From Spirochaetota bacterium (GTDB taxonomy: Bacteria > Spirochaetota > UBA4802 > UBA5550), in NCBI GenBank assembly GCA_017999915.1, contig JAGNKX010000010.1:138381-202380 (forward strand): 64,000 nucleotides of DNA, written 5' to 3'. The translations under genes were made by a program, and so were the position numbers. The notes beneath the pieces were generated by a model. It did not search any database. It saw nothing but the letters and a program-made list of their open reading frames with translations, and was not told where the DNA came from. Below are positions 1-64,000 of this stretch, piece by piece (positions within the stretch are counted from its first letter, which is position 1; each line of letters begins with the position of its first letter).

Positions 1-649
1 GCGTGACGCTGTAGACCGGTGTCTCATCGATCTCCGTAAGCTCCACGACCTCCCGGGGTTTCTCGATACCGCTGTAGAACTGGTAGAGGTCCACCATGTC
101 GTCTATGTTGATGTTGGGAAGGCGGTCATGCTTCACGCTCCTTATGTAGAAGCCGCTCTTTTTCAGCCGGGTCGACTCTGCGGCGCTGAAGCCGTATTCG
201 GTGTACTTGTACCGTCCCGATTCGGGGGCCCCGAGGAGTGACTGCCTGCTCTTGAACTGGACCGGCGTGGCCTTCAGGCGGATCGTCTTCGGGATGTCGC
301 CTTCGACGGCGGACTTCCCGCCCCTGTCTCCGCCGTCATCCATCCGCTCCCCGGAGGGGTCCCGGACATAGGCGCCGTAAATCCATCCTTTTTTACCGGG
401 TCCGGTTTTCACGTAACACCAGGGCTCCTCGAAATTGAGATATTTTTCTCTGTGCTCACTTTTTTCGAGGAGCTGCACCTTCTCTCCCTTTGAAAGCATA
501 GTCACCGCGTTGCCCTTGAAGGACGGCTTGTCCAGGAGAACCCGCTCATCCGTCACCACCAGGGTCCGCGGCTTCTTATCAGCGCCGCTGAGATCCTGGA
601 CGGTAACGGCAAATAGAATGATTGCGATTGTGATTATGCAGCGTTTCAT
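1..649 (-). CDS. Exported SH3-domain protein, DUF3160-like, truncated by window edge
   Basis: Reading the minus strand from the ATG at 649-647 gives an open frame of at least 216 codons that runs off the left edge. A GGAGGT ribosome site lies 5 bases upstream. The N-terminus is a signal peptide (MKRCIITIAIILFAV). Residues about 30-95 look like a bacterial SH3 module, with a GKKGWIYGAYV ending typical of that fold. After a charged linker the segment around SGFYIRSV and DDMVDLYQFYSG resembles the start of DUF3160 proteins, a large exported family in spirochaetes and anaerobes with no assigned reaction. The SH3 call rests on pattern; the DUF3160 call is tentative because most of the domain lies outside the window. 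Confidence 0.55.
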   Translation of the reverse strand, partial: MKRCIITIAIILFAVTVQDLSGADKKPRTLVVTDERVLLDKPSFKGNAVTMLSKGEKVQLLEKSEHREKYLNFEEPWCYVKTGPGKKGWIYGAYVRDPSGERMDDGGDRGGKSAVEGDIPKTIRLKATPVQFKSRQSLLGAPESGRYKYTEYGFSAAESTRLKKSGFYIRSVKHDRLPNINIDDMVDLYQFYSGIEKPREVVELTEIDETPVYSVT

Positions 650-947
650 GGAAGACCTCCAGACAATTGTTATCTAATGCGCGGTGGGTTCATCAGCTTG
701 GCCGCTCACGGGCATCCGTGCCCTCCGCGGCATTCCTGTCTTCCCGGCAGTAACATGCGACCAGGATGCAGGATATCGCCGGTTCCGACGAGTCAGCATG
801 GTGCGCTGGCCAGGAGGGCCGAGTGCAGGGCCGCGACAGGAGGTCGCATTTGGCTCTGCTTATACGTGGCGGACGAGCGATGGACCCCCGCGCATATATA
901 AAGAGTGTTATTATATGAGGGAGTGATTCCATCTCGCCCGCGATTTT

Positions 948-1616
948 TCATTTCTTCAAATTTTTCTTGAGCACATCCATCAGGACGTCCTGCCCCGCCT
1001 TGTTCAGGTGCACCGGGTCCATGGCGTAGTCCGGATTGAGGCCCCCGTTTTTCAGGAGATGGGGATACACGTTGACATAGGTCACGCCCCTCTTTCGGCA
1101 GATGCGTTCGAGCTGTTCGTTGAGCGCGACCAGGGTGGAATTCTTGATGATAATGGCCGGGTCCACCGGCAGGTTGCTGAGGCAGTAGACGTTTTTGCTG
1201 ACACCCTTGTAGTAGCCGAGGAGCTCGTCATAATTGCGGTACGTGTCCTCCGACGGGAGCTTGGCGACGAGGTCGTTCCCGCCGACTAGGACGACGATCC
1301 GGGCAGGTTTAAGCAGGGAGACCTTTTCCCTGCGATCGAGGAGCGTCCTGGTGGTGCTGCCGCGGTAGGCGTAGTTGCAGGCCGGCTCCGACAAGTAATC
1401 CTGCACGTTGATCAGCTCGATATTGCTGTCTCCCTCGAAGAGCGTGCATCCGGCGGCGCACGACTTCTTGTTGATCTCCTGGATTTTCTTTACGTGGTCG
1501 GTGAACTTTTGATAGTTGGATACCCTCCTGGCGGCGCAGCCAGAGAGGAAGGCCGCCAGGACGAGAATGATTGCGGCGGTGAAGGCCCTGCGGGCCCGCG
1601 TCTTTCGCGGGGCCAT
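948..1616 (-). CDS. SGNH/GDSL-family hydrolase lipoprotein
   Basis: I place the start at ATG 1616 (222 aa), not at ATG 1700, because only the inner start puts the signal peptide at the N-terminus: basic stretch, hydrophobic core, lipobox LSGC with the lipidated Cys near residue 27. The SGNH blocks are visible: GDSN (about 62-65, nucleophile Ser), GGND (about 112-115, oxyanion Asn) and DPVH near the C-terminus (catalytic Asp and His). Such enzymes remove acyl or acetyl esters from lipids or surface polysaccharides; the substrate cannot be read here. It is the last gene of a minus-strand run after glpK and the small MshEN-like gene, which ends at 1701. The upstream ATG at 1700 abuts that stop codon, so coupled translation with an N-terminal extension remains possible. 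Confidence 0.75.
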   Translation of the reverse strand: MAPRKTRARRAFTAAIILVLAAFLSGCAARRVSNYQKFTDHVKKIQEINKKSCAAGCTLFEGDSNIELINVQDYLSEPACNYAYRGSTTRTLLDRREKVSLLKPARIVVLVGGNDLVAKLPSEDTYRNYDELLGYYKGVSKNVYCLSNLPVDPAIIIKNSTLVALNEQLERICRKRGVTYVNVYPHLLKNGGLNPDYAMDPVHLNKAGQDVLMDVLKKNLKK

Positions 1617-1700
1617 GGAGCGATCGGATCCCCCGGTCCCGGTATCGGCGATGATGGGCAGCGCCTCGGCCGTTTTTGGGAATGCCGTGAAGGGACGCAT

Positions 1701-1895
1701 CTATGACGACGTGACCCTCTCCGCCTGTATGGCAAGGTACTTCACCAGGGTCTGCTCTGTTATTGCGCCCATGGTAACGAGGATGATCCCGATCAATCCT
1801 CCCTCTTTTTTCTGTATCTCAATGGCCTTATCCAGCTGTTCCTTGGATATTTCCTTGTTTTCCAACAGAATCTCACCCAACAATGGTCGTGCCAT
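1701..1895 (-). CDS. Single-domain MshEN/GspE N-terminal-like protein
   Basis: This 64-residue protein is one complete copy of the helical module found at the N-terminus of GspE/MshE/PilB secretion ATPases. Two half-motifs are visible: LLGEILLENKEISKEQL with KAIEIQ, then LIGIILVTMGAITEQTL with KYLAIQ. In MshE this module binds cyclic di-GMP through RLG..L and L...Q positions; here the first Arg is Leu, so nucleotide binding is uncertain. No ATPase domain follows: the frame stops and the SGNH lipoprotein begins. A GGGAGG site precedes the ATG. The gene is 51 bases downstream of glpK and probably shares its transcript. A role as a small adaptor or c-di-GMP-binding protein is inference. Confidence 0.6.
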   Translation of the reverse strand: MARPLLGEILLENKEISKEQLDKAIEIQKKEGGLIGIILVTMGAITEQTLVKYLAIQAERVTSS

Positions 1896-1946
1896 GATTA
1901 TCCTCCCGGTAATAATTATACATGGTAATGCCCTATGGCGTTATTT

Positions 1947-3434
1947 CTACAGCAACAATCTCCTGATGGCGTCCTTCCAGATGGCGATCTGGTGCTCTCG
2001 CACGGGAGCGTCCATGGCTGGAGTATATTTTGACGATATCTTGTTGTTCTTCGCTATTTCACTGATGGAGCCGTACACCCCCCCGGTGATGCCGGCCAGG
2101 TAGGCCGCCCCCAGGGCCGTCGACTCCGTGATCTCCGGAAGCAGTACCGGGATGTCAAGGATGTCGGCCTGGAACTGCATCAGGAAGCTGTTTTTGGTGG
2201 CCCCGCCGTCGACGCGCAGCTCCGGGATCGTCGTCCCGGTGTCGTCCTCCATCGCTTCGACCAGGTCCCTCGACTGGAGGGCTATGGCCTTGAGGGCCGC
2301 CATGACGATTTCCTCACGGGACGTGTCCCGGGTCAACCCGAAAATGGCTCCCCGGGCGTCCATGTTCCAGTGGGGCGCTCCCAGTCCCACGAAGGCGGGA
2401 ACCACGACGACATTGCTCTCCCTGGCCACGGATTTCGCCATGTCCTCCGAATCGGCGCTTACGGCGAAGAACTTCAGGTAGTCCCGCAGCCACTGCACCA
2501 CGGCGCCGCCTATGAAGACCGAGCCCTCCAGCGCGTAGACCGGGCGCCCGCCGTCGTCGCAGGCGAGGGTGGTGAGGAGGCCGTTATGGGAAATGGCGAA
2601 GGTGTCGCCGTTGTTCATCAGCATGAAACAGCCGGTGCCGTAGGTGTTCTTTGAGCTCCCGACAGTGACGCAGTTCTGTCCCACCATGGCCGCCTGCTGG
2701 TCGCCGGCGATGCCGCCAATGACGACGCCGTCCGGAAGGCCCGGCGCGTTCCTGGTGACGCCGAATTTCGACGCCGACGCCATGACCGTGGGGAGTATCT
2801 TTTTCGGAACGGAGAGGATGTTCAGCAGCTCATCGGACCATTCCTTCTTGCGGATGTCGTACATGAGGGTGCGGGACGCGTTGGTGTAATCCGTGGCGTG
2901 GGACACGCCGTCCGTCAGCTTCCACAGGATCCAGGTGTCGATGGTGCCGAAGAGGAGCTTGCCGCTTTCGGCCAGGGCCCGGGCCCCCTGCACGTTGTCC
3001 AGGAGCCACTTGACCTTGGTGCCTGAAAAGTAGGCGTCTATGACCAGGCCGGTGGTGTTGCGGAAAACGCTTTCGTGGCCCGCCTTCTTCAGCTCGTTGC
3101 AGATGTCGGTCGTGCGGCGGCACTGCCACACGATGGCCCGGTGGATCGGCCTGCCGCTGGTCTTGTCCCAGAGGAGGGACGTTTCGCGCTGGTTGGTGAT
3201 GCCGATGCCGATGGCGTCGGACGGATTGAGGCTTCCCCGGGAGATCGCCTGGGGGATGAGGGCGCTCACGGAGTCCCATATCTCCTCCGCGTCGTGCTCC
3301 ACCCATCCCGGTTTCGGGAAGTGCTGGGTGAACTCCTTGTAGGCGCTCGAGATCGGCAGGCCCTGTTCGTTGAAACAGAAGACCCTGTTGCCGGTGGTGC
3401 CGAGGTCTATGGCTATGATAAAACGCGTTCCCAT
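1947..3434 (-). CDS. glpK: Glycerol kinase
   Basis: Glycerol kinase phosphorylates glycerol with ATP to sn-glycerol 3-phosphate in the cytoplasm, feeding phospholipid synthesis and glycolysis. The FGGY-family features are clear: the phosphate-1 loop AIDLGTTGNRV at the N-terminus, TNQRETSLLWD with GRPIHRAIVWQCRRT, and the C-terminal ATP-binding LRVDGGATKNSFLMQFQADIL. I start at ATG 3434 (495 aa, normal for the family) because a GAGG site precedes it, homologues begin here, and the upstream in-frame start at 3500 lies inside the promoter. No glycerol facilitator or glycerol-3-phosphate dehydrogenase is adjacent. The transcript probably continues into the MshEN-like and SGNH genes. Confidence 0.96.
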   Translation of the reverse strand: MGTRFIIAIDLGTTGNRVFCFNEQGLPISSAYKEFTQHFPKPGWVEHDAEEIWDSVSALIPQAISRGSLNPSDAIGIGITNQRETSLLWDKTSGRPIHRAIVWQCRRTTDICNELKKAGHESVFRNTTGLVIDAYFSGTKVKWLLDNVQGARALAESGKLLFGTIDTWILWKLTDGVSHATDYTNASRTLMYDIRKKEWSDELLNILSVPKKILPTVMASASKFGVTRNAPGLPDGVVIGGIAGDQQAAMVGQNCVTVGSSKNTYGTGCFMLMNNGDTFAISHNGLLTTLACDDGGRPVYALEGSVFIGGAVVQWLRDYLKFFAVSADSEDMAKSVARESNVVVVPAFVGLGAPHWNMDARGAIFGLTRDTSREEIVMAALKAIALQSRDLVEAMEDDTGTTIPELRVDGGATKNSFLMQFQADILDIPVLLPEITESTALGAAYLAGITGGVYGSISEIAKNNKISSKYTPAMDAPVREHQIAIWKDAIRRLLL

Positions 3435-3470
3435 TCTCTGATCCTCAAAGATAGTCGGTGCCAGTTCACG

Positions 3471-3500
3471 ATAGTACCGTTTATCAAAAAACAATGTCAA
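3471..3500 (-). promoter_or_regulatory. Sigma70-type promoter of glpK
   Basis: On the minus strand TTGACA (3500-3495) and TACTAT (3476-3471) are separated by 18 bases. The predicted 5' leader to the glpK ATG is only about 30 bases, which supports the inner start. Confidence 0.6.
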
Positions 3501-3554
3501 TGAAAAAATTAATCCCGCCGGGCTGAAGTTATAATAATTTATATATACAAGATG

Positions 3555-3592
3555 AAGGCGCCGTTACCGGATAACGCCGCGGGGCTTTTTTC
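3555..3592 (+). terminator. Hairpin plus T-run between divergent genes
   Basis: A GC-rich imperfect stem (CGTTA/TAACG core with GC-rich flanks) is followed by six T at 3586-3591 on the plus strand. No plus-strand gene ends here: glpK diverges to the left and the NeuB-like gene starts 60 bases to the right. It could end a short leader transcript or small RNA. Stem pairing is imperfect. Confidence 0.3.
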
Positions 3593-3651
3593 TTGGCGGT
3601 TCCTATGATTTTGTCGATAAAATAATATCGACTCTCATTGCGTGGTAACAT

Positions 3652-4695
3652 ATGATGCTTGATTCAATCATAAAAAGTGGAAGAAGGGCGATCTACATCG
3701 CGGAGATTGGCCTGAACCATAACGGGAGCCCGGACATGGCAGTCACGATGATACGGGCCGCAGCGAAGGCCGGCGCCGACGCTGTGAAGTTCCAGACCTT
3801 CGTGCCTGAGCTGCTCAGCTCCGTGTATACGAAGGACCTGATGGAGGGCGGCGTCGAGCGGCGGAGAGACACGGGCCTGGTGGATTTTTTTAAGAAGTTC
3901 GTTTTTGACCGCGACCAGTACCGTCATTTGCAGAAGACGGCCGCGGAGGAGGGCGTCATATTCTGCTCCTCGGTGTTTGACGATGAATCCCTGGCGCTGC
4001 TGGAGGACCTGGACGTGCCGTTCTACAAGCTGGCGTCGTCGGAGGTGACCAATCTTCCCCTGGTGAGGGCCGTTGCCGGAACGGGAAAGCCCGCGATCCT
4101 CTCCACCGGCATGGCCGCCGAGGAGGAGATCGCCACGGCCGTCGACCTGTTCCGCCGGTCGGGCGGCGCCGAGCTGCTCCTTCTCCACTGCGTCTCCCTG
4201 TACCCGACGCCGCCGGAGCAGGTGAACCTTGCGCGGATACCGGCCCTGGCGAAGCGCTTCGGCCTGGCGGTCGGCTTTTCTGACCATACCCGGGAGGCGG
4301 CGGCGCCGATGCTGGCCGCGGCCATGGGCGCGCGGATCTTCGAAAAGCATTTTACTATTGACAGATTTTACGATTGCCCCGATAAAGATATATCCTGCAC
4401 GCCCGAGGAGTTCGCCGGGATCATTGAATCCGTGGAAAACGCCGTGGCCATGGCCGGAAGCGGCGCCATAGGCTACGGCAGCGAAGAGGCCGACACCGCC
4501 CGGGGGGCCCGGCGGAGCCTTTTCGCAAGGCGCTTCATAGCTGCGGGAAAAACCATTGAAGAAGAGGACATCGTGGCCCTCAGGCCGGGCGTGGGTATCC
4601 CGGTGTATGAATTACCCAGCGTCGTGGGCGCAAAGAGCAGGGTGGACATCCCGGCGGAACACCTGATCCGCAGGGAAAACCTGCTCGACCCATGA
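3652..4695 (+). CDS. NeuB-family sialic/nonulosonic acid synthase with C-terminal SAF domain
   Basis: NeuB enzymes condense phosphoenolpyruvate with a hexosamine-derived sugar to make nine-carbon acids such as neuraminate, legionaminate or pseudaminate. The TIM-barrel signatures are present: EIGLNHNG near the N-terminus, AVKFQTF, YKLASSE, STGM, GFSDHT and EKHFTIDR. Residues about 285-345 form the antifreeze-like SAF domain (RRSLFARRFIAAGKTI and RPGVGIPVYE). At 347 aa it has normal length. Two adjacent ATGs (3652, 3655) are possible starts, with a weak ribosome site. None of the usual partners (NeuA cytidylyltransferase, NeuC epimerase, glycosyltransferases) is nearby, so the exact sugar cannot be assigned; SpsE-type proteins are the main alternative. 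Confidence 0.88.
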   Translation: MMLDSIIKSGRRAIYIAEIGLNHNGSPDMAVTMIRAAAKAGADAVKFQTFVPELLSSVYTKDLMEGGVERRRDTGLVDFFKKFVFDRDQYRHLQKTAAEEGVIFCSSVFDDESLALLEDLDVPFYKLASSEVTNLPLVRAVAGTGKPAILSTGMAAEEEIATAVDLFRRSGGAELLLLHCVSLYPTPPEQVNLARIPALAKRFGLAVGFSDHTREAAAPMLAAAMGARIFEKHFTIDRFYDCPDKDISCTPEEFAGIIESVENAVAMAGSGAIGYGSEEADTARGARRSLFARRFIAAGKTIEEEDIVALRPGVGIPVYELPSVVGAKSRVDIPAEHLIRRENLLDP

Positions 4696-4761
4696 CGGAG
4701 GGACGGGCGGCGAAGCGGTTTCTCGGCCGCCATGTTTAACCGAAAAGGAGTGTTGGTATCA

Positions 4762-5325
4762 ATGAAAATCAGGATAGCGATGGTGGCCGGCATGTGCCTC
4801 CTGCTGACACGGTGCGCCACCTATTATCACATGTTCGATTTCACCGTGCCGAGGAGCAACTTTTACACGGAGCAGGAAAAGGAGATATTGGAAAAGACCA
4901 CTAAGTCGATAGAGTTCGATTACGGCTATAACCCGAACCTGGACCTGGATTATGTGTTCCCGGTAACAAAGGGATACACGGAATTCAAGGCCGGCGACAA
5001 AGACCTCTCGCGGGCCCTGGACGGGGTGGACAGCACGACCCTCATCGCCTACAGCGAAAAGGTGTACCGGCTCAGGAAGATGACCGCCATGAGAATGGAG
5101 AAATACCGCACCTCCGGGCAATGGGACAATTATACCCTTATCAGCAAGTACCTCATGCCGTCCCTCGATTTTTACTCGGGCATGGTGGAAAAACAGGCGA
5201 TGAAGAGGGACCGGGATTACATGAATAACATTGAAAAGAAAAGAAAGGACCTGGACAGGAAAACGAAGCAGGAGATGTATCGCAAGGAATTCGATGAAAT
5301 CTGGAAAAATGATTATAACTCGTAA
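4762..5325 (+). CDS. Unknown exported protein, possible lipoprotein
   Basis: This protein of about 187 aa begins with a signal peptide (MKIRIAMVAGMCLLL) followed by TRCATYYH. A Cys sits where a lipobox would be, but Arg at -1 is unusual, so lipidation is uncertain. The rest is highly charged; residues about 145-187 are a Lys/Glu/Arg-rich probable helix. I recognise no family. Start: ATG 4762, with AAAGGAG about 12 bases upstream; a GTG at 4750 in the same frame is an alternative. The 3' end overlaps the start of the polysaccharide deacetylase gene, so the two are probably co-translated and may act together at the cell surface. Confidence 0.6.
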   Translation: MKIRIAMVAGMCLLLTRCATYYHMFDFTVPRSNFYTEQEKEILEKTTKSIEFDYGYNPNLDLDYVFPVTKGYTEFKAGDKDLSRALDGVDSTTLIAYSEKVYRLRKMTAMRMEKYRTSGQWDNYTLISKYLMPSLDFYSGMVEKQAMKRDRDYMNNIEKKRKDLDRKTKQEMYRKEFDEIWKNDYNS

Positions 5326-6910
5326 CAGCTCCCGGGCGAAAAGAGGCCTCGGCGCCGCGGTGCCGGCGCTGGCGGCGCTTATCGCGGTTTTTGCCGCGGC
5401 GGTCTTCACCGTCGAGGCGCGGGCGGAGTCGGCAGTCAGCGTTCTCTGCTACCATTCATTCCTCGAAAAAAAGAAAATGGACCCCTTCAGCTTCAATATC
5501 GACGAGCTGAATTCCCAGATCACGCAGCTCAAGAAAGAAGGATTCAGGTTCGTTTCCATCAATGATGTCATCGCCGGCAGGATAACGGGCACCAAGAACA
5601 TACTCGTCACCGTCGACGACGGTAATAAAAGCGTGTACGAGGCCCACCGGCGGGTCTTCAGGCCCAACGGTATCAGGCCCCTCCTCGGCATATACCCGAA
5701 CATCATCATCAACAAGAAGCACTACGCCCTCACCTGGGAGCAGCTCCAGGACCTGGCGAAAAACGGGTGCGACATTGCGGCCCACGGCTATTTTCATTTG
5801 AAGGTGAACAAAAAGCTCCATGACAAAAACCCGGCATATTTCAAGAAGGAGATTTTCCTGGTCAAGAAAGTGCTGGAGGAAAAGCTCAACCGGAAGATAA
5901 CCGCCTATATATATCCCTTCGGCCTCAGGGACGACATGACCATCAGGGCCCTCAAGGAGGCTGGGTACCGACACGCCTTCACCATCAATAACGGGAGGAT
6001 CGACATCCCCCTGGCAGCCGGCGGTGACCGGCCCTTCGAGCTTCCGCGCTACATGGTCACCCGGACAAACTGGAAGTACTGTTTCAACAGCGTGATGAAG
6101 AACGCGCGTCACAAAACCGCCTACAAGGTCGCCGCGGCGGACGAGCCCTCCGCCGATAAGGCCGATGTCGCCGCCATGAGCCGTCCGCCGGCTGAACGCC
6201 ATGATCCCGCGGCGGAGCTCGCCGCGAGGCTCACGGAGCGGATGGATAAGACCGCCATGGCCGATTTGAAGCAGGAAAAGAACAGCAAGCCGACGAAAGA
6301 CGCCGGCGCTAAAAAAAAAATCGAAAAAAAGACAGGCATAGGGCCTGATACTGCCGTTTCTCAGGAGATAAAGGGGCCCGAACGGGGAAGTCCCGCAAAG
6401 ATAGCAAAGGAGAAACCGAAAAAGCGGCCCGGTGATGCCGGGACCGCCATGGTGTCCGGGCCCGCGAAAAAAGATAAAAAGATATCCCCTGCCGACGTCA
6501 GCTCTCCGCAGAAAGAAAAACCGATAATCGTAGTTGAAGAAAAAAAGAACTTCATGGTGCCCCCTATCCAGAGGGTTGAAAGCTCTGTTAAACGCGATGT
6601 CCTTGACCTTGATCGGTTCTCGGACAGGCCTGTTCACAGGCGCCACGCCTCGGTGATCGCCATCGATGAAGGCTCCGCCGGAAGTGAGGGAGGCGGCGTC
6701 AGGGACGGCGCGGGGCGGTACTCCGGCCCGGGCATCCTGGCCGCCAGGGTGCCGCGGGAGACCGGCCACAATCTATCAAAAATGAAGAGCCAGTATCATG
6801 GCATCAATTCGAAATCTCTGAAGACCTACCGCGGTGTCCTGGGGCTCGTCAACGGTAAAATTGGGATGATCAAGCATGTCATCAGGAAGTACGTCCTGGT
6901 AAATTTCTAG
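5294..6910 (+). CDS. Polysaccharide deacetylase (NodB-type) with long charged C-terminal extension
   Basis: Start at ATG 5294 has AAGGA five bases upstream and gives a 538-aa protein with an N-terminal hydrophobic export signal; ATG 5309 is an alternative. Residues about 48-265 form a NodB-homology domain, which removes acetyl groups from cell-wall or surface polysaccharide using a metal held by Asp-His-His. Visible motifs are VLCYHSF, TVDDGN (usual TFDDG) and AAHGYFH (usual H-x3-H), then YPFGLRDD and the Cterminal FELPRYMV. About 270 further residues are Lys/Pro/Ala-rich and probably disordered, ending in a short hydrophobic segment. The extension has no recognised domain. The start overlaps the preceding gene by 32 bases. 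Confidence 0.8.
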   Translation: MKSGKMIITRNSSRAKRGLGAAVPALAALIAVFAAAVFTVEARAESAVSVLCYHSFLEKKKMDPFSFNIDELNSQITQLKKEGFRFVSINDVIAGRITGTKNILVTVDDGNKSVYEAHRRVFRPNGIRPLLGIYPNIIINKKHYALTWEQLQDLAKNGCDIAAHGYFHLKVNKKLHDKNPAYFKKEIFLVKKVLEEKLNRKITAYIYPFGLRDDMTIRALKEAGYRHAFTINNGRIDIPLAAGGDRPFELPRYMVTRTNWKYCFNSVMKNARHKTAYKVAAADEPSADKADVAAMSRPPAERHDPAAELAARLTERMDKTAMADLKQEKNSKPTKDAGAKKKIEKKTGIGPDTAVSQEIKGPERGSPAKIAKEKPKKRPGDAGTAMVSGPAKKDKKISPADVSSPQKEKPIIVVEEKKNFMVPPIQRVESSVKRDVLDLDRFSDRPVHRRHASVIAIDEGSAGSEGGGVRDGAGRYSGPGILAARVPRETGHNLSKMKSQYHGINSKSLKTYRGVLGLVNGKIGMIKHVIRKYVLVNF

Positions 6911-6933
6911 CGCGGGCGAGCCGCCGGAGCGGT

Positions 6934-9609
6934 TCAAACCGTTAAGGGAAACGTGATGGTGAACCTGGTGCCCCCCTTCCGGGCGATGGTAATTGTGCCG
7001 TCGAGCTGCCTTGTCAGTATGCCCACCAGCCTGAGTCCAAAACTCGGGGAATTGTCAATATCAACCGACTCGGGGATGCCGATACCGTTGTCCTCGATGA
7101 TCAATGATGCATGGCCGTCCTGCTGTGCCGCGGCCACGATGATGTTCCCGCTATCCCTGCCCTCAAAGGCGTGCTTCATCGCGTTGGTCATGAGCTCGTT
7201 TACGATGAGTCCCAGGACTGACATTGTTTTTGCGTCAAGGATGAAATTGTCTATGTGCTTTTCGATGGCAACCTCCGGCCTGGAGTGAAACATCGACGCG
7301 ATCTCGTTGATCATGTCCGGGAGATAGTTCCCGATAGGCATCTCGCGCACGTTGTCCGACCGGTAAAGCCTCTCGTAGAGGAGGGCCATGCTCTGCATGC
7401 GGCTCTTGACGTCATTGAGGGCCTTCTCGGTGGCCGGGTCGCTTGACATCTTCCCCTGAAGAGACAGTATGCTCGTCAGGGCGGCCATGTTGTTTTTTAT
7501 CCGGTGGTGCACCTCCTTGATGAGGAGCTCCTTTTCCGCAAGGAGGGCCTGGATTTTCTCCTCCGCGCGCTTGCGCTCCGTGATATCGATGCCGATTCCG
7601 CCTACAAATTTCTTGCCTGTCGGATCGCTGAAGGTGAATTTTATGTTCAACCAGTTGGTGCGGGTGCCGTCAGGTTCGGGCGTTTCCTCTTCGACAGCTA
7701 ACGTCCCGCCGCCCGCTAGGACGATCCGGTCGTTTTTCCAGAATGTTTCCGCAATGTCCCGGGGCCATAGCTCAAAATCTGTTTTACCTTTCCACTCAGG
7801 CAATGATACGCCGAAACGCTCCTCGTAGGTCCGGTTCAGGAAAACATGCCGGCCATCCTCATCCTTGGCCCAGGCTATGGCCGGATTGTTGTCCATAAAG
7901 GCGTGGAACCATTCACGGCTTTCCAGCAGTAGCTCTATTGCCTTTTTGCGGTCAGTAATATCATGAAACACGCCTACAATGCCCGTGATTTCGCCTTTTC
8001 GAAGGAACCGGCCTATGGATATCTCGCAAATTCTGGCCTCTTTGCCGGCGCGCATGATCTCCACCTCTCCGGTAAAACGGCCCGTCTCGCTGATCGCCGG
8101 GTATGCGCGTTCACCCACCTCGCGGAAATATTCATCGGAGCGGTAAATCATCCTGAGGCTCTGACCCATGAGCTCTTCACGGCTATAGCCGAGTATGCGG
8201 ACCGCGGCCGGGTTGCAGGAGGTGATCACCCGGTTCGTGTCAAGGGTTACAATGCCGGTGACGGCATTGTCGAAGATGCCTTCAAGGCGCTGGTTCAGCT
8301 CGGAAAGAGCCTCCTCGGACTGTTTGCGCTCCGTGATATCGTAGATCGTCGCCAGGGCGTAGAGAGGCTTCCCGTCATTCCCCCGGATAAGTGTTGCGGA
8401 AAGGTTCGCCCAGCATACGTCGCCGTTTTTCTTGATGTAACGCTTCTCCGTCCTGTAGGACGGGATTTCGCCCCTCCACATCTTTTCGACGTTCATCCGG
8501 TCGATCTTCCGGTGCTCGGGATGGGTGACATCGAGAAATGTCCTGGCGTTCATCTCTTCCTGCGTGTATCCCAGCATGGAGCAAAATGCGGCATTGGCCG
8601 TGAAGAATTTTTTGTCATTGTTTATCATGACCATTCCGATCGAACCGTCTTCGAAGACTTTACGGAATAGCTCTTCGTTTGCCTGAATCGCCTCCTCGGC
8701 CCGCTTGCGCTCCGTGATGTCGGTTAGTGTCGTATACACCTGGTACGGGGATGATTCGCCCATGCGGAATTCCGGAACGGCGTTGATGATAAGCCACCGG
8801 GTCTCGCCTGCGGCGGGATGATATACGCCCATCATGACATCCCTGATCTCGCTGCCGGTACGCAGGGCGACCATGGCCGGGTGCTCGCTTCCGGGGAAGT
8901 CCGTGCCGTCTTCACGAATGGCGCGCCACCTCCGGTCCGTGGAGGTGCGGCCCTGCATCTGGTCGAGGGAAAGGCCGAGGATGCGCTCCGCGGCCGGATT
9001 TGCAGCCACGATGGCGCCGTCGGCGGACTGGTACACGACGCCCTGGGCCATGGTGTCGAAGAGCCTCCGGAACCGCTCCTCGCTTTCCCGCAGGGCCTTT
9101 TCGCCCTCTATTATTTCTTCCTGGGAATGTAGCAGCTTTTCGTTGGCCGCTTCAATTTCATCAAAGGCCGAACCCATCCGCCGGTTGGCGTGTTCCAGCT
9201 CTTCGCGCTGGCCCTTGATCCGCGTGTAAGCGTCATGAAGGCGGAAGGCCATCCGTATCGACGCCAGCAGCACGGTGTCGCCGCTGTTCTTCACCACGTA
9301 GCCGTAGGAGGCGATCTTTTCGGTCCGCTCCACCATGTCCATCTCGGTGTGGGAGGAGACAAAGAGAACGGGAACGTCATGTTTGCGCAGGATCGCCGCG
9401 GCCGCCTCGGTGCCGTCCATGCCGCGTCCCAGGTCGATGTCCATGAGGATGATGTCGATGCCGGGATTGTTGTGCGCCGCTTCGATGGCGCGGGTCCCGG
9501 AATTCGCGGTTACCACGGCATAGCCGTGGCCTTCCAGCATCTGCGCGGTCTCCATTCCGATGAGAATCTCGTCTTCGACCAGGAGGATCGTTTTGTATGT
9601 TTCAGCCAT
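6934..9609 (-). CDS. Receiver-PAS(x4)-HisKA_2 hybrid histidine kinase
   Basis: This 891-aa protein has no membrane segment and begins with a receiver domain (about 6-125) carrying acidic residues VEDE, the phospho-acceptor Asp in LMDIDLG, SSH, and the conserved Lys in VVKNSGD. A short coiled coil (about 130-170) leads to four PAS domains (about 175-300, 305-425, 430-545, 555-680), each ending in the DIT(E/D)RK signature. The catalytic part is the HisKA_2 type: H-box EVHHRIKNN near residue 705, then a HATPase with [12 protein letters not shown] and [10 protein letters not shown]. This layout suggests that a partner kinase phosphorylates the receiver and thereby gates the kinase output. It is the third gene of a run of three; the gap to the preceding gene is 55 bases. 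Confidence 0.93.
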
Positions 9610-9664
9610 CTGTTTCCCCCTTGTTCAGTATTGTGTTACCGGAGGACGATGTATTCAGCTTCTC

Positions 9665-11848
9665 TCACACGTTGAATTCTATGGCGAACCTCGTTCCCCC
9701 GCCCCGCTCGATCCTGATGGTACCGGCGATCTGCTTCGCCAGTATGCCCACCAGCATGAGCCCGAAGCCCGTCGAATGATCTATGTCGACCGGTTCGGGT
9801 ATGCCGATCCCGTTGTCCCCGATGATCACGGTCGCCCGTTTCCCCTGTATCGAAGTTGACACGGTAATCACCCCGCTGTTCCTGCCGGCAAAGGCGTATT
9901 TCATGGCGTTGGTGACAATCTCGTTCACGATGATGCCCAGGGGGAGCAGCTTTTTCACGTCCATTGTGAAATTGTCGATCCGCTTTTCGATTGTCATCGC
10001 GGCGCCTGCGGGAAACAGTGAAATGATCCTTTCCACCAGGGTTGACAGATAATACCCGATGGACATCTGCTGGATATTCTCCGTCTGGTACAGGGAGTCA
10101 TAGAGGGTGGACATGCTCTGGACTCGGTTCCGGGCTTCCAGCAGGGCGTTGACGGCGGACTGGTCCTTGAGCATGTCCGCCTGCAGCGACAGGAGGCTCG
10201 TCATGGTGCTCATGTTGTTCTTGATCCGGTGGTGCACCTCCCTGAGGAGAAGCTCCTTTTCGGAGAGGAGGGCCCGGATCCGTTCCTCCGCAAGCTTGCG
10301 CTCCGTGATGTCCGTGAAGGTCGCGTAGACCTGGAAGGGGGTTGTTTCACCCTCATGGAATTCGGGAACCGCGTTGACGATGAGCCACCGCTGTTCCTTT
10401 GTGATCGGGTGGCAAATGCCCATGACGGTGTCGCGGACCTCGCGGCCGGTGCGCAGGGCCACCATGGAAGGGTGCTCTTCGTCGGGGAAGTCGGATCCGT
10501 CATCTCCTATGGCGTGCCATCGGCCGTCAAGAAACGCGCGGCCCCGGAGCTCCTCCGGTGACAGGCCCAGGATGCGCTCCGCCGCGGGGTTGGCCGCCAC
10601 GATGGATCCGTCTGGCGCCTGGTACACCACGCCCTGGGCCATGGTCTCGAAGAGGTTCCTGAAGCGCTTTTCGCTCCGGCGGAGTTCGTTTTCCACGCGC
10701 TTGCGCTCGGTGATGTCGAGGATCGTCACCAGGATGTGCTTTTCGCCCCCGATGGTGACAATGAACGCCGAGTATTCTCCGATGATAATGGACCTGTCCC
10801 TCATTCGGAAGGCGTACTCTTTCCCGGTGATTTTTCCTTCGGTCAAAAGGGCCCGGACGGCCTCCTGGCGGTTCTCGGGATTGTCCCACATTAACAATTC
10901 AGGGGCTGTTTTGTCGATTATCTCGTCGCGGGAAAACCCGGATCTTTTAATGAGGGTATCGTTGATTTCTATTATTTTAAAATCCTTCAGCCTCGCGATG
11001 CAGAGGGCGGCCGGGCTCATCATGAATGATTTTAGAAACTTTTCCTCGGAGAATTTCAGGTTTTCCTCGGTGCGCTTCTGCTCGGTGATGTCGATGAAGG
11101 ATACGATGATCTCGGCCGTGATGCCGTCGGCGTCCGTCACCGGAAATCCGTTGACAATGAGCCATGTCGTGTCATCTGAACCCGTCTTCAAAACACCCAT
11201 TACCTGGTTTTTCAGCGAGTTGCCGGAAGACGCGATGCGGTTTACCGGGTAATCGTTAAGGGGGAGCGGGGTGCTGTCTTCAGCGACAAATCTCCACCGG
11301 GGATCATTGGCCAGCATGCCTTTCATCTCCTCAACGGTCAATCCCAGCAGCTCCGACGCCTTGGGATTGTTCATGATTATGGCGGTGTCCGGTCCGTGGA
11401 TGACGACGCCGGCGTCAAGGTTCAGCAGCAGGCCGTTGTATCTGTTCTCGCATTCCTCGCTTTTTTTTCTTTCACCGTGGAGCTCTAAGGCCATGTCGAT
11501 GGATGACCGGAGGACGAAATCGCCGGAGTTCTTTATGACGTAGCCATAGGGCGTAATGGCGCGGATCCGCTCGACCATGTCCCGCGCGGCGTGGGAGATG
11601 ATGAACATCACGGGAATGTCCCGGGCCGAGAGGATCCGCCGCGCTGTCTCGGCCCCCCCCGTCTCGCCGCCCAGGTCGATATCGACGAGGACGAGGTCGA
11701 TCTCCTCTTCGGCGGCGGCGTCCACGGCCTCGTCGCAGCCGTGCTTCACGATCACCTCGTAGCCGAAGGTCCTGAGCTTCCTTTCCTCCTCGAGGGCGAT
11801 GAGGATCTCGTCTTCGACAAGAAGGATTGTTCTGCGGTTAGCGGTCAA
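9665..11848 (-). CDS. Receiver-PAS(x3)-HisKA_2 hybrid histidine kinase
   Basis: The 727-aa cytoplasmic protein repeats the layout of its neighbour: receiver (about 5-125, LLVEDE, LVDIDLG, IISH, VIKNSGD, all key residues kept), PAS domains at about 132-255, 262-380 and 390-510, H-box EVHHRIKNN near 545 and a HATPase with NEIVTNAMKYAF and IIGDNGIGIP. The third PAS domain is strikingly like the first PAS of the 891-aa kinase, both starting MAQGVVYQ and sharing [12 protein letters not shown], which points to duplication or domain exchange. The start ATG 11848 follows a GGAGAT site. It lies 51 bases after the stop of the upstream kinase, so the three kinases probably form one transcript. Ligands are unknown. 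Confidence 0.93.
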   Translation of the reverse strand: MTANRRTILLVEDEILIALEEERKLRTFGYEVIVKHGCDEAVDAAAEEEIDLVLVDIDLGGETGGAETARRILSARDIPVMFIISHAARDMVERIRAITPYGYVIKNSGDFVLRSSIDMALELHGERKKSEECENRYNGLLLNLDAGVVIHGPDTAIIMNNPKASELLGLTVEEMKGMLANDPRWRFVAEDSTPLPLNDYPVNRIASSGNSLKNQVMGVLKTGSDDTTWLIVNGFPVTDADGITAEIIVSFIDITEQKRTEENLKFSEEKFLKSFMMSPAALCIARLKDFKIIEINDTLIKRSGFSRDEIIDKTAPELLMWDNPENRQEAVRALLTEGKITGKEYAFRMRDRSIIIGEYSAFIVTIGGEKHILVTILDITERKRVENELRRSEKRFRNLFETMAQGVVYQAPDGSIVAANPAAERILGLSPEELRGRAFLDGRWHAIGDDGSDFPDEEHPSMVALRTGREVRDTVMGICHPITKEQRWLIVNAVPEFHEGETTPFQVYATFTDITERKLAEERIRALLSEKELLLREVHHRIKNNMSTMTSLLSLQADMLKDQSAVNALLEARNRVQSMSTLYDSLYQTENIQQMSIGYYLSTLVERIISLFPAGAAMTIEKRIDNFTMDVKKLLPLGIIVNEIVTNAMKYAFAGRNSGVITVSTSIQGKRATVIIGDNGIGIPEPVDIDHSTGFGLMLVGILAKQIAGTIRIERGGGTRFAIEFNV

Positions 11849-11899
11849 GTGCTGATCTCCTTGTGACGCGGTATGGCATTCCGTTTGCGCCTCCGGCTC

Positions 11900-14089
11900 T
11901 TATTGTCCCGGTTCCTCGAACTCGATGGTGAAACGTGTTCCCTTTCCCCGGTCAATGGTAATGGCTCCGTTTATCTGCCTCACCAGCATGGTCACCAGCC
12001 TGAGGCCGAAGCTTGTGGATGTGTCAATATCGAATGGTTCCGGAAGGCCGATCCCGTTGTCTTCGACGATAAAAGCCGCGCGGCCGTCCCGCTTTGAAGC
12101 GGAGACGGTGATCACTCCGTCTTTCCTCCCGGTAAAGGCGTATTTCATGGCGTTGGTGACAAGCTCGTTTATGATGATGCCCAGCGAGGATAGGGTTTTG
12201 GTCCCCACCGTGAAATTCTCTATGCGGGTATCAATCCGCACGGCGGAGCCGTAGTGATACAGTTGAACGATTTCATCCAGAAGCTCCGGTAAATAATAGG
12301 CGACCGGCATGCTGCGAAAGGTGTCGGCCCGGTACAGGCTGTCATAGAGCAGGGACATGCTCTGCATGCGGCCCCGGGTATCCTTCAGCGCCTTGACGGC
12401 GATGGGGTCCCGCAGGGTATCCGCCTGCAGCGTCAGAATGGCCATCATGGCGCTTATGTTGTTCTTGATGCGATGGTGCACCTCCTTGAGGAGGATTTCC
12501 TTTTCCTCCAGAAGCGACCTGATCTGCTCGTCGGCAATTATGCGCTCGGTGATGTTCCGGTCAATGCCGCGGAACCCGATGACTGCGCCGCCGGCATCCA
12601 GTATCGGCGAGCCTGAGCTTTCATAGTAATAGACGGTCCCTGTCCTGTGGAGCCACCGGATCGTCTCTTTTCGCCATCCTGTCCCGGCGGCGGCATGCTC
12701 TGCAAGGAGCTTCCGCCAGAGGCGGGCGTCATCGGGATGCATGAGGGGGAATGCGGCCGTGCCGATCACTTCGCCTGTCGAGTACCCGAGTTCCGCCACG
12801 GCGCCGTTTGAATAGGTGTGGACGCCGCTGGTGTCGATGGACCATACCCAGTCCGATGTCGTTTCCACCATGCTGCGGAATTTCTCCTCGCTTTCCCGCA
12901 GTTTTTCCTCCATGTTGACGCGCTCGGTGATATCCCGCCCGACGCCAAGAATCGCCTCTGGCCTTCCCTTTTCGTCCCTGATGAGGCGGTATGTAATGTT
13001 GTTCCAGAAAGTTGACCCGTCCTTGCGGATGAATTCCAGGTCAAGCTGAACGGATATGGATAGTTCGGGGTCGGCGAGATTGGCAGTCGTCAGGTTTTCC
13101 GATACGGCTTTCATGAGCCGCCGGTAGGATTCTTCCGAGAACTGACGTTCAAAAGTGAGCGACTTGAACTCTTCCTGCGTATATCCGGATCCCGCTACAA
13201 CCGCGGAAGAAATATATTTTACCCCGAGGTCCATGTCGAACATTATGATTCCATCGGTCATGTTGCGGGTGATGAGGTTGAAGGTCTTTTCAGTTTCCCG
13301 CAGTTTTTCCTCGACTTCAATGCGCTCGACGATGCGGCCCAGCCTCTGGGCGACGGCGTCGATGAGCATTCGCTCTTCTTTGAGGAAAGGCCCTTCGTCT
13401 TCCGGCGGCTTCTCCGTAAGATAACCTATCTCTACAGCCCCTGAAACCGCTCCGTTCACCCTGATTGGTGCCGTCAGTCTCCACCGGCATTCCGCATAGT
13501 TCCCTGTCCGGTATTCCCTGTCTCCGTGAACGATTCTGGCGCAGGCGGTTTCGGAATACTGCCAGCCCTGGGGCAATATGGCTGTAAATTCCCGGCAGAG
13601 GTGCTCTATGGTGATGCCCTCGCGTTCTGTGATTTCCGCCAGGGAGAAAAATGCCTGGAGCTCCTTGCCGCGCTGCTGTGCTGTTTGCTCCGCCTGCCGG
13701 TGCAGGTCGAATAATTCAAGGGCTCCTTCTATGGATGATTGAAGAATATGGGCGGCGGAATTTATTTCCAAGAAGCCGTAACAGGGAATGCCCCGTGCCT
13801 TATCCGCCGTTCCACTGTCGTGCGGCGGGATGAGAAATACGACGGGGACCTCCCGCTTTTCCAGGATCCGCCGGGCAGCCGCGGGTCCATCGACGCCGTT
13901 GCCCAGCCCGATGTCCATGAGGACCAGGTCGATGGCCGCATCATTGCCGGCGGCGTCCACGGCCTCGTCGCAGCCGTGCTTCAAGATCACGTCGTAGCCG
14001 AAGCCCCTGATCTTTCTCTCCTCCTCGAGGGCGATGAGGATCTCGTCTTCGACAAGAAGGATTGTTCTGCTATCTGGTTCCCGGGCCAA
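11900..14089 (-). CDS. Degenerate receiver-GAF-PAS(x2)-HisKA_2 histidine kinase
   Basis: The 729-aa protein starts with a receiver-like domain whose phospho-acceptor Asp is kept (LMDIGLG), but the conserved Thr/Ser position reads IPPH and the conserved Lys position reads FLEINS, so signalling through phosphorylation is doubtful. Residues about 140-265 look like a GAF-type domain (TAPIRVNGAVSGAVEIGY), followed by two PAS domains (about 275-395 and 400-515). The catalytic end is intact: [31 protein letters not shown]. It is first in the run of three kinases. The receiver is closely similar to that of the 727-aa neighbour over the first 45 residues (EDEILIALEEERK), again pointing to tandem duplication. 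Confidence 0.9.
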   Translation of the reverse strand: MAREPDSRTILLVEDEILIALEEERKIRGFGYDVILKHGCDEAVDAAGNDAAIDLVLMDIGLGNGVDGPAAARRILEKREVPVVFLIPPHDSGTADKARGIPCYGFLEINSAAHILQSSIEGALELFDLHRQAEQTAQQRGKELQAFFSLAEITEREGITIEHLCREFTAILPQGWQYSETACARIVHGDREYRTGNYAECRWRLTAPIRVNGAVSGAVEIGYLTEKPPEDEGPFLKEERMLIDAVAQRLGRIVERIEVEEKLRETEKTFNLITRNMTDGIIMFDMDLGVKYISSAVVAGSGYTQEEFKSLTFERQFSEESYRRLMKAVSENLTTANLADPELSISVQLDLEFIRKDGSTFWNNITYRLIRDEKGRPEAILGVGRDITERVNMEEKLRESEEKFRSMVETTSDWVWSIDTSGVHTYSNGAVAELGYSTGEVIGTAAFPLMHPDDARLWRKLLAEHAAAGTGWRKETIRWLHRTGTVYYYESSGSPILDAGGAVIGFRGIDRNITERIIADEQIRSLLEEKEILLKEVHHRIKNNISAMMAILTLQADTLRDPIAVKALKDTRGRMQSMSLLYDSLYRADTFRSMPVAYYLPELLDEIVQLYHYGSAVRIDTRIENFTVGTKTLSSLGIIINELVTNAMKYAFTGRKDGVITVSASKRDGRAAFIVEDNGIGLPEPFDIDTSTSFGLRLVTMLVRQINGAITIDRGKGTRFTIEFEEPGQ

Positions 14090-14312
14090 AGTATCCGCTC
14101 CTGCAGTTCCGGCTGCCTGACGCCGGTATTCCCTACATATATGATCCGTGCCTGAAGCTTACCTATCCATGCTTCGAATATATGCATCTATTCAAACAAT
14201 GACGAGTATTATTATGCCTGTTGCGTTTTATACTGAGGGAAGACTGTCGCAGGGATGGGGCTGTGGCGCGGGTTTTCGGAGGCTGCGATGCGCGGAAAGC
14301 GATCCTTCCACG

Positions 14313-15056
14313 TCACTCCCGATCCATGATCTCTTCGGTGAGCTTCATGTAATCATCCGCCCCGGTGCTTCCCGGTTTGTATTCGAAGATCGTCTTGCCC
14401 CAGCTGGGCGCTTCCTGGAGGGCGACATTCTCCCTGATCAGGGTCTCGAAGAGCTTGCCCGGAAGGCGGTTCTCGGTCTCCTCGATGACCTCGCGGTTTA
14501 TGGCGCGCTTGGCGTTGTACATGGTGCCGATGATGCCGGTCACGTCTATTTCCTTGTTGAGGCGGCGCTTCACGACCTGCACCGCCTCGAAGAGATTGTA
14601 CATCCCGTGGAATGGAAGGAACTGCACCTGGAGGGGGATGAGGATCTCCTTCGAATAGGCCATGGCGTTGAGGGTGAGAATGCCCAGCGACGGCGGGCAG
14701 TCGATGAGCACGAAATCGTAGCTGTTCATTTCGGAAAGGCAGTCGCGGAGGAGGAACTCCTTGGCCGGGATGGGCAGGAATTCTATGTCCTTCAGCTCCT
14801 GGTTCGCCGGGAGGAGGTGGAGCTCGTTCCGGTCGATCAGTATCTCCTCGAATGGCAGCTCGCCCTTGAGCACGTGGAATATCGATTTTTTTATCTGTTT
14901 CGGATTATAGCCCAGGTGATAGGTGGCCTGCGCCTGGTGGTCGAGGTCGATGATCAGGACCTTCATGCCCTTGAGCTGCAGGGCCGCGGCTATGTTGACG
15001 GTGCTGGTGGTTTTACCCACGCCCCCCTTGTTGTTGGAAATGGCGATTACTCTCAT
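14313..15056 (-). CDS. ParA/Soj-family ATPase
   Basis: This 247-aa protein is a deviant Walker-A ATPase of the ParA type. It shows NNKGGVGKTT at the N-terminus, the Walker A' DLDHQAQAT, and Walker B as VLIDCPPSLGILTLNA. ParA proteins form nucleotide-dependent dimers that coat DNA and move cargo, such as chromosome origins, plasmids or cytoplasmic signalling arrays, when a partner stimulates hydrolysis. No parB, parS-like palindrome or replication gene is nearby. The flanking genes are receiver-kinases on the same strand, 114 bases upstream and 223 bases downstream. A GAGGT site precedes ATG 15056. Partition of a chromosome is therefore not implied; positioning of a signalling complex is one possibility (inference). 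Confidence 0.9.
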   Translation of the reverse strand: MRVIAISNNKGGVGKTTSTVNIAAALQLKGMKVLIIDLDHQAQATYHLGYNPKQIKKSIFHVLKGELPFEEILIDRNELHLLPANQELKDIEFLPIPAKEFLLRDCLSEMNSYDFVLIDCPPSLGILTLNAMAYSKEILIPLQVQFLPFHGMYNLFEAVQVVKRRLNKEIDVTGIIGTMYNAKRAINREVIEETENRLPGKLFETLIRENVALQEAPSWGKTIFEYKPGSTGADDYMKLTEEIMDRE

Positions 15057-15170
15057 GGTTACCTCGCATTTAACCTACCGGAGGGGCGGCCGATTTGTCA
15101 ATGAATAAAAATAAGGAAGGATGCCGGACGGTGGTATTGTCGCGGCTCAAAGAGGGCACACGGCCACGAT

Positions 15171-18100
15171 CTACGCCGGACAGGTTATTCGCACCGTTGT
15201 GCCGGCGTTGGAATCCATGGTCAATGTTCCGTCTATCTGATCTACCAGCATCTCCACAAGACGGAGACCCATGCTCGGGATGTCATTGATCCTGAAATTG
15301 TCGGGGAGGCCAGCGCCATCGTCCGATACGGTGATGCCGATGGAGCCGTTGACGGCCTCAAGGTTGATGCGCAGGTCGCCCTCGCGTCCGTCCGGGTAGG
15401 CGTACTTGAGTGAGTTGGTGACCAGCTCGTTCAGGATGAGCCCGATGGGGACGGATCGCTTCAGATCGATCGTGATATCTTCGAGATCGAGCTTGAGGCG
15501 GACATGGCCGGGGACGATCGTGTAGGTGTTGTATATCTTCCTGGTGATATCCTCTATGTAATGCTTCAGGTTGATGCGGTCTATGCCGGAAGACTGGTAG
15601 AGCTGCTCGTAAATCGTCGACATGGACTGGATGCGCGATATGGCGCTTTGAAACACCTTGCGGGACCTCTCGTCGTTCAGGGCGCCCATTTCAAGGTTGA
15701 GGAGGCTCGTGATTATGCCGAGGTTGTTTTTAACCCGGTGCTGCAGCTCCACGAGGAGAACGCTTTTTTCCATGGCGGTTTTCTTGAGCTCTTCCTCGGC
15801 CGCCGTGCGCTCCGTGATAAAACGGGCCTGTTGCACGTTCTGGTATGCCCTGAGCGAGAGCTGGTTGGCCAGCACGAAGAGAGTTTGCGCGATCACCTCG
15901 AACCTTTCCCGGGACATTGTGGGGACCTCGCGGAAGGCTTCCATGAATGCTTCCTCGTCAACGCCGATATCCCGGGCATAACCGCGCATTGCCTCATCGG
16001 ACTGCGCCTCGTTTCTGACCTGACCGATGAGCCAGTTGGCTATATGATGGCCCCCCACCGTTATGCTCGCGCCGGCGTCCCACAGGCCGCCGCTCAAACA
16101 CTGCTGGATGACCGGCCCCTCGGGATGATACCGGCCGAGTATCGCGTCGGAATGATAGCAATTGGCGAGCCCCTTTTCCGTTTGGCGTATTATTCCGTTG
16201 CACAACCGGCAGAAGTTGCTCGGTGTTGTTATCGGCGTTCCGTCCACGTGGGTAATGATCGATGCAACCTCCGCGGCGCTGGAGAAGAGATCCTGGATAA
16301 GCTGAATGTCCTCAATGTTGAACAGCTCCTCGAATGAAATCGTCCCGGCATCTTCGAGGGGTTTCGTCATGGCGACAAGGCGCTTCTCAAGGGCCTCCTC
16401 GATCCGCTTTCGCTCCGTGATGTCGCGGCCCACCACGACAAGGCCCTTCCTGCTCCCGTCGGGATTGAAGGTGGGGACCTTGATGATATCGAAGACCATC
16501 GAGGTCCCGTCGGGTCTCGGGATCGTCTCGTCGCCGCGGCTGACCGTCCCTTTTTTCCACGCCTCCTCGTCCGTGCCCTCGCAGGTCAGGAAGGCGTCGC
16601 GGTAGAAGGAGCTGAAGGCCGCCAGCTCCGAGTCCTTCTTCCCGTGATAGTCCACGCCCTCGATCTGGAACAGGCGAAGGTCGAAATCATTCGCCTCGAG
16701 CCATCGGCCGGACCCGTCCTTGAAGCATACGATGTCCGGCATGTTGTTGATGAGGGCGCGGAGGCGATCTTCGTTCTCCCGGAGCGTGTGGAGCAGCAGC
16801 ATGGAGCTCAACCCGTCGGCGATCCTACGTCCGATGTCGTTGAAAAGACGAAGCTCCTCGTCCGTCCAGGTCCGGTCATGGGAGCACTGGTGAAGGCCGA
16901 ATACCCAGGGCTTGCTCATTTTGGGATACAGGGCCACCGAGACCTGCGATCTGGTGCCGAATTCGGGGCCGTAGGGTAAATTGCGCTTTGTGCGCGGGTC
17001 GAAGGCCATGACTTCGTCGGACGTGAGCAGCTCCCTGAAGACGGCCGCGGTATCGCCGGTTATCGGCAGGTTGTCGTCGGACTTCAGGTCGATGGCGAAT
17101 CGCTCGTTCGTCCGGATCATTCTGACCTGGAAAGAAGGCCATTCGGGATCGCAGGGATACAGGAGCCAGGCCCGGTCGGCGCCGAACATCACTCGCACCG
17201 TGTCGAGCAGGTCCATCATCATCGTTTCAAGGTCACGGGCCCTGCGGATTATCTTTTCGACGCTCTCGAGTCTTTCAAGGAAACTGATGTTCCTGGCGGC
17301 CTGTTCCTCGGCCTGTCTCAGGCCCGTTATGTCGTTGATTATTCCGATGAGGGAAAGGATCTTGCCGTCCTGGTCCTCGTAGCGGCGTCCCGCCAGGTAG
17401 CCCCAGAAGTCCGACCCGTCGGCTCTCAGGTAATGCCTCTCGGTATAGACCTGGTCGATCTCGCCGCGGATCAATTGCCGCATGAGATCTTCACCCGCGT
17501 CGTGCTGGTCCGGGTGAAGGTGGTCGGGGTAAAATGAATTGATCAGTTCATCCATGGGGCATCGGAGCATTTCCGCCATGCTCCTGTTTGCGAGGGTGAT
17601 TCTCCCTTCCGGGCTCACCAGGATTATCCCGGCCTGGGATGTCTCGAATATGACGCGAATCTGTTCGTCCCTGGCGCGCAGGGCCGCCTCGGTTCTTTTT
17701 CTTTCTGTGATGTCGCGGACCATGGACATGACGCGGCCTTCCCCGGCCGGAACCATGCGCGCCTCGTAACTGCGGATTTCCCCTCCCATCTCCAGGTCGT
17801 ACTCGATTATCTCCAGGGAGCGGTCGGTTCCGAGAGCCTGTATCCTCTCCATGACGAGGCCGGCGATTCCGGGCATGACATCGCGGATGCTCTTTCCGAT
17901 AAACAGGTCGGGGCTCATCGCGAGGGTTTCTTCCGGCCCCTTCCAGTCTATGAAGACCCCATCGGAATCCAGCATGAACATGAGGTCCGGGATGCTGTTC
18001 AGCATGGCGCGGTTTTTCTCCTCGCTTTCACGCAGGGCGGCTTCCATGACACGGGCATCGGTAACATCATGGACGCGGGTATACAGCACATGTGCGCCCC

Positions 18101-18926
18101 CTACCTTCATGGTCTGCGCCGAGAATTGCGCCGTGCGGACAGCCCCGCTTCTGTTGCGCAGCAGCACGTCCATGTCTTTGACCATGCCATGAAGATGAAG
18201 CTCGCTGACCATGGCGTCCCGGTCCTCCTGGCGCGCCCACAGTCCCGTCTCACGGGTGGTTCTGCCGATTATCTCGTCGCGGGAGTATCCTGACCAGGCC
18301 TCGAAGGCCGGGTTGAGATCGATGATCCTTCCCGTTCCAATTTCGGTCAGGGCCACGGGATCCGGATTGCTGCGAAAGGCGGCTGAAAACATCGCTTCCC
18401 TTTCCGCTATTGCCTGTTCACGCTCCATCAATTCCCGCTGGGACAGCGTCAATTCCTCGTTTGTTCTTTCGAGTTCCTCGATGGTGATCCGCAATTCCTC
18501 GTTGGCCGCCTCGATCTCCATGCTCTTTTCCCTGATGCTGAGGTGCGCCTCGTGGAGCCGGAAGGCCATTTTTATCGACGCGGCAAGGACTGTGATGCCG
18601 GTATTTTTAACCACGTACCCGTAGGAGGTTATGGCTTCTGTTCTGTCAACTATTGCTTTTTCAATGTGGGAGGATAGAAAAACGATGGGGATGTCGCGTA
18701 TCTTCTGTATCTCTTTCGCCGCCTCCGTTCCGTCCATGCCGGGGCCAAGGTCAATGTCCATGAGAACGAGATCGATGGAGCCCGGATCTTTTTTTATCTC
18801 GTTAACGGCTTCCTGGCCGGAATAGGCAATGATGGCGTCATAACCTTCCCTCGCGAGGTCATTGGCCTCGTTCAGAGCGATGAGGGCTTCATCTTCAACC
18901 AGCAGTAATGTCTTCCTTTTATTCAT
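15171..18926 (-). CDS. Receiver-PAS-GAF-PocR-HisKA_2 hybrid histidine kinase
   Basis: Starting at ATG 18926 (1251 aa; an upstream in-frame start at 19025 adds 33 residues that do not belong to the receiver), this is the largest sensor here. Order: receiver (LLVEDE, LMDIDLG, LSSH, VVKNTG), a coiled coil of about 60 residues, three PAS domains, a GAF domain (about 575-735), another PAS, then a PocR domain (about 885-1035) and the kinase core with ELQHRVKNN and NELVTNSLKYAY. PocR domains sense small molecules in regulators of diol or hydrocarbon metabolism; the Cys pattern (NFCRLC, NCYHSD, QQCLSGG) is retained. The protein has no membrane segment. It is divergent from the cytochrome lipoprotein gene. 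Confidence 0.92.
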   Translation of the reverse strand: MNKRKTLLLVEDEALIALNEANDLAREGYDAIIAYSGQEAVNEIKKDPGSIDLVLMDIDLGPGMDGTEAAKEIQKIRDIPIVFLSSHIEKAIVDRTEAITSYGYVVKNTGITVLAASIKMAFRLHEAHLSIREKSMEIEAANEELRITIEELERTNEELTLSQRELMEREQAIAEREAMFSAAFRSNPDPVALTEIGTGRIIDLNPAFEAWSGYSRDEIIGRTTRETGLWARQEDRDAMVSELHLHGMVKDMDVLLRNRSGAVRTAQFSAQTMKVGGAHVLYTRVHDVTDARVMEAALRESEEKNRAMLNSIPDLMFMLDSDGVFIDWKGPEETLAMSPDLFIGKSIRDVMPGIAGLVMERIQALGTDRSLEIIEYDLEMGGEIRSYEARMVPAGEGRVMSMVRDITERKRTEAALRARDEQIRVIFETSQAGIILVSPEGRITLANRSMAEMLRCPMDELINSFYPDHLHPDQHDAGEDLMRQLIRGEIDQVYTERHYLRADGSDFWGYLAGRRYEDQDGKILSLIGIINDITGLRQAEEQAARNISFLERLESVEKIIRRARDLETMMMDLLDTVRVMFGADRAWLLYPCDPEWPSFQVRMIRTNERFAIDLKSDDNLPITGDTAAVFRELLTSDEVMAFDPRTKRNLPYGPEFGTRSQVSVALYPKMSKPWVFGLHQCSHDRTWTDEELRLFNDIGRRIADGLSSMLLLHTLRENEDRLRALINNMPDIVCFKDGSGRWLEANDFDLRLFQIEGVDYHGKKDSELAAFSSFYRDAFLTCEGTDEEAWKKGTVSRGDETIPRPDGTSMVFDIIKVPTFNPDGSRKGLVVVGRDITERKRIEEALEKRLVAMTKPLEDAGTISFEELFNIEDIQLIQDLFSSAAEVASIITHVDGTPITTPSNFCRLCNGIIRQTEKGLANCYHSDAILGRYHPEGPVIQQCLSGGLWDAGASITVGGHHIANWLIGQVRNEAQSDEAMRGYARDIGVDEEAFMEAFREVPTMSRERFEVIAQTLFVLANQLSLRAYQNVQQARFITERTAAEEELKKTAMEKSVLLVELQHRVKNNLGIITSLLNLEMGALNDERSRKVFQSAISRIQSMSTIYEQLYQSSGIDRINLKHYIEDITRKIYNTYTIVPGHVRLKLDLEDITIDLKRSVPIGLILNELVTNSLKYAYPDGREGDLRINLEAVNGSIGITVSDDGAGLPDNFRINDIPSMGLRLVEMLVDQIDGTLTMDSNAGTTVRITCPA

Positions 18927-19150
18927 ATTCGTTTTACGAATACTGAAAAACCGGAAAAAGCAGTATTTGTCATCTGCAGCAGGGGGCAGACAGTATCTAT
19001 ACGAATTAATAATAGCGCATGTCATGGAAAAAGCAATAACATTTTTTTTGCCATTGCCGGAAGCCCGAATTCAATGATTATTTTTTATGATTGATTTTTT
19101 TGCAATTTCGCCGCCAAATATGCATCAACCACGCTGATGGAGGGATAATT

Positions 19151-19639
19151 ATGAGCGGCAATGATCGGTTATTCGTTGTGGCAGGCGTGTTAATATTGTC
19201 TATCCTAGTGCTGCCGGGCTGTTACCCGAAGGCTGTAGGACCTGCCGGCCCCGATGGAAAACGCCTCACCTGGGACCGGATGGATATGGACCAGCGCAAG
19301 GCCCATATGAAAGATGCCGTGATGCCGAAGGCGGCCGAGGTGTTCAGGGCCTGGCGCCCGAAGAAATATACCGTTGTGACCTGCGCCCTGTGCCACGGCA
19401 GGGGAGCTGCGACCGGCGATTTCCACATGCCCACGGCTCATCTTCCCCGCCTCAGCGGCGACTGGACCCTGGGACCGGAGTTCCAAAAGTATCCTGATAC
19501 GACCAGGCTGAAGCTGGACCGCCTGGTGCCCGCCATGGCCGTCGCCCTGGGCAAGAAGTCCTTCAGCGTAACGACCAGGCGCGGCTTCGGATGCTATTCC
19601 TGCCACCTGGGGCCCTCGGGGCCGTTGTTCGAGAACTGA
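19151..19639 (+). CDS. Lipoprotein with two c-type heme motifs
   Basis: Start ATG 19151 has GGAGGGATA just upstream and gives 162 aa; the earlier in-frame start at 19091 would bury the signal peptide. Signal peptide and lipobox LPGC are followed by a mature protein with two CXXCH motifs: CALCH in the middle and CYSCH at the end. These predict covalent attachment of two c-type hemes in the periplasm, so it probably carries electrons at the outer face of a membrane. The block around MDMDQRKAHMKDAV resembles exported cytochromes of deltaproteobacteria (from memory). No cytochrome maturation or oxidase genes are nearby, so the donor and acceptor are unknown. Confidence 0.75.
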   Translation: MSGNDRLFVVAGVLILSILVLPGCYPKAVGPAGPDGKRLTWDRMDMDQRKAHMKDAVMPKAAEVFRAWRPKKYTVVTCALCHGRGAATGDFHMPTAHLPRLSGDWTLGPEFQKYPDTTRLKLDRLVPAMAVALGKKSFSVTTRRGFGCYSCHLGPSGPLFEN

Positions 19640-19788
19640 TTGTGATTGAAAAATTTAATAGACGAATCGCATTACTTAATTATTATCGATAGCTGCCCCT
19701 GCCGTCTTCGGCGGCGGGAGCATCAGCGATAACTGTATGCAGTTATTCAACAAGTTTGCCATACTGGATGTTTGATCGAGGTTTTTGC

Positions 19789-20988
19789 ATGAAGTCCAAT
19801 AAAAAAGTTTTACTGCTGCCGCTGTTTCTCCTTTCGGCCCTGTGCGTTCTCGGCGCGGCCGGGGACAGGTACTTTGCCACATCCGCTGAAAATCTGCGCT
19901 TCCGGGAGACGCCCGGCACCGCCGGCAAGTTCATGCGATATCTTGTCGCCGGAGAGAAGCTGAAGTTCCTCGAGAAAGGAAAAGAGGAGACCATAGGCGG
20001 GGTCAGGGGCGCGTGGTGTAAATTTCAAACTGAAAAGGGCGAAACCGGGTGGTGCTTTGACGGATTCCTCACCGAGATCATATCGACGGTTACCACGCCG
20101 CCGGCCCATGCCAAGGCGGTATTCTCCGTGTCGTTTTCCCCTGACGGTAAGTTCGCCCTGTCCGCTTCGGCGGATAAAACGATAAAGCTCTGGGAGATCC
20201 CGGCCTGCAAAGAGGTGCGAACCTTTACCGGCCATACCGGTTCGGTCAATGCCGTCGTATATTCACAGGAGGGCCACGAGGCGCTTTCCGGGTCAGCCGA
20301 CATGACCATGAAGATGTGGGACATCGCCACCGGAAAGGATATAAAGACCTTCAAATGCCTCGGCTCGGTGGACGCGGTAGCCATATCCCCGGTGTACAGC
20401 ACGGTTCTCGGGGGAGGGGGCCGTGTCATGATCCAGCAGTTCGGGAGAACTTCCGGCATGGAATTGACATATCTGAGCGGCCATACCAGCTTTCCCCTGT
20501 CCATCGTGTATTCCCCTGACGGGAAATACGCGCTTTCAGGATCATGGGACACGTCGATCAAGCTCTGGGACGCTGAGAGCAGCAAGGAGATCCGGACACT
20601 CCAGGGCCACAGATTGTATGTCCGGTCCGTGGCCTTTTCACCCAATGGGAAACAGATCCTGTCCGGTGGCGAAGACGGCGCCCTGATACTCTGGGACACG
20701 GGGAGCGGAAGAAAGATCCGCTCTTTCATCGAAGACACATTCAGGCCGCCGATTCACTCGGTGGCGGTTTCCCCCAACGGGAAATACGCCGCCTCCGGCT
20801 TTTATGGAGGGAGCATAAAGCTCTGGGAGCTGTCGACCGGTAAAGAGGTGAGGACTTTCGATGGCCATACCGATATCGTCAAATCGATGGTCTTTTCACC
20901 GGACGGGAAGTACCTTCTTTCGGGATCATTTGATAAGACCATAAAGCTCTGGGAGGTCTCAACCGGCAGGTGCGTCAGGTCGTTTTAG
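19789..20988 (+). CDS. Exported SH3-WD40 beta-propeller protein
   Basis: ATG 19789 follows a GAGG site and begins a signal peptide (MKSNKKVLLLPLFLLS). Residues about 30-100 form an SH3-like module (ENLRFRETP to GETGWCFDGFL). The remainder consists of seven WD40 repeats, enough to close one propeller; blades typically read FSPDGK, LSGS, D.TIKLW. Blade 3 is divergent (GGGGRVMIQQF) and lacks the usual GH and W. WD40 propellers are scaffolds for protein-protein contacts, and SH3 modules often bind cell-wall peptides, so a periplasmic docking role is likely (inference). No partner can be named from context. Confidence 0.85.
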   Translation: MKSNKKVLLLPLFLLSALCVLGAAGDRYFATSAENLRFRETPGTAGKFMRYLVAGEKLKFLEKGKEETIGGVRGAWCKFQTEKGETGWCFDGFLTEIISTVTTPPAHAKAVFSVSFSPDGKFALSASADKTIKLWEIPACKEVRTFTGHTGSVNAVVYSQEGHEALSGSADMTMKMWDIATGKDIKTFKCLGSVDAVAISPVYSTVLGGGGRVMIQQFGRTSGMELTYLSGHTSFPLSIVYSPDGKYALSGSWDTSIKLWDAESSKEIRTLQGHRLYVRSVAFSPNGKQILSGGEDGALILWDTGSGRKIRSFIEDTFRPPIHSVAVSPNGKYAASGFYGGSIKLWELSTGKEVRTFDGHTDIVKSMVFSPDGKYLLSGSFDKTIKLWEVSTGRCVRSF

Positions 20989-21079
20989 ATTGTTTTCTAA
21001 TGATGCTTGCAAAACAGGCGGGTTCATGATCCTGATAAATGAAAAAGGCATACTATCCATCCCGGAGAAAAGGTGACAT

Positions 21080-22171
21080 GTGATGAGGACCACCCCGTTA
21101 TTCCACAGGCTCATCACCAGGTTCGGCGGCGACAACGAGCGCTTCCCCCTGGAACACCAGATGCGCAATATTTTCATGCTCTGCGGTTTCTTTGTCGCGA
21201 TCTTGAGCACCCTTGATAATATCCTTCTCCTTCATGACCTCATGAACAGCCTTCTCTCTTTCGCGGGGTCGATCATCTTCATCCTGTGCTATTACATTTC
21301 CCGTTACAGGAACATGGAAACGGCCGCCTATGTTCTCATTATATCATTCGTCACCTTTGTCCTGACGCCGGTTCTCTGGATATACAACGGGGGGACCCAG
21401 GGAGGACTGCATTATTTTATCGTGCTTTTCGCGATCTCCTATGCGGCGGGATTCAGCGGAAAAAAATTATGGTTTGCCCTTGTTTCATTGCTCGTTGTTT
21501 TCATCTCGCTTCTTGTTGTCGAATATTACCATCCCGAATTGATCACCCTGTATGAGACGAGGTTTCAACGATATGCCGATGTGGGCGTAAGCTATGTCAT
21601 TTCCATCACATTTTGCATCGTGACACTTCTTGTTTTTCACTATCGCTATAACCTTGAACGCGTCAAGGTCGCGTCTTACGCCCATGAGCTCGAGCTTCTC
21701 TCCGTTACCGACAGCCTCACCGGATTGTACAACCACAGGCAGATCCTCCTGATGCTGGAGCAGCAGATGTCGCTCTTCAAGCGATACGGAACACTCTGCT
21801 CCATCTTTCTTTTTGACATCGACCACTTCAAGAAGGTAAATGACCGCCACGGCCACGTGCGCGGCGACCTGGTGCTTGAGGAGGTTGCGAAGCTCATCAG
21901 GCGAAAAATACGAAAAACGGATCTTTTCGGAAGATACGGCGGCGAGGAGTTCCTCATTATCTTTACCCATACCGATCTCGACGGCGCGCGTCACGTGGCC
22001 GAGATGGTCCGCACGCTGGTCGAGCAACATGAATTTCCCTCGGCCATCACCGTGACCGTCAGCGGCGGCGTAGCCCAATACTCGGAAGGCACCGTAACGG
22101 AATTTATCGACAGGGCCGACGCGTTTCTATACAAGGCGAAGAAGGGCGGAAGGAACCGGGTCGCGGGCTAG
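21080..22171 (+). CDS. Membrane diguanylate cyclase (GGDEF domain)
   Basis: The N-terminal 190 residues contain about six or seven hydrophobic helices without a recognised sensor family. Residues about 200-360 are a GGDEF domain: LELLSVTDSLTGLYNHR, DIDHFKKVND and the active-site RYGGEEF. It should convert two GTP to cyclic di-GMP at the inner face of the membrane. The product-inhibition RxxD motif five residues before GGEEF is RKTD, which fits (I site plausible). Start is GTG 21080 or ATG 21083 behind GGAG/AAGG. It stands alone between the WD40 gene and the convergent abrB-like gene. The small MshEN-like protein far to the left is a conceivable c-di-GMP receptor, but no link is shown. Confidence 0.93.
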   Translation: MMRTTPLFHRLITRFGGDNERFPLEHQMRNIFMLCGFFVAILSTLDNILLLHDLMNSLLSFAGSIIFILCYYISRYRNMETAAYVLIISFVTFVLTPVLWIYNGGTQGGLHYFIVLFAISYAAGFSGKKLWFALVSLLVVFISLLVVEYYHPELITLYETRFQRYADVGVSYVISITFCIVTLLVFHYRYNLERVKVASYAHELELLSVTDSLTGLYNHRQILLMLEQQMSLFKRYGTLCSIFLFDIDHFKKVNDRHGHVRGDLVLEEVAKLIRRKIRKTDLFGRYGGEEFLIIFTHTDLDGARHVAEMVRTLVEQHEFPSAITVTVSGGVAQYSEGTVTEFIDRADAFLYKAKKGGRNRVAG

Positions 22172-22217
22172 GTTGCAGCGCGGGGAGATTCACGGGCTTA
22201 TATGGTGCTGGATTGCA

Positions 22218-22448
22218 TCATAATGAATCAATTCCGCCGCGCAGGCCGTATTCGCTGAGCATTTTTTCCATTTTATCAAGCGATACCATTAAAATGTCGT
22301 CATGCTTGTTCTTCAATATATATAATTGATCTCCATTCTTGATCCCAAGATCGTTCCTCAGATCGACCGGGATGATTATCTGTCCCTTGGAGCTTACTTT
22401 TACGACACCGTATAATGTCTTTTCGCTGGTTTTACCGGCTTTTCTCAT
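22218..22448 (-). CDS. AbrB/MazE-type DNA-binding protein
   Basis: This 76-aa protein matches the swapped-hairpin AbrB fold: VVKVSSKGQIIIPVDLRNDLGIKNGD and then LYILKNKHDDILMVSLDK. Such proteins act as transition-state regulators or as antitoxins; no toxin gene overlaps it, so a solo regulator is more likely. The ATG is preceded very closely by GAGG. A strong promoter lies upstream and two direct AGGTTTAC copies sit next to it, which could be its own operator. The neighbouring divergent gene encodes a small membrane protein. Confidence 0.85.
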   Translation of the reverse strand: MRKAGKTSEKTLYGVVKVSSKGQIIIPVDLRNDLGIKNGDQLYILKNKHDDILMVSLDKMEKMLSEYGLRGGIDSL

Positions 22449-22466
22449 ATCATACCTCGCATGATA

Positions 22467-22495
22467 ATTATGGTCATTATTTACATATTTGTCAA
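22467..22495 (-). promoter_or_regulatory. Sigma70-type promoter of the abrB-like gene
   Basis: Minus-strand TTGACA (22495-22490) and CATAAT (22472-22467) with a 17-base spacer, about 20 bases before the ATG. The surroundings are very AT-rich. Confidence 0.6.
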
Positions 22496-22504
22496 GAATA
22501 TAAT

Positions 22505-22531
22505 AGGTTTACTTATTTATTAAAGGTTTAC
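22505..22531 (+). repeat. Direct repeat AGGTTTAC x2 between divergent genes
   Basis: AGGTTTAC occurs at 22505-22512 and 22524-22531, 19 bases apart (about two helical turns), just upstream of the abrB-like promoter. The phasing suggests a paired operator, possibly for the AbrB-like protein itself. Confidence 0.35.
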
Positions 22532-22605
22532 ATTTCTTACATAATTTACTTGACAGGCCGGATGTGGCAGTGCGTATTGATAGATATATCATTTTGGAGG
22601 CCGTC

Positions 22606-22998
22606 ATGAACAATAAAATCAATGTACTGGTCTATGCGGCGGGAGTTTATAATTTTTTATTCGCCATTTTTCATGTGCTCTTCTGGAGGCTCAAGCTGTT
22701 CAACTGGGAAGAAGAGCTGCCGAAAATGTCGGTTTTGAACAGCGCGGTAATGCAGGTGATGAATATGTGTCTTATAGCGGTATTTTTACTGTCGGGATTC
22801 ATATCTTTTTATCATAATGATGAATTGATAAACTCATCCCTGGGTAAATCGCTATTGATCGGTTTCAGCATTTTCTGGCTTTTGAGGCTGATTGAGCAAT
22901 TCGTTTTTTTCGGATACAGGGGGCCGCTGCCTGCGGTTTTCCTGCTGGGATTTCTTTTATACGCTATTCCGGCCCTTTATAGATTGATTATCCAATGA
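22606..22998 (+). CDS. Small four-helix membrane protein, unknown
   Basis: ATG 22606 has a strong TTGGAGG site five bases upstream, better than the longer start at 22564. The 130-aa protein has four hydrophobic segments (NVLVYAAGVYNFLFAIFHV, NMCLIAVFLLSGFISFY, LLIGFSIFWLLRLIEQ and VFLLGFLLYAIPALY) with short polar loops. I recognise no family; conserved-looking polar residues include His and Trp in the first segment. It is divergent from the AbrB-like gene and separated by an AT-rich regulatory region, so common control is plausible. Confidence 0.65.
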   Translation: MNNKINVLVYAAGVYNFLFAIFHVLFWRLKLFNWEEELPKMSVLNSAVMQVMNMCLIAVFLLSGFISFYHNDELINSSLGKSLLIGFSIFWLLRLIEQFVFFGYRGPLPAVFLLGFLLYAIPALYRLIIQ

Positions 22999-23312
22999 TT
23001 GTCCCCGGCCATCCGTAATGTGAGATTGCGACACTCGCCGTGCCGGGATACTCGGGCAAAATTTGCCTGTAATCAATATTGGCTGCCTTGTCTTGCCCCT
23101 GCTTTAGAAAGTTCTGGCTTAAGCGCCCCGTACAGCCCGAAGGAGATGATCGGGATTAGCCCTCCGAGCAGTTGCTTTTTGTATGTGCTTATCCCTATTG
23201 TTTTCCCGGAATCCGCGTTACCGTGGGACACATCTCCAGCAATAGAAGGAGTCATGCGCGACGCGGCGGAATTGTTCCGCCGCGTCTGCCTCACCTGGCG
23301 ATGTTTTTGCGG
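22999..23312. other. Gene-poor interval with a strong hairpin
   Basis: No convincing gene. A perfect 11-bp stem (23261-23271 with 23275-23285, loop TTG) lies about 30 bases past the stop of the minus-strand gene at 23313 and lacks a T-run; it may protect or end that transcript. A minus-strand frame of 60 codons (23255-23073) with one hydrophobic segment has no ribosome site and is not called. Confidence 0.45.
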
Positions 23313-24128
23313 TTACTTCACCAGCTGCGCGTTCAGGGCGCTCCAGTTTATGCCCTGGAGATATTCCCTGACCCGCTTTTCGGCGCCGGTCACCTCGACA
23401 CACATATTCTTGGAAGACGGGTGGGGGATCCCCGAGCGCCAGTTCGATTTATAATAGGTATATTCACTCCTGGTTTCGCCGTTATCCCAGGTGCCGAGAA
23501 GAACGACACCCCGAACCCTGGTTTCATCACCCTTGCCGGTATATGAGCCATCGGTGATAAAAGCCCTGAGGTTTCCCGCGAGCTTCAGGGGCTCGGCTCT
23601 CCTCAGGGATGCGTCATGCGCGTTGACCTGGATCTCAACCTCTAATGCCTTGTCCTTGGGATCGATAGAATCGATCGCTTTTCGTTTAGCGTTGGCGGTA
23701 TCCACGTTTTTTTTCCCTAACGCCATCATTTTTTCGCTAGCGCGTTTATAGGCGGCCTTGTCCCCTGACTGGGACGCCCTCATCATCTCCTGCGCCAATT
23801 CCTGCGCCGATTGTCCTCCCGAATCATCGTTCGTGCCGCCCCTGTTTTCCCACCTTCCTTTGTATATGGCATTAAAATATAACGCATCCCCTTTTTCACA
23901 ATTGACATTGACAGTTTTCGGGCCCTCGATCAAAGGCTTCGTATCTGCGGTCCAGTTTTTCGGCGGCGCGGGAAGGGCCTTGTCTATGGCTCCCAGCACC
24001 TTCTTGAAATATGCCTTTTCCGCCGCGGTCGGCTGCCTTTGTGCTGCATCGCCATCGGCGCTTAGATTGTAGAGTCCAAAAACAGATGCCAGCAATAAAA
24101 ACAGAAACAGACTGATGATTTTTTTCAT
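23313..24128 (-). CDS. Exported protein of unknown function
   Basis: The 271-aa protein has a clear signal peptide (MKKIISLFLFLLLASVFG) with no lipobox. The mature part contains two Cys residues (NVNCEKGD and NMCVEVT), a helical Lys/Ala-rich central segment (about 120-175) and a C-terminal beta-rich half (YTGKGDETRVRGVVLLGTWD). No domain is recognised. It is monocistronic: convergent with nothing, followed by a strong hairpin, and separated by 336 bases from the RNA methyltransferase gene. A periplasmic location is the only safe inference. Confidence 0.7.
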   Translation of the reverse strand: MKKIISLFLFLLLASVFGLYNLSADGDAAQRQPTAAEKAYFKKVLGAIDKALPAPPKNWTADTKPLIEGPKTVNVNCEKGDALYFNAIYKGRWENRGGTNDDSGGQSAQELAQEMMRASQSGDKAAYKRASEKMMALGKKNVDTANAKRKAIDSIDPKDKALEVEIQVNAHDASLRRAEPLKLAGNLRAFITDGSYTGKGDETRVRGVVLLGTWDNGETRSEYTYYKSNWRSGIPHPSSKNMCVEVTGAEKRVREYLQGINWSALNAQLVK

Positions 24129-24464
24129 GATATAGCTCCATTAATAGATTTGATAACCGATACATCCTTTTGGCATAACTACAGTCGAACATACCATCTT
24201 CATTTAGCCTTCCCGGATAGCTTAACGCGATACACCCCCTCGAAATATAGCTCGGGCGCATGTAAGAAGGAGAAGTTGTATGTTTTATTTATTGAAACAG
24301 ATTTGTATGGGACTATTTATTTATAGTCCGTACTATAGGGGGATAAAGACTATTGTGTCAAGAATAATTATCCATGGACAGCCGCCTGCACGGGTGGATG
24401 TTGGACGACCATCAACAAAAAAGCATAGAGCAATCACGGCATAAGGGGTAACCCATGCCGATAA
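24129..24464. other. Intergenic, nothing coding recognised
   Basis: This AT-richer stretch contains one small stem (GGACTAT/ATAGTCC at 24310-24329, six-base loop). It presumably carries the promoter of the exported protein at 24128, but no clear -35/-10 pair was found. Confidence 0.4.
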
Positions 24465-25181
24465 CTATCTCTGCATCCTCGACCCGAAAAACCGGAATGA
24501 TCTCTCCAAGAGGCGCGCCTCCTCGGCCGTGAGACCCGCCCGCTCCGCCAGCCCCCTGAAGATCGCCTGGGCCCTGCCGTTCTCCTCCCCGATGCCGGAT
24601 ATCCTGAAGAGGTTGTCGAATTCTGCGGCAAGGGCATCCATGTCGGCGGAGGGCCTGTTTTCCGCGTCAGGAGGCGCGGCGAAAACTCCGCAGAGGAAAA
24701 GGGCCGCGGCGTGGGAAATGTTCAGGGACCCCGCAGGCCCCGGGACCGAGGGGATCTCCGCGAGGATGTGACAGCGGCCCCTCTCGTCGCGGGAAAGGCC
24801 GTCCCGCTCGCGGCCGAGGAGCAGGGCGACTCGCGACGTTGCCGCCCCGCGGGCGGCTATGGCGGCGGCCTCCCTGAAGTCGATGGAGGTCTCGTCGCTT
24901 CGGGCCCGTCTCGTGGCGCCGATCACCAGGCCGCATCCTTCCAGGGCCTCTTCAATGGTGGCGACGACGCGTCGGTTTTTAAACACCTCAAGGCCCCCCA
25001 TGGCGACGCGGCTTCCCCTTCCGTCAATATCATCGATATCGGCCTCCGCCGCCAGCACCAGGTCGCTGAAGCCGAAATTGGCCATCACCCGCGCGATGGA
25101 ACCGACGTTCACCGGGCCGCCCGGCTCCATGACCACGACCCGCAGGCCCGGGGCTGCCGCTGTTTTCTTTACCGTATCCAT
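24465..25181 (-). CDS. SpoU/TrmJ-type RNA 2'-O-methyltransferase
   Basis: The 238-aa protein shows the knotted SPOUT fold motifs: EPGGPVNVGSIARVMANFGF at the N-terminus (motif 1), LLLGRERDGLS (motif 2) and SLNISHAAALFL (motif 3, SAM pocket). Enzymes of this group transfer methyl from S-adenosylmethionine to a ribose 2'-OH of tRNA (TrmJ, position 32) or rRNA. The C-terminal helical extension (about 165-238) is typical of the TrmJ branch, though the substrate is not proven. It is separated from truA, another RNA-modifying gene on the same strand, by 84 bases, so the two may be functionally grouped. Confidence 0.88.
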   Translation of the reverse strand: MDTVKKTAAAPGLRVVVMEPGGPVNVGSIARVMANFGFSDLVLAAEADIDDIDGRGSRVAMGGLEVFKNRRVVATIEEALEGCGLVIGATRRARSDETSIDFREAAAIAARGAATSRVALLLGRERDGLSRDERGRCHILAEIPSVPGPAGSLNISHAAALFLCGVFAAPPDAENRPSADMDALAAEFDNLFRISGIGEENGRAQAIFRGLAERAGLTAEEARLLERSFRFFGSRMQR

Positions 25182-25265
25182 GGGGCGAGTGTGGAACGCG
25201 GCGGGAAAAAGTAAAATATATTTTCTAAAGGCATCAGGATTGAATGGTGGTCCAGTTCATGTCCA

Positions 25266-26048
25266 TTAATACAGGGTGATGGGCGGCCTGATGTCCGGCA
25301 GGGTGTCGCCCTCGTACAGCACCTTTTCCAGGAAGAGGCCCTGGGGAGGGGCCGTGTGCAGTTTCGGTATTTCCGAAAAGGCCAGGAGCATCTGCCCGAC
25401 GTCGTCGGCTGAAAGGGCGCCGCGGCCGGCCTCCACGGCCACGCCGACGATGCGCCTCACCATTTTCCAGAGAAAATGCGAGCCCGCGACGCGAATGGCG
25501 ATGAGATCGCCGATTTCTTCCAGCCACAGTCCCTCGACGTTGACCGTTGTGGAGGAGCCTTTTTCCATTCTTTTGTCGGCAAAGGATATGAAATCGTGGA
25601 AGCCCCGGAACACGCTGAGAATCTCCTGCATTTTTTCGCAATCAAGCCTGTCCGGGACCCACCATGCGTATCGCCTGCCGAAGGCGGAGCGCCTTTTCGA
25701 TATGAGGTAGAGATAACTGCGGCTCACCGCGTGATGGCGGGCGTGGAAACGGGGCGGGGCATTTTCCATGGACAGAATGTTGACGGCAGCGGGCAGGTTA
25801 TCGTTTATGCCGGCGCGGAGCTCTTCCGGATCGACGGCCCGCAACGTTTCCAGGTGCGCTGCCTGCCCCAGGGCATGGACGCCGGCATCGGTCCTGCCGG
25901 CTCCCTGGATGTCCGCTGGCGCGCCCAGGAATTTCCGCGCCGCGGTCCTTACCGTTTCCTGGATGGACGGCGCGTTTTTTTGCGCCTGCCATCCGCGATA
26001 ATTGGCGCCGTCATATTCCAGGACCATTTTGTATTTATGCGTTTCCAT
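25266..26048 (-). CDS. truA: tRNA pseudouridine(38-40) synthase TruA
   Basis: TruA isomerises uridines 38-40 in the tRNA anticodon stem. The catalytic Asp sits in GRTDAGVHALGQAAH, and the family signatures LEYDGANYRGWQAQKN at the N-terminus and GSHFLWKMVRRIVGV near the C-terminus are clear. ATG 26048 gives 260 aa, normal for the family; the open frame extends further upstream to 26669 but that part is out-of-frame antisense to the preceding membrane-protein gene and carries no family sequence. The gene starts two bases after the stop of the steroid-reductase-like gene, so they are almost certainly one operon. Confidence 0.96.
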   Translation of the reverse strand: METHKYKMVLEYDGANYRGWQAQKNAPSIQETVRTAARKFLGAPADIQGAGRTDAGVHALGQAAHLETLRAVDPEELRAGINDNLPAAVNILSMENAPPRFHARHHAVSRSYLYLISKRRSAFGRRYAWWVPDRLDCEKMQEILSVFRGFHDFISFADKRMEKGSSTTVNVEGLWLEEIGDLIAIRVAGSHFLWKMVRRIVGVAVEAGRGALSADDVGQMLLAFSEIPKLHTAPPQGLFLEKVLYEGDTLPDIRPPITLY

Positions 26049-26050
26049 GG

Positions 26051-26818
26051 TCAGGCCACAAAGGGTATCAGGGCCTTGCGCGCGGCCGGATAATCCGGAA
26101 ATGTTTTCTTGTACCACCGGTGATGCTGGAATGCCCGGGGCCCCAGGTTGAAGATCGTCCAGAGGAGGAAGAATACGCCGCCGACGGACCACGTGGCCAA
26201 GGCCCAGCCGAGCCAGGTGATCATTTCTCCAAGGTAATTGGGACATGATATATACTCGTAGAGGCCGCCGCGGGGTATCTTGTAGCCTTTCTCGCCTGGC
26301 GCTCGAAGGTTCGCGAGGATATGGTCGGCATGCTTGTTCACGGCCCAGCCGGTAAAAAAGAGCAGGATGCCGATCATGAAGCGGGGATCGTCGAGCCAGG
26401 AGGCGGCATACATCGATTCCGGCGCGAGGGTGAAAATCCATCTGCCCTGGACATAGGAGTTGACCATGTTGAACAGAAAGGCCATGAGAACCGTGGTGAG
26501 GGGGACCGGATTGCTCCCCCTCAGGCTGAATGGATAGATGAAGGCCCGGTGGAAATAGTGGGACTGCCACAGGGCAAGGAGCAGGATGGTCGTGATCGTT
26601 GCCGGCCGGTCGCTGATGAAGAAGTAGAAGAACATCATGACCGAGGCCGGCGCTTCCTGGATGATCCATCCGAGCCTGTTATCGAGGAGGGGCCCCCATT
26701 TGCCGCTGGCGTATCTCCCGTAGGGGGCGGCCATGAACTGGAGTGTTATGAATACGGCCGCCCCGAGGGCCAGGAAAGAGAAGACTACAAGGTAATACAT
26801 TTTGATCTCATTCATCAC
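26051..26818 (-). CDS. Steroid 5-alpha-reductase-like membrane protein
   Basis: The 255-aa protein has about six hydrophobic segments and matches the 3-oxo-5-alpha-steroid 4-dehydrogenase/ICMT-like family: APYGRYAS near residue 32, GWIIQEAPAS, then the C-terminal cofactor motif with GGLYEYISCPNYLGEMITW and a FQHHRWYKKTFPDYP end. Eukaryotic members use NADPH to reduce enone double bonds of steroids or polyprenols; the bacterial substrate is unknown, though an isoprenoid or quinone-like lipid is reasonable (inference). It is directly upstream of truA, an unrelated function. ATG 26815 one codon later is an equally good start. Confidence 0.85.
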   Translation of the reverse strand: MMNEIKMYYLVVFSFLALGAAVFITLQFMAAPYGRYASGKWGPLLDNRLGWIIQEAPASVMMFFYFFISDRPATITTILLLALWQSHYFHRAFIYPFSLRGSNPVPLTTVLMAFLFNMVNSYVQGRWIFTLAPESMYAASWLDDPRFMIGILLFFTGWAVNKHADHILANLRAPGEKGYKIPRGGLYEYISCPNYLGEMITWLGWALATWSVGGVFFLLWTIFNLGPRAFQHHRWYKKTFPDYPAARKALIPFVA

Positions 26819-27125
26819 TTTATTCCTTTATTTTTGTATTTGTATAATGAAAAATTATCCATCCAGATAATCATTGCAACAATTTTTTCATTTGCAATTA
26901 TAAGCATGCCGCATATTGATCATGCGGCATCGCGCTGGGTTAACAATTGTAAACTTGAATCGATTATGCATCTAAATAATTTGAAAAAACAGATTGCAAT
27001 TTATCAGATATGCTGTTTATTTATATACACTTTTAACGACAAGGCGGGGATATCCAAGCCTGCCTGGCTCGTTTGCCAGAAATCTATCAACAAATCCGGG
27101 AGAATCTTTCCGGGACGGGGGTTGT
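26819..27125. other. AT-rich divergent intergenic region with a dyad
   Basis: A perfect 9-bp inverted repeat, ATGCCGCAT/ATGCGGCAT with a 7-base loop, spans 26906-26930 between the divergent genes. No T-run follows on either strand, so an operator is more likely than a terminator. No gene recognised. Confidence 0.4.
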
Positions 27126-27926
27126 ATGAAAAAAGTATTCATTATGCCGGTGCTGATGGCGGTTGCCATATCGGTCACGACATGCAAGAAGGCCGATCAA
27201 GAAATGGTGACGGTCCAATTTTCCGTCGGTAACGCAAAGATCCTGTCGGCCGGCGGAGAAAAGGCCGCGGCGGCAGGCGCCGTTATTTCCTATAACGACA
27301 GCATTGTCACCGGCGCGGCGTCCTTTGTCGACCTTAATTTCGGAACACGGGGAGTTATCAGGATCGTGGAGAATTCCACTGTCAAAATGGCGGCCCTCAA
27401 GACGGCTGACGGCGCTGACCAGGCGCAATTTGACCTGGACAAGGGGAAGATACTCGTGGTGATGGCAAAGCTGTCAAAGGAGGCGGGCTTCACCGTCAAG
27501 ACCCGGACGACCATCGCCGCCATCAGGGGCACGTCTTTCATGGTGGTGTCCGATCCTAAAGATTCAAGGGTGTACGTGCTGAAGGGAAAGATACTGGTCC
27601 AGCTGGTCAAAGAAGGGAAGCTGGCGGGAACGGTCGAGAAGATGCTTGAGGCCAACAAGAAGGTCATCGTGAGCGAGGACCTGGTCGATCAGATCGTGGC
27701 GGGCAAAAAAGACCTGGAAGTGGCCGCCCTGACCCCGAAAGAGACCGCCGACATCAAGAAGGAGTTGAAGGATATCAAGGCCGGCGAAAAGCTCGATGCC
27801 GAAGCGAAAAAGGAATTAACGGAAATGACAAGCGATTCTGATTCGAAGGCGGGGGGCGTCAAGGGGCCAGGCCCGGTTAAGCAGAAGGATGCGCCGCAAG
27901 ATATCCAGAGCCTGCCCGCTATCTAG
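27126..27926 (+). CDS. FecR-domain exported protein, possible lipoprotein
   Basis: ATG 27126 follows a G-rich ribosome site and starts a signal peptide ending VTTCKK, a probable lipobox. Residues about 30-190 match a FecR domain: an early VGNAKILSAGG, then the DSIVTGAASFVDLNFG strand pair and TRTTIAAIRGTSFMVV, the strongest motif. In gut and spirochaete genomes such stand-alone FecR proteins bind surface ligands instead of regulating a sigma factor; none is next to it. The last 80 residues are Lys/Glu/Asp-rich and probably disordered. It is followed 62 bases later by an outer-membrane-like protein, so both may act in the envelope. Confidence 0.8.
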   Translation: MKKVFIMPVLMAVAISVTTCKKADQEMVTVQFSVGNAKILSAGGEKAAAAGAVISYNDSIVTGAASFVDLNFGTRGVIRIVENSTVKMAALKTADGADQAQFDLDKGKILVVMAKLSKEAGFTVKTRTTIAAIRGTSFMVVSDPKDSRVYVLKGKILVQLVKEGKLAGTVEKMLEANKKVIVSEDLVDQIVAGKKDLEVAALTPKETADIKKELKDIKAGEKLDAEAKKELTEMTSDSDSKAGGVKGPGPVKQKDAPQDIQSLPAI

Positions 27927-27988
27927 GATTGGGCCGGCGCGCTGTTTTCCTGATATTAATGATTGTGAAAAATAATTGGAGGGGTGTC

Positions 27989-28921
27989 ATGAAACCATCG
28001 ATGAGCTTATCGGCCCTATGCGCTGCCCTGTTGATGCTGGCGGCGTTATCGCTGCCGCTTCCCGCGGCGGCGCAGCAGAAGCAGGGAGCGCAAAAGAAGC
28101 AGGCGGCTCAGCAGAAGCAGGCGCCGAAGCAGCAGAAGATGTACGAGGTAAAGAAAAAGACTGACGCTGACGGCAAGCGCCAGTGGCATATCAGCGTCGG
28201 TTTCAGGGCGGGATGCTTCTGGTGGCAGCCGGTATGGCAGAAGTACGTGTCATTTAAAGAGGTCACAAAGGGAGTGGACAGCTTCACCTATCGGATGGGC
28301 CCCAACGCCATTTACGGTCCCATGCTGGGTTTCACCATCAACGAGCGGTGGAGTCTCGCCTGGAATTTCCAGTATGGCCGATATATCGCTGACGCGCGCT
28401 CGCTCATTTATCTCAGTCCTTTTTTGATACCGGGAAAGATCCATTTCGCGGTCCAGAAAATGGACAGCGACCTGCTGGTAATGGTGACACTGGCCAAGTT
28501 CGCGCGGCTCTTCTTCGGCCCCCGGTACCAGGGGTACCGTTATGATGAAAAATTTCTGATCTTCAAATCGTCGGAGGTGGTGTACCATTCGGTCGCCATG
28601 GGGTTCGGCTGCGCCTTCACGGTGCCCATCGCCGCAGGGTTCTACTTCCTGCCGAACCTGTCCCTGGTGGGCCTGGTAGGATGGGAGGAGGCAAATCCGT
28701 ATAAGATCTCATACACGCTCCAGAGCGAAGCCGCCATTGCCGGGGCCCTGGGCTTCAACGGCAATATCGATTTCGGGTACTATATAGCCCAGGCGGGCAT
28801 TTCAATCACTGTCGGGTTCCGCGCGCAGTATCTGCATTATCTGAAAAAGGTCCGCGCTTCCTATGGGAACAACGCCGATGTCTTCTTCGGACCGTCCATG
28901 GCCGTAGTCTACACCTATTAA
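27989..28921 (+). CDS. Probable outer-membrane beta-barrel protein
   Basis: ATG 27989 has GGAGGGG six bases before it; earlier in-frame starts lack this. The 310-aa product has a signal peptide ending AAAQQ, a low-complexity Gln/Lys/Ala segment (QQKQGAQKKQ-like, residues about 28-55), then alternating amphipathic strands rich in aromatic residues and Gly (FRAGCFWWQPVW, LAWNFQYGRY, GFYFLPNLSLVGLVGW) and a C-terminal strand AVVYTY ending in Tyr, all typical of a small barrel in the outer membrane. No specific family is recognised. It directly follows the FecR-domain gene and may share its transcript. Confidence 0.7.
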   Translation: MKPSMSLSALCAALLMLAALSLPLPAAAQQKQGAQKKQAAQQKQAPKQQKMYEVKKKTDADGKRQWHISVGFRAGCFWWQPVWQKYVSFKEVTKGVDSFTYRMGPNAIYGPMLGFTINERWSLAWNFQYGRYIADARSLIYLSPFLIPGKIHFAVQKMDSDLLVMVTLAKFARLFFGPRYQGYRYDEKFLIFKSSEVVYHSVAMGFGCAFTVPIAAGFYFLPNLSLVGLVGWEEANPYKISYTLQSEAAIAGALGFNGNIDFGYYIAQAGISITVGFRAQYLHYLKKVRASYGNNADVFFGPSMAVVYTY

Positions 28922-29197
28922 TCGGGCCCCTGCCGGAGCGGCGGATCGCCGGTCACTGGAGATCCGCCCCTCCTGCCGCCATATAGCCCGTGTCGGATTG
29001 CCCTCCCGGCATAGATGCTCACCGAGCGGTTTTTTAATGTTATTCCAAAATTGTTTTGACAATAACCGCAAAATGGAATCGAATCAATAAAAAGTAAAAC
29101 GTGGCAGGGGGTGGAATTGTCATCATGTCGTCCCCGCCGTGTAAACACATTCACAATAATTTACAACATAAACTAAACATTATCCCGGAGGACTCTA

Positions 29198-29614
29198 ATG
29201 ACTAAAAAGCTTATTTCTTTTTCAATTATCGCGTTGTTCTGCCTGAGTGGATGCGGCAAATACAGCGATGTCAAATCGGTCATTAAGGACATGACCAAGG
29301 CGGTTAACAGGTGCACGGAAGACATAGGCAAGGCGAAAAGCGGGAAGGAGTACGCGAAGGCGATGGATGAATATACGGATAAAATGTATGCCTTGAAACC
29401 GAAGCTCTACGGGCTTTTTGACAAGTACCCTGAATTGAAGAACACCTACCCTGATGACTTGAAAAAAGCCATGGATGACTACAAGGCCAGCGAGACGAAG
29501 TGGCTGGAGGTTTTTAAATCGACCGCCCTTCAATTCAAGGGCGATAAGGACCTCGACGCCGCCATGCAAAAATTCGGCAAGATGAACAGCGAGACTATAT
29601 ACAAGAAAAAATAA
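29198..29614 (+). CDS. Small helical lipoprotein, unknown
   Basis: Start ATG 29198 is preceded by CCGGAGG. The 138-aa protein has a textbook lipoprotein signal (FCLSGC, Cys at about 19) and a mature part that is almost entirely helical and charged, with Tyr and Lys repeated (KLYGLFDKYPEL, DDLKKAMDDYK). Such short helical lipoproteins are frequent in spirochaetes; no function can be assigned. A long GC-rich stem-loop follows the stop codon directly. Confidence 0.65.
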   Translation: MTKKLISFSIIALFCLSGCGKYSDVKSVIKDMTKAVNRCTEDIGKAKSGKEYAKAMDEYTDKMYALKPKLYGLFDKYPELKNTYPDDLKKAMDDYKASETKWLEVFKSTALQFKGDKDLDAAMQKFGKMNSETIYKKK

Positions 29615-29620
29615 TATTCG

Positions 29621-29661
29621 CGAGGCCCCTTCCCGGCGCTTGTAGCGCCGGAGGGGCCTCG
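29621..29661 (+). terminator. GC-rich stem-loop after lipoprotein gene
   Basis: CGAGGCCCCT (29621-29630) and inner CCGGCGC pair with GCGCCGG and AGGGGCCTCG (29645-29661) around a TTGTA loop; a two-base bulge is the only flaw. No T-run follows, so it may be a Rho-independent terminator of weak type or a 3' stabiliser. Confidence 0.5.
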
Positions 29662-29741
29662 ATCCGCAAACGGCCGGCTTACCTTTGTGAAGTATACCCC
29701 GCATGATAGCAAAAAAATTATAACAGATGGAGAAGCTTGAA

Positions 29742-30494
29742 ATGAAAAGATTGCTGATGTTCGTCGCGGTTTTTTTATGTATGGCACCCGCCTTCGCGGA
29801 AAAGGTTTCACAATCCGATATTGACGGCCTGATCAACAGCCGGTTGACCTGTTATATCCCCATGGGCCATTCAGCCATCACCCTGATGAAGAATAACAGG
29901 TATTCCATGGAGCTGGGCAGTCCGGGACTTGACTGGCGGAGCGAAGGGAGGTACGAGCTGAAAAACAGCAGGCTCCTCCTGCACCCGGAAAAATGTTACG
30001 ACGGGACCACCAGCAAGACGCTTTCCCCGGACTGCGGCAATACGATGGGAGAAGCGGTAGCCACCCTGGATAAATCAGACAGCGATCTCTACTTCTCGAA
30101 ATATCTCGTTATTGAGGCGGCGGACAGGAAAAAAATCGCCGGCGACACCGCCATCCTGAGATTCGGCCTGCCGGGCACAAAGGTGACGGCTGGTTCCCGG
30201 CGCTCCTTCGACGGCATCAATGTGATCACCATGGGCATGCAGATGGGCGTGGTGACCGCCAACGCGAAGATCAGGTTGAAGCCCTCGACACAGGCGCGGT
30301 CAATGAAATACCTTGAATCTCCGTATGGTCCCGGTTCTCTGACGGAATCCGTTCCGGCCGGAACGTCTCTGAAAGTCAAGGCCCGCACCGTGGAGAAGGA
30401 TAAGGTCGGCCAGTGGAACAATTACTGGTACCTGGTTGACGTGGGCATGTGCTCTGATGTCTGGATTTTCGGAGAGCTGGTCAAGCTGAAGTAG
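29742..30494 (+). CDS. Exported protein with C-terminal SH3-like domain
   Basis: ATG 29742 with GGAG nine bases upstream starts a signal peptide (MKRLLMFVAVFLCMAPAFA) with cleavage after AFA. The middle (about 20-150) has a compact region with Cys at three places (LTCYIP, EKCYDG, PDCGN) that could form disulfides. The last 80 residues are an SH3 module: VTANAKIRLKPSTQARSM, then KVKARTVEKD, then a YWYLVD/WIFGELV ending. It resembles the window-edge protein at 1-649 in layout, so the genome seems to carry a family of exported SH3 proteins. Confidence 0.7.
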   Translation: MKRLLMFVAVFLCMAPAFAEKVSQSDIDGLINSRLTCYIPMGHSAITLMKNNRYSMELGSPGLDWRSEGRYELKNSRLLLHPEKCYDGTTSKTLSPDCGNTMGEAVATLDKSDSDLYFSKYLVIEAADRKKIAGDTAILRFGLPGTKVTAGSRRSFDGINVITMGMQMGVVTANAKIRLKPSTQARSMKYLESPYGPGSLTESVPAGTSLKVKARTVEKDKVGQWNNYWYLVDVGMCSDVWIFGELVKLK

Positions 30495-30526
30495 CATTTT
30501 TAATTCAACAGTAAGGATATCCGCCT

Positions 30527-30760
30527 ATGGCTCTGTTAAGGGATTTTATACTTAAAATCGTACCGCAAGGGATGGCATCGAGAATGGAAAAGGAATCCAG
30601 GGAATGGCTGATGAAGTGCCGGCAGTGCGGTCATGCCATATCCGTGTGGGACGCCGGCGGTCTCCGATATAAAGCCGGGGGAAATCCGGTGCGTGGATTT
30701 CATTGCCCTCAATGCGGAAAGGTCACCGCCCATGATGTGAAACGATCGACCGATTCGTAA
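30527..30760 (+). CDS. Small zinc-ribbon protein
   Basis: The 77-aa protein has an AAGGA site seven bases ahead of ATG 30527. Two Cys pairs, CRQC near residue 31 and CPQC near 59, each separated by two residues, form a probable Zn-ribbon. The first 25 residues are a basic/hydrophobic helix. No family is recognised. It follows the SH3 gene by 32 bases and may share its transcript, but lacks an export signal, so it should be cytoplasmic. Confidence 0.55.
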   Translation: MALLRDFILKIVPQGMASRMEKESREWLMKCRQCGHAISVWDAGGLRYKAGGNPVRGFHCPQCGKVTAHDVKRSTDS

Positions 30761-30993
30761 GGCCCGATGGATCTCGGGTCCATGACACGGCGGGGCTGAA
30801 AATCATAACCATACCTGGCCATCAACCGCGGCATTCCATCCTTTCTGTAGGAATATATCCTACAGAACAATTCCGCATCGGAGTATCCCAAAAACAGACA
30901 AACGCCTATTTACGGCGGTCCGGTAATATACTACTTTCTATATATCATGTCATGACCGTATGGGGAATACTTTCTTTATAGCAGGATGGCGCC

Positions 30994-31500
30994 ATGAAAG
31001 GTAAGAGATTAAAAAACAGGAAAGAAGACTTGCGGGAGCAGCTCTCCGAGATCGAGGAGGAGCATGAGGAGTTCGCCACCTTCATGATAGGCGAGGAAAC
31101 CTACGGCGTGGACATCCTGAAGGTCCGCGATATCATCGGGATCACCGATATCACCCCCGTGCCGAAAAGCCCCCATTTCGTGAAGGGGGTCATCAACCTG
31201 CGCGGCAACATCGTGCCCGTCGTGGACCTCAGGCTCAAGTTCAGGATGGCGGAGCGCGAGTATAACAGCGCGACGGTCATCATCGTCGTGGAAGTGAAGG
31301 GACGCTACATCGGCATGATCGTCGACTCCGTCTCCGACGTGATCGACATCAAGGTCGAGAGCATCCACGAGAGCCCGCACTACAGCGCGAATATCAGGGA
31401 AGACTTCATTCAGAGCGTCAGCAGAAAGGACGACAAGCTTATAATAATACTGGATGTTGACCGGATCCTCAATACCAGCGAGATTGAGAAAGGTGAATAG
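30994..31500 (+). CDS. cheW: CheW-like chemotaxis coupling protein
   Basis: CheW links chemoreceptors to the CheA kinase. The 168-aa protein has a charged N-terminal helix (about 1-22) and then the CheW beta-fold: FATFMIGEETYGVDILKVRDII, PVPKSPHFVKGVINLRGNIVPVVDLRLKF, and GMIVDSVSDVI. CheW proteins of this length are normal (about 150-170). No cheA, receptor, cheY or cheR is nearby, so it is an orphan or part of a system elsewhere. ATG 30994 has AGGATGG upstream; a strong terminator follows the stop. Confidence 0.93.
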   Translation: MKGKRLKNRKEDLREQLSEIEEEHEEFATFMIGEETYGVDILKVRDIIGITDITPVPKSPHFVKGVINLRGNIVPVVDLRLKFRMAEREYNSATVIIVVEVKGRYIGMIVDSVSDVIDIKVESIHESPHYSANIREDFIQSVSRKDDKLIIILDVDRILNTSEIEKGE

Positions 31501-31533
31501 ATACACGGTAAGCCCCCTGTGTATGAGTCAATT

Positions 31534-31559
31534 CCGGCGCCACGGCGCCGGTTTTTTTT
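31534..31559 (+). terminator. Intrinsic terminator of cheW
   Basis: CCGGCGCC (31534-31541) pairs with GGCGCCGG (31544-31551) and is followed by eight T (31552-31559), 34 bases after the cheW stop. Confidence 0.85.
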
Positions 31560-31740
31560 GTAATGGCTTACGCGTGAGACCTGTTATATCACTGTCATCG
31601 ACGAATCCCTGTAATACGGGATGAGGATAAATCTTTTTCTGGATATTTATATTCATGGATTTCTCACACCGCCAAGCGGGGTTCGAAATGACATATATAG
31701 ATAAACAAAAAGTCAATTATTGATTGAAGGAAGGTGGTAT

Positions 31741-32496
31741 ATGAATCGTCTTGTTGTGAAGCCGCGGTATGTCGGTTTATTGGCACTCGCGCTGATGGTC
31801 CCCGTTCTTGTCATGGGCGGCGACAAGGGACCGGTGATATCTTCCACGGCGGCGCTGAAGCTTTTAAAAGACGGCAACGCCCGGTTTGTTTCGGGAAAAC
31901 GTCAATACCCCAACCAGGGCATGGAGAGGCTTGAAGAGACGAAGAAGGGCCAGCATCCCTTCGTCACCATCCTCTCCTGTTCCGATTCGCGCGTTTCCGT
32001 GGAGCACATCTTTGACGCGGGCATCGGCGATATTTTTATCATCAGGGTAGCCGGCAACGTCAGCGGCATTGACGAGATCGCCACCATGGAATACGGCACG
32101 GAGCACCTCCATACGCCCCTCCTGGTCGTCCTGGGCCATACGGCCTGCGGCGCGGTTACGGCGGTCACCAGGGGCGACAAGGTGGGCGGCAGCATTCCCC
32201 ATCTCGTCGGCAGGATCAAGCCGGCCGTCGCAAAGGCGAAGAAGAAGGAGGGCCCGGAGTTCTCTGAAAAGCTCCTCGACGCGGCCATCCGGCTCAACGT
32301 ATGGCAGGCCATCGAGGACCTGTTCAAAAAGAGCGATATCGTGGAGGAGCTGGTCAGGGAAAACAAGCTGACGGTTGTCGGCGCGCTCTATCACCTTGAC
32401 ACCGGCGAGGTTGAATGGCTGGGCGGGCATCCCGATCAGAAAGCGCTCATGTCCGGAGCGGCTAAGTCAGGGGCAGGGAAACATAAGCACAAGTAA
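31741..32496 (+). CDS. Exported beta-class carbonic anhydrase
   Basis: Beta carbonic anhydrases interconvert CO2 and bicarbonate with a Zn held by two Cys and one His. The motifs are present: SCSDSRVSVEHIFD and VLGHTACGAVTAV, plus SIPHLVGRI and VVGALYHLDTGEVEW at the C-terminus. ATG 31741 with AGGAAGG upstream gives 251 aa and an N-terminal signal peptide (about 25 residues ending VMGG), so the enzyme works outside the cytoplasm, perhaps to balance periplasmic pH or inorganic carbon. The C-terminal tail is Lys/His-rich. It stands alone between terminated cheW and the 61-aa Cys-rich gene. Confidence 0.92.
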   Translation: MNRLVVKPRYVGLLALALMVPVLVMGGDKGPVISSTAALKLLKDGNARFVSGKRQYPNQGMERLEETKKGQHPFVTILSCSDSRVSVEHIFDAGIGDIFIIRVAGNVSGIDEIATMEYGTEHLHTPLLVVLGHTACGAVTAVTRGDKVGGSIPHLVGRIKPAVAKAKKKEGPEFSEKLLDAAIRLNVWQAIEDLFKKSDIVEELVRENKLTVVGALYHLDTGEVEWLGGHPDQKALMSGAAKSGAGKHKHK

Positions 32497-32660
32497 GCCG
32501 CTTCACCCGCTCCACGGCAACGGCTTCGCCGGCTGATTTATGACCGGATGCGGGAAAAATAATATATTGACAGATCAATGACAGTCGGGCATCCTGAATC
32601 ACGTTCCCGGGCATTCTGTCCCGCCCGGGAACGGATACTACTGTTCAGGAAGGCCTGCAC

Positions 32661-32846
32661 ATGACAACAATAACCGATAAAGACCGTGAGATGGCTCAGC
32701 GTTGCGCCGAGTGTCCCGTATGCTCCCGGGCCAGGAAAAAACAGCGCGGCATTGCCTTCTGGTTCGTCAAGAATATCGAAAACGGCCTGTGTCCCTACTG
32801 CGCGGCCTATGAAAGGGTTTACGGCAAGAAGGCCCACGAAGCCTGA
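32661..32846 (+). CDS. 61-aa Cys-rich protein upstream of hyuA-like gene
   Basis: ATG 32661 has AGGAAGG nine bases upstream. The 61-aa product is basic, with Cys at four places: QRCAECPVC (three Cys, spaced 2 and 2) near residue 15 and LCPYCAA near 44. The Cys-x2-Cys pairs suggest a zinc ribbon or a metal/redox site. No family is recognised. It lies only 17 bases before the HyuA-like gene and is probably co-transcribed with it and the HDAC-like gene, which itself carries a Cys-pair tail. Confidence 0.55.
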   Translation: MTTITDKDREMAQRCAECPVCSRARKKQRGIAFWFVKNIENGLCPYCAAYERVYGKKAHEA

Positions 32847-32863
32847 CGGATCGGCCAGCGGTC

Positions 32864-34537
32864 ATGGCATCATCGGATCTGTATCTCGGCCTTGACGTCG
32901 GCGGGACCCATACCGACGCGGTACTTGTCGGCGACAGTGGGATTGTCTCCCACTACAAGGCGGTCACCGACCACTCCAACCTGCTCCTGTCGGTGCGCAA
33001 AGCCATAGAGGAAATCACCAGGGATGCCGACAAAACCAGGATCAGGCGGATAAACCTCAGCACCACCCTTTCCACCAACGCCATCGTCGAGGACAAGCTC
33101 GAGGATGTCTGCGTCATCATATCCTCCGGCCCCGGCATTGACCCGGGGAATTTCAAGATCGGCGCTTCCTTTAATATGATCGAAGGGTCCATCGACCACC
33201 GGGGCAAGGTCGTCAAGGGCTTGGACGCGAAGGCCATCGCGCGCATCGGCGCCGATGCCGGCAAGAAGAAGATCAGGACCTTCGCCGCGGTCACGAAGTT
33301 CTCGACCCGCAACCCGGACCAGGAGAACGAGATAGCCAGGGAGGTCAAGGCCGCGTCCGATTTCATCACCCTGGGTCACAAGCTCTCCGGGCAGCTCTCC
33401 TTTCCGCGGCGCATTGTCACCGCCTATTTCAACTCGGCGGTGTGGCGCCTGTACAACTCCTTCGCCGACGCCATCGCCAAGGGGCTGGGCGAGCTGGGTA
33501 TCAGCGCCGAGATCAACGTCCTGAAAGCGGACGGGGGCACCATGCCCTTTTCGCTCTCCCGGGACATCCCCGTGGAATCGATCCTGTCAGGGCCGGCGGC
33601 CAGCGTCATGGGCATCGCGGCCCTCTGCGACATCACCCAGGACTGCATCATGCTCGACATCGGCGGAACCACCACGGACATCGCCATCTTCGCCGACGGC
33701 GTGCCCATCATAGAGAACGACGGGATTGCCCTGCAGTCCTATCCCACCCTGGTGCGGGCCCTGAAGACCCGCTCCATCGGCATCGGCGGCGATTCGGTCA
33801 TTCGCCTGAAGGGGAAAGAGGTCACCGTGGGGCCGGACCGGAAGGGGCCCGCCATGGCGGCCGGCGGGGCGGAGCCGTCCCTGGTGGACGCGCTGAACAG
33901 CCGGAAGGTCATCAGTTACATGGACACCGAGGCCTCCGTGAAGGGCATCGCGGCCCTGGCGAAAAAGGCCGGCCTTTCTGCGGCGAAGCTCGCGGACGCT
34001 GCCTTTGATTACGCCGTGGGACGCATCAGGGACGAAGTGAATGACATGCTCGACGGTATCAACAACCGGCCGGTCTACACCATCCACGAGATGCTGGAGG
34101 GGAAGAAGATCGCGCCGAAGAAGGTATATGTCATGGGAGGGCCCGCCAGGGGCTTCCGCGACAGGCTGGCCGACGCCTTCGGCATCGAGGCCGTGCTCCC
34201 GGAGAATTTCGACGTGGCCAACGCCATCGGCGCCGCCCTGGCCAAGACGACCATCGAGATCGAGTTCTACGCCGACACGAGCCGTGGCGAGCTCCTCATC
34301 CCGAACATCGGCGTGCGCCAGAAGATACCCGCCGGCTACACGCTGAAGGACGCGGAGCGCGACGCCCGCAAGCACCTGGCGGCCCACCTGAAAGGGCTCG
34401 GCGTGCCGGTATCTGAGGCGGACACGGACATCATCGAATCATCATCGTTCAACATGGTTGACGGATTTTATACCGCGGGCAGGGACATCCGGGTCAAGTG
34501 CCAGATCAAGCCCGGCGTGATCAAGAGGCTCTCATGA
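32864..34537 (+). CDS. HyuA-family hydantoinase/oxoprolinase-like ATPase, short form
   Basis: The 557-aa protein has the ASKHA-type nucleotide sites of the Hydantoinase_A family: DVGGTHTDAVLV (phosphate 1), LDIGGTTTDIAIF (phosphate 2), SIGIGGDSVIRL and an adenosine site YVMGGPARGFRD near the end. Characterised relatives use ATP to open cyclic amides (hydantoin, 5-oxoproline) or activate ketones for carboxylation, always with a HyuB partner. Here HyuB is absent and the protein is shorter than the usual 650-700 aa. Its stop overlaps the start of a histone-deacetylase-family gene (ATGA), showing translational coupling. The substrate cannot be read from sequence; a cyclic or N-acyl amide is likely (inference). 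Confidence 0.88.
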   Translation: MASSDLYLGLDVGGTHTDAVLVGDSGIVSHYKAVTDHSNLLLSVRKAIEEITRDADKTRIRRINLSTTLSTNAIVEDKLEDVCVIISSGPGIDPGNFKIGASFNMIEGSIDHRGKVVKGLDAKAIARIGADAGKKKIRTFAAVTKFSTRNPDQENEIAREVKAASDFITLGHKLSGQLSFPRRIVTAYFNSAVWRLYNSFADAIAKGLGELGISAEINVLKADGGTMPFSLSRDIPVESILSGPAASVMGIAALCDITQDCIMLDIGGTTTDIAIFADGVPIIENDGIALQSYPTLVRALKTRSIGIGGDSVIRLKGKEVTVGPDRKGPAMAAGGAEPSLVDALNSRKVISYMDTEASVKGIAALAKKAGLSAAKLADAAFDYAVGRIRDEVNDMLDGINNRPVYTIHEMLEGKKIAPKKVYVMGGPARGFRDRLADAFGIEAVLPENFDVANAIGAALAKTTIEIEFYADTSRGELLIPNIGVRQKIPAGYTLKDAERDARKHLAAHLKGLGVPVSEADTDIIESSSFNMVDGFYTAGRDIRVKCQIKPGVIKRLS

Positions 34538-35844
34538 TAAAGGCAAAGAACAGCATGGGGCTCATCTTCTTCCCCGCCTTCGACTGGGCCATATCGCCGA
34601 CCCACCCGGAGCGGGAGGAGCGGCTCCTCTACACCCAGGACCAGCTCAGGGAGGAGGGGATCTTTGACATCGACGGCCTCTCCGAGTTTAAGCCGGACAT
34701 CGCCACGGAAGAGGACGTGATGCGCTCCCATTTCTGCTTCCCCGACGTGGACACGGTGACCACGGAGTCGCACATGATCTCCGCCGGCGGCGCCATCAAG
34801 GCGGCGCGCATCGTCATGGACGGGACCGTGGACAAGTCCTTCGCCCTGGTGCGGCCGCCGGGACACCACGCCATGAAGTCGGTCCACGGCAACCGGGGCT
34901 TCTGCAACATCAACAACGAAGCGATCATGATCGAGTACATCCGGGACCATTACGGCACCCGGAAGATAGCGGTGGTGGATACGGACTGCCACCACGGCGA
35001 CGGCTCCCAGGACATCTACTGGAACGACCCGGACGTGCTCTACATTTCGATCCACCAGGACGGCCGCACCCTCTACCCCGGCTCGGGCCACGTGGACGAG
35101 CTCGGCGGGCCCAACGCCCTGGGGAAGACCATCAACATCCCCCTGCCGCCGGAGACCTGCGACGAGGGGTTCCTCTACGCCATCGACGAGATCGTGCTGC
35201 CGATCCTGAAGGACTTCAAGCCGGAGCTGATCGTGAACTCCGCCGGCCAGGACAACCACTACACGGACCCGATCACCAACATGAGTTTCTCCGCCCAGGG
35301 ATACGCGATGCTCAACGAGAAGCTCAACCCGGACATAGCGGTCCTCGAGGGGGGATACTCCATCCAGGGGGCGCTTCCCTACGTGAACCTGGGGATCATC
35401 CTGGCCATGGCCGGCGTCGACTACTCCCACGTGCGGGAGCCCGATTACCGGAAGGAAGCGCTCCGGCAGGACGCGCGCATCACCGAGTACATCAGGAAGC
35501 TCAAGGACGTGGTGCTGGACGCCTACTTCAACCCGCCCGAATACGAGAACCTTCCGCCCTACGGCGACTTCATGACGCGGAAGAAGAACGTCTTCTACGA
35601 CACCGACGGCATACGGGAGACGCAGATAGAGAAGATCATGCGATGCAAGGAATGCTCCGGCCTCTACAGCCTGGAGACCTTCTCCACGGTCTGCTCCCTC
35701 TCCCTCGGTATCGAGATCCCCATCGGCGCGTGCAAGAAATGCGTGAAGGAAGGGGTGAAGCTCCTGAACGACGCGAAGAAGTCGGGGAAGTTCAATACCA
35801 TCCAGGTCATCGACCGCGTGAAGAAAGAATACTACCGGGTGTGA
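34534..35844 (+). CDS. Histone-deacetylase-family amidohydrolase with Cys-rich tail
   Basis: ATG 34534 overlaps the hyuA-like stop by four bases; 436 aa. The arginase/deacetylase fold motifs are complete: RPPGHHA (about 107-113), GFCNINNEAIM, VVDTDCHHGDGSQDIYW (149-163, metal Asp and His), AGQDNHYTDP (second metal Asp about 240) and LEGGYS (catalytic Tyr about 275). These enzymes hydrolyse N-acyl amides, such as acetyl-polyamines or acyl-lysine. Signature changes from the consensus (HHGDG for HHGNG, AGQDNH for AGFDAH) mark a sub-family. The last 65 residues carry CKEC (about 371) and CKKC (about 402), a probable Zn-ribbon. In the same operon with HyuA, it may act on a ring-opened amide (inference). 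Confidence 0.9.
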   Translation: MIKAKNSMGLIFFPAFDWAISPTHPEREERLLYTQDQLREEGIFDIDGLSEFKPDIATEEDVMRSHFCFPDVDTVTTESHMISAGGAIKAARIVMDGTVDKSFALVRPPGHHAMKSVHGNRGFCNINNEAIMIEYIRDHYGTRKIAVVDTDCHHGDGSQDIYWNDPDVLYISIHQDGRTLYPGSGHVDELGGPNALGKTINIPLPPETCDEGFLYAIDEIVLPILKDFKPELIVNSAGQDNHYTDPITNMSFSAQGYAMLNEKLNPDIAVLEGGYSIQGALPYVNLGIILAMAGVDYSHVREPDYRKEALRQDARITEYIRKLKDVVLDAYFNPPEYENLPPYGDFMTRKKNVFYDTDGIRETQIEKIMRCKECSGLYSLETFSTVCSLSLGIEIPIGACKKCVKEGVKLLNDAKKSGKFNTIQVIDRVKKEYYRV

Positions 35845-36063
35845 ATACTGCGGCTTGAGATGCACTGCATGACACTCGCGCCTTTGGCGGGTGCTGCGGC
35901 CATATGGATTTGGTTGCCGAAGAGGAACTGCACGGATTCTTTAATAGGTTGCCGCGTGATGCGACATTATCGATCTGAAAACTTTTCAATCCGGAGCTGC
36001 CGCCCTCCACTACGGCATGCATGCATGAGAAAAAACGCCATATCAGACAAGGGCGTCTCATAA

Positions 36064-37308
36064 ATGAACGTATATTCAACGCTTTCCCTTATCGTATCAA
36101 TCCTCATGGTCATCCTGGCGATCTACGGGTATCGCATCGATTCGTCTCGACGGGAAAACAAATATTTTTTTTATTTGCTGATATGCTATTCCTATCTGCT
36201 TTTTATCATGGTATTCGTCCATTCGGCGCCATCAAAGGACTCTGTTGTTTTCTGGTACAAGATGACGGCTCCGGGTCTCGCCCTCTTCGACGTGTTAAAC
36301 CTGAACCTGTATCTTGCCGTCGATAAAAGGAAGCTTAGGCCCTGGCAGCATGCGCTCCTGTATATTCCGGTCCCGTTTGTCGTCTACGCCATACTCTTTG
36401 ATGTTTGTCTCTTCTCGGATTTCATCTACAATGACGGTTCATGGATTTTTATTACCGCATACGGATATTTCTGGTTTTACTTCTATGTGGCGTACGTTTT
36501 TTCCTATTCGCTCGCCAGTCTCGTGATCATGTTTCGCCGCATGAGACGGAGCGTTACGATCAAGGAGCGTCGTCAGGCGTTTGTTTTGTTCCTGGCCATG
36601 TTGAGCCTACTGTGTGTCGTTTTACCCATAGATTTTATAATTGAGAAATATTTTCATACAAAAATACCGGCCATAGGGCCCCTGGTGCAGGCCATATTTT
36701 ATGTCCCTGGCGTGTGGTACGCCATTTCGCATTACCGCCTGCTGCATGTGGGTCCTTCCCTCATGGCGGATGACATCATCATGCACATCCATGAAATGGT
36801 GATCCTTCTCGGGCCGGACCTCAGGATACTTTCGGTAAACGCCTACGCCGTGGAGCTCCTGGAATTCCCGGCGGACAGCCTCAATGGGAAGGATGTGGGG
36901 GATATCCTCCAGGATTCGGATTACCTGATGGATGAGCTTCGCGCGGTCGCCGGCGGGGGCGAAGGGTCCCGGGAGACGCGGGCCATGTTCAGGGGAGGCG
37001 GTGACCGTATTGTCGCCGAGATCTATCTCTCCGGGCTGAAGGACAGGTTCGGCGATCCGGCGGGAGTGCTCATGATAGCCCGCCCCGATCATTCCACCGG
37101 CGAGTTCCTGCGCCGTTACCGCATCACACCACGCCAGATCCAGGTGATCGACGCGCTCATCCGCGGGGAGAGCGCCCGGGAGATCGCGGCCCGGACCGGG
37201 CTTTCCGAGCGGACGGTGGAGACCCACATCATGAACATCTACAATCGCCTCGGCGTCAATAACCGCATCGAGCTTGTTCGCATGACGCGCAAATACGGTA
37301 TGGAATAG
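36064..37308 (+). CDS. 7TM-PAS-LuxR membrane transcription regulator
   Basis: The N-terminal 230 residues contain about seven membrane helices (first IVSILMVILAIYGYRI). A PAS-like domain follows at about 240-340 (MVILLGPDLRILSVNAYAVELL). The C-terminal 65 residues are a LuxR-type helix-turn-helix: ITPRQIQVIDALIRGESARE and LSERTVETHIMNIYNRLGV. This layout is a one-component membrane regulator that senses an unknown signal and binds DNA directly; it has no kinase or receiver domain. Such proteins are common in spirochaetes. Start ATG 36064 has AAGGG about ten bases upstream. It is followed by the Cys-rich lipoprotein gene, which could be a target (inference). Confidence 0.9.
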   Translation: MNVYSTLSLIVSILMVILAIYGYRIDSSRRENKYFFYLLICYSYLLFIMVFVHSAPSKDSVVFWYKMTAPGLALFDVLNLNLYLAVDKRKLRPWQHALLYIPVPFVVYAILFDVCLFSDFIYNDGSWIFITAYGYFWFYFYVAYVFSYSLASLVIMFRRMRRSVTIKERRQAFVLFLAMLSLLCVVLPIDFIIEKYFHTKIPAIGPLVQAIFYVPGVWYAISHYRLLHVGPSLMADDIIMHIHEMVILLGPDLRILSVNAYAVELLEFPADSLNGKDVGDILQDSDYLMDELRAVAGGGEGSRETRAMFRGGGDRIVAEIYLSGLKDRFGDPAGVLMIARPDHSTGEFLRRYRITPRQIQVIDALIRGESAREIAARTGLSERTVETHIMNIYNRLGVNNRIELVRMTRKYGME

Positions 37309-37539
37309 GCCGGATGACCGGACAGTAGTCATCCAGCCGATTTCCCTGAGCGGTCGATGCCATCCGCTCCTCACCTCCGCATATTAAGAATCGAATTGAT
37401 CTTTCCCTCAAAAGGCGGAAAAAAATAGGACATTACGTATTTCCACGGATGATTCCGGGCGGCCGGGATGTTACTATTTATATGTAAAGTACCTGGAAAC
37501 CGGTACGTTTCGGACAATTATCAAGTTGGAGGACTACTA

Positions 37540-38100
37540 TTGAAGGCTAAGATTTCATTATTCTTCGCGGTTGGTATCGTGATGACGGTAACGGTTCTGA
37601 CCACATGCGATAAAAACAACAGCAACGACAGCGGTGATTTATTGCCTGTCCTTGCGTTAAACTCGTCATCAAGCTCGTCATCAAGCACATCATCAGGCTC
37701 GTCGTCAGAATCATCATGTTCCACCAAGTCGGATTGTACGGCAGGCCAGTATTGCCTTGATAAAAAATGCCAGAATTATCAATGCAGCAACAATTCCCAT
37801 TGCTTCGCCAATGAGATATGCAGCGATAACAAGTGCATTGTCCCGGTCACCACGGAATGCGTAGACCTCGGCGGTTACTGTCTTACGGGAAGCTCATGTA
37901 CTGGCGGTTATTTTCTCTGGAGCTCGTGCGGATGTAGCGTCGCCTCGGCAGGTTGCTGCCTGCCGGAGGGAAGTTGTATGGGCATCGGGGGGGTCTGCAA
38001 GGGGACCGCGGAATCGTGTCCTGCCGGTTATTCCGATGTAACGTCACTTGCCAAGGACCCGGACACGGACTGTAAATGTTGTCTTCCCGACTCATTATGA
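37540..38100 (+). CDS. Cysteine-rich lipoprotein with Ser-rich linker
   Basis: The best start is TTG 37540, seven bases after a TTGGAGGA site; upstream in-frame ATG 37468 has none. The 186-aa product begins with a signal peptide and lipobox LTTC, a Ser-only linker of about 20 residues, then a Cys-rich part with more than 20 Cys in 125 residues. Repeats of the pattern C-x(4)-DC-x(4-5)-YC-x(4)-C occur twice near the start (SCSTKSDC and QCSNNSHC), resembling disulfide-knot modules of EB/dickkopf type, then SCxxG and CCLP motifs. It should be a surface-exposed, disulfide-rich lipoprotein. The linker codons contain a 12-bp tandem repeat. Confidence 0.7.
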   Translation: MKAKISLFFAVGIVMTVTVLTTCDKNNSNDSGDLLPVLALNSSSSSSSSTSSGSSSESSCSTKSDCTAGQYCLDKKCQNYQCSNNSHCFANEICSDNKCIVPVTTECVDLGGYCLTGSSCTGGYFLWSSCGCSVASAGCCLPEGSCMGIGGVCKGTAESCPAGYSDVTSLAKDPDTDCKCCLPDSL

Positions 38101-38326
38101 TACAAGAAGACCTCCGTACGATACTATTTTCTGGGGGAATTTCCTGGATATCAAAATAATGATCCAGGCCATGAATGCCTTGAAATGATTCGTGTCAGCA
38201 TCGCCTCCAATCCTTGAGAGAGATTGCCCCCCCTACCCGGGGGGCGCTGTCAGGGATGATCAAGCACGATACTCCACTTTCGAGTTTCCGTTTGTTCTCC
38301 TTTGCATGTACCTGCGTATCTATTTT

Positions 38327-38497
38327 AACGCAGAGTTCACAAAGGACGCAGAGAAAGGATGAGGTATTACATAATGCCGGTAGAGGATTTAAATAAAATG
38401 TCTGAAATAATAGGCAAAGCAATTCAGGTCTACCGGGAACCCGGCACCGGTCTTCTCGGGTTTGTAATCACTCTGCGGTCTCCGCGACCTCTGCGTT
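38327..38497 (+). repeat. CGCAGAG-type inverted repeats flanking a gene remnant
   Basis: Left arm 38327-38358 starts AACGCAGAG and carries a second CGCAGAG; the right arm 38471-38497 (CTCTGCGG to CTCTGCGTT) is its imperfect reverse complement, matching the outer AACGCAGAG exactly. The pair encloses the GxxExxY fragment. The same repeat unit is present at the end of rsmA (49491-49589). Confidence 0.6.
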
Positions 38498-38499
38498 GA
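38359..38499 (+). pseudogene. Truncated GxxExxY-family gene
   Basis: The 46-codon frame from ATG 38359 begins MRYYIMPVEDLNKMSEIIGK and continues AIQVYREPGTGLLG, matching the N-terminal motif of GxxExxY proteins (DLNK.SE.IIG.AI.VHR.LGPGLLES). After GLLG the frame runs into the right repeat arm and stops; the remaining 80 or so residues of the usual 120-130 are missing. The fragment is bounded by inverted repeats, which in other genomes often accompany members of this family. It is thus a decayed copy, possibly deleted by recombination between repeats. Confidence 0.6.
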
Positions 38500-38546
38500 A
38501 AAGTGGGTGGCTCGTAAACCGCTTCGGTTTTTATACACTTTATAGT

Positions 38547-39272
38547 TTATCCCATCATTCCGAAGGCTAAAGCAATGAAACCCGGACCGGATAAAGAAGC
38601 ATGCAGCATTACCGCAGTCCATGTGTTGTGCGTTCGCTGGGCAATGAACGGGACAACGATTAACGTTGGCAAAAGAATAATTAAATTTCCAATGCCGAAA
38701 GCAAGATGAAACACACCCCAGAAGAACGCATTGAGAAGCCATGCGAATTTTCCGACTTTTCGTTCCATTCTTGGCAGAATTACTCCACGCCAGACAATGT
38801 TTTCGCCAAGGATGTTAAACGGCCAGTATACCGCCCATAGCGCGAACATCCATAAATGTCCTTCGGTCCATGCTTTTACATTACGGGCAAAGGGCGGGTT
38901 GGAATCAAGGCCCAGTACCGCACAAAGCTTGAACATGATGGCGCTTCCGACTGCCATAATAATAAGCCCGGTCAAAAACCATAGCCAGTCGTTTTTATTG
39001 AGTTTATGAAACAGAAGCCTTTTGGTTATTTTCTCGGTACCCTTTTCAAGTCTCAGTATGATAAGACCACCGGCTATAACGGGTAAAAATATCAATGGTA
39101 TTGAAAGAATCATCCATGACCCAAGCGGCATTATGCCGATTCCGCTGAGCATTGGAACGCACAAATAAACCACGAAAAATTGAAGCAAACCGCCAATGAC
39201 AAAAACCAGGATGTCCGGTATTAATTTTTGAACTTCCGACTTTTTAGCGTTATTCAGCATGTTCTTCACCAT
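38547..39272 (-). CDS. CPBP-family intramembrane protease
   Basis: The 241-aa protein has about seven hydrophobic segments. Motifs of the CAAX-processing/bacteriocin-immunity (CPBP, ABI) family are seen: LGENIVWRGVILPRM (motif 1; the canonical EExxxR is EN here), FFWGVFHLAF (motif 2 with His) and AVMLHASLSG (motif 3 with His). The Glu-His-His set needed for metal-independent glutamate proteolysis is present, except that the second Glu of motif 1 is Asn. Base composition and codon use are AT-richer than neighbours, suggesting recent acquisition. It stands next to the GxxExxY repeat element. Substrate unknown. Confidence 0.75.
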   Translation of the reverse strand: MVKNMLNNAKKSEVQKLIPDILVFVIGGLLQFFVVYLCVPMLSGIGIMPLGSWMILSIPLIFLPVIAGGLIILRLEKGTEKITKRLLFHKLNKNDWLWFLTGLIIMAVGSAIMFKLCAVLGLDSNPPFARNVKAWTEGHLWMFALWAVYWPFNILGENIVWRGVILPRMERKVGKFAWLLNAFFWGVFHLAFGIGNLIILLPTLIVVPFIAQRTHNTWTAVMLHASLSGPGFIALAFGMMG

Positions 39273-39705
39273 CCAGAAATTTGCCCCTATCCAGCTTAGC
39301 TCATCGCGACTGAATGGCGTTTATATGAAGCAAATCCGGGCACATGTCAACAGGAAAAATAACGAGGAGCGGGCGTGGGAATTTAATAATTATTATTGAC
39401 ATTGAAGTGATGGTACTTACTATTAGCAATTAATTTGATAAGGAGACTTTATGTTGGTTTTTGTTAAAGGGTTGTTCCTGCTCGGGGATTGACTTCGATC
39501 CGGATTTATGTATTAATTTTTTCCGCAGATATTTCATCTCAAGTCTATCCTTCAAGCATTCTCTGTGCGCGCAGAGCAGAACACGATATTCCACAAATCT
39601 GAGTTTGTACCGGAGACCGGGAAACACGTCATCCCTCATGGAATGCCGTATTTTCGATGTCTTGCGCTGTTTCATTAAACAAATTATTTCTTTGAGAGGA
39701 ATGCA
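39273..39705. other. Intergenic with promoter and a 13-codon frame
   Basis: An AT-rich interval. TTGACA (39396-39401) and TACTAT (39418-39423), spacing 16, precede AAGGAG and a 13-codon frame (39451-39492). This could be a leader peptide or the start of a lost gene. A minus-strand frame of 81 codons (39675-39430) is basic, lacks a ribosome site and is not called. Confidence 0.4.
39396..39423 (+). promoter_or_regulatory. Sigma70-type promoter upstream of RNHCP-rsgA
   Basis: TTGACA-N16-TACTAT; the only good promoter between the CPBP gene and the RNHCP-rsgA pair. It would give a leader of about 280 bases. Confidence 0.5.
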
Positions 39706-40104
39706 ATGTCGAGGTGTGACAAAAAATATAAGGATGAAAACAAACCGTTCATCTGCGAAAATTGCGGCAGGGGAGTCGTGCCGGCGGAATCATATACGCG
39801 GAACAGGAATCACTGCCCTGAATGCCTCTGGAGCAAGCATGTTGACCTTCGCACCGGTGACCGGATGTCGGTATGCAGGGGACTTATGGAGCCGATCGGC
39901 GTATGGGTGAAGGATCGTGACGAATGGGCCCTCATTCACCGGTGCGTGAAATGCGGATCCATAAGGGCCAACAGGATAGCGGGGGACGATAACCGGACGC
40001 GGCTTATGAACCTGGCCATCAAGCCCGTGATGCTGTTCCCGTTTCCATATGCCGCCCTGAGCGGCGATGATCCCGGACAGGGGAAACAGGGAGGAGCGAG
40101 ATGA
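39706..40104 (+). CDS. RNHCP-domain protein
   Basis: The 132-aa protein carries the RNHCP signature: FICENCGRGV, then RNRNHCPECLWSKHVD, DRMSVCRGLMEPIGVW, and HRCVKCGSIRANRIAGDDN. Four Cys pairs suggest two zinc sites, and the fold is thought to bind RNA or act with the ribosome, but no reaction is established for the family. ATG 39706 has GAGAGGA upstream. The stop overlaps the start of rsgA by four bases (ATGA), so the two proteins are made from one transcript and probably act in the same process, small-subunit assembly. Confidence 0.88.
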   Translation: MSRCDKKYKDENKPFICENCGRGVVPAESYTRNRNHCPECLWSKHVDLRTGDRMSVCRGLMEPIGVWVKDRDEWALIHRCVKCGSIRANRIAGDDNRTRLMNLAIKPVMLFPFPYAALSGDDPGQGKQGGAR

Positions 40105-41177
40105 ATCGTTCGAAGCTGGGATGGAATGACTCGCTTGAGGAACAGCTCCTCCGCTGGAGCGGATCGGGCCTGGCCCCGGGAAGAATCGTGGGCGAGGCGG
40201 GCCATGGCTACGACGTTGAAACTGATGCGGGAAGGTTCAACGCCGTGGTGTCGGGGCATTTCCGCTATATTGCGGCGTGCCGGGCGGACTATCCGGCGGT
40301 CGGTGACTGGGTCCTCCTGCGCGGTGAAAAAGACCCTCTTCAGATTGAACGGGTGCTCGAGAGGGGTGGTTTTTTGTCGCGCCGCGCGGCAGGCAGGAAA
40401 TGCGACGAGCAGGTCATTGCCGCCAACATAGACCTGATGCTTATCGTGGCGGCTCTTGACGGCGGGCGAAATTTCACGCAACACGGGATTGAGAGATACA
40501 TAGTCATGGTGCGCGACGGAGGCGCCATGCCCGTGATCGTTTTAAACAAGTGCGATCTCTGCTCTGAAAGCGAGAGAAGCGATTATCGCGCCATGGCCCG
40601 TTCGGTTGCCGGAGATATACCCGTTATCATGGTGAGCGCGCTGACGGGCGAGGGCATGGAGCAGCTGCAAGAATTTCTCACCCCGGGGATCACCGCAGCC
40701 TTAACCGGGCCGTCGGGAGCGGGAAAGTCGGCCCTCATAAATTATCTTCTGGGAAAGGAGATCCAGAAGACCGGGGCCCTGAGAGAGAATGATATGCGGG
40801 GGAGGCATACCACGACCAGGAGGGAGCTTTTCATGCTGGGCGGCGGCGCGATGGTGATTGATACCCCGGGTCTCAGGGAGCTCCGTCCATTCGGAGATGC
40901 CGGGTCGATCGATATGGCTTTCACGGAGATTTCCTCGGCCGCGGGAGGGTGCAGGTTTTCTGACTGTACTCATACGAATGAGCCCGGGTGCGAGGTGCTT
41001 CGGCTTGTATCGGAAGGGAGAATCGAATTCGGGCGGTATCAAAATTACATCACCATAAGAAACGAGATGATGTCGCTTGAGATGATGAAAAGTGAACAGG
41101 GGAGGCTTCAGAGAAAGAGCCGCGACAAGGCGCTGTCAAAACTGGTAAAGAGCTATCTTAAAGAGCATGGGAAATAG
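40101..41177 (+). CDS. rsgA: Ribosome small-subunit-dependent GTPase RsgA
   Basis: RsgA is a late-acting 30S assembly GTPase. It has an N-terminal OB fold (about 30-85, beginning GRIVGEAGHGYDVETDAG), a circularly permuted G domain in the order G4 NKCD, G5 SALTG, G1 GPSGAGKS, G3 DTPGLRE, and a C-terminal Zn-knuckle (CRFSDCTHTNEPGC). The length, 358 aa, is typical. ATG 40101 overlaps the RNHCP stop. The catalytic His region RGRHTTTRRELF (switch I) is intact. No phosphorylation or fusion oddity is seen. Confidence 0.96.
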   Translation: MNRSKLGWNDSLEEQLLRWSGSGLAPGRIVGEAGHGYDVETDAGRFNAVVSGHFRYIAACRADYPAVGDWVLLRGEKDPLQIERVLERGGFLSRRAAGRKCDEQVIAANIDLMLIVAALDGGRNFTQHGIERYIVMVRDGGAMPVIVLNKCDLCSESERSDYRAMARSVAGDIPVIMVSALTGEGMEQLQEFLTPGITAALTGPSGAGKSALINYLLGKEIQKTGALRENDMRGRHTTTRRELFMLGGGAMVIDTPGLRELRPFGDAGSIDMAFTEISSAAGGCRFSDCTHTNEPGCEVLRLVSEGRIEFGRYQNYITIRNEMMSLEMMKSEQGRLQRKSRDKALSKLVKSYLKEHGK

Positions 41178-41338
41178 CTCATGTGATCACAAGTCCTCGA
41201 GTCGGGGCTCGCGTGATCTGGAACAACGGCCCTGGCAAATAGATCTTGACAATTAACAGAAAGCGCATTATCACATGCCATGCTTGATCGACATGACGTA
41301 TCGGGAAAAAATCATCATCATGAATAGAGGAGGCCATC

Positions 41339-41746
41339 ATGATAAGACATATCGTTATGTTCGCTGCGGCAATCTTCTCGTCAATGCTTATCTTTAACGC
41401 GTGCAAGCCGACGGTTAATTCGTCGCCGGGTCATGCCTGTTTTACGATTTTCAAGGCCGGTCCCAACAACCTGAGAACAAATGACATCACCGCGGTAAAA
41501 GTCGGAGAGGACATCGCCGTCGACCTGTCCTGTGCCGGCGTGTGCAGTCACAGCATTGACGTGGACTGGGGAGACGGGTCCCGGGGAGAATACCTGACCC
41601 ACAAGTACGGCAAGCCCGGCACCTACAGCGTGAAGTTCGAATGCAGCACCAAGGGTCAGAAAGCGTCACGCTACGCAAAAAAGAGAAGGCATTACACGAA
41701 GACTTCCAGGTACCAGTCATCCAGGACGATCACCGTCACCCAATGA
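41339..41746 (+). CDS. Small PKD-like lipoprotein
   Basis: Start ATG 41339 has GGAGG nine bases upstream. The 135-aa protein has a signal peptide with lipobox FNAC (Cys about 22) and a compact beta-domain with DVDWGDGSRGEYLTHKYGKPGTYSV, the hallmark WGDG..-H-Y-..PGTY of PKD/Ig-like modules. Four Cys in the mature part may form two disulfides. The C-terminus is basic (YAKKRRHYTKTSRYQSSR). PKD modules often mediate surface adhesion or polysaccharide contact; specific binding is unknown. It is not close to another gene of related function. Confidence 0.7.
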   Translation: MIRHIVMFAAAIFSSMLIFNACKPTVNSSPGHACFTIFKAGPNNLRTNDITAVKVGEDIAVDLSCAGVCSHSIDVDWGDGSRGEYLTHKYGKPGTYSVKFECSTKGQKASRYAKKRRHYTKTSRYQSSRTITVTQ

Positions 41747-42030
41747 TTTAACCGCAACGCAGGAGGGGCCGGGACCGCGTCATGCAGCGGCCCGTCCGGC
41801 CTTATTCCCTTCATGGAAAACCTGCCCCTTTGCCATCACCGGTATCATCTTGAATGTTCCCGTCGGCCTTAGGGCCCCTGTCCGGGATATTTCCACTATG
41901 TTCATAATGACGGCCTGAACGATGCGGCCGCGTCCTCGCCTATAATTGTAACCCCGCGGTTGTTTGCCTTTTCATAAAATTGTTGTATTTTATAATCGGA
42001 ACATGAATCCGGAGACGGAGAAGACATTCA

Positions 42031-42708
42031 ATGAACGTGGAACAGCCAAAAACCGCATATCTGTTTAATGGACTGATTGATGACTTCCTTCCCGAGGAGA
42101 TGGGAAAAGTCATTCATTCATTTATAAAGACCGAGAACCTCTATTTATCCGCCACCCGGGAGATAACCACGAAGCTTGAAATATTAAATGACGAGTTCAA
42201 GTACTTGAAGGACCGCAATCCAATCCAGCTTATTAAACCCAGAGTAAAGACACCCAGGAGCATACTTGAAAAGCTGCATAAGCTCGGGTTTGAGCTCAGC
42301 GCGGAATCGGCCAGGATAAACCTGAACGACATCGCCGGTGTACGCGTCATATGCTCATACATCGACGATATTTACACTATCGCGGATCTGCTCACGTCGC
42401 AGAACGATATCGAATTGATCCGTACCAGGGATTACATTAAGAACCCGAAATCGAACGGATACCGGAGCCTGCATCTGATCATCACGGTGCCGGTTTTTTT
42501 GTCGGACAGAACTGAAAAAGTCAAGGTCGAGGTTCAGATCAGAACAATCGCCATGGATTTCTGGGCGTCTCTCGAACATGAGATCGCCTATAAACTTGTC
42601 AACGGTAACAATGAGGAAATCAGGAAGGAACTGAGGGACTGCGCCGACGTCATTTCGGACACTGATATTCGCATGCAGAAGCTTTATAATAGTATTCATG
42701 CAAAATAA
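42031..42708 (+). CDS. Small alarmone synthetase (RelA/SpoT domain)
   Basis: The 225-aa protein is a stand-alone RelA_SpoT synthetase domain like RelQ/RelP, making (p)ppGpp from ATP and GDP or GTP. Motifs: RVKTPRSILEKLHKLG, LNDIAGVRVICSYIDDIY (metal Asp), DYIKNPKSNGYRSLHLI (substrate Tyr) and VEVQIRTIAMDFWASLEHEI. There is no HD hydrolase or TGS domain. ATG 42031 has a GGAG..GAGAAG site. Such enzymes commonly respond to cell-wall stress or act as a toxin partner; no linked hydrolase is seen. TATAAT at 41991-41996 may be its -10. Confidence 0.9.
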   Translation: MNVEQPKTAYLFNGLIDDFLPEEMGKVIHSFIKTENLYLSATREITTKLEILNDEFKYLKDRNPIQLIKPRVKTPRSILEKLHKLGFELSAESARINLNDIAGVRVICSYIDDIYTIADLLTSQNDIELIRTRDYIKNPKSNGYRSLHLIITVPVFLSDRTEKVKVEVQIRTIAMDFWASLEHEIAYKLVNGNNEEIRKELRDCADVISDTDIRMQKLYNSIHAK

Positions 42709-43068
42709 TCACAACCACAAGGCGCCTGTCGGGGACTCGTGGCATGACGCCTGTCTTCAGCAGTGCCATGATCATTTCGGATAAGGCCCGTTACCACACC
42801 TGGAGCGGTGCCGGAGAGGCGGCTTCCATGACACTCGGACATCCTGTCCGGCGCCACATCACTCCGCTTCGCTTTATTCGGTGACGGCTCGGAGAACAAG
42901 CATCTGTCAGAGGGGTGTCGATCCCGATATATTATACTTGATTTTATAATTTATGGTAATTATATAGTCTTACGTTTTTTATATACTTGAAGTCTTTATT
43001 ATTATATGTGAATAGCTCCCTCCCATACGCCAGGGAGGTCGCGGTGATGATGGAATCGGTATTTGCAA
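42709..43068. other. Intergenic, half GC-rich and half AT-rich
   Basis: The left half is GC-rich with no recognised gene; the right half (42930-43010) is AT-rich and holds a candidate promoter for the methyltransferase. Confidence 0.4.
42938..42966 (+). promoter_or_regulatory. Candidate promoter of the methyltransferase gene
   Basis: TTGATT (42938-42943) and TATATA (42961-42966) with a 17-base spacer in an AT-rich stretch. Confidence 0.35.
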
Positions 43069-43827
43069 ATGAATGAGCAAGCGTGGGATAGAATTTCCGG
43101 GGATTATTATTCAGAAATACTGAGTCCGCTCAAGGACTGTAAACACAATCCCCTGATTGATGAGTTGACCGCCCTGAAGTCGAAAAGAATGTCGGTGGTA
43201 GAGCTCGGCTGCGGCATAGGAGAACTCATTCCTTTTCTGGAGGAGAATTTCAGGACCGTAGCCGCTATGGATTTCTCTCCGGAAATGATTGCCCAAGCTA
43301 AGGAACGGAGCGGTAAGCCTAACACGAAATTCCTGGTCATGAACATCGCCGACATGAGCGGAATCGATGGTTCATTTGATGTTGCGGTGGCCGTGAATTC
43401 CATTATTGCCTCGGACCTGGCGAAAGTCAGCCATATGATAAGGGAAATATTCAGAATTCTAAAGCCCGGAGGTAAATTGTTCGCCATCGTTCCGGCCATG
43501 GAGTCCTATATTTATCAGAACATGCTTTTTGTTGACAGGGAACTGGAAAAAGAGGTTCCCCAGGAAAAAGTTATCCAGCTGGCATCGAAGCTCCTTGATC
43601 ACAAGTCATATGACGCCTTTCACGGCCTGATAGATTTTGAAGGCGATATCCAGAAGGCTTTTTATCGTTTTGAGATAGTGTACAGGTTTGGAAAGGCGGG
43701 TTTTGGCAATTTCAAGGTCGTGAGGGTCCCTTACCAGTGGACGAAGTGGAAGGAAGCGGGGCAGATGTATTATCCCAGTGAGGACCCTCCCTGGGACTGG
43801 TATTTCACTTGCGATAAGCCGAAGTGA
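43069..43827 (+). CDS. Class I SAM-dependent methyltransferase
   Basis: ATG 43069 is chosen over TTG 43063, giving 252 aa. Motif I VVELGCGIGELIPFLEENF, then the acidic loop AMDFSPEMIAQAKERSG, SFDVAVAVNS (motif II-like) and ILKPGGKLFAIVP (motif III) define the Rossmann methyltransferase fold. The acceptor substrate is not identifiable; the C-terminal half (GDIQKAFYRFEIVYRFGKAGF) has no recognised specificity. It resembles the methyltransferase_11/25 group. It lies convergent with the tonB gene, whose stop is 38 bases away. Confidence 0.85.
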   Translation: MNEQAWDRISGDYYSEILSPLKDCKHNPLIDELTALKSKRMSVVELGCGIGELIPFLEENFRTVAAMDFSPEMIAQAKERSGKPNTKFLVMNIADMSGIDGSFDVAVAVNSIIASDLAKVSHMIREIFRILKPGGKLFAIVPAMESYIYQNMLFVDRELEKEVPQEKVIQLASKLLDHKSYDAFHGLIDFEGDIQKAFYRFEIVYRFGKAGFGNFKVVRVPYQWTKWKEAGQMYYPSEDPPWDWYFTCDKPK

Positions 43828-43865
43828 AAGTAAATTGTCTTATATGGTTACTACCGCAATGTCGT

Positions 43866-44528
43866 TTAATTCTCGAGAACAAACGTAATCGGCACCCGCA
43901 GCAGCATCTTCACGGTCCTCCCGGAAACCTTCCCGGGCCTGAACCGGAGCCTCGCCACAACCTTCATGGCGGCCTCGTCGAAGCCGTAGCCCGACGGCGG
44001 GGACACGATCTTCGCGCTGTTGATGGAGCCGTCCTCGTTCACCTGCATCTGGAGGAGCACCGTTTTTTTTGTGATGTTGGCGGAGCGCGCCGCCTGGGGA
44101 AAGTACCTGTTCAGGTCAAAGTCGATGATGGGCACGGGCGGATGGTCGCTCAGGTCCGCGAACATGTAGCCGTCCTTGTCCGTGCCGTCGCCGGAGAGCT
44201 TGTTGATGTCGATGTCGGTGCTCTCCGCGTCCGGCTTGTCCTTGCCGGTCCCCTCGATCCATTCCTCCTTTTCGACGGGAGCGGGATTGGTGTCGCCCCC
44301 CAGGGGGACCGACGACGGGATGTCGATGAAATCGACGTCCACGTCTTTCATCTTTATCTTGGAAGCGTCGATCAGCTCGTCCTCGTCGGTTGTGAACGAG
44401 GGCATGTTGGAGATGAAGTATGCCCCGCCGGCCGCGGCGTGAAGGATTATGGAAATGGTAAGGCAGAGCTCGAAGAGGTCCATCGCCTTTATTTTTTTTC
44501 GTATGGTATGTAACAGCTGCGGGGCCAT
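43866..44528 (-). CDS. tonB: TonB-family energy transducer
   Basis: The 220-aa protein has one N-terminal membrane anchor (about 20-40, FELCLTISIILHAAAGGAYF), an acidic, Pro-containing periplasmic linker and a C-terminal TonB domain (about 140-220) with FPQAARSANITKKTVLLQMQVNEDG and RPGKVSGRTVKMLLRVPITF. TonB transfers inner-membrane proton energy to outer-membrane receptors. The linker is Asp/Glu-rich rather than Pro-Lys-rich, unlike E. coli TonB. It is the third gene of exbB-exbD-tonB, 14 bases after exbD. No TonB-dependent receptor gene is nearby. Confidence 0.88.
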   Translation of the reverse strand: MAPQLLHTIRKKIKAMDLFELCLTISIILHAAAGGAYFISNMPSFTTDEDELIDASKIKMKDVDVDFIDIPSSVPLGGDTNPAPVEKEEWIEGTGKDKPDAESTDIDINKLSGDGTDKDGYMFADLSDHPPVPIIDFDLNRYFPQAARSANITKKTVLLQMQVNEDGSINSAKIVSPPSGYGFDEAAMKVVARLRFRPGKVSGRTVKMLLRVPITFVLEN

Positions 44529-44542
44529 AAGCTGTTCCGGGG

Positions 44543-44947
44543 TCAGCGTTTTACTGACAGGGCGATGCGGGTGACGCCGGACTGGCGGATGAGGCCCATG
44601 ACGCGGGCTATGGCGCCGTAGGGGAGCCGCTCGTCCGCGGAAAGTGTCACCCTCATGTTGGGCCGGTACTTTGACTCCTTTGCCAGGTTGGCGACCATTC
44701 TCTCCTCGTTGACCTCGGTATCCTCCATCATGAGCTTGCCGTCCTTGGTGAGGGCGATCTGCACCGACTGCTGTATGTTCGGGTCCGCCGCGTTGACCTT
44801 GGGGAGGTTGATATTCACCGATTCCATCTTGAGGAAGTTCGCCGTGACCATGAATATGACCAGGAGAACGAGGAGCACGTCGACCATCGGCGTGATATTG
44901 ATATAACCGATTTCGTCGTCGTCGCCGCTGCCGGGTAGTAATGCCAT
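44543..44947 (-). CDS. exbD: ExbD/TolR-family proton-channel subunit
   Basis: The 134-aa protein has one membrane helix with the key proton-carrying Asp in INITPMVDVLLVLLVIFMVTA, then a periplasmic domain ending in RLPYGAIARVMGLIRQSG. It forms the ion channel with ExbB and energises TonB. It lies six bases after exbB and 14 before tonB, so the three are co-transcribed. ATG 44947 is preceded by a GAGGTAAC-like site. Length is typical (130-145). Confidence 0.93.
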   Translation of the reverse strand: MALLPGSGDDDEIGYINITPMVDVLLVLLVIFMVTANFLKMESVNINLPKVNAADPNIQQSVQIALTKDGKLMMEDTEVNEERMVANLAKESKYRPNMRVTLSADERLPYGAIARVMGLIRQSGVTRIALSVKR

Positions 44948-44953
44948 GATATG

Positions 44954-45631
44954 TTACCTCTTAACGCTTTTCCGCGTCGCTTTCGGCGCTTTGGTCTCGG
45001 CGGGAGCCGCCTTGTGCACATGCAGGCTCGCGCTTATCTCCCGCGAGAGGATCTCAAGCCGCTGGATGATTGTCTTGACCTTCTTGGAAAAGTAGTTGTT
45101 GGCCATGACCACGGGAATGGCGATGAAGAGGCCGGCCGCCGTGGCCAGCAGGGCCTTGGAGATGCTGCGCATGACCACGTCCGCTCCGGAGCTGCCGAGG
45201 GTGCCGAGGCCGTGGAACGCCTTGATGACGCCCAGGACCGTGCCGAGGAGCCCGATGAAGGGGGCGTTGTTGCCCAGGGTGTTCAGGATGGTCAGCCGTT
45301 TCTCGAGCTCTATCTTTTCCTCTAATATCTTCCCGGCCATGAGGTCCTGAAGGCCGTGGGCGTTGTCGCTGGCGTGTTCGATGGAGAAGATGGCGAAACG
45401 GGTGTAGACGTTGTCGCCGAATTCACGGGCCTTGTCGGCCGCCGCCTTGAGATCGCGCTTCCTGAGGAGCGCGATCAATTCTTCCGCAAAGCGGGAGATT
45501 TTCTTGTTGGAATTGCGCTTGAATATGACTGCCCGCTCCATTCCCACCGCCAGGGCAAGGATGCTGGCCAGTATGAGCATGGCAAATACGAAGGTTTCTC
45601 CGTGTCCTACAATGATAAGTATATCTGACAT
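44954..45631 (-). CDS. exbB: ExbB/TolQ/MotA-family proton-channel subunit
   Basis: ATG 45631 gives 225 aa; a GTG two codons earlier is possible. It has three membrane helices, first ETFVFAMLILASILALAVG, and the MotA/TolQ/ExbB core (about 120-185) with LGNNAPFIGLLGTVLGVIKAF and ALLATAAGLFIAIPVVMANNYF. Together with ExbD it forms the proton-driven motor for TonB. The C-terminal tail is basic (KAAPAETKAPKATRKSVKR). Upstream is a TATTAACCG/CGGTTAATA inverted repeat that may be its operator. Confidence 0.93.
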   Translation of the reverse strand: MSDILIIVGHGETFVFAMLILASILALAVGMERAVIFKRNSNKKISRFAEELIALLRKRDLKAAADKAREFGDNVYTRFAIFSIEHASDNAHGLQDLMAGKILEEKIELEKRLTILNTLGNNAPFIGLLGTVLGVIKAFHGLGTLGSSGADVVMRSISKALLATAAGLFIAIPVVMANNYFSKKVKTIIQRLEILSREISASLHVHKAAPAETKAPKATRKSVKR

Positions 45632-45703
45632 AAGCACTCGCTGAAGTATATAATTAAAGTTTTAGATGTGCGAGAATTAAAAATGATACAAAAACTGGCA
45701 TAC

Positions 45704-45723
45704 TATTAACCGAGCGGTTAATA
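45704..45723 (-). promoter_or_regulatory. TetR-operator-like palindrome upstream of exbB
   Basis: TATTAACCG-AG-CGGTTAATA is a perfect 9-bp inverted repeat with a two-base centre, about 73 bases before the exbB start. The ACCG..CGGT core is typical of TetR-family operators, though no tetR gene is in this window. Confidence 0.45.
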
Positions 45724-45828
45724 ATGCAATACTTTTTTTACGCCCTTAATGTTTAAACACGGATCAAGATGATATCTGCTACCGGGTAAATTGATTTTAT
45801 GCCTTGTCCGCGTTTCGCGTACAAATTA

Positions 45829-45983
45829 TGCCCTCACCCCGCCTCCGGCGCGCCCTCTCCCATAAAGCCATGAAAAAAGGAGAGGGCTCCTCTTTAAGCT
45901 CCCCTTCTCCTTTCTTCATTTCTCAATGGGAGAAGGGGCGGGGGGATGAGGGTATGGAATTCGCCGGAGGCGGGGTGAGGGCA
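45829..45983. repeat. Nested palindromic repeat element (155 bp)
   Basis: Outer 22-bp arms 45829-45850 and 45962-45983 are perfect reverse complements (TGCCCTCACCCC end). Inside are two further perfect stems: GCCCTCTCC/GGAGAGGGC (45852-45860 with 45879-45887) and CCCCTTCTCC/GGAGAAGGGG (45901-45910 with 45929-45938). The whole would fold as a three-stem cruciform or RNA. No gene lies inside. CCCTCACCCC-type elements are known to be scattered in many genomes (from memory). Confidence 0.7.
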
Positions 45984-46034
45984 AACATATATTGCGCGCC
46001 TATCGGTTACGCGCCGGAGGCCGGATAAATACAT

Positions 46035-46062
46035 AAAAAAGGCCGCGGATGTGTCCGCGGCC
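46035..46062 (-). terminator. Intrinsic terminator of glnN
   Basis: On the minus strand GGCCGCGGA-CACA-TCCGCGGCC is followed by six T. Stem 46041-46049 with 46054-46062, 27 bases past the glnN stop. Confidence 0.9.
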
Positions 46063-46088
46063 TCTGTAAATTGCTCTGAAATGATCTC

Positions 46089-48257
46089 CTAGTTCACAAA
46101 GAGCATTTCCCAGAATTTCGGCATGGGCCACAGGTCGTCGGCGATCAGCGCCTCCAGCTCGTCCGCCTGTTTCCGTATTTCCGCCATGGCGCCCTTGATG
46201 TCGCTGTTGCAGAACTCCGCCGCTTTCTGGTAGTCATGACCGTGACCGTTGCTTTCCATCCTGGATTTAAGCAGGGCGGTGGAGCCCTCGATGCCGGCGA
46301 TGAGCTCGGCGATACGCTTCAGCAGGTTTTTCTGGGCCGAGAAGTCGACGCCGCCCAGGACCTTTTCCGCCTTGGCGATCGACGAGGCCACCTCGCCCTG
46401 GAACCTTATCGCGGCCGGCAGCACCATGCTGGAAACCATGCTGTGGAGGGCCCGTCCCTCTATCTCGATGTCCTTGATGTACTTCTCGAGCTTGATGGTG
46501 TAGCGCGATTTCAGCTCGATCGGGGAGAGCACCTTGTATTTTTCAAAAAGCTTCGAAGCCTTTTCGGTGTCCAGGGACTTCAGCGCTTCCGGCGTGGTTC
46601 TCATGTTCGGGAGCTTGCGGCGCTCGGCTTCGGCGTGCCATTCGTCGGTGTAGTTGTCGCCCATGAAGAGGATCGGCTTCACCTTCGGCAGCTCTTCCTT
46701 CATGATTTCCATCACGGTATGCTTGATGTTTTCGGTCCCCCGCTTTTCGATCATGTCCGCCACTTCGTCAAGGCTCTCGGCGATGATGGTGTTGACGACG
46801 GTCGCGGCGAAGGATATGTTCTGGGACGAGCCGACGGCGCGGAACTCGAACTTGTTCCCGGTAAAGGCGAAGGGGGAGGTCCGGTTCCGGTCGGAATTGT
46901 CCCTGCTCACCACGGGCAGCGACGATATGCCCAGGTCGATGATCGACTTGTCGGAGGCGTCGGAGGCGACGCCCTTCTCGATGCTCTCGAGAATTTTCGT
47001 CAGCTGGTCGCCGAGAAAGATCGATATGATCGCCGGGGGCGCCTCGTTGGCTCCCAGGCGGTGGTCGTTGGACGCCGATGCCACTGCCGCGCGCAGGAGA
47101 TCTGAGTGCCTGAGCACTGCCTTCATGGTCGCCAGGAGGAACACCAGGAACTGGATGTTGTCATGGGGGGTTTTCCCCGGCTTGAACAGGTTGATGCCGT
47201 CATCGGTCGAGAGGGACCAGTTCACGTGCTTGCCTGACCCGTTGATGCCCGCGAAGGGCTTTTCGTGGAGCAGGACCGCCATGTTGTGCTGGCGCGCCAC
47301 CTGCTGCAGCTTGTCCATGACGAGGAGGTTGTGGTCCACGGCTACATTGGCCTCTTCGAAGATAGGCGCGATCTCGAACTGCGCGGGCGCCACCTCGTTG
47401 TGCCTGGTCTTGGCCGGTATCCCCAGCTTGTACAGCTCTTCCTCGACATCGTGCATGAAGGACTGCATCCGCTCCTTGATGCTGCCGAAGTACTGGTCTT
47501 CGAGCTCCTGGCCTTTCGCCGGCGGCGCTCCCATAAGTGTCCTGCCGGTGAGCACCAGGTCCTGGCGCTTGTAGAAATAATCCATATCGATGCAGAAATA
47601 TTCCTGCTCCGGCCCGAGGTTGGATGTCACTTTCTTCGATTTACGGTTGCCCAGGACCTTCAGGACCCGCATGGCGCTGTCGTTGACCGCCCTGACGGAG
47701 CGGAGGAGCGGCGTCTTCTTGTCCAGGGCCTCGCCGTGGTACGAGATGAAAGCCGTCGGTATGCAGAGGGTGATGCCGATCCCGTTTTTCCGGAGGAAGG
47801 CCGGGCTTGACATGTCCCAGGCCGTGTAGCCGCGGGCCTCGAAGGTGGCGCGGAGTCCGCCGCTGGGGAAGCTCGACGCGTCAGGCTCGCCCTGGACGAG
47901 CTGCTCGCCGGTGAAGCGCTCGATCACTTCGCCCGGGCCGGAGATCTCGATGAAGGCGTCATGCTTTTCCGCTGTGGCGCCGGTCATGGGCTGGAACCAG
48001 TGGGCGAAGTGGGTGGCCCCGTTCTCCAGGGCCCATTCCTTCATGGCGTGGGCCACGGCGTTGGCCGTTTCAATGTCGAGCTTCTTCCCCTTGTCGATGC
48101 TCTCTTTCAGCTTGGCGTAAAATACCTTGGGTAATTTTGCCTGCATCACTTTATCGTTAAAAGTGTCCTCGCCGAAGTAGCTGGAGATGGGGAGGTCTTT
48201 CTCTTTCTCGACCGTATAGGTTCTCTCGGTCGCGATGGTCGGTGTTACTTTCTTCAT
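46089..48257 (-). CDS. glnN: Glutamine synthetase type III
   Basis: GSIII ligates ammonium to glutamate using ATP, the main route of nitrogen assimilation. The 722-aa length, the N-terminal block with YFGEDTFNDKVMQAKLPK, the catalytic EQEYFCIDMDY and KTRHNEVAPAQFEIAPIFEEANVAVDHN, and the GSGKHVNWSLST motif mark the type III family, distinct from the usual 450-aa type I. C-terminal ATP-binding AVGSSQNISFAATVVN is present. It is preceded by a strong promoter and followed by a strong terminator, so it is monocistronic. No amtB or PII gene is beside it. Confidence 0.96.
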   Translation of the reverse strand: MKKVTPTIATERTYTVEKEKDLPISSYFGEDTFNDKVMQAKLPKVFYAKLKESIDKGKKLDIETANAVAHAMKEWALENGATHFAHWFQPMTGATAEKHDAFIEISGPGEVIERFTGEQLVQGEPDASSFPSGGLRATFEARGYTAWDMSSPAFLRKNGIGITLCIPTAFISYHGEALDKKTPLLRSVRAVNDSAMRVLKVLGNRKSKKVTSNLGPEQEYFCIDMDYFYKRQDLVLTGRTLMGAPPAKGQELEDQYFGSIKERMQSFMHDVEEELYKLGIPAKTRHNEVAPAQFEIAPIFEEANVAVDHNLLVMDKLQQVARQHNMAVLLHEKPFAGINGSGKHVNWSLSTDDGINLFKPGKTPHDNIQFLVFLLATMKAVLRHSDLLRAAVASASNDHRLGANEAPPAIISIFLGDQLTKILESIEKGVASDASDKSIIDLGISSLPVVSRDNSDRNRTSPFAFTGNKFEFRAVGSSQNISFAATVVNTIIAESLDEVADMIEKRGTENIKHTVMEIMKEELPKVKPILFMGDNYTDEWHAEAERRKLPNMRTTPEALKSLDTEKASKLFEKYKVLSPIELKSRYTIKLEKYIKDIEIEGRALHSMVSSMVLPAAIRFQGEVASSIAKAEKVLGGVDFSAQKNLLKRIAELIAGIEGSTALLKSRMESNGHGHDYQKAAEFCNSDIKGAMAEIRKQADELEALIADDLWPMPKFWEMLFVN

Positions 48258-48669
48258 GGATGCCTCCAGTGCGAATTAGTGATATTGTAAAAACAAAGGG
48301 AATATAATTTTTCCCGCTCCTGTTTGTCAACAGTTGCGTTGCGGTAGCAGCCTCAAATCGCCCTAATTTAACATTAGTGTAATAAAAACCGCCTCTACCG
48401 AGTCCGAAAGGCGTTCCGCAGGGCCGAAATCATTTATAAAATCAGTTCAGATTGGGTTTTCCTGTTACTTTCTGCCACCTCGATAATTTCGTTTCAAGTC
48501 ATTTTTATGCCTTGCATGAAATCATCTCCGCCTCTTCCTGAATTAATTGATGTCGAGGTTGACATTTTATCGCAATTTCCGCACAGTGTATAGACGCGGC
48601 CGGTTGACGGTGAGGGCCCCGCGGCCGTGAATATACTGGCTTTTATCGGGCTGAATTTCAAGAACAAAA
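48258..48669. other. Divergent intergenic region of glnN and rsmA
   Basis: Holds the glnN promoter (48301-48330). The rest has no gene; two GCGGCCG copies occur near 48596-48628 in a GC-rich patch before rsmA, without a clear function. Confidence 0.4.
48301..48330 (-). promoter_or_regulatory. Sigma70-type promoter of glnN
   Basis: Minus-strand TTGACA (48330-48325) and TATATT (48306-48301), 18 bases apart, about 44 bases before the ATG. No sigma54-type GG-N10-GC element was seen, so nitrogen control, if any, is not through sigma54 here. Confidence 0.6.
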
Positions 48670-49527
48670 ATGAATACCGTTGAAATCAAAGAGACCATCG
48701 AGCGCCTGGGCCTGCATCCGAACAGGCGCCTCGGTCAGAATTTTCTCGTTTCCAGGGAAGCCAGGGAAAAGATCGTCGGGGCCATGGAATGCACCGGCGC
48801 GGACCGGGTCCTCGAGATAGGCCCGGGCCTCGGCTCCCTCACGGAGCTGCTGGTGGAACGGGCGGGCCACGTGACGGCGATGGAGATCGACGCCGGATTC
48901 TGCCGGTACCTTGCCGACCGATTCGGCGCCAGGGAAAACTTCACCCTGGTCCACGGGGATTTCCTGAAAAATCCGCCCCCCGACACCTTTAACAAGATCG
49001 TGTCGAATCTTCCCTATTATTGCTCTTCCGAAATACTATTTGAATTCACCCGTTACCGGGCGACGCCGGTCTACGTGATGCTCCAGAAGGAGGTCGCCGG
49101 GCGCATCACCGCGGCCCCCGGCAGTAAAAGCTACGGCGCCCTCACGGTGACCCTCGGGTTCTACTACGAGGCGCGCCGGTTGTTGACCGTGCCGCGGGAA
49201 TCCTTTTATCCCAGGCCCGACGTGACGTCGTCGTTCCTTGTCCTGTCCCGCCGTCCTTCGCTCCCCCTTGAGGGAAATGACGTAGACCTCTTTCACCGGC
49301 TGGTGAAATCGGCCTTCTGGGGCAGAAGGAAGACCATTGTCGCGGCTCTGACCGGATCGCCCCACCTTGACCTGGACAGGGGCGGCGCGGCGCGCATCCT
49401 TGCCGCTGCCGGCGTCGATGGGGCCAGGCGCGGCGAGGAGCTGACCCGGGAGGAGTATGTGGCCCTGGCACGGGCTATGGGAACGGAGAATATCTCTCGC
49501 AGAGGCGCGGAGACGCAGGGGGAATAG
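48670..49527 (+). CDS. rsmA: 16S rRNA (adenine1518/1519-N6) dimethyltransferase
   Basis: RsmA (KsgA) dimethylates two adenines in the 3' end of 16S rRNA. Motifs: RLGQNFLV at the N-terminus, VLEIGPGLGSLTELL (SAM), AMEIDAGFCRYLADRF, NLPYYCSSEILFEF (NLPY catalytic block), and PRPDVTSSFLVL. It is 285 aa. The last dozen residues (SRRGAETQGE) lie within a CGCAGAG-type repeat, so the native C-terminus may have been replaced by repeat sequence. The gene stands alone between divergent glnN and the radical SAM gene 93 bases downstream. Confidence 0.95.
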   Translation: MNTVEIKETIERLGLHPNRRLGQNFLVSREAREKIVGAMECTGADRVLEIGPGLGSLTELLVERAGHVTAMEIDAGFCRYLADRFGARENFTLVHGDFLKNPPPDTFNKIVSNLPYYCSSEILFEFTRYRATPVYVMLQKEVAGRITAAPGSKSYGALTVTLGFYYEARRLLTVPRESFYPRPDVTSSFLVLSRRPSLPLEGNDVDLFHRLVKSAFWGRRKTIVAALTGSPHLDLDRGGAARILAAAGVDGARRGEELTREEYVALARAMGTENISRRGAETQGE

Positions 49528-49589
49528 GGTTTATTGCGATATGATAATCTATATTTTCTCTGCGACTCTGCGTCTCCGCGAGAAATATA
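49491..49589. repeat. CGCAGAG-type inverted repeat over rsmA 3' end
   Basis: Left arm 49491-49523 (CTCGCAGAGGCGCGGAGACG core) and right arm 49551-49589 (TGCGACTCTGCGTCTCCGCG core) are imperfect inverted copies. The same unit flanks the GxxExxY fragment at 38327-38497. The left arm encodes the last residues and stop of rsmA. Confidence 0.6.
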
Positions 49590-49619
49590 AAAATGAGTTG
49601 AAGCCGGAAAGGCTGTTGA

Positions 49620-52067
49620 ATGAATAGTGTCATGGAACATATGAAGCGAATCGACCAGCCAACAATTGAAAAACTCCTTTCGCGCGTGCAGAAGCCCGGG
49701 CGCTACATGGGCCGCGAGCTCAACATGATCGTCAAGGAAGGCGCCCCCTTCCGCATGGCCCTGTCGTATCCGGACCTGTACGAAGTGGCCATGTCCAACA
49801 ACGGGATACGCATCCTCTACGACATTGTGAACGCCATCGATGGCGCCGCCTGCGAACGGGTCTTTGCCGTGTCTGACGATTTCGCCGAAGCCCTCCGCTC
49901 CGGGGGCGTCCCCCTGTACACCCTCGAGACCTTCACGCCCCTGTGCGGCCTCGATCTCATCGGCTTCAACCTTTCCCACGAGCTTCTTTTCACCAACGTC
50001 CTGCAGGTCCTCGACCTGGGCGGCATCCCCCTGCGCCGCCGGGACCGGGGCGAGGGGTCGCCGATAGTTATCGCCGGAGGCGAGGCGGTGTCCAATCCCT
50101 TCCCGATGGGCGATTTCATCGACGCCTTTTTCATCGGCGACGGCGAGGAGGGGATCGTCGACATCGTGAAGGCCCTGATGGCGGCGAAGGCAGAGGGCCT
50201 GGACAGGACGCGGACCCTGGCCCGTATCGGCGGGATCGAGGGTGTGCTGCTGCCGTCGTTGTACGACGGCGCCGGGGATGGGCCGCTTGTGCGGAAGAGG
50301 GTGTACCGCGGCGCGGCCCTGGTCGACCCTGTGAAGCCCCTGGTGCCGGGCATCCGCATCGCCCAGGAGCGCATCGTCATCGAGGCGAGCCGGGGCTGCA
50401 CCAATTTCTGCAATTTTTGCCACGCCGGTTTCTACGATCTTCCTTACCGCTGCTACGATCACCGGGAGATCGCCGGCCGCATACGCGAGATCGCCCGGAA
50501 CACCGGGTACAACGAGGTCACCCTCTCGTCGCTGTCCATCAGCGATTATCCGAAGCTGGTGTCCCTCTTCAACCATGTCCTTCCGGACCTCACGGCCATG
50601 GGGATCTCGGTGTCGTTCCCGTCCCTGCGGGTCGACACGGCCACGCTGCCGCTCATCGAGCAGGTCTCTGAGCTTCGGCGGGCGTCCCTCACCTTCGCGG
50701 TGGAGTCCGCCTCCGAGGAGCTCCGCGCCAGGTCGAACAAGAGGGTCTTCGTTCGGGACCTCATGGAGATCGTGGGGCACGTGTACGCCCGCGGGTGGAA
50801 GGTCATCAAGCTCTATTTCATGATCGGTCTGCCGGGATGTGAAAACCATGACGAAGCGGCGGATATCATCGCCCTGTTGAAGGAACTGCACCGCATCGGC
50901 GGGCGGAAGCTGGACATCAACGTGACCGTGTCCCCCTTCGTGCCCAAGCCCCACACTCCCTTTCAGCGGGAGCGCCAGATGGGCAGGGACTACTTCGAGG
51001 ACGCGGTCTGCCGGATCAAGCGCGGCCTGCCGCGGTCCATCACGGTCAAGAACCATAACGTGGAATCTTCCATCATCGAGGGGGTCCTGGCCAGGGGTGA
51101 CGCACGCCTGGGTGATGCCATCGAGAGTGCATACCGGGAAGGGTGCCGCTTCGATTCATGGGACGAGCATTTCAGGTATGATATATGGAAGCGTGTCCTT
51201 GACGGGTGTCTCCCCGGATGGGAGGGGAGACTGGGTGAACGACTTGAGGGACAGCTCCCCTGGCGCCTTGTCCAGACCGGTTTCGAAGGGCTGGTGGAAA
51301 AGCGGGCCGCCGCGAGCGAAGCGGGCGCGTCCCTGCGCGAGAGGGTCCCCCGCACTCCCGGGGCCATCGACACAGCCCGTATCGAGGAGGCCCGGCGCAG
51401 CTTCGAGAAACGCTATGCGGTCACCGGCAGGATGCGGGTCCGCTTCGCCAAGACGGGCCTGGCGCGGTTCATTCCCCACATCGATTTCATGGAAATAGTG
51501 AAAAGGGCCCTGCGGATGGCGGAGGCCCCTGTGGCCATGACCCAGGGCTTCAACAAGCGGGAGCGCCTGTCAGCGGGCTTTCCCACGCCCCTGGGCGTTG
51601 AAAGCGAGGCGGAGCTGGTTGACGTGGATCTTTATGGCGCCATGGCCGGCGACATCCTCAATCTTCTCAACGCCTCCCTCCCGGAGGGGATCGCCGCAAC
51701 CGCAATCCGATCCCTTGACATGAAGGCAACCTCGCTCATGGCGGTGACCGGCGTCATCGAGTACCGGGTTACGGCCGCTTCCGGTATCGGTGCGGTCATC
51801 AACGGCCTTGCCGCGGAGCCCGATTTTGTGAAGCATGGGAAGAGATTGGATCGTGTCGTTTCCTTCAATACGGTGGTGCATTCGTACGACCGGGAAGGGG
51901 AGAGTTCGATTGTGCTGCGGCTCTACGCCGGTTCCGGGGAATCGGTGAGGATCGATGACGCGGTGAAGGTATTGGCCGCTGCGGAATTCAGCGCCATGCA
52001 GGGCCTCCGCCTCGTCAAAATGGAACAATATGTGGTAGCCGAAGGGAAACTCTCAAGGATTGAGTAA
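49620..52067 (+). CDS. B12-binding-like radical SAM protein with DUF2344 domain
   Basis: The 815-aa protein is a fusion. Residues about 1-540 are the TIGR03960 radical SAM family, with an N-terminal segment of the cobalamin-binding-like sort and the 4Fe-4S motif Cys260-x3-Cys264-x2-Cys267 (GCTNFCNFC) in ASRGC. Residues about 590-815 are a DUF2344/TIGR03936 domain (MRVRFAKTGLARFIPHIDFMEIVKRALR). The two parts are separate genes in some bacteria and are usually near ribosomal L21/L27 or RNase genes. The reaction is unknown; a role in rRNA or tRNA modification is often proposed. AAAGG precedes ATG 49620. Confidence 0.9.
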   Translation: MNSVMEHMKRIDQPTIEKLLSRVQKPGRYMGRELNMIVKEGAPFRMALSYPDLYEVAMSNNGIRILYDIVNAIDGAACERVFAVSDDFAEALRSGGVPLYTLETFTPLCGLDLIGFNLSHELLFTNVLQVLDLGGIPLRRRDRGEGSPIVIAGGEAVSNPFPMGDFIDAFFIGDGEEGIVDIVKALMAAKAEGLDRTRTLARIGGIEGVLLPSLYDGAGDGPLVRKRVYRGAALVDPVKPLVPGIRIAQERIVIEASRGCTNFCNFCHAGFYDLPYRCYDHREIAGRIREIARNTGYNEVTLSSLSISDYPKLVSLFNHVLPDLTAMGISVSFPSLRVDTATLPLIEQVSELRRASLTFAVESASEELRARSNKRVFVRDLMEIVGHVYARGWKVIKLYFMIGLPGCENHDEAADIIALLKELHRIGGRKLDINVTVSPFVPKPHTPFQRERQMGRDYFEDAVCRIKRGLPRSITVKNHNVESSIIEGVLARGDARLGDAIESAYREGCRFDSWDEHFRYDIWKRVLDGCLPGWEGRLGERLEGQLPWRLVQTGFEGLVEKRAAASEAGASLRERVPRTPGAIDTARIEEARRSFEKRYAVTGRMRVRFAKTGLARFIPHIDFMEIVKRALRMAEAPVAMTQGFNKRERLSAGFPTPLGVESEAELVDVDLYGAMAGDILNLLNASLPEGIAATAIRSLDMKATSLMAVTGVIEYRVTAASGIGAVINGLAAEPDFVKHGKRLDRVVSFNTVVHSYDREGESSIVLRLYAGSGESVRIDDAVKVLAAAEFSAMQGLRLVKMEQYVVAEGKLSRIE

Positions 52068-52118
52068 AATCGGTCCACTCACCCCTATGGGGCCGAACCG
52101 GTGTTATCATGACGGTGA

Positions 52119-52442
52119 TTATTTGATGTCATCTTCATTATCGTATATTTGAATTAATTTGTCCAATGTCGCCAGTATCATGAGATCCAATACATCTTTC
52201 GATGGACTCAGTAATCCGATTTTACCGTCAATTTTATTCAACTCCTTGTTGACGGTGATGAGTAAGCCCATACCCGCCGAATCTATAAAAGGCACGTCCC
52301 TGAGATCCAGGATTATGCTTTTTGTTTTTTCATGAATGAATTTGAATAATACTTCTCTTACTTCTTTGCTGCTGAAATAATCCAGTTCGCCTTTCAGTAT
52401 TACTATTTTATGATTTCTTGAATCCCGGTGACTTATTTCCAT
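52119..52442 (-). CDS. STAS-domain anti-sigma factor antagonist
   Basis: Start ATG 52442 gives 107 aa; the longer frame from 52550 adds unrelated residues and has no ribosome site. The STAS fold is clear: KIVILKGELDYFSSKEVREVL, SIILDLRDVPFIDSAGMGLLITV, with DSAG(M)GL where the regulatory Ser is phosphorylated by an anti-sigma kinase. Such proteins free a sigma factor in partner-switching systems. No RsbW-type kinase or PP2C phosphatase is adjacent. It is divergent from another STAS gene, 191 bases away in AT-rich DNA. Confidence 0.85.
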   Translation of the reverse strand: MEISHRDSRNHKIVILKGELDYFSSKEVREVLFKFIHEKTKSIILDLRDVPFIDSAGMGLLITVNKELNKIDGKIGLLSPSKDVLDLMILATLDKLIQIYDNEDDIK

Positions 52443-52633
52443 AATTTTCGGCCATTTTGTATAATTAAATTGTGCTCTATCTGAAATAGATAGAAGGGAT
52501 TGAATGGACCCAATCAATGCCAGTTTGAAACATCGAACCGGAAATTTCAATATAAAAAAAAGGTGGACAGGACTCTATAGATATACTTTTATTCAATATA
52601 TACATAATACTGCACATAGGGCGGGTGTGAACC

Positions 52634-52966
52634 ATGATTGAAGTCATCGATAAGGGTGGCAAGCTGTTCCTGATCAAAATCGTGGTACGGCAAGTCTACA
52701 CGCAGGATATTCCCAATCTTAAAGAATTGCTTCTGGAAGCAATAAGTGATTATGGAATAAAGAAGCTTGTTATCGATCTCAGCGATGTATACATGATAAC
52801 AAGTTCGGGATTAGGCGTTTTTTATTATGTCAACAAGAGCCTGGAGTCACAGCTTCGTCTTGCCTCGGTCAATCCGGAAGTGAAGAAAGTTCTGGAAATG
52901 ACCAAGATTATTTCTATTGTCACGATCTGTTCCACCGTTGATGAAGCCATTGCGTCCTTCAATTAA
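52634..52966 (+). CDS. STAS-domain anti-sigma factor antagonist
   Basis: The 110-aa protein has the STAS motif LVIDLSDVYMITSSGLGVFYYV, with Ser-Ser-Gly-Leu-Gly at the phosphorylatable position, and KLFLIKIVVRQVYTQDIPNLKELL in the first strand/helix. The N-terminal VIDKGGKLFLIKI is slightly longer than usual. ATG 52634 follows GGGCGG. It is the divergent partner of the STAS gene at 52119-52442, so two antagonists of a shared or competing switch are likely. No kinase gene is near. Confidence 0.85.
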   Translation: MIEVIDKGGKLFLIKIVVRQVYTQDIPNLKELLLEAISDYGIKKLVIDLSDVYMITSSGLGVFYYVNKSLESQLRLASVNPEVKKVLEMTKIISIVTICSTVDEAIASFN

Positions 52967-53087
52967 CCGGTAAGATCTTTCAGCCTTTCATATAAAGAGA
53001 CGTAATCCCGCCGAGAGGACGATATAGACCGTGGGTTGTGAGTTGTTGACAGCGGGTAATGGGGGGCGGTCGAGTCCATTTTTTTAC

Positions 53088-53116
53088 TTGAAATATCCGT
53101 ACCCCAAAATTATATT
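53088..53116 (+). promoter_or_regulatory. Promoter of the small Pro-rich peptide gene
   Basis: TTGAAA (53088-53093) and TATATT (53111-53116) with a 17-base spacer; leader of about 60 bases to ATG 53181. Confidence 0.55.
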
Positions 53117-53180
53117 TAAATTGAGTTATGGCTCATTGTAAGGGGAGCCTGTCCGAATAAAGTATAATAAGGAGGGGATT

Positions 53181-53342
53181 ATGGAAATAACCAACATCAG
53201 CGGTCCCGATGTGGTCCCCCGCGGTTTTTCCACGGAGCCGCCCCGCCAGGAGGAGCCTGTGAGAAATGAGCCCGCCCCTGTTAATAGAAACCCTGAACCG
53301 GCCGAAAATAACAAGGGAACCACTATCGACAGCTACGCATAG
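53181..53342 (+). CDS. 53-aa proline-rich peptide
   Basis: ATG 53181 has a textbook AAGGAGGGG site four bases upstream, and a promoter 65 bases before. The 53-residue product begins MEITNISGPDVVPRGF, is rich in Pro, Asn and Glu, and ends NNKGTTIDSYA. No hydrophobic segment, so it is cytoplasmic or secreted by a nonstandard path. No family is recognised; the C-terminal GTTID.YA is reminiscent of short flagellar-related peptides but this is weak. The next gene starts nine bases after the stop, so they form an operon. Confidence 0.55.
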   Translation: MEITNISGPDVVPRGFSTEPPRQEEPVRNEPAPVNRNPEPAENNKGTTIDSYA

Positions 53343-53351
53343 GAAGGTGTT

Positions 53352-54179
53352 ATGGGAACGGTAAGCAAGGCCGAGAAGGCGGCATATAACGATGAGGTAA
53401 AGGACATCAAGCGCGAAGTGGAGCAGATAAAGAAATCTATCAACGAGGCCGCCGCGAAGAAGAAGAAGCATCCCAACATCGCCAATTACTATAACCTCGA
53501 GCTGGCGTCGCACGAAATGGACGCCATTGAGAACTTTATCAAGATGAACGACCTCTCCCTGGAGATGCTGAACCTCCGGAACAGCACCTTCCTGGAAAAT
53601 GCCCGCAAGGAGTTCTACAAGGTGCTCCAGTACCTGGAGGAGATCGTGGGGAACCAGGTCGATCGGTCCCTCAAGGAAAACGACGAATACCTGGCCACCA
53701 TCAAGGAGATAAATCCTCAGCAGATCCTCAACTTCGTTAAGCGCATGCACAGGATACTGGGCGAGCTGATCAGGAATTTCGGCCAGGACACCAAGTGGAA
53801 ATGGTCCTTCGTGGAATGGCAGGCCCGCGCCGCCGTTATCACCAAGAACATTACCAGTTTCTCGGATGTGGCCAGGCTCCGCGACCCGCGGACGCCTTTT
53901 TTCTACGACCGGCGCGACATGATGCTGCTGTGCAAGGATAGCCTCACGGAGGCTGCCAAACAGTTCCGGACCAAGTATGAGATGGCCGGGAAGGCCAGGG
54001 ACGACCTGAAGAGCTCCATCTCGTACCTTGCGGCCCTGCGCAAGATTCATGTTCTCTTCGGCGAGGATGTCGAAGCCACCAAGCTCAAGAATATCATCGA
54101 CGCAGCCAAGATGGCCCTCGAAGCTGACGATAAAGCAAAAGATAAAGATAAAAAAGAAAAAGAACAAAAAGGAAAATAG
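53352..54179 (+). CDS. Charged helical protein of unknown function
   Basis: The 275-aa protein is largely helical, with a coiled-coil-like segment near the N-terminus (EVKDIKREVEQIKKSINEAAAKKKK, about 15-40) and a Lys/Asp-only tail (DDKAKDKDKKEKEQKGK). No hydrophobic segment is seen, so it should be cytoplasmic. A central block (WKWSFVEWQARAAVI, about 155-170) is rich in Trp. I recognise no family. GAAGG lies six bases before ATG 53352. It lies between the Pro-rich peptide and the CIRCE-controlled hrcA operon. Whether it relates to heat shock is unknown. Confidence 0.6.
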   Translation: MGTVSKAEKAAYNDEVKDIKREVEQIKKSINEAAAKKKKHPNIANYYNLELASHEMDAIENFIKMNDLSLEMLNLRNSTFLENARKEFYKVLQYLEEIVGNQVDRSLKENDEYLATIKEINPQQILNFVKRMHRILGELIRNFGQDTKWKWSFVEWQARAAVITKNITSFSDVARLRDPRTPFFYDRRDMMLLCKDSLTEAAKQFRTKYEMAGKARDDLKSSISYLAALRKIHVLFGEDVEATKLKNIIDAAKMALEADDKAKDKDKKEKEQKGK

Positions 54180-54191
54180 TGACTTTTTGGC

Positions 54192-54220
54192 TTGACTATA
54201 TGCCTTTTTTTTATTAATAT
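54192..54220 (+). promoter_or_regulatory. Sigma70-type promoter of the hrcA operon
   Basis: TTGACT (54192-54197) and TAATAT (54215-54220) with a 17-base spacer; the CIRCE palindrome begins immediately after the -10. Confidence 0.8.
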
Positions 54221-54221
54221 G

Positions 54222-54254
54222 CTATTAGCACTCATTAGTGGAGAGTGCTAATAG
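54222..54254 (+). promoter_or_regulatory. CIRCE operator
   Basis: TTAGCACTC-N9-GAGTGCTAA is an exact match to the CIRCE consensus (54225-54251); the arms extend to 12 bp each (54222-54233 and 54243-54254). HrcA, encoded just downstream, binds CIRCE to repress chaperone genes at normal temperature. Confidence 0.97.
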
Positions 54255-54267
54255 ATTGGTGATTACT

Positions 54268-55326
54268 ATGTCCCAAGGTACAACAAAAGAAAGGTCCCTG
54301 GAAGAAAGAGAAGCCTCGATTTTGCAGGCCATCGTGTATGAATATATAACCAAGGGAAAGCCCGTTGGCTCCCGCTCATTCGTGCATAAATACTCGCTGG
54401 CCGTTTCCCCGGCCACGATGCGGAACATCATGTATGACCTGGAGGGCCTGGAATATCTCAAGCAGCCCCATACGTCCGCCGGAAGGATCCCCACCGACAA
54501 GGGGTACCGGTTTTACGTTGATTCGCTTCTCGATTCCTATGAGTTTTCCATGAAGGACCGCGAGATATCGGTCAAGGAAGAGGCGATCAAGCGGGAAGTT
54601 CAGCTCGACAAGATCTATTCCGTGATCACCAAAATGCTCTCCACCGAATCGCGCTACGCCGCGGTGATGCTGACGCCGCGCTTCGATTTCACGGTGGTGA
54701 AGCGGGTGGTCCTGATCCCCATGGACAACAACGAGATCCTGTTCATCCTGATCACCAGGACCGGCGTGGTGCTCACCAAGAAGGTGCTGATCTCGTCCAA
54801 CGTAACGCAGGATGACCTGTACAGCTTTTCCAAGTACCTGACCGGCCAGCTCTGCGGCTACGCCATCAACGAGATCAGGGACGGCATCTTCGAGCGGCTG
54901 CGGAAGGAGAAGGAGTCCGGCGTCAACAAGGACATGGCCCTCGACATCGCGCAGCTCGCGGTCGCGGAAAGCGAGGAGCCGCGCCTTCACATAGACGGCA
55001 TCGAGAATCTCCTGAAGATACCGGAAATGGTAGAGGAGGAACGACTCCACAGCCTGCTGAGCATCATAGAGCAGAATGACATCCTCCGCCGCATCCTCTC
55101 GCGCACGCTGGAGAGCGAGGGAATAAGCACCCTCATCGGCGAAGAGATCGAGGAGGAGCACGTCAGGGGCTGCAGCATGGTTTCCACGTCGTACAAGATC
55201 GGCAACAAGCTGGTGGGAGCCGTGGGAGTGCTGGGACCCACGAGGATGGATTACGAAAAGATCGTGCCCCTGGTGGATTACACCGGCAGGGTCGTGACGG
55301 AATTGCTGACGAAAATGTCGAAATGA
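54268..55326 (+). CDS. hrcA: Heat-inducible transcription repressor HrcA
   Basis: HrcA represses class I heat-shock genes through CIRCE and is itself kept active by GroE. The winged-helix N-terminus (LEEREASILQAIVYEYITKG, then SRSFVHKYSLAVSPATMRNIMYDLEGL) and C-terminal GAVGVLGPTRMDYEKIVPLVDYT are typical. ATG 54268 gives 352 aa. A GTG at 54238 in the same frame lies inside the CIRCE and would add ten residues, so it is rejected. It heads hrcA-grpE-dnaK-dnaJ. Confidence 0.96.
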   Translation: MSQGTTKERSLEEREASILQAIVYEYITKGKPVGSRSFVHKYSLAVSPATMRNIMYDLEGLEYLKQPHTSAGRIPTDKGYRFYVDSLLDSYEFSMKDREISVKEEAIKREVQLDKIYSVITKMLSTESRYAAVMLTPRFDFTVVKRVVLIPMDNNEILFILITRTGVVLTKKVLISSNVTQDDLYSFSKYLTGQLCGYAINEIRDGIFERLRKEKESGVNKDMALDIAQLAVAESEEPRLHIDGIENLLKIPEMVEEERLHSLLSIIEQNDILRRILSRTLESEGISTLIGEEIEEEHVRGCSMVSTSYKIGNKLVGAVGVLGPTRMDYEKIVPLVDYTGRVVTELLTKMSK

Positions 55327-55462
55327 CATCGCGGGGATCGGCGCTGGAGACTCCGCCGCTTTCCCTTGATATGAATGGCGAACAACGCACACGCAACGGT
55401 ATCGCGCTCCGCCGACGGAGCACGGTGCAGTTTCATGTGTTGCATATATAGAACCGGGGTAG

Positions 55463-56182
55463 ATGATGGATAAGCACAAGGAACATCACAAAGCTAAAGA
55501 GAAAGAGGTCCACGAGGCGGCCTTGAAGAAAGGTTTTGATTCTTCGGACGAGGATCTCGAAAAGAAAATGCAGGATGAAAAGGCCGCCGAGGAGCGGAGG
55601 AAGAATTTTCGCAGGGACGCGGACCGCATCGCCGACGAGGAGCGGTGCAACGCCATCAAGGAGAACCAGAAGCTCGTGAGCGACATGGAAAACCTCAAGG
55701 ACGTCATGCTCAGGCGCCAGGCCGATTTCGAGAATTACAAGAAGCGCATGGCCAGGCAGCAGGGAGAGTCCCGCAAGATGGCGATCAAGGATTTTTCCAA
55801 TGATATCATGGAGATCAACGACGACCTGCTCCGTGCCATCGATGCGTCGGAAAGCATGTCCAGGGACGCGTCGTCCGAAGAGGCGCACAAATCCTTCGTC
55901 GAGGGCGTGTCGATGATCTCCCGCCGCATCGAGGAGGCCATGAAGAAGTACGGCGTCGTCGAGATCGAGGCCCTGAACCAGGAATTCGATCCGAACTTCC
56001 ACGAGGCAGTCGAGATCGACATGAGCGACGGCGTCGCCGTCGATACGGTCACGAAGGTGTACCAGAAGGGATTCCGCATCGACGACATGGTGGTGCGCAG
56101 CTCGAAGGTACGCGTGACAAAGCCGATGAAGGCGGCTCCTCCCGCGGAGGCGGATACCGACGACGGCGGGACAGTACAGTAA
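55463..56182 (+). CDS. grpE: Nucleotide-exchange factor GrpE
   Basis: GrpE releases ADP from DnaK. The 239-aa protein has a long Lys/Glu-rich coiled N-terminal region (about 1-85) and the conserved core with LMRRQADFENYKKRM-like sequence (LRRQADFENYKKRMA), VEIEALNQEFDPNFHEAV and VTKVYQKGFRIDDMVVRSSKVRV. Two ATGs (55463, 55466) are in line. The 136-base gap after hrcA holds a small stem (GCTCCG/CGGAGC). The acidic C-terminal tail is longer than in E. coli. Confidence 0.95.
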   Translation: MMDKHKEHHKAKEKEVHEAALKKGFDSSDEDLEKKMQDEKAAEERRKNFRRDADRIADEERCNAIKENQKLVSDMENLKDVMLRRQADFENYKKRMARQQGESRKMAIKDFSNDIMEINDDLLRAIDASESMSRDASSEEAHKSFVEGVSMISRRIEEAMKKYGVVEIEALNQEFDPNFHEAVEIDMSDGVAVDTVTKVYQKGFRIDDMVVRSSKVRVTKPMKAAPPAEADTDDGGTVQ

Positions 56183-56254
56183 TGATCAGGGCGCGGCAGC
56201 GCCTATATATTGTCGAAACGAAACTATAGATAACTAACGTGAAGGAGAATTGCA

Positions 56255-58195
56255 ATGAGTAAGATAATAGGGATAGACCTGGGAACGACCAATTCATGCG
56301 TATCCGTGATGATTGGCGGCGAGCCGGTGGTCATTCAGAATTCCGAGGGCCAGCGCACGACGCCGTCCATCGTGGCCTTTACCGACAAGGGCGAGCGCCT
56401 GGTCGGGCAGGTGGCGAAGAACCAGATCATTACCAATCCCGAGAACACCGTCCGCTCCATCAAGCGGTTCATGGGGCGGCGCTTCGGCGAAGTGGGGAAC
56501 GAGATGAAGATGGTTTCCTACAAGGTGATCGACGACGGGCGCGAGGGCGTCCGCGTGAAGACCATCGCCGGCGAGTTCTCTCCCCAGGAGATATCCGCCC
56601 GGGTGCTGCAGAAGATGAAGCAGACCGCCGAGGACTATCTCGGCGAGAAGGTGACCCGCGCCGTCATCACGGTGCCGGCCTATTTCAACGACGCACAGCG
56701 CCAGGCGACCAAGGACGCCGGGAGGATCGCCGGCCTCGAGGTGGAGCGGATCATCAACGAGCCCACGGCCGCGGCCCTCGCCTACGGCCTTGACAAGGCG
56801 AAGCGCAACGAGAAGATAGCGGTGTACGACCTGGGAGGCGGCACCTTCGACGTATCTATCCTGGAGCTGGGAGACGGCGTCTTCGAGGTGAAGTCGACCA
56901 ACGGCAACACCCACCTGGGCGGCGACGATTTCGACCAGCGGATCATGGAATGGCTGATGCTCGAGTTCAAGAAGCAGACCGGCATCGACGTGTCCGGCGA
57001 CAAGATGGCCCTGCAGCGACTCAAAGAGGCGGCGGAGAAGGCCAAGATCGAGCTTTCAAGCAAGTCCCAGACCGAGATCAACATCCCCTTCCTCACCGCG
57101 GACCAGTCGGGCGCCAAGCACCTGGTGATGACCCTGTCGCGGTCGAAGCTGGAGCAGCTCATCGAGGACCTGATCGACTCGACCAAGAATCCCTGCATGA
57201 GCGCCCTCGAGGACGCTGGCATGACCGCCGGCGATATCGACGAGGTCATCCTGGTCGGCGGCTCCACGCGGATGCCGGCGGTGCAGGAGCTGGTGAAGCG
57301 GATCTTCGCCAAGGAGCCCCACAAGGGCGTGAACCCGGACGAGGTCGTGGCGGTGGGCGCGGCCATCCAGGGCGGCGTTCTCACCGGCGATGTCCATGAC
57401 GTGCTCCTCCTCGACGTCACCCCGCTCTCCCTCGGCATCGAGACCCTGGGCGGCGTGATGACCAAGCTGATCGAGCGGAACACCACCATCCCGACCAAGA
57501 AGAGCCAGATCTTCTCCACGGCCTCGGACAGCCAGCCGGCGGTTTCCATCCACGTGCTCCAGGGCGAGCGCGAGCTGGCGGCGCAGAACCGTACCCTGGG
57601 CAGGTTCGACCTGGTGGGCATACCGCCGGCGCCGCGGGGGGTTCCCCAGATAGAGGTAACCTTCGACATCGACGCCAATGGCATCGTCCACGTTTCGGCC
57701 AAGGACCTGGGCACCGGCAAGGAGCAGAAGATACGGATCGAATCCTCCAGCGGCCTCAACGAGGACGAGATCAAGAAGATGGTGCGGGAAGCCGAAGAGC
57801 ATTCAAGCGAGGACAAGAAGGTCCGGGAGCTCATCGAGGCGAGGAACGAGGGCGATTCCTTCATCTATTCGCTGGAAAAGCTTCTCAAGGAGAACGCGGA
57901 CAAGGTGGAGCCGTCGGAAAAGAGCCAGATCGAGTCGGAGATGGCGGCCCTGAGAACGGCAATGGAATCGGACAACGTGGCTGCCATCAAGGAGGCCAAG
58001 GGCAGGCTGGAGCAGGCCTCCCATAAGTTTGCGGAGCGGATGTACCAGCAGCACGCGCAGCAGTACGCCGGCCAGCAGCAGCAACAGCCCGGCGGCGACC
58101 AGGGCGGCGGGCCCGGTCCCGATTCCAAGGGAGGCAGCAGCGGCGAAAAGGTATATGACGCCGATTACGAAGTGGTGGATGACGACAAGAAGTGA
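56255..58195 (+). CDS. dnaK: Chaperone DnaK (Hsp70)
   Basis: DnaK binds unfolded proteins in an ATP-controlled cycle. The 646-aa sequence has [33 protein letters not shown], the interdomain linker region [16 protein letters not shown] and a Gly/Gln-rich tail ([12 protein letters not shown]) ending [17 protein letters not shown] site precedes ATG 56255. The gene is in the CIRCE-controlled operon, and a separate strong promoter lies after it for dnaJ. Confidence 0.98.
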
Positions 58196-58222
58196 TCGTC
58201 TCGGGCATTTTGCGCGGCGATA

Positions 58223-58251
58223 TTGACAATGGATCAAATATTGTGTATATT
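58223..58251 (+). promoter_or_regulatory. Strong promoter between dnaK and dnaJ
   Basis: TTGACA (58223-58228) and TATATT (58246-58251) with an exact 17-base spacer. ACAAT-N9-ATTGT spans -35 to -10 as an inverted repeat. The start would be near 58258, giving a leader of about 120 bases to dnaJ. Confidence 0.7.
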
Positions 58252-58302
58252 TATTGGATTAATGGCCTGATGAAAAATAATACCGATTGTTATCGGCACT
58301 GG

Positions 58303-58330
58303 GGCGATACAGCGACGTATCGCCGTTTTT
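58303..58330 (+). terminator. Hairpin-T-run in the dnaJ leader
   Basis: GGCGATAC (58303-58310) pairs with GTATCGCC (58317-58324), loop six, then GTTTTT. It resembles an intrinsic terminator and lies between the dnaJ promoter and the dnaJ start, so it could attenuate dnaJ or end dnaK transcripts. Confidence 0.6.
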
Positions 58331-58380
58331 CCGGGCCTCAATCCGAAAAACTGATAAATACATTCTAAGGGAAACCTCAC

Positions 58381-59487
58381 GTGGCTAAGCGGGATTATTA
58401 CGAAGTTCTCGGCGTTTCAAAAACTGCTTCGGAGCAGGACATAAAGCAGGCCTATCGAAAGCTTGCCCTCAAATATCATCCTGACCGGAACAAGGGAGAC
58501 AAGGAGTCGGAAGAAAAGTTCAAGGAAGCCACGGAGGCCTACGAAGTGCTGCGCGACCCGAAGAAGCGGGCATCCTACGACAAGTTCGGCCATGAGGGCG
58601 TGTCCGGCTTTGAGGGATTCGGCCGCGGGGCCTATTCCGATTTTTCGGACATTTTCGGCGATTTCGATTTCGGCGATATATTCGAGGGATTTTTCGGGTC
58701 CGCCTTCGGGGCCCGGGGCAGGACCAAGCGTGGCCGCCGCGGCTCCGATATCCAGTATGATCTTTCCATCACGCTGGAAGAGGCGGCCACCGGCAAGGAG
58801 ATACAGATAAAGATCCCGCGCAACGAGTCGTGCGAGACCTGCCAGGGCACCGGCTCCAAGGCCGGCACCAAGCCAACCGTGTGCCCCGTCTGCAACGGCT
58901 CGGGACAGATCAGGCAGACCCAGGGGTTCTTCTCCATCACCCAGGCCTGCTACAAGTGCAAGGGAGAGGGGAAGATCATATCGTCGCCCTGCTCCTCCTG
59001 CGGCGGCTCGGGCCTGAAGATGCACAAGAGGACCATCACCGTGAAGATACCGGCGGGCGTTGAATCAGGCTCCCGCCTGAAGATAACCGGCGAGGGAGAG
59101 CAGGGCCCCAACGGCGGAACCAGGGGCGATCTCTACGTGGTCATACACGTGCAGAACCACCCGCTCTTCGAGCGCCACGGCAATGATATCATCTCGGTCG
59201 TCGACGTGTCCTTTCCCATGATGTGCCTGGGAGGGGAGATCGAGGTGCCCACCATCAACGGCAGCGTGGCCAAGATGAAGATACCGCCGGGCACGGAGAA
59301 CGGCCAGATCTTCAGGCTCAAGGGGAACGGCATCCCCTACCTCGGGTCCTACGGCCGGGGCGACCAGCTCGTGAAGATCAACATCAGGGTGCCCAAGAAG
59401 CTGTCACCGCGCCAGAAGGAGCTTTTAAAAGAGTTCTCCACCCTGGACGGCGAAGAGGTGGGCCACGGCGGAAAAGAGTTTTATTGA
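58381..59487 (+). CDS. dnaJ: Chaperone DnaJ (Hsp40)
   Basis: DnaJ delivers substrates to DnaK and stimulates its ATPase. The start is GTG 58381 after AAGGGAAA; homologues begin [11 protein letters not shown]. The J domain has the HPD motif (YHPDRN), then a Gly/Phe region and four Cys-rich repeats ([32 protein letters not shown]), and the C-terminal substrate-binding domain. 368 aa is typical. It has its own promoter with a hairpin leader and a probable terminator 20 bases after the stop. Confidence 0.98.
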
Positions 59488-59508
59488 TACTAGAGACTGT
59501 CTGAAGGC

Positions 59509-59528
59509 AAGTATCACTGATACTTTTT
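59509..59528 (+). terminator. Probable terminator of dnaJ
   Basis: AAGTATC-ACT-GATACTT followed by TTT, an AT-rich 7-bp stem with a T-run 22 bases after the dnaJ stop. Confidence 0.5.
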
Positions 59529-59718
59529 AACCCCTGCATCAGGCTTTTTACCCGTTTCTCTCTGCGTTTATGCCTCTTTTGGTCCGCGGCATGCAGTGAC
59601 CGTCTATATTCTCTGTCCTCATCGCCGCCCCATACGCCGGTTTCCAGGCAGTATTAATCTTGACGTTCCGGGGCGTTGCGATAACCCTGACCTCACAGAC
59701 CAGCCCAGGGAGAAAAGC

Positions 59719-60018
59719 ATGTTGCCAATAGTTGATTACGGCGGGATCGCCATCGTTATCCCGAAAGTCGCAGCGGTGGGTAATATCATTGAAGACAGCG
59801 GAAAATACGGGTTCGAGGTGTACCTTTCCGGCATGAACGAGCCCCTCATCATAGGATTTGAAACCTCGAAGGAGGCCTCCGAGTCACGGAGCGAGCTGAT
59901 CGCCATCATCGCCCAGTTCCACTATGCCCGTGAGCTGGGCCCGGATTATGACATCGACGAGCTTGCCGAGGAAGACATACAGGACGCGGACGATTCAGAG
60001 GAGACGGAGAAGCACTGA
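59719..60018 (+). CDS. Small acidic protein upstream of tyrS
   Basis: ATG 59719 with AGGGAG seven bases upstream gives 99 aa. The sequence ([44 protein letters not shown]) is a small alpha/beta-like domain and the tail is very acidic (DDSEETEKH). No family is recognised. Its stop overlaps the tyrS start (TGATG, one base shared), so the two are translationally coupled. A conserved partner of tyrS or a chance neighbour cannot be told apart here. Confidence 0.65.
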
Positions 60019-61232
60019 TGATACGGAACGACAAAGAACTGCTGATGCGGGGCACCGAGGAGATTCTGCCCCTTGACGAATTCGAGAAGAAGCTTGAGCG
60101 CTCCGAACGGGAGAACAGACCCCTGATAGTCAAGGCGGGCTTTGACCCGACGGCCCCCGACATACACCTGGGCCACGCGGTGTTGCTGCGCAAGATGAGG
60201 CACTTCCAGGACATGGGCCACACCGTGGTGTTCCTCATCGGGGATTTCACCGGCATGATCGGCGACCCCTCCGGAAGGTCCGTGACGCGCAAGCCCCTCA
60301 CGCGCGAGCAGGTCCTGGAAAACGCCGAGACCTACAAGCGCCAGGTCTTCAAGATACTGGACAGGGAGAAGACGAAGGTGGTGTTCAACTCCGAGTGGTG
60401 CGCCTCCATGACCTTCAACGACGTGCTGACCCTCACCGCCAAGTACAACGTGGCGCGGATGCTCGAGCGCGATGATTTCGACAAGCGCTACAAGGGCGGG
60501 GTCCCCATCACCATCCTGGAGTTCATGTATCCCCTGGTGCAGGGGTACGATTCCGTGGTCCTGAAGGCCGACATCGAGCTGGGCGGCTCCGACCAGAAAT
60601 TCAACCTCCTGGTGGGGCGCGACCTCCAGCGCGAGTACGGCCAGGAGCCCCAGGTAATCATGACGGTGCCCCTCATGGTCGGGACCGACGGCGTCCAGAA
60701 GATGAGCAAGTCACTGCACAACTATATCGGCATCAACGAACCGCCGAAGGACATCTTCGGCAAGGTCATGTCCATATCGGACGACCTGATGTTCCTCTAC
60801 TACGAGCTCGTGACCGACGTTCCCCGGGCGGATATCGAGAAGTTCAAGGAAGGCGTCGCCAACGGTACCCTCCATCCCCGCACCGTGAAGGTGAACCTGG
60901 CGAAAAACATATGCGCCCAGTTCTATGACGAGGAAGCGGCGGAGCACGCCGCCGCCGAGTTCGACCGGGTCTTCGCCAACAAGGAGCTCCCCGACGAGGT
61001 GCCGGAATTCCGGGTTCCCGACGGCGAAAAAACCGACGGGAAGATATGGATCGTCAAGCTCATGGTCCTGGCCGGCACCGCCGCTTCAAACGGCGAGGCC
61101 CGCCGCCTCATCAAGGGAGGTGGCGTCTCCTTCGAAGGCGAGAAGATAGCCGCCGAGGATTTCGAGTTGGCCCTTCCGGCCGAGGGGATCCTCAAGGTGG
61201 GGAAGCGGAAATTCGTAAAGATTATCGGGTGA
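60018..61232 (+). CDS. tyrS: Tyrosyl-tRNA synthetase
   Basis: TyrS charges tRNA-Tyr. The 404-aa class I enzyme has the HIGH-type motif [23 protein letters not shown] (KMSKS), tyrosine pocket sequence [18 protein letters not shown], and an S4 RNA-binding domain at the C-terminus ([20 protein letters not shown]). The start overlaps the small acidic gene. Downstream is a perfect 48-bp palindrome and T-run that probably terminates the transcript. Confidence 0.97.
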
Positions 61233-61235
61233 TCT

Positions 61236-61300
61236 CGCGCCCCTGATAGGCGCACAAGCGCTTGTGCGCCTATCAGGGGCGCGCCCATCAATGGTTTTTT
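61236..61300 (+). terminator. Perfect 48-bp palindrome and T-run after tyrS
   Basis: 61236-61259 is the exact reverse complement of 61260-61283 with no loop between the arms; a further small CCAT/ATGG stem and six T (61295-61300) follow. It lies four bases after the tyrS stop and most simply acts as its terminator. Confidence 0.6.
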
Positions 61301-61303
61301 CTC

Positions 61304-61332
61304 TTGCTTTATATATACACCGAGAATAATAT
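61304..61332 (+). promoter_or_regulatory. Promoter of the ECF sigma gene
   Basis: TTGCTT (61304-61309) and TAATAT (61327-61332), spacer 17. It supports the start of the sigma gene at 61389 and not at 61332. Confidence 0.5.
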
Positions 61333-61388
61333 TGTCCGGTATATTTTTTAAAAAAAATTTATTAATTCGTAACCACCGCGAAAAAGTC

Positions 61389-61967
61389 ATGTCACAATCT
61401 GATAGTGAAGATATTCAAATAATTGACAGGGTCCTGGCCGGGGACGTTGACGCCTTTTCCGGCATAATAGAAAAGTACAAGGACAAGACCCTGAACTACG
61501 TCTACTCTCAGGTTAAGGATTATGATGAGGCCCTGGATATCTCCCAGGAGATATTTATCATGACAATGGAAGCGCTTCGCTCATTCAGGCGGGAATCGAA
61601 GTTTTCCACCTGGTTCTACAGCATAATGGTCAATTACTGCAAGAATTACCGGAAGAAGAACAGCCGGTATAACCTGGTTTCCATAAACAGCTCCCGGGGC
61701 GACGATGAATACGACCTTCAGCTGCCCGATGAGCGGGAAAACCCGGAGCAGGAAGTCATCCTGAACGATTCCCTCAGGATCGTCAGGGAAGAGATCGGCA
61801 TGCTCCCCGATGATTATCGCGAGATACTGGTGCTGCGCGATATCGAGGGATTGTCATATAACGAGATATCGGACATTCTGGGCATATCCCTGTCCAATGT
61901 GAAGGTACGGATCCACAGGGGCCGGGAATTTTTAAAGAACAGATTACTGGCAAGGGGATTGATATGA
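61389..61967 (+). CDS. ECF-type RNA polymerase sigma factor
   Basis: Start ATG 61389 gives 192 aa; the earlier frame start at 61332 lies in the promoter. Sigma-70 region 2 is clear (DVDAFSGIIEKYKDKTLNYVY, DYDEALDISQEIFIMTMEALRSFR, STWFYSIMVNYCKNYRKKN) and region 4 carries LPDDYREILVLRDIEGLSYNEISDILGIS with KVRIHRGREFLKNRL. Its stop overlaps the anti-sigma gene by four bases (ATGA), the classic arrangement for a sigma/anti-sigma switch in the membrane. The signal is unknown. Confidence 0.94.
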   Translation: MSQSDSEDIQIIDRVLAGDVDAFSGIIEKYKDKTLNYVYSQVKDYDEALDISQEIFIMTMEALRSFRRESKFSTWFYSIMVNYCKNYRKKNSRYNLVSINSSRGDDEYDLQLPDERENPEQEVILNDSLRIVREEIGMLPDDYREILVLRDIEGLSYNEISDILGISLSNVKVRIHRGREFLKNRLLARGLI

Positions 61968-62614
61968 GCGGCAATCATATTCCGTTTGATAAGCTGTCTG
62001 ACCTGTACGATGACGAGATGGATTCAAGGGAAGAGAAGGCGTCGCTTATGCGCCATCTCGAAAGCTGCAAGGCCTGCTCCCTTGAATACAAGCGGCTTGG
62101 TAAAACTCTCAAACTCTGCCGGGATGTCGCGGCCGTGCACTTCCCCCTGGAACAGATGTCGCGGGAGACGATAGCGAAGATCAAGTCTTCACGGAAAAAA
62201 AGGCAATTCCTGAAATCGATGCCGGCCATGGCCGCCTCCATCCTGGTCATCGCGGGCATCGGCCTTTTCAACGCCGGCATCATAGGCGTCCATGACAGCT
62301 CCGATATCGCGGCCGGCGTATCACGGCGCTCCTACAGCGAGTCCGAGAAGGTGATAGACATCATTCGCAGCCACAAGGCCGCCATCGCCCTGGTGACCGA
62401 CGAATACGTGGAAGGAACCGTTCCGGTCAATACGTTCAACGATCTCAGAAAGAGCCTTGGGTCGAGAAAGGTCGCCTACATGCTGGTGGAAGAGACCGGT
62501 AAGGACAACGGCGCCTCCTGGGGCGGCCCCATCGAGCAGGTGGGCCTGGAAGACGGGCCCATCGCCGTTGAAGGCACCGGCAAAAAATATGTCCGGTTCC
62601 GCGTATTCCGATAG
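61964..62614 (+). CDS. Membrane anti-sigma factor with zinc-finger motif
   Basis: The 216-aa protein has the HxxxCxxC motif of zinc-binding anti-sigma domains (LMRHLESCKACSLEY, about 27-41) near the N-terminus, one membrane helix (SMPAMAASILVIAGIGLFNAG, about 85-105) and an extracytoplasmic C-terminal part. It should hold the preceding ECF sigma factor and release it on an envelope signal. The outer part is of unknown fold. The ATGA overlap with the sigma gene supports the pairing. No other target or protease gene is near. Confidence 0.85.
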   Translation: MSGNHIPFDKLSDLYDDEMDSREEKASLMRHLESCKACSLEYKRLGKTLKLCRDVAAVHFPLEQMSRETIAKIKSSRKKRQFLKSMPAMAASILVIAGIGLFNAGIIGVHDSSDIAAGVSRRSYSESEKVIDIIRSHKAAIALVTDEYVEGTVPVNTFNDLRKSLGSRKVAYMLVEETGKDNGASWGGPIEQVGLEDGPIAVEGTGKKYVRFRVFR

Positions 62615-62646
62615 GCGTCTGACGCCGGACAATCCCATCGCGCCCC

Positions 62647-63300
62647 TCAGAGGGGGGGCAATCCCGCGTGAATGTAATCCCCTGTTTTCGTGATGTTGCC
62701 TCCGCAGACTCCCTGGGAGCTGTAGAGGGACGACGTGTGGCTCATTTCATCATAATCCGCCTGGGCGTCCTCGAGATGGATGATGCCATAGCCGCGGTCC
62801 GAGGCGTCCCGCGCCGTGGTTTCGACGCACTGGCTCGTGGAGAGCCCGGTAAAGGCGAGGGTCGTGATCCCTTTTTCCCTGAGTATTGAATCGATGCCGG
62901 TCCCGGTAAAGGGGCTGAAGGTGGTCTTGTTTATGACTATGTCCGACGGCAGCGGCCCGATCAGGCCGATGATATCGGCCCAGGGATCGCTTTCCAGCGG
63001 ATACACGTCGTCGAAACCGGCGCGTTTTCCCCTATGGTATGTGTCCCTGAAGAAATGGTGAAGGTCCTCGCGCTCCGGATCGGAACCGCAGAGGCGCAGC
63101 AATATGACCGGCAGGGATTTCTTCCGGAAGGCTTCGGCGAGGCGGCGTATATTGGGAATGACGATCTTTTCGCAGCGCGTTATGATGTAGTTGAGGCACC
63201 CGGGCTGTAGGGTGTTAAAGTACCGGCAGTAGGGCGATTCGCGCTTCAGGTAGTAATTCTGCATGTCAACGACGATCAATGCCGGCACTGCATCGTTCAC
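62647..63300 (-). CDS. Isochorismatase-family cysteine hydrolase
   Basis: The 217-aa protein has the catalytic triad of the family: Asp in VVDMQN (about 12), Lys in VINKTTFSPF (about 123) and Cys in STSQCVETTARDASDRGY (about 155). Members hydrolyse amides or ethers such as nicotinamide, N-carbamoylsarcosine or isochorismate. The substrate cannot be told. It has no signal peptide and so is cytoplasmic. It is 22 bases after the membrane HAMP gene and probably shares its transcript; the convergent anti-sigma gene ends 32 bases away. Confidence 0.88.
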   Translation of the reverse strand: MNDAVPALIVVDMQNYYLKRESPYCRYFNTLQPGCLNYIITRCEKIVIPNIRRLAEAFRKKSLPVILLRLCGSDPEREDLHHFFRDTYHRGKRAGFDDVYPLESDPWADIIGLIGPLPSDIVINKTTFSPFTGTGIDSILREKGITTLAFTGLSTSQCVETTARDASDRGYGIIHLEDAQADYDEMSHTSSLYSSQGVCGGNITKTGDYIHAGLPPL

Positions 63301-63321
63301 TGTTCCGACCCCCGCCCGGAT

Positions 63322-63888
63322 CTATTTTTTCGCCAGGTAATCCATGGTTGTCCGGAATTCCTCGTAGAACTCCAGCAGCTCGTCGTGCTTGCGCAGGGGC
63401 CTGAATTCCGGTTTTTTGCCGCTCCGGATCTCTCTCAGGTAGTTGGTCATGACATGGATGGGGCCCGATATCTTGTGCGAGAAGAAGATGAACTGGAAGA
63501 ATATGATGGCAGTCTGGATCACGGTCATGACGATGAGGATGTAGAGCACGATAAGGCTGTTTTTCTTGATCTTTTCGTGATTGCTGTTTATGTTGTTGGT
63601 GATCTTCAGGTTTTCCTTGAAGGCAGCGTCGCATTTCCGCACCATGGGATTGTCAGGGTCCTGGAGCGCCGGGACGGCCATGAACATGTCCAGCATGTTG
63701 TCCTGCGTGTCTATGATGGCGGTGATGTTCTTGTTGTTCTCGTTTATGAGCAGGTTGGAATCGCTCGCGAAGTAAAGCAGCACCGCGCATATGGCCAGGG
63801 TCGTGACAAGGGGGAGAATAATGGCCCGCATCGATATCCTGAATTGAAATTTTTTATCAAGGACGTATTTTTTTCTTGTCAAAGCCAT
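63322..63888 (-). CDS. Two-TM membrane protein with HAMP domain, no output domain
   Basis: Start ATG 63888 (188 aa) is four residues inside the open frame. Two membrane helices (AIILPLVTTLAICAVLLYFAS and SLIVLYILIVMTVIQTAIIFF) flank a periplasmic segment of about 70 residues, and a HAMP domain follows at the C-terminus (FFSHKISGPIHVMTNYLREIRSGK). There is no kinase, GGDEF or methyl-accepting domain, so it is a sensor input without output. It might pair with a separate partner protein. It is co-oriented with the isochorismatase-like gene. A promoter is visible upstream. Confidence 0.75.
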   Translation of the reverse strand: MALTRKKYVLDKKFQFRISMRAIILPLVTTLAICAVLLYFASDSNLLINENNKNITAIIDTQDNMLDMFMAVPALQDPDNPMVRKCDAAFKENLKITNNINSNHEKIKKNSLIVLYILIVMTVIQTAIIFFQFIFFSHKISGPIHVMTNYLREIRSGKKPEFRPLRKHDELLEFYEEFRTTMDYLAKK

Positions 63889-63953
63889 ATCGAACCTCAA
63901 TGTATTAGGATATGATGGTCGCGCGGGGCCCGCGCGTCTTCCCGCCGGCCAAT

Positions 63954-63983
63954 AGTATAGTTGCAGGCAGTATTATACGTCAA
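63954..63983 (-). promoter_or_regulatory. Promoter of the HAMP gene
   Basis: Minus-strand TTGACG (63983-63978) and TATACT (63959-63954), spacer 18. The leader contains a GC stem (CGCGCGGG/CCCGCGCG, 63920-63936). Confidence 0.5.
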
Positions 63984-64000
63984 TGATTTTTGCGCCTCGC

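Follow-up and report, generated by a model that had tools for sequence, protein, structure and literature searches.

Organization of the Locus

The analyzed window, a 64,000-nucleotide stretch of DNA from the genome of a member of the Spirochaetota (5.46 Mb, 99% complete), contains a compact array of three open reading frames that are all encoded on the forward strand. The first (32661-32846), denoted P0001, encodes a putative small protein of 61 amino acids with five cysteines in the arrangement CxxCxxC...CxxC, and its stop codon lies 17 bp upstream of the second gene. The latter, hyuA (32864-34537), encodes a short HyuA-type ASKHA ATPase of 557 amino acids with full-length matches to the Pfam domains PF05378 (1e-24) and PF01968 (2e-40); the closest named record for this protein comes from an uncultured Spirochaetes MAG (85% identity). 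The third gene, hdac (34534-35844), encodes an HDAC-fold Zn amidohydrolase of 436 amino acids that matches PF00850 (3e-66). The two larger genes overlap by ATGA, with the ATG of hdac at 34534 sitting within the stop of hyuA, and an AGAGG sequence is present a few bases 5' of the hdac start. The open reading frames and the ATGA overlap had been described in an earlier sequence-only reading of this DNA, along with a 61-residue protein with four or more cysteines 17 bases upstream; the window coordinates confirm all of these, with five cysteines counted.

The third-position GC content reaches 0.87 in hyuA and 0.93 in hdac (window 32864-35841), compared to 0.67-0.75 in the neighboring genes that were checked; this difference may be due to high expression or to a history of its own. 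Just 5' of the locus, on the same strand, lies a gene for a beta-type carbonic anhydrase (31720-32496). Bicarbonate is required by the ATP-dependent lactamase CapAB; given, however, that no carbonic anhydrase adjoins the pair in related loci, this proximity is probably a coincidence. On the other side, a gene for a 7TM-PAS-LuxR regulator (36064-37308) begins about 220 bp after the pair, also on the forward strand, and, further downstream, an RNHCP-domain gene overlaps by four bases a gene which we take to encode a protein resembling the GTPase RsgA (39706-41177).

Conserved Features of the HyuA-Like and HDAC-Fold Proteins

The predicted structure of HyuA (pLDDT 92) most closely matches the ApcA-type subunit 5l9w_b (Z 29.9), CapA (6yra_A, Z 29.4; rmsd 5.8 over 518 aligned residues) and 5svc_B (Z 26.9). 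Both phosphate-binding motifs are present. The phosphate-1 motif, DVGGTHTD (residues 11-18; 32894-32917, forward strand), includes D11 and T15, which are invariant in 73 aligned homologs, and D18, which is conserved in 69 of the 73; the phosphate-2 motif, DIGGTTTD (residues 265-272; 33656-33679, forward strand), includes D265 (73/73) and D272 (72/73). D11 and D18 match the identically numbered residues of CapA, and D265 and D272 align with CapA D295 and D302; the D11A and D295A substitutions nearly abolish CapA activity (PMC8453981). In place of the GxxPGP adenosine motif found in CapA, the protein has GPxRxGP with a five-residue gap. Moreover, it is about 140 residues shorter than CapA (557 versus 696 amino acids), mainly through losses in a loop region and toward the C terminus. 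Because of this shortening and the altered adenosine motif, the use of ATP by HyuA is not certain.

The model of the HDAC-fold protein (pLDDT 90) adopts the arginase/deacetylase fold and matches the bacterial HDAHs and Kdac1 with Z of about 41 (rmsd 2.0 over about 320 residues, with about 30% identity). All catalytic positions are invariant among 71 homologs, namely the His dyad H111-H112 (34864-34869), the zinc ligands D151 and H153 (34984-34992) and D240 (35251-35253), the last of which resides in the clade-specific motif AGQDNH, and the transition-state tyrosine Y275 (35356-35358), all on the forward strand. Equally invariant (71/71) are the four cysteines of a C-terminal ribbon, C371, C374, C400, and C403 (35644-35742, forward strand), which falls outside the region covered by known HDAC structures (residues 5-336). 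Thus, the assignment of this gene to the HDAC family in the sequence-only reading is borne out, but the protein's own four-Cys ribbon had been overlooked. The acetylpolyamine deacetylases of the HDAC10 type carry a glutamate gatekeeper after an Asp-Pro dipeptide; position 247, which we take to be the gatekeeper site, also follows Asp-Pro and is occupied by isoleucine or leucine, not glutamate, in all 71 sequences. The conservation of the catalytic residues (71/71 for all those of HDAC, 73/73 for D11, T15, and D265 of HyuA) contradicts the possibility, raised at the outset, that the enzymes are inactive.

Alternatively, HyuA might not be a substrate kinase but might instead use ATP to activate or regulate the HDAC-fold protein. 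The latter would then be a protein or metabolite deacylase, and its Cys ribbon would contact HyuA or the target protein. ASKHA activators do exist, and the 2-hydroxyacyl-CoA dehydratase activators match the HyuA model with Z of about 16. Furthermore, the HDAC-fold protein, with its invariant extra ribbon, is better conserved than HyuA (55% versus 38% mean identity within Firmicutes), and a syntrophic Firmicute shows widespread lysine acylation (PMC9676460). However, the substrate-phosphorylating HyuA, CapA and carboxylase subunits are far better structural matches (Z 25-30), and the residues equivalent to CapA D11, D295, and D302 are retained, so that we consider an activator role unlikely.

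Phyletic Distribution and Linkage of the Pair

Genomes were sampled from the Spirochaetota (198 genomes) and from the Firmicutes phylum to which locus L034 belongs (348 genomes). The HyuA clade is represented in 32 of the 198 spirochete genomes and the HDAC clade in the identical 32; the two genes are linked, adjacent and in the same order in 30 of these and unlinked in the other two. In the Firmicutes phylum, either gene is found in 140 genomes, including 135 with both, two with HDAC alone and three with HyuA alone. Where both occur, they share a strand, with hyuA preceding hdac, in all genomes but one (134/135), and the aligned regions are separated by a median of 33.5 bp. The five single-gene cases are artefacts of contig ends: remnants of the partner were detected in three, and a contig end falls inside the gene in two. 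Thus, hyuA and hdac are an obligate unit in both phyla, with linkage in 164 of the 167 genomes that carry both genes and retention of both in the three genomes where they are unlinked (G010, G023, and G523). The concern that the adjacency might be confined to a single genome is thereby dispelled. In the phylum of locus L035, the HDAC clade was found in only 2 of 245 genomes, and therefore the distribution of the pair is patchy beyond the Spirochaetota and the Firmicutes phylum. The distance matrices of the two proteins are correlated (r = 0.93), a value to which the shared species history contributes.

The adjacency recurs in two phyla; no true hyuA-hdac fusion was found among the loci examined, and the long open frames in G269 resemble a frame-disrupted hyuA. 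The gene order is inverted on a short contig of G304 (L203:2-538 and 1383-3071), where the end of hdac lies 5' of hyuA. In G523 (L180:7420-10151), hdac and hyuA are unlinked and lie on either side of genes whose products, judged by eye, look like a ThiF/MoeB protein, a small ubiquitin-like protein and an aldehyde ferredoxin oxidoreductase. A pattern scan revealed no virus-borne copies, and there were no plasmid-borne close relatives at 80% coverage. Neither HyuA nor HDAC matches any PADLOC model, and P0001 has one weak match at chance level; an anti-phage defense system is thus not indicated.

Chance neighbors do occur, which is all that can be said for the view that hyuA and hdac are adjacent without any functional link. 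With 164 of 167 genomes showing linkage across two phyla and both genes kept where they are apart, this view is nearly refuted.

Absence of HyuB and the Status of the Small Cys-Rich Protein

Proteins of the HyuA family normally open ring-shaped molecules using ATP, with HyuB as the usual partner. The sequence-only reading had noticed that HyuB is missing beside hyuA, and this observation extends to the entire 99%-complete genome, where HyuB (PF02538) is absent. Likewise, HyuB is absent in 31 of the 32 spirochete genomes with the pair, the exception being G039. A HyuB hidden elsewhere on the chromosome was thus not found in this genome or in these 31. A functional partnership of hyuA and hdac that dispenses with HyuB is strongly supported.

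The two proteins could also be separate enzymes that act in sequence, as parts of a small pathway of salvage or repair. HyuA would use ATP to open or modify a cyclic amide and release the product, after which the HDAC-fold enzyme would cleave an acyl amide, neither forming a complex nor taking over the role of HyuB. Such an arrangement would account for the obligate co-occurrence even in the three genomes with unlinked genes, and the closest solved HDACs are free-standing. Nevertheless, no further neighbor family beside the pair is common to both phyla, so that a conserved third pathway gene is lacking, and we know of no characterized precedent for a ring-opening HyuA without HyuB. We therefore regard the pathway as somewhat unlikely.

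P0001, which had been grouped with the pair in the sequence-only reading, falls outside the conserved unit. It has no Pfam or NCBIfam match, and its homologs were identified in 15 of the 46 genomes of the order to which the window belongs but adjoin hyuA only in the same genus as the window and in genus g4; moreover, G127 encodes a homolog and lacks the pair. A role as third subunit is accordingly rejected, and P0001 is dispensable and accessory at most.

The mutS-mutL Context in Firmicutes

Among the 39 neighborhoods fetched from Firmicutes, 15 contain the pair between mutS and mutL, within an operon of the form miaB-(ylbF)-mutS-pair-mutL-miaA-hfq-(spoVK). This context, and the finding that in two of the genomes with unlinked genes (G023 and G010; L093:9689-10405 and L095:6056-6748) a PF10108 PolB-type 3'-5' exonuclease is encoded immediately after hyuA, could indicate that the pair serves nucleic acid maintenance or tRNA modification. 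However, the mutS-mutL loci are confined to one clade of each tree (the most recent common ancestor covers 20 of the 73 HyuA and 19 of the 71 HDAC sequences), and therefore a single old insertion, which would suffice to explain the position in the operon, is likely. Furthermore, one locus (L199:5413-10338; miaB-ylbF-[hyuA-hdac]-miaA-hfq) is missing both mutS and mutL and retains the pair between ylbF and miaA, which weakens the case for mismatch repair in particular, and the remaining 23 Firmicutes loci together with all fetched loci of Spirochaetota lie outside this context. On balance, a role in nucleic acid maintenance or tRNA modification appears very unlikely.

Proposed Mechanism and Candidate Substrates

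Given that the two genes almost always occur together in two phyla and that HyuB is missing, their products are probably an undescribed two-part enzyme. The specific reading that we favor, with a probability of roughly 0.4, is that the two proteins constitute an obligate and self-contained module, with HyuA activating an amide by means of ATP and the HDAC-fold zinc enzyme hydrolyzing the same substrate. Under this scheme, the HyuA-type ASKHA protein would bind ATP and phosphorylate or otherwise activate a stable amide, which might be a lactam, an imide, a hydantoin-like ring or a hindered acyl amide, and the HDAC-fold enzyme would perform the hydrolytic step in place of the metal-binding HyuB/CapB half. 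A physical complex of the two proteins, the ATP-dependent activation, a common substrate and its identity are all features that we infer. The module reading has to contend with the fact that HDAC-fold enzymes usually hydrolyze linear acyl amides without ATP. By analogy, ATP-driven activation followed by hydrolysis is plausible, and the two-part scheme has a precedent because two known systems are so divided: in CapAB, the subunit with the ATP site activates the lactam and the Zn subunit opens it (PMC8453981), and PxpABC, which consists of unrelated proteins, is assumed to divide the labor between a phosphorylating and a ring-opening half (PMC13274462).

With respect to the substrate, the first candidate to consider would be a product of endogenous damage, for example 5-oxoproline, because PxpA (PF03746) was detected in none of the 46 genomes of the order in question and nearly all genomes with the pair lack HyuB. 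This argument is undercut by the finding that, in the same order, the genomes without the pair also lack PxpA. In the Firmicutes phylum, PxpA is present in 31 of the 140 genomes with either gene of the pair (22%) versus 72 of the other 208 (35%; p 0.016, a value that ignores phylogeny); complementarity between PxpA and the pair is thus a weak trend in this phylum. The more far-reaching proposal, that the pair is a separately assembled class of ATP-dependent amide or lactam hydrolases in which the HDAC fold replaces HyuB, and that it fills the place of a missing 5-oxoprolinase or of a comparable enzyme of metabolite repair, must be considered unlikely.

The partnership is near-perfect in two phyla, and the pair is found in about 40% of the sampled Firmicutes phylum. 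Should HyuB indeed be replaced by the HDAC-fold enzyme, the same kinase half would work with two unrelated metal hydrolases. Many 'oxoprolinase' and 'histone deacetylase' annotations would then need a new name and role, a use of bacterial HDACs other than lysine or polyamine deacetylation would come to light, and a metabolite-repair enzyme would be available to bacteria that seemingly lack one.

Comparison with Known Systems

No description of the pair was found in the open-access literature, nor any relevant work connecting mutS/mutL to a hydantoinase or an oxoprolinase to a deacetylase; an earlier mention in subscription journals is possible. A survey of the classical deacylases of bacteria from 2024 (PMC11532494) mentions no hydantoinase partners in its main text.

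The closest parallel is the ATP-dependent lactamase family (CapAB, HyuAB, and OplAB), with which the pair shares the CapA fold, the ATP-site aspartates and a metal hydrolase as the partner gene; unlike these systems, it has an HDAC-fold partner and no HyuB/CapB, and its HyuA differs from CapA in being about 140 residues shorter, in having GPxRxGP for GxxPGP and in missing one charged loop. The acetophenone and acetone carboxylases possess related HyuA-type subunits (5l9w_b and 5svc_B, respectively) but, in contrast to the pair, employ a HyuB-type subunit, none of which is encoded in the genome analyzed here. The resemblance to the 5-oxoprolinase PxpABC lies in the proposed combination of phosphorylating and ring-opening halves (PMC13274462); no sequence relation is claimed, and PxpA is absent from the whole order. 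On the hydrolase side, the HDAC-like amidohydrolases HdaH and Kdac1, which belong to cluster 1 of the survey (PMC11532494), have the same fold and full catalytic set but lack the invariant AGQDNH motif, the C-terminal four-Cys ribbon and the obligate HyuA partner, and the HDAC10-type acetylpolyamine deacetylases differ in the glutamate gatekeeper that the protein described here does not have at position 247. Thus, each of the two proteins comes from a known family, and what appears to be new is the combination, a HyuA without HyuB and an HDAC with an obligate ATPase partner.
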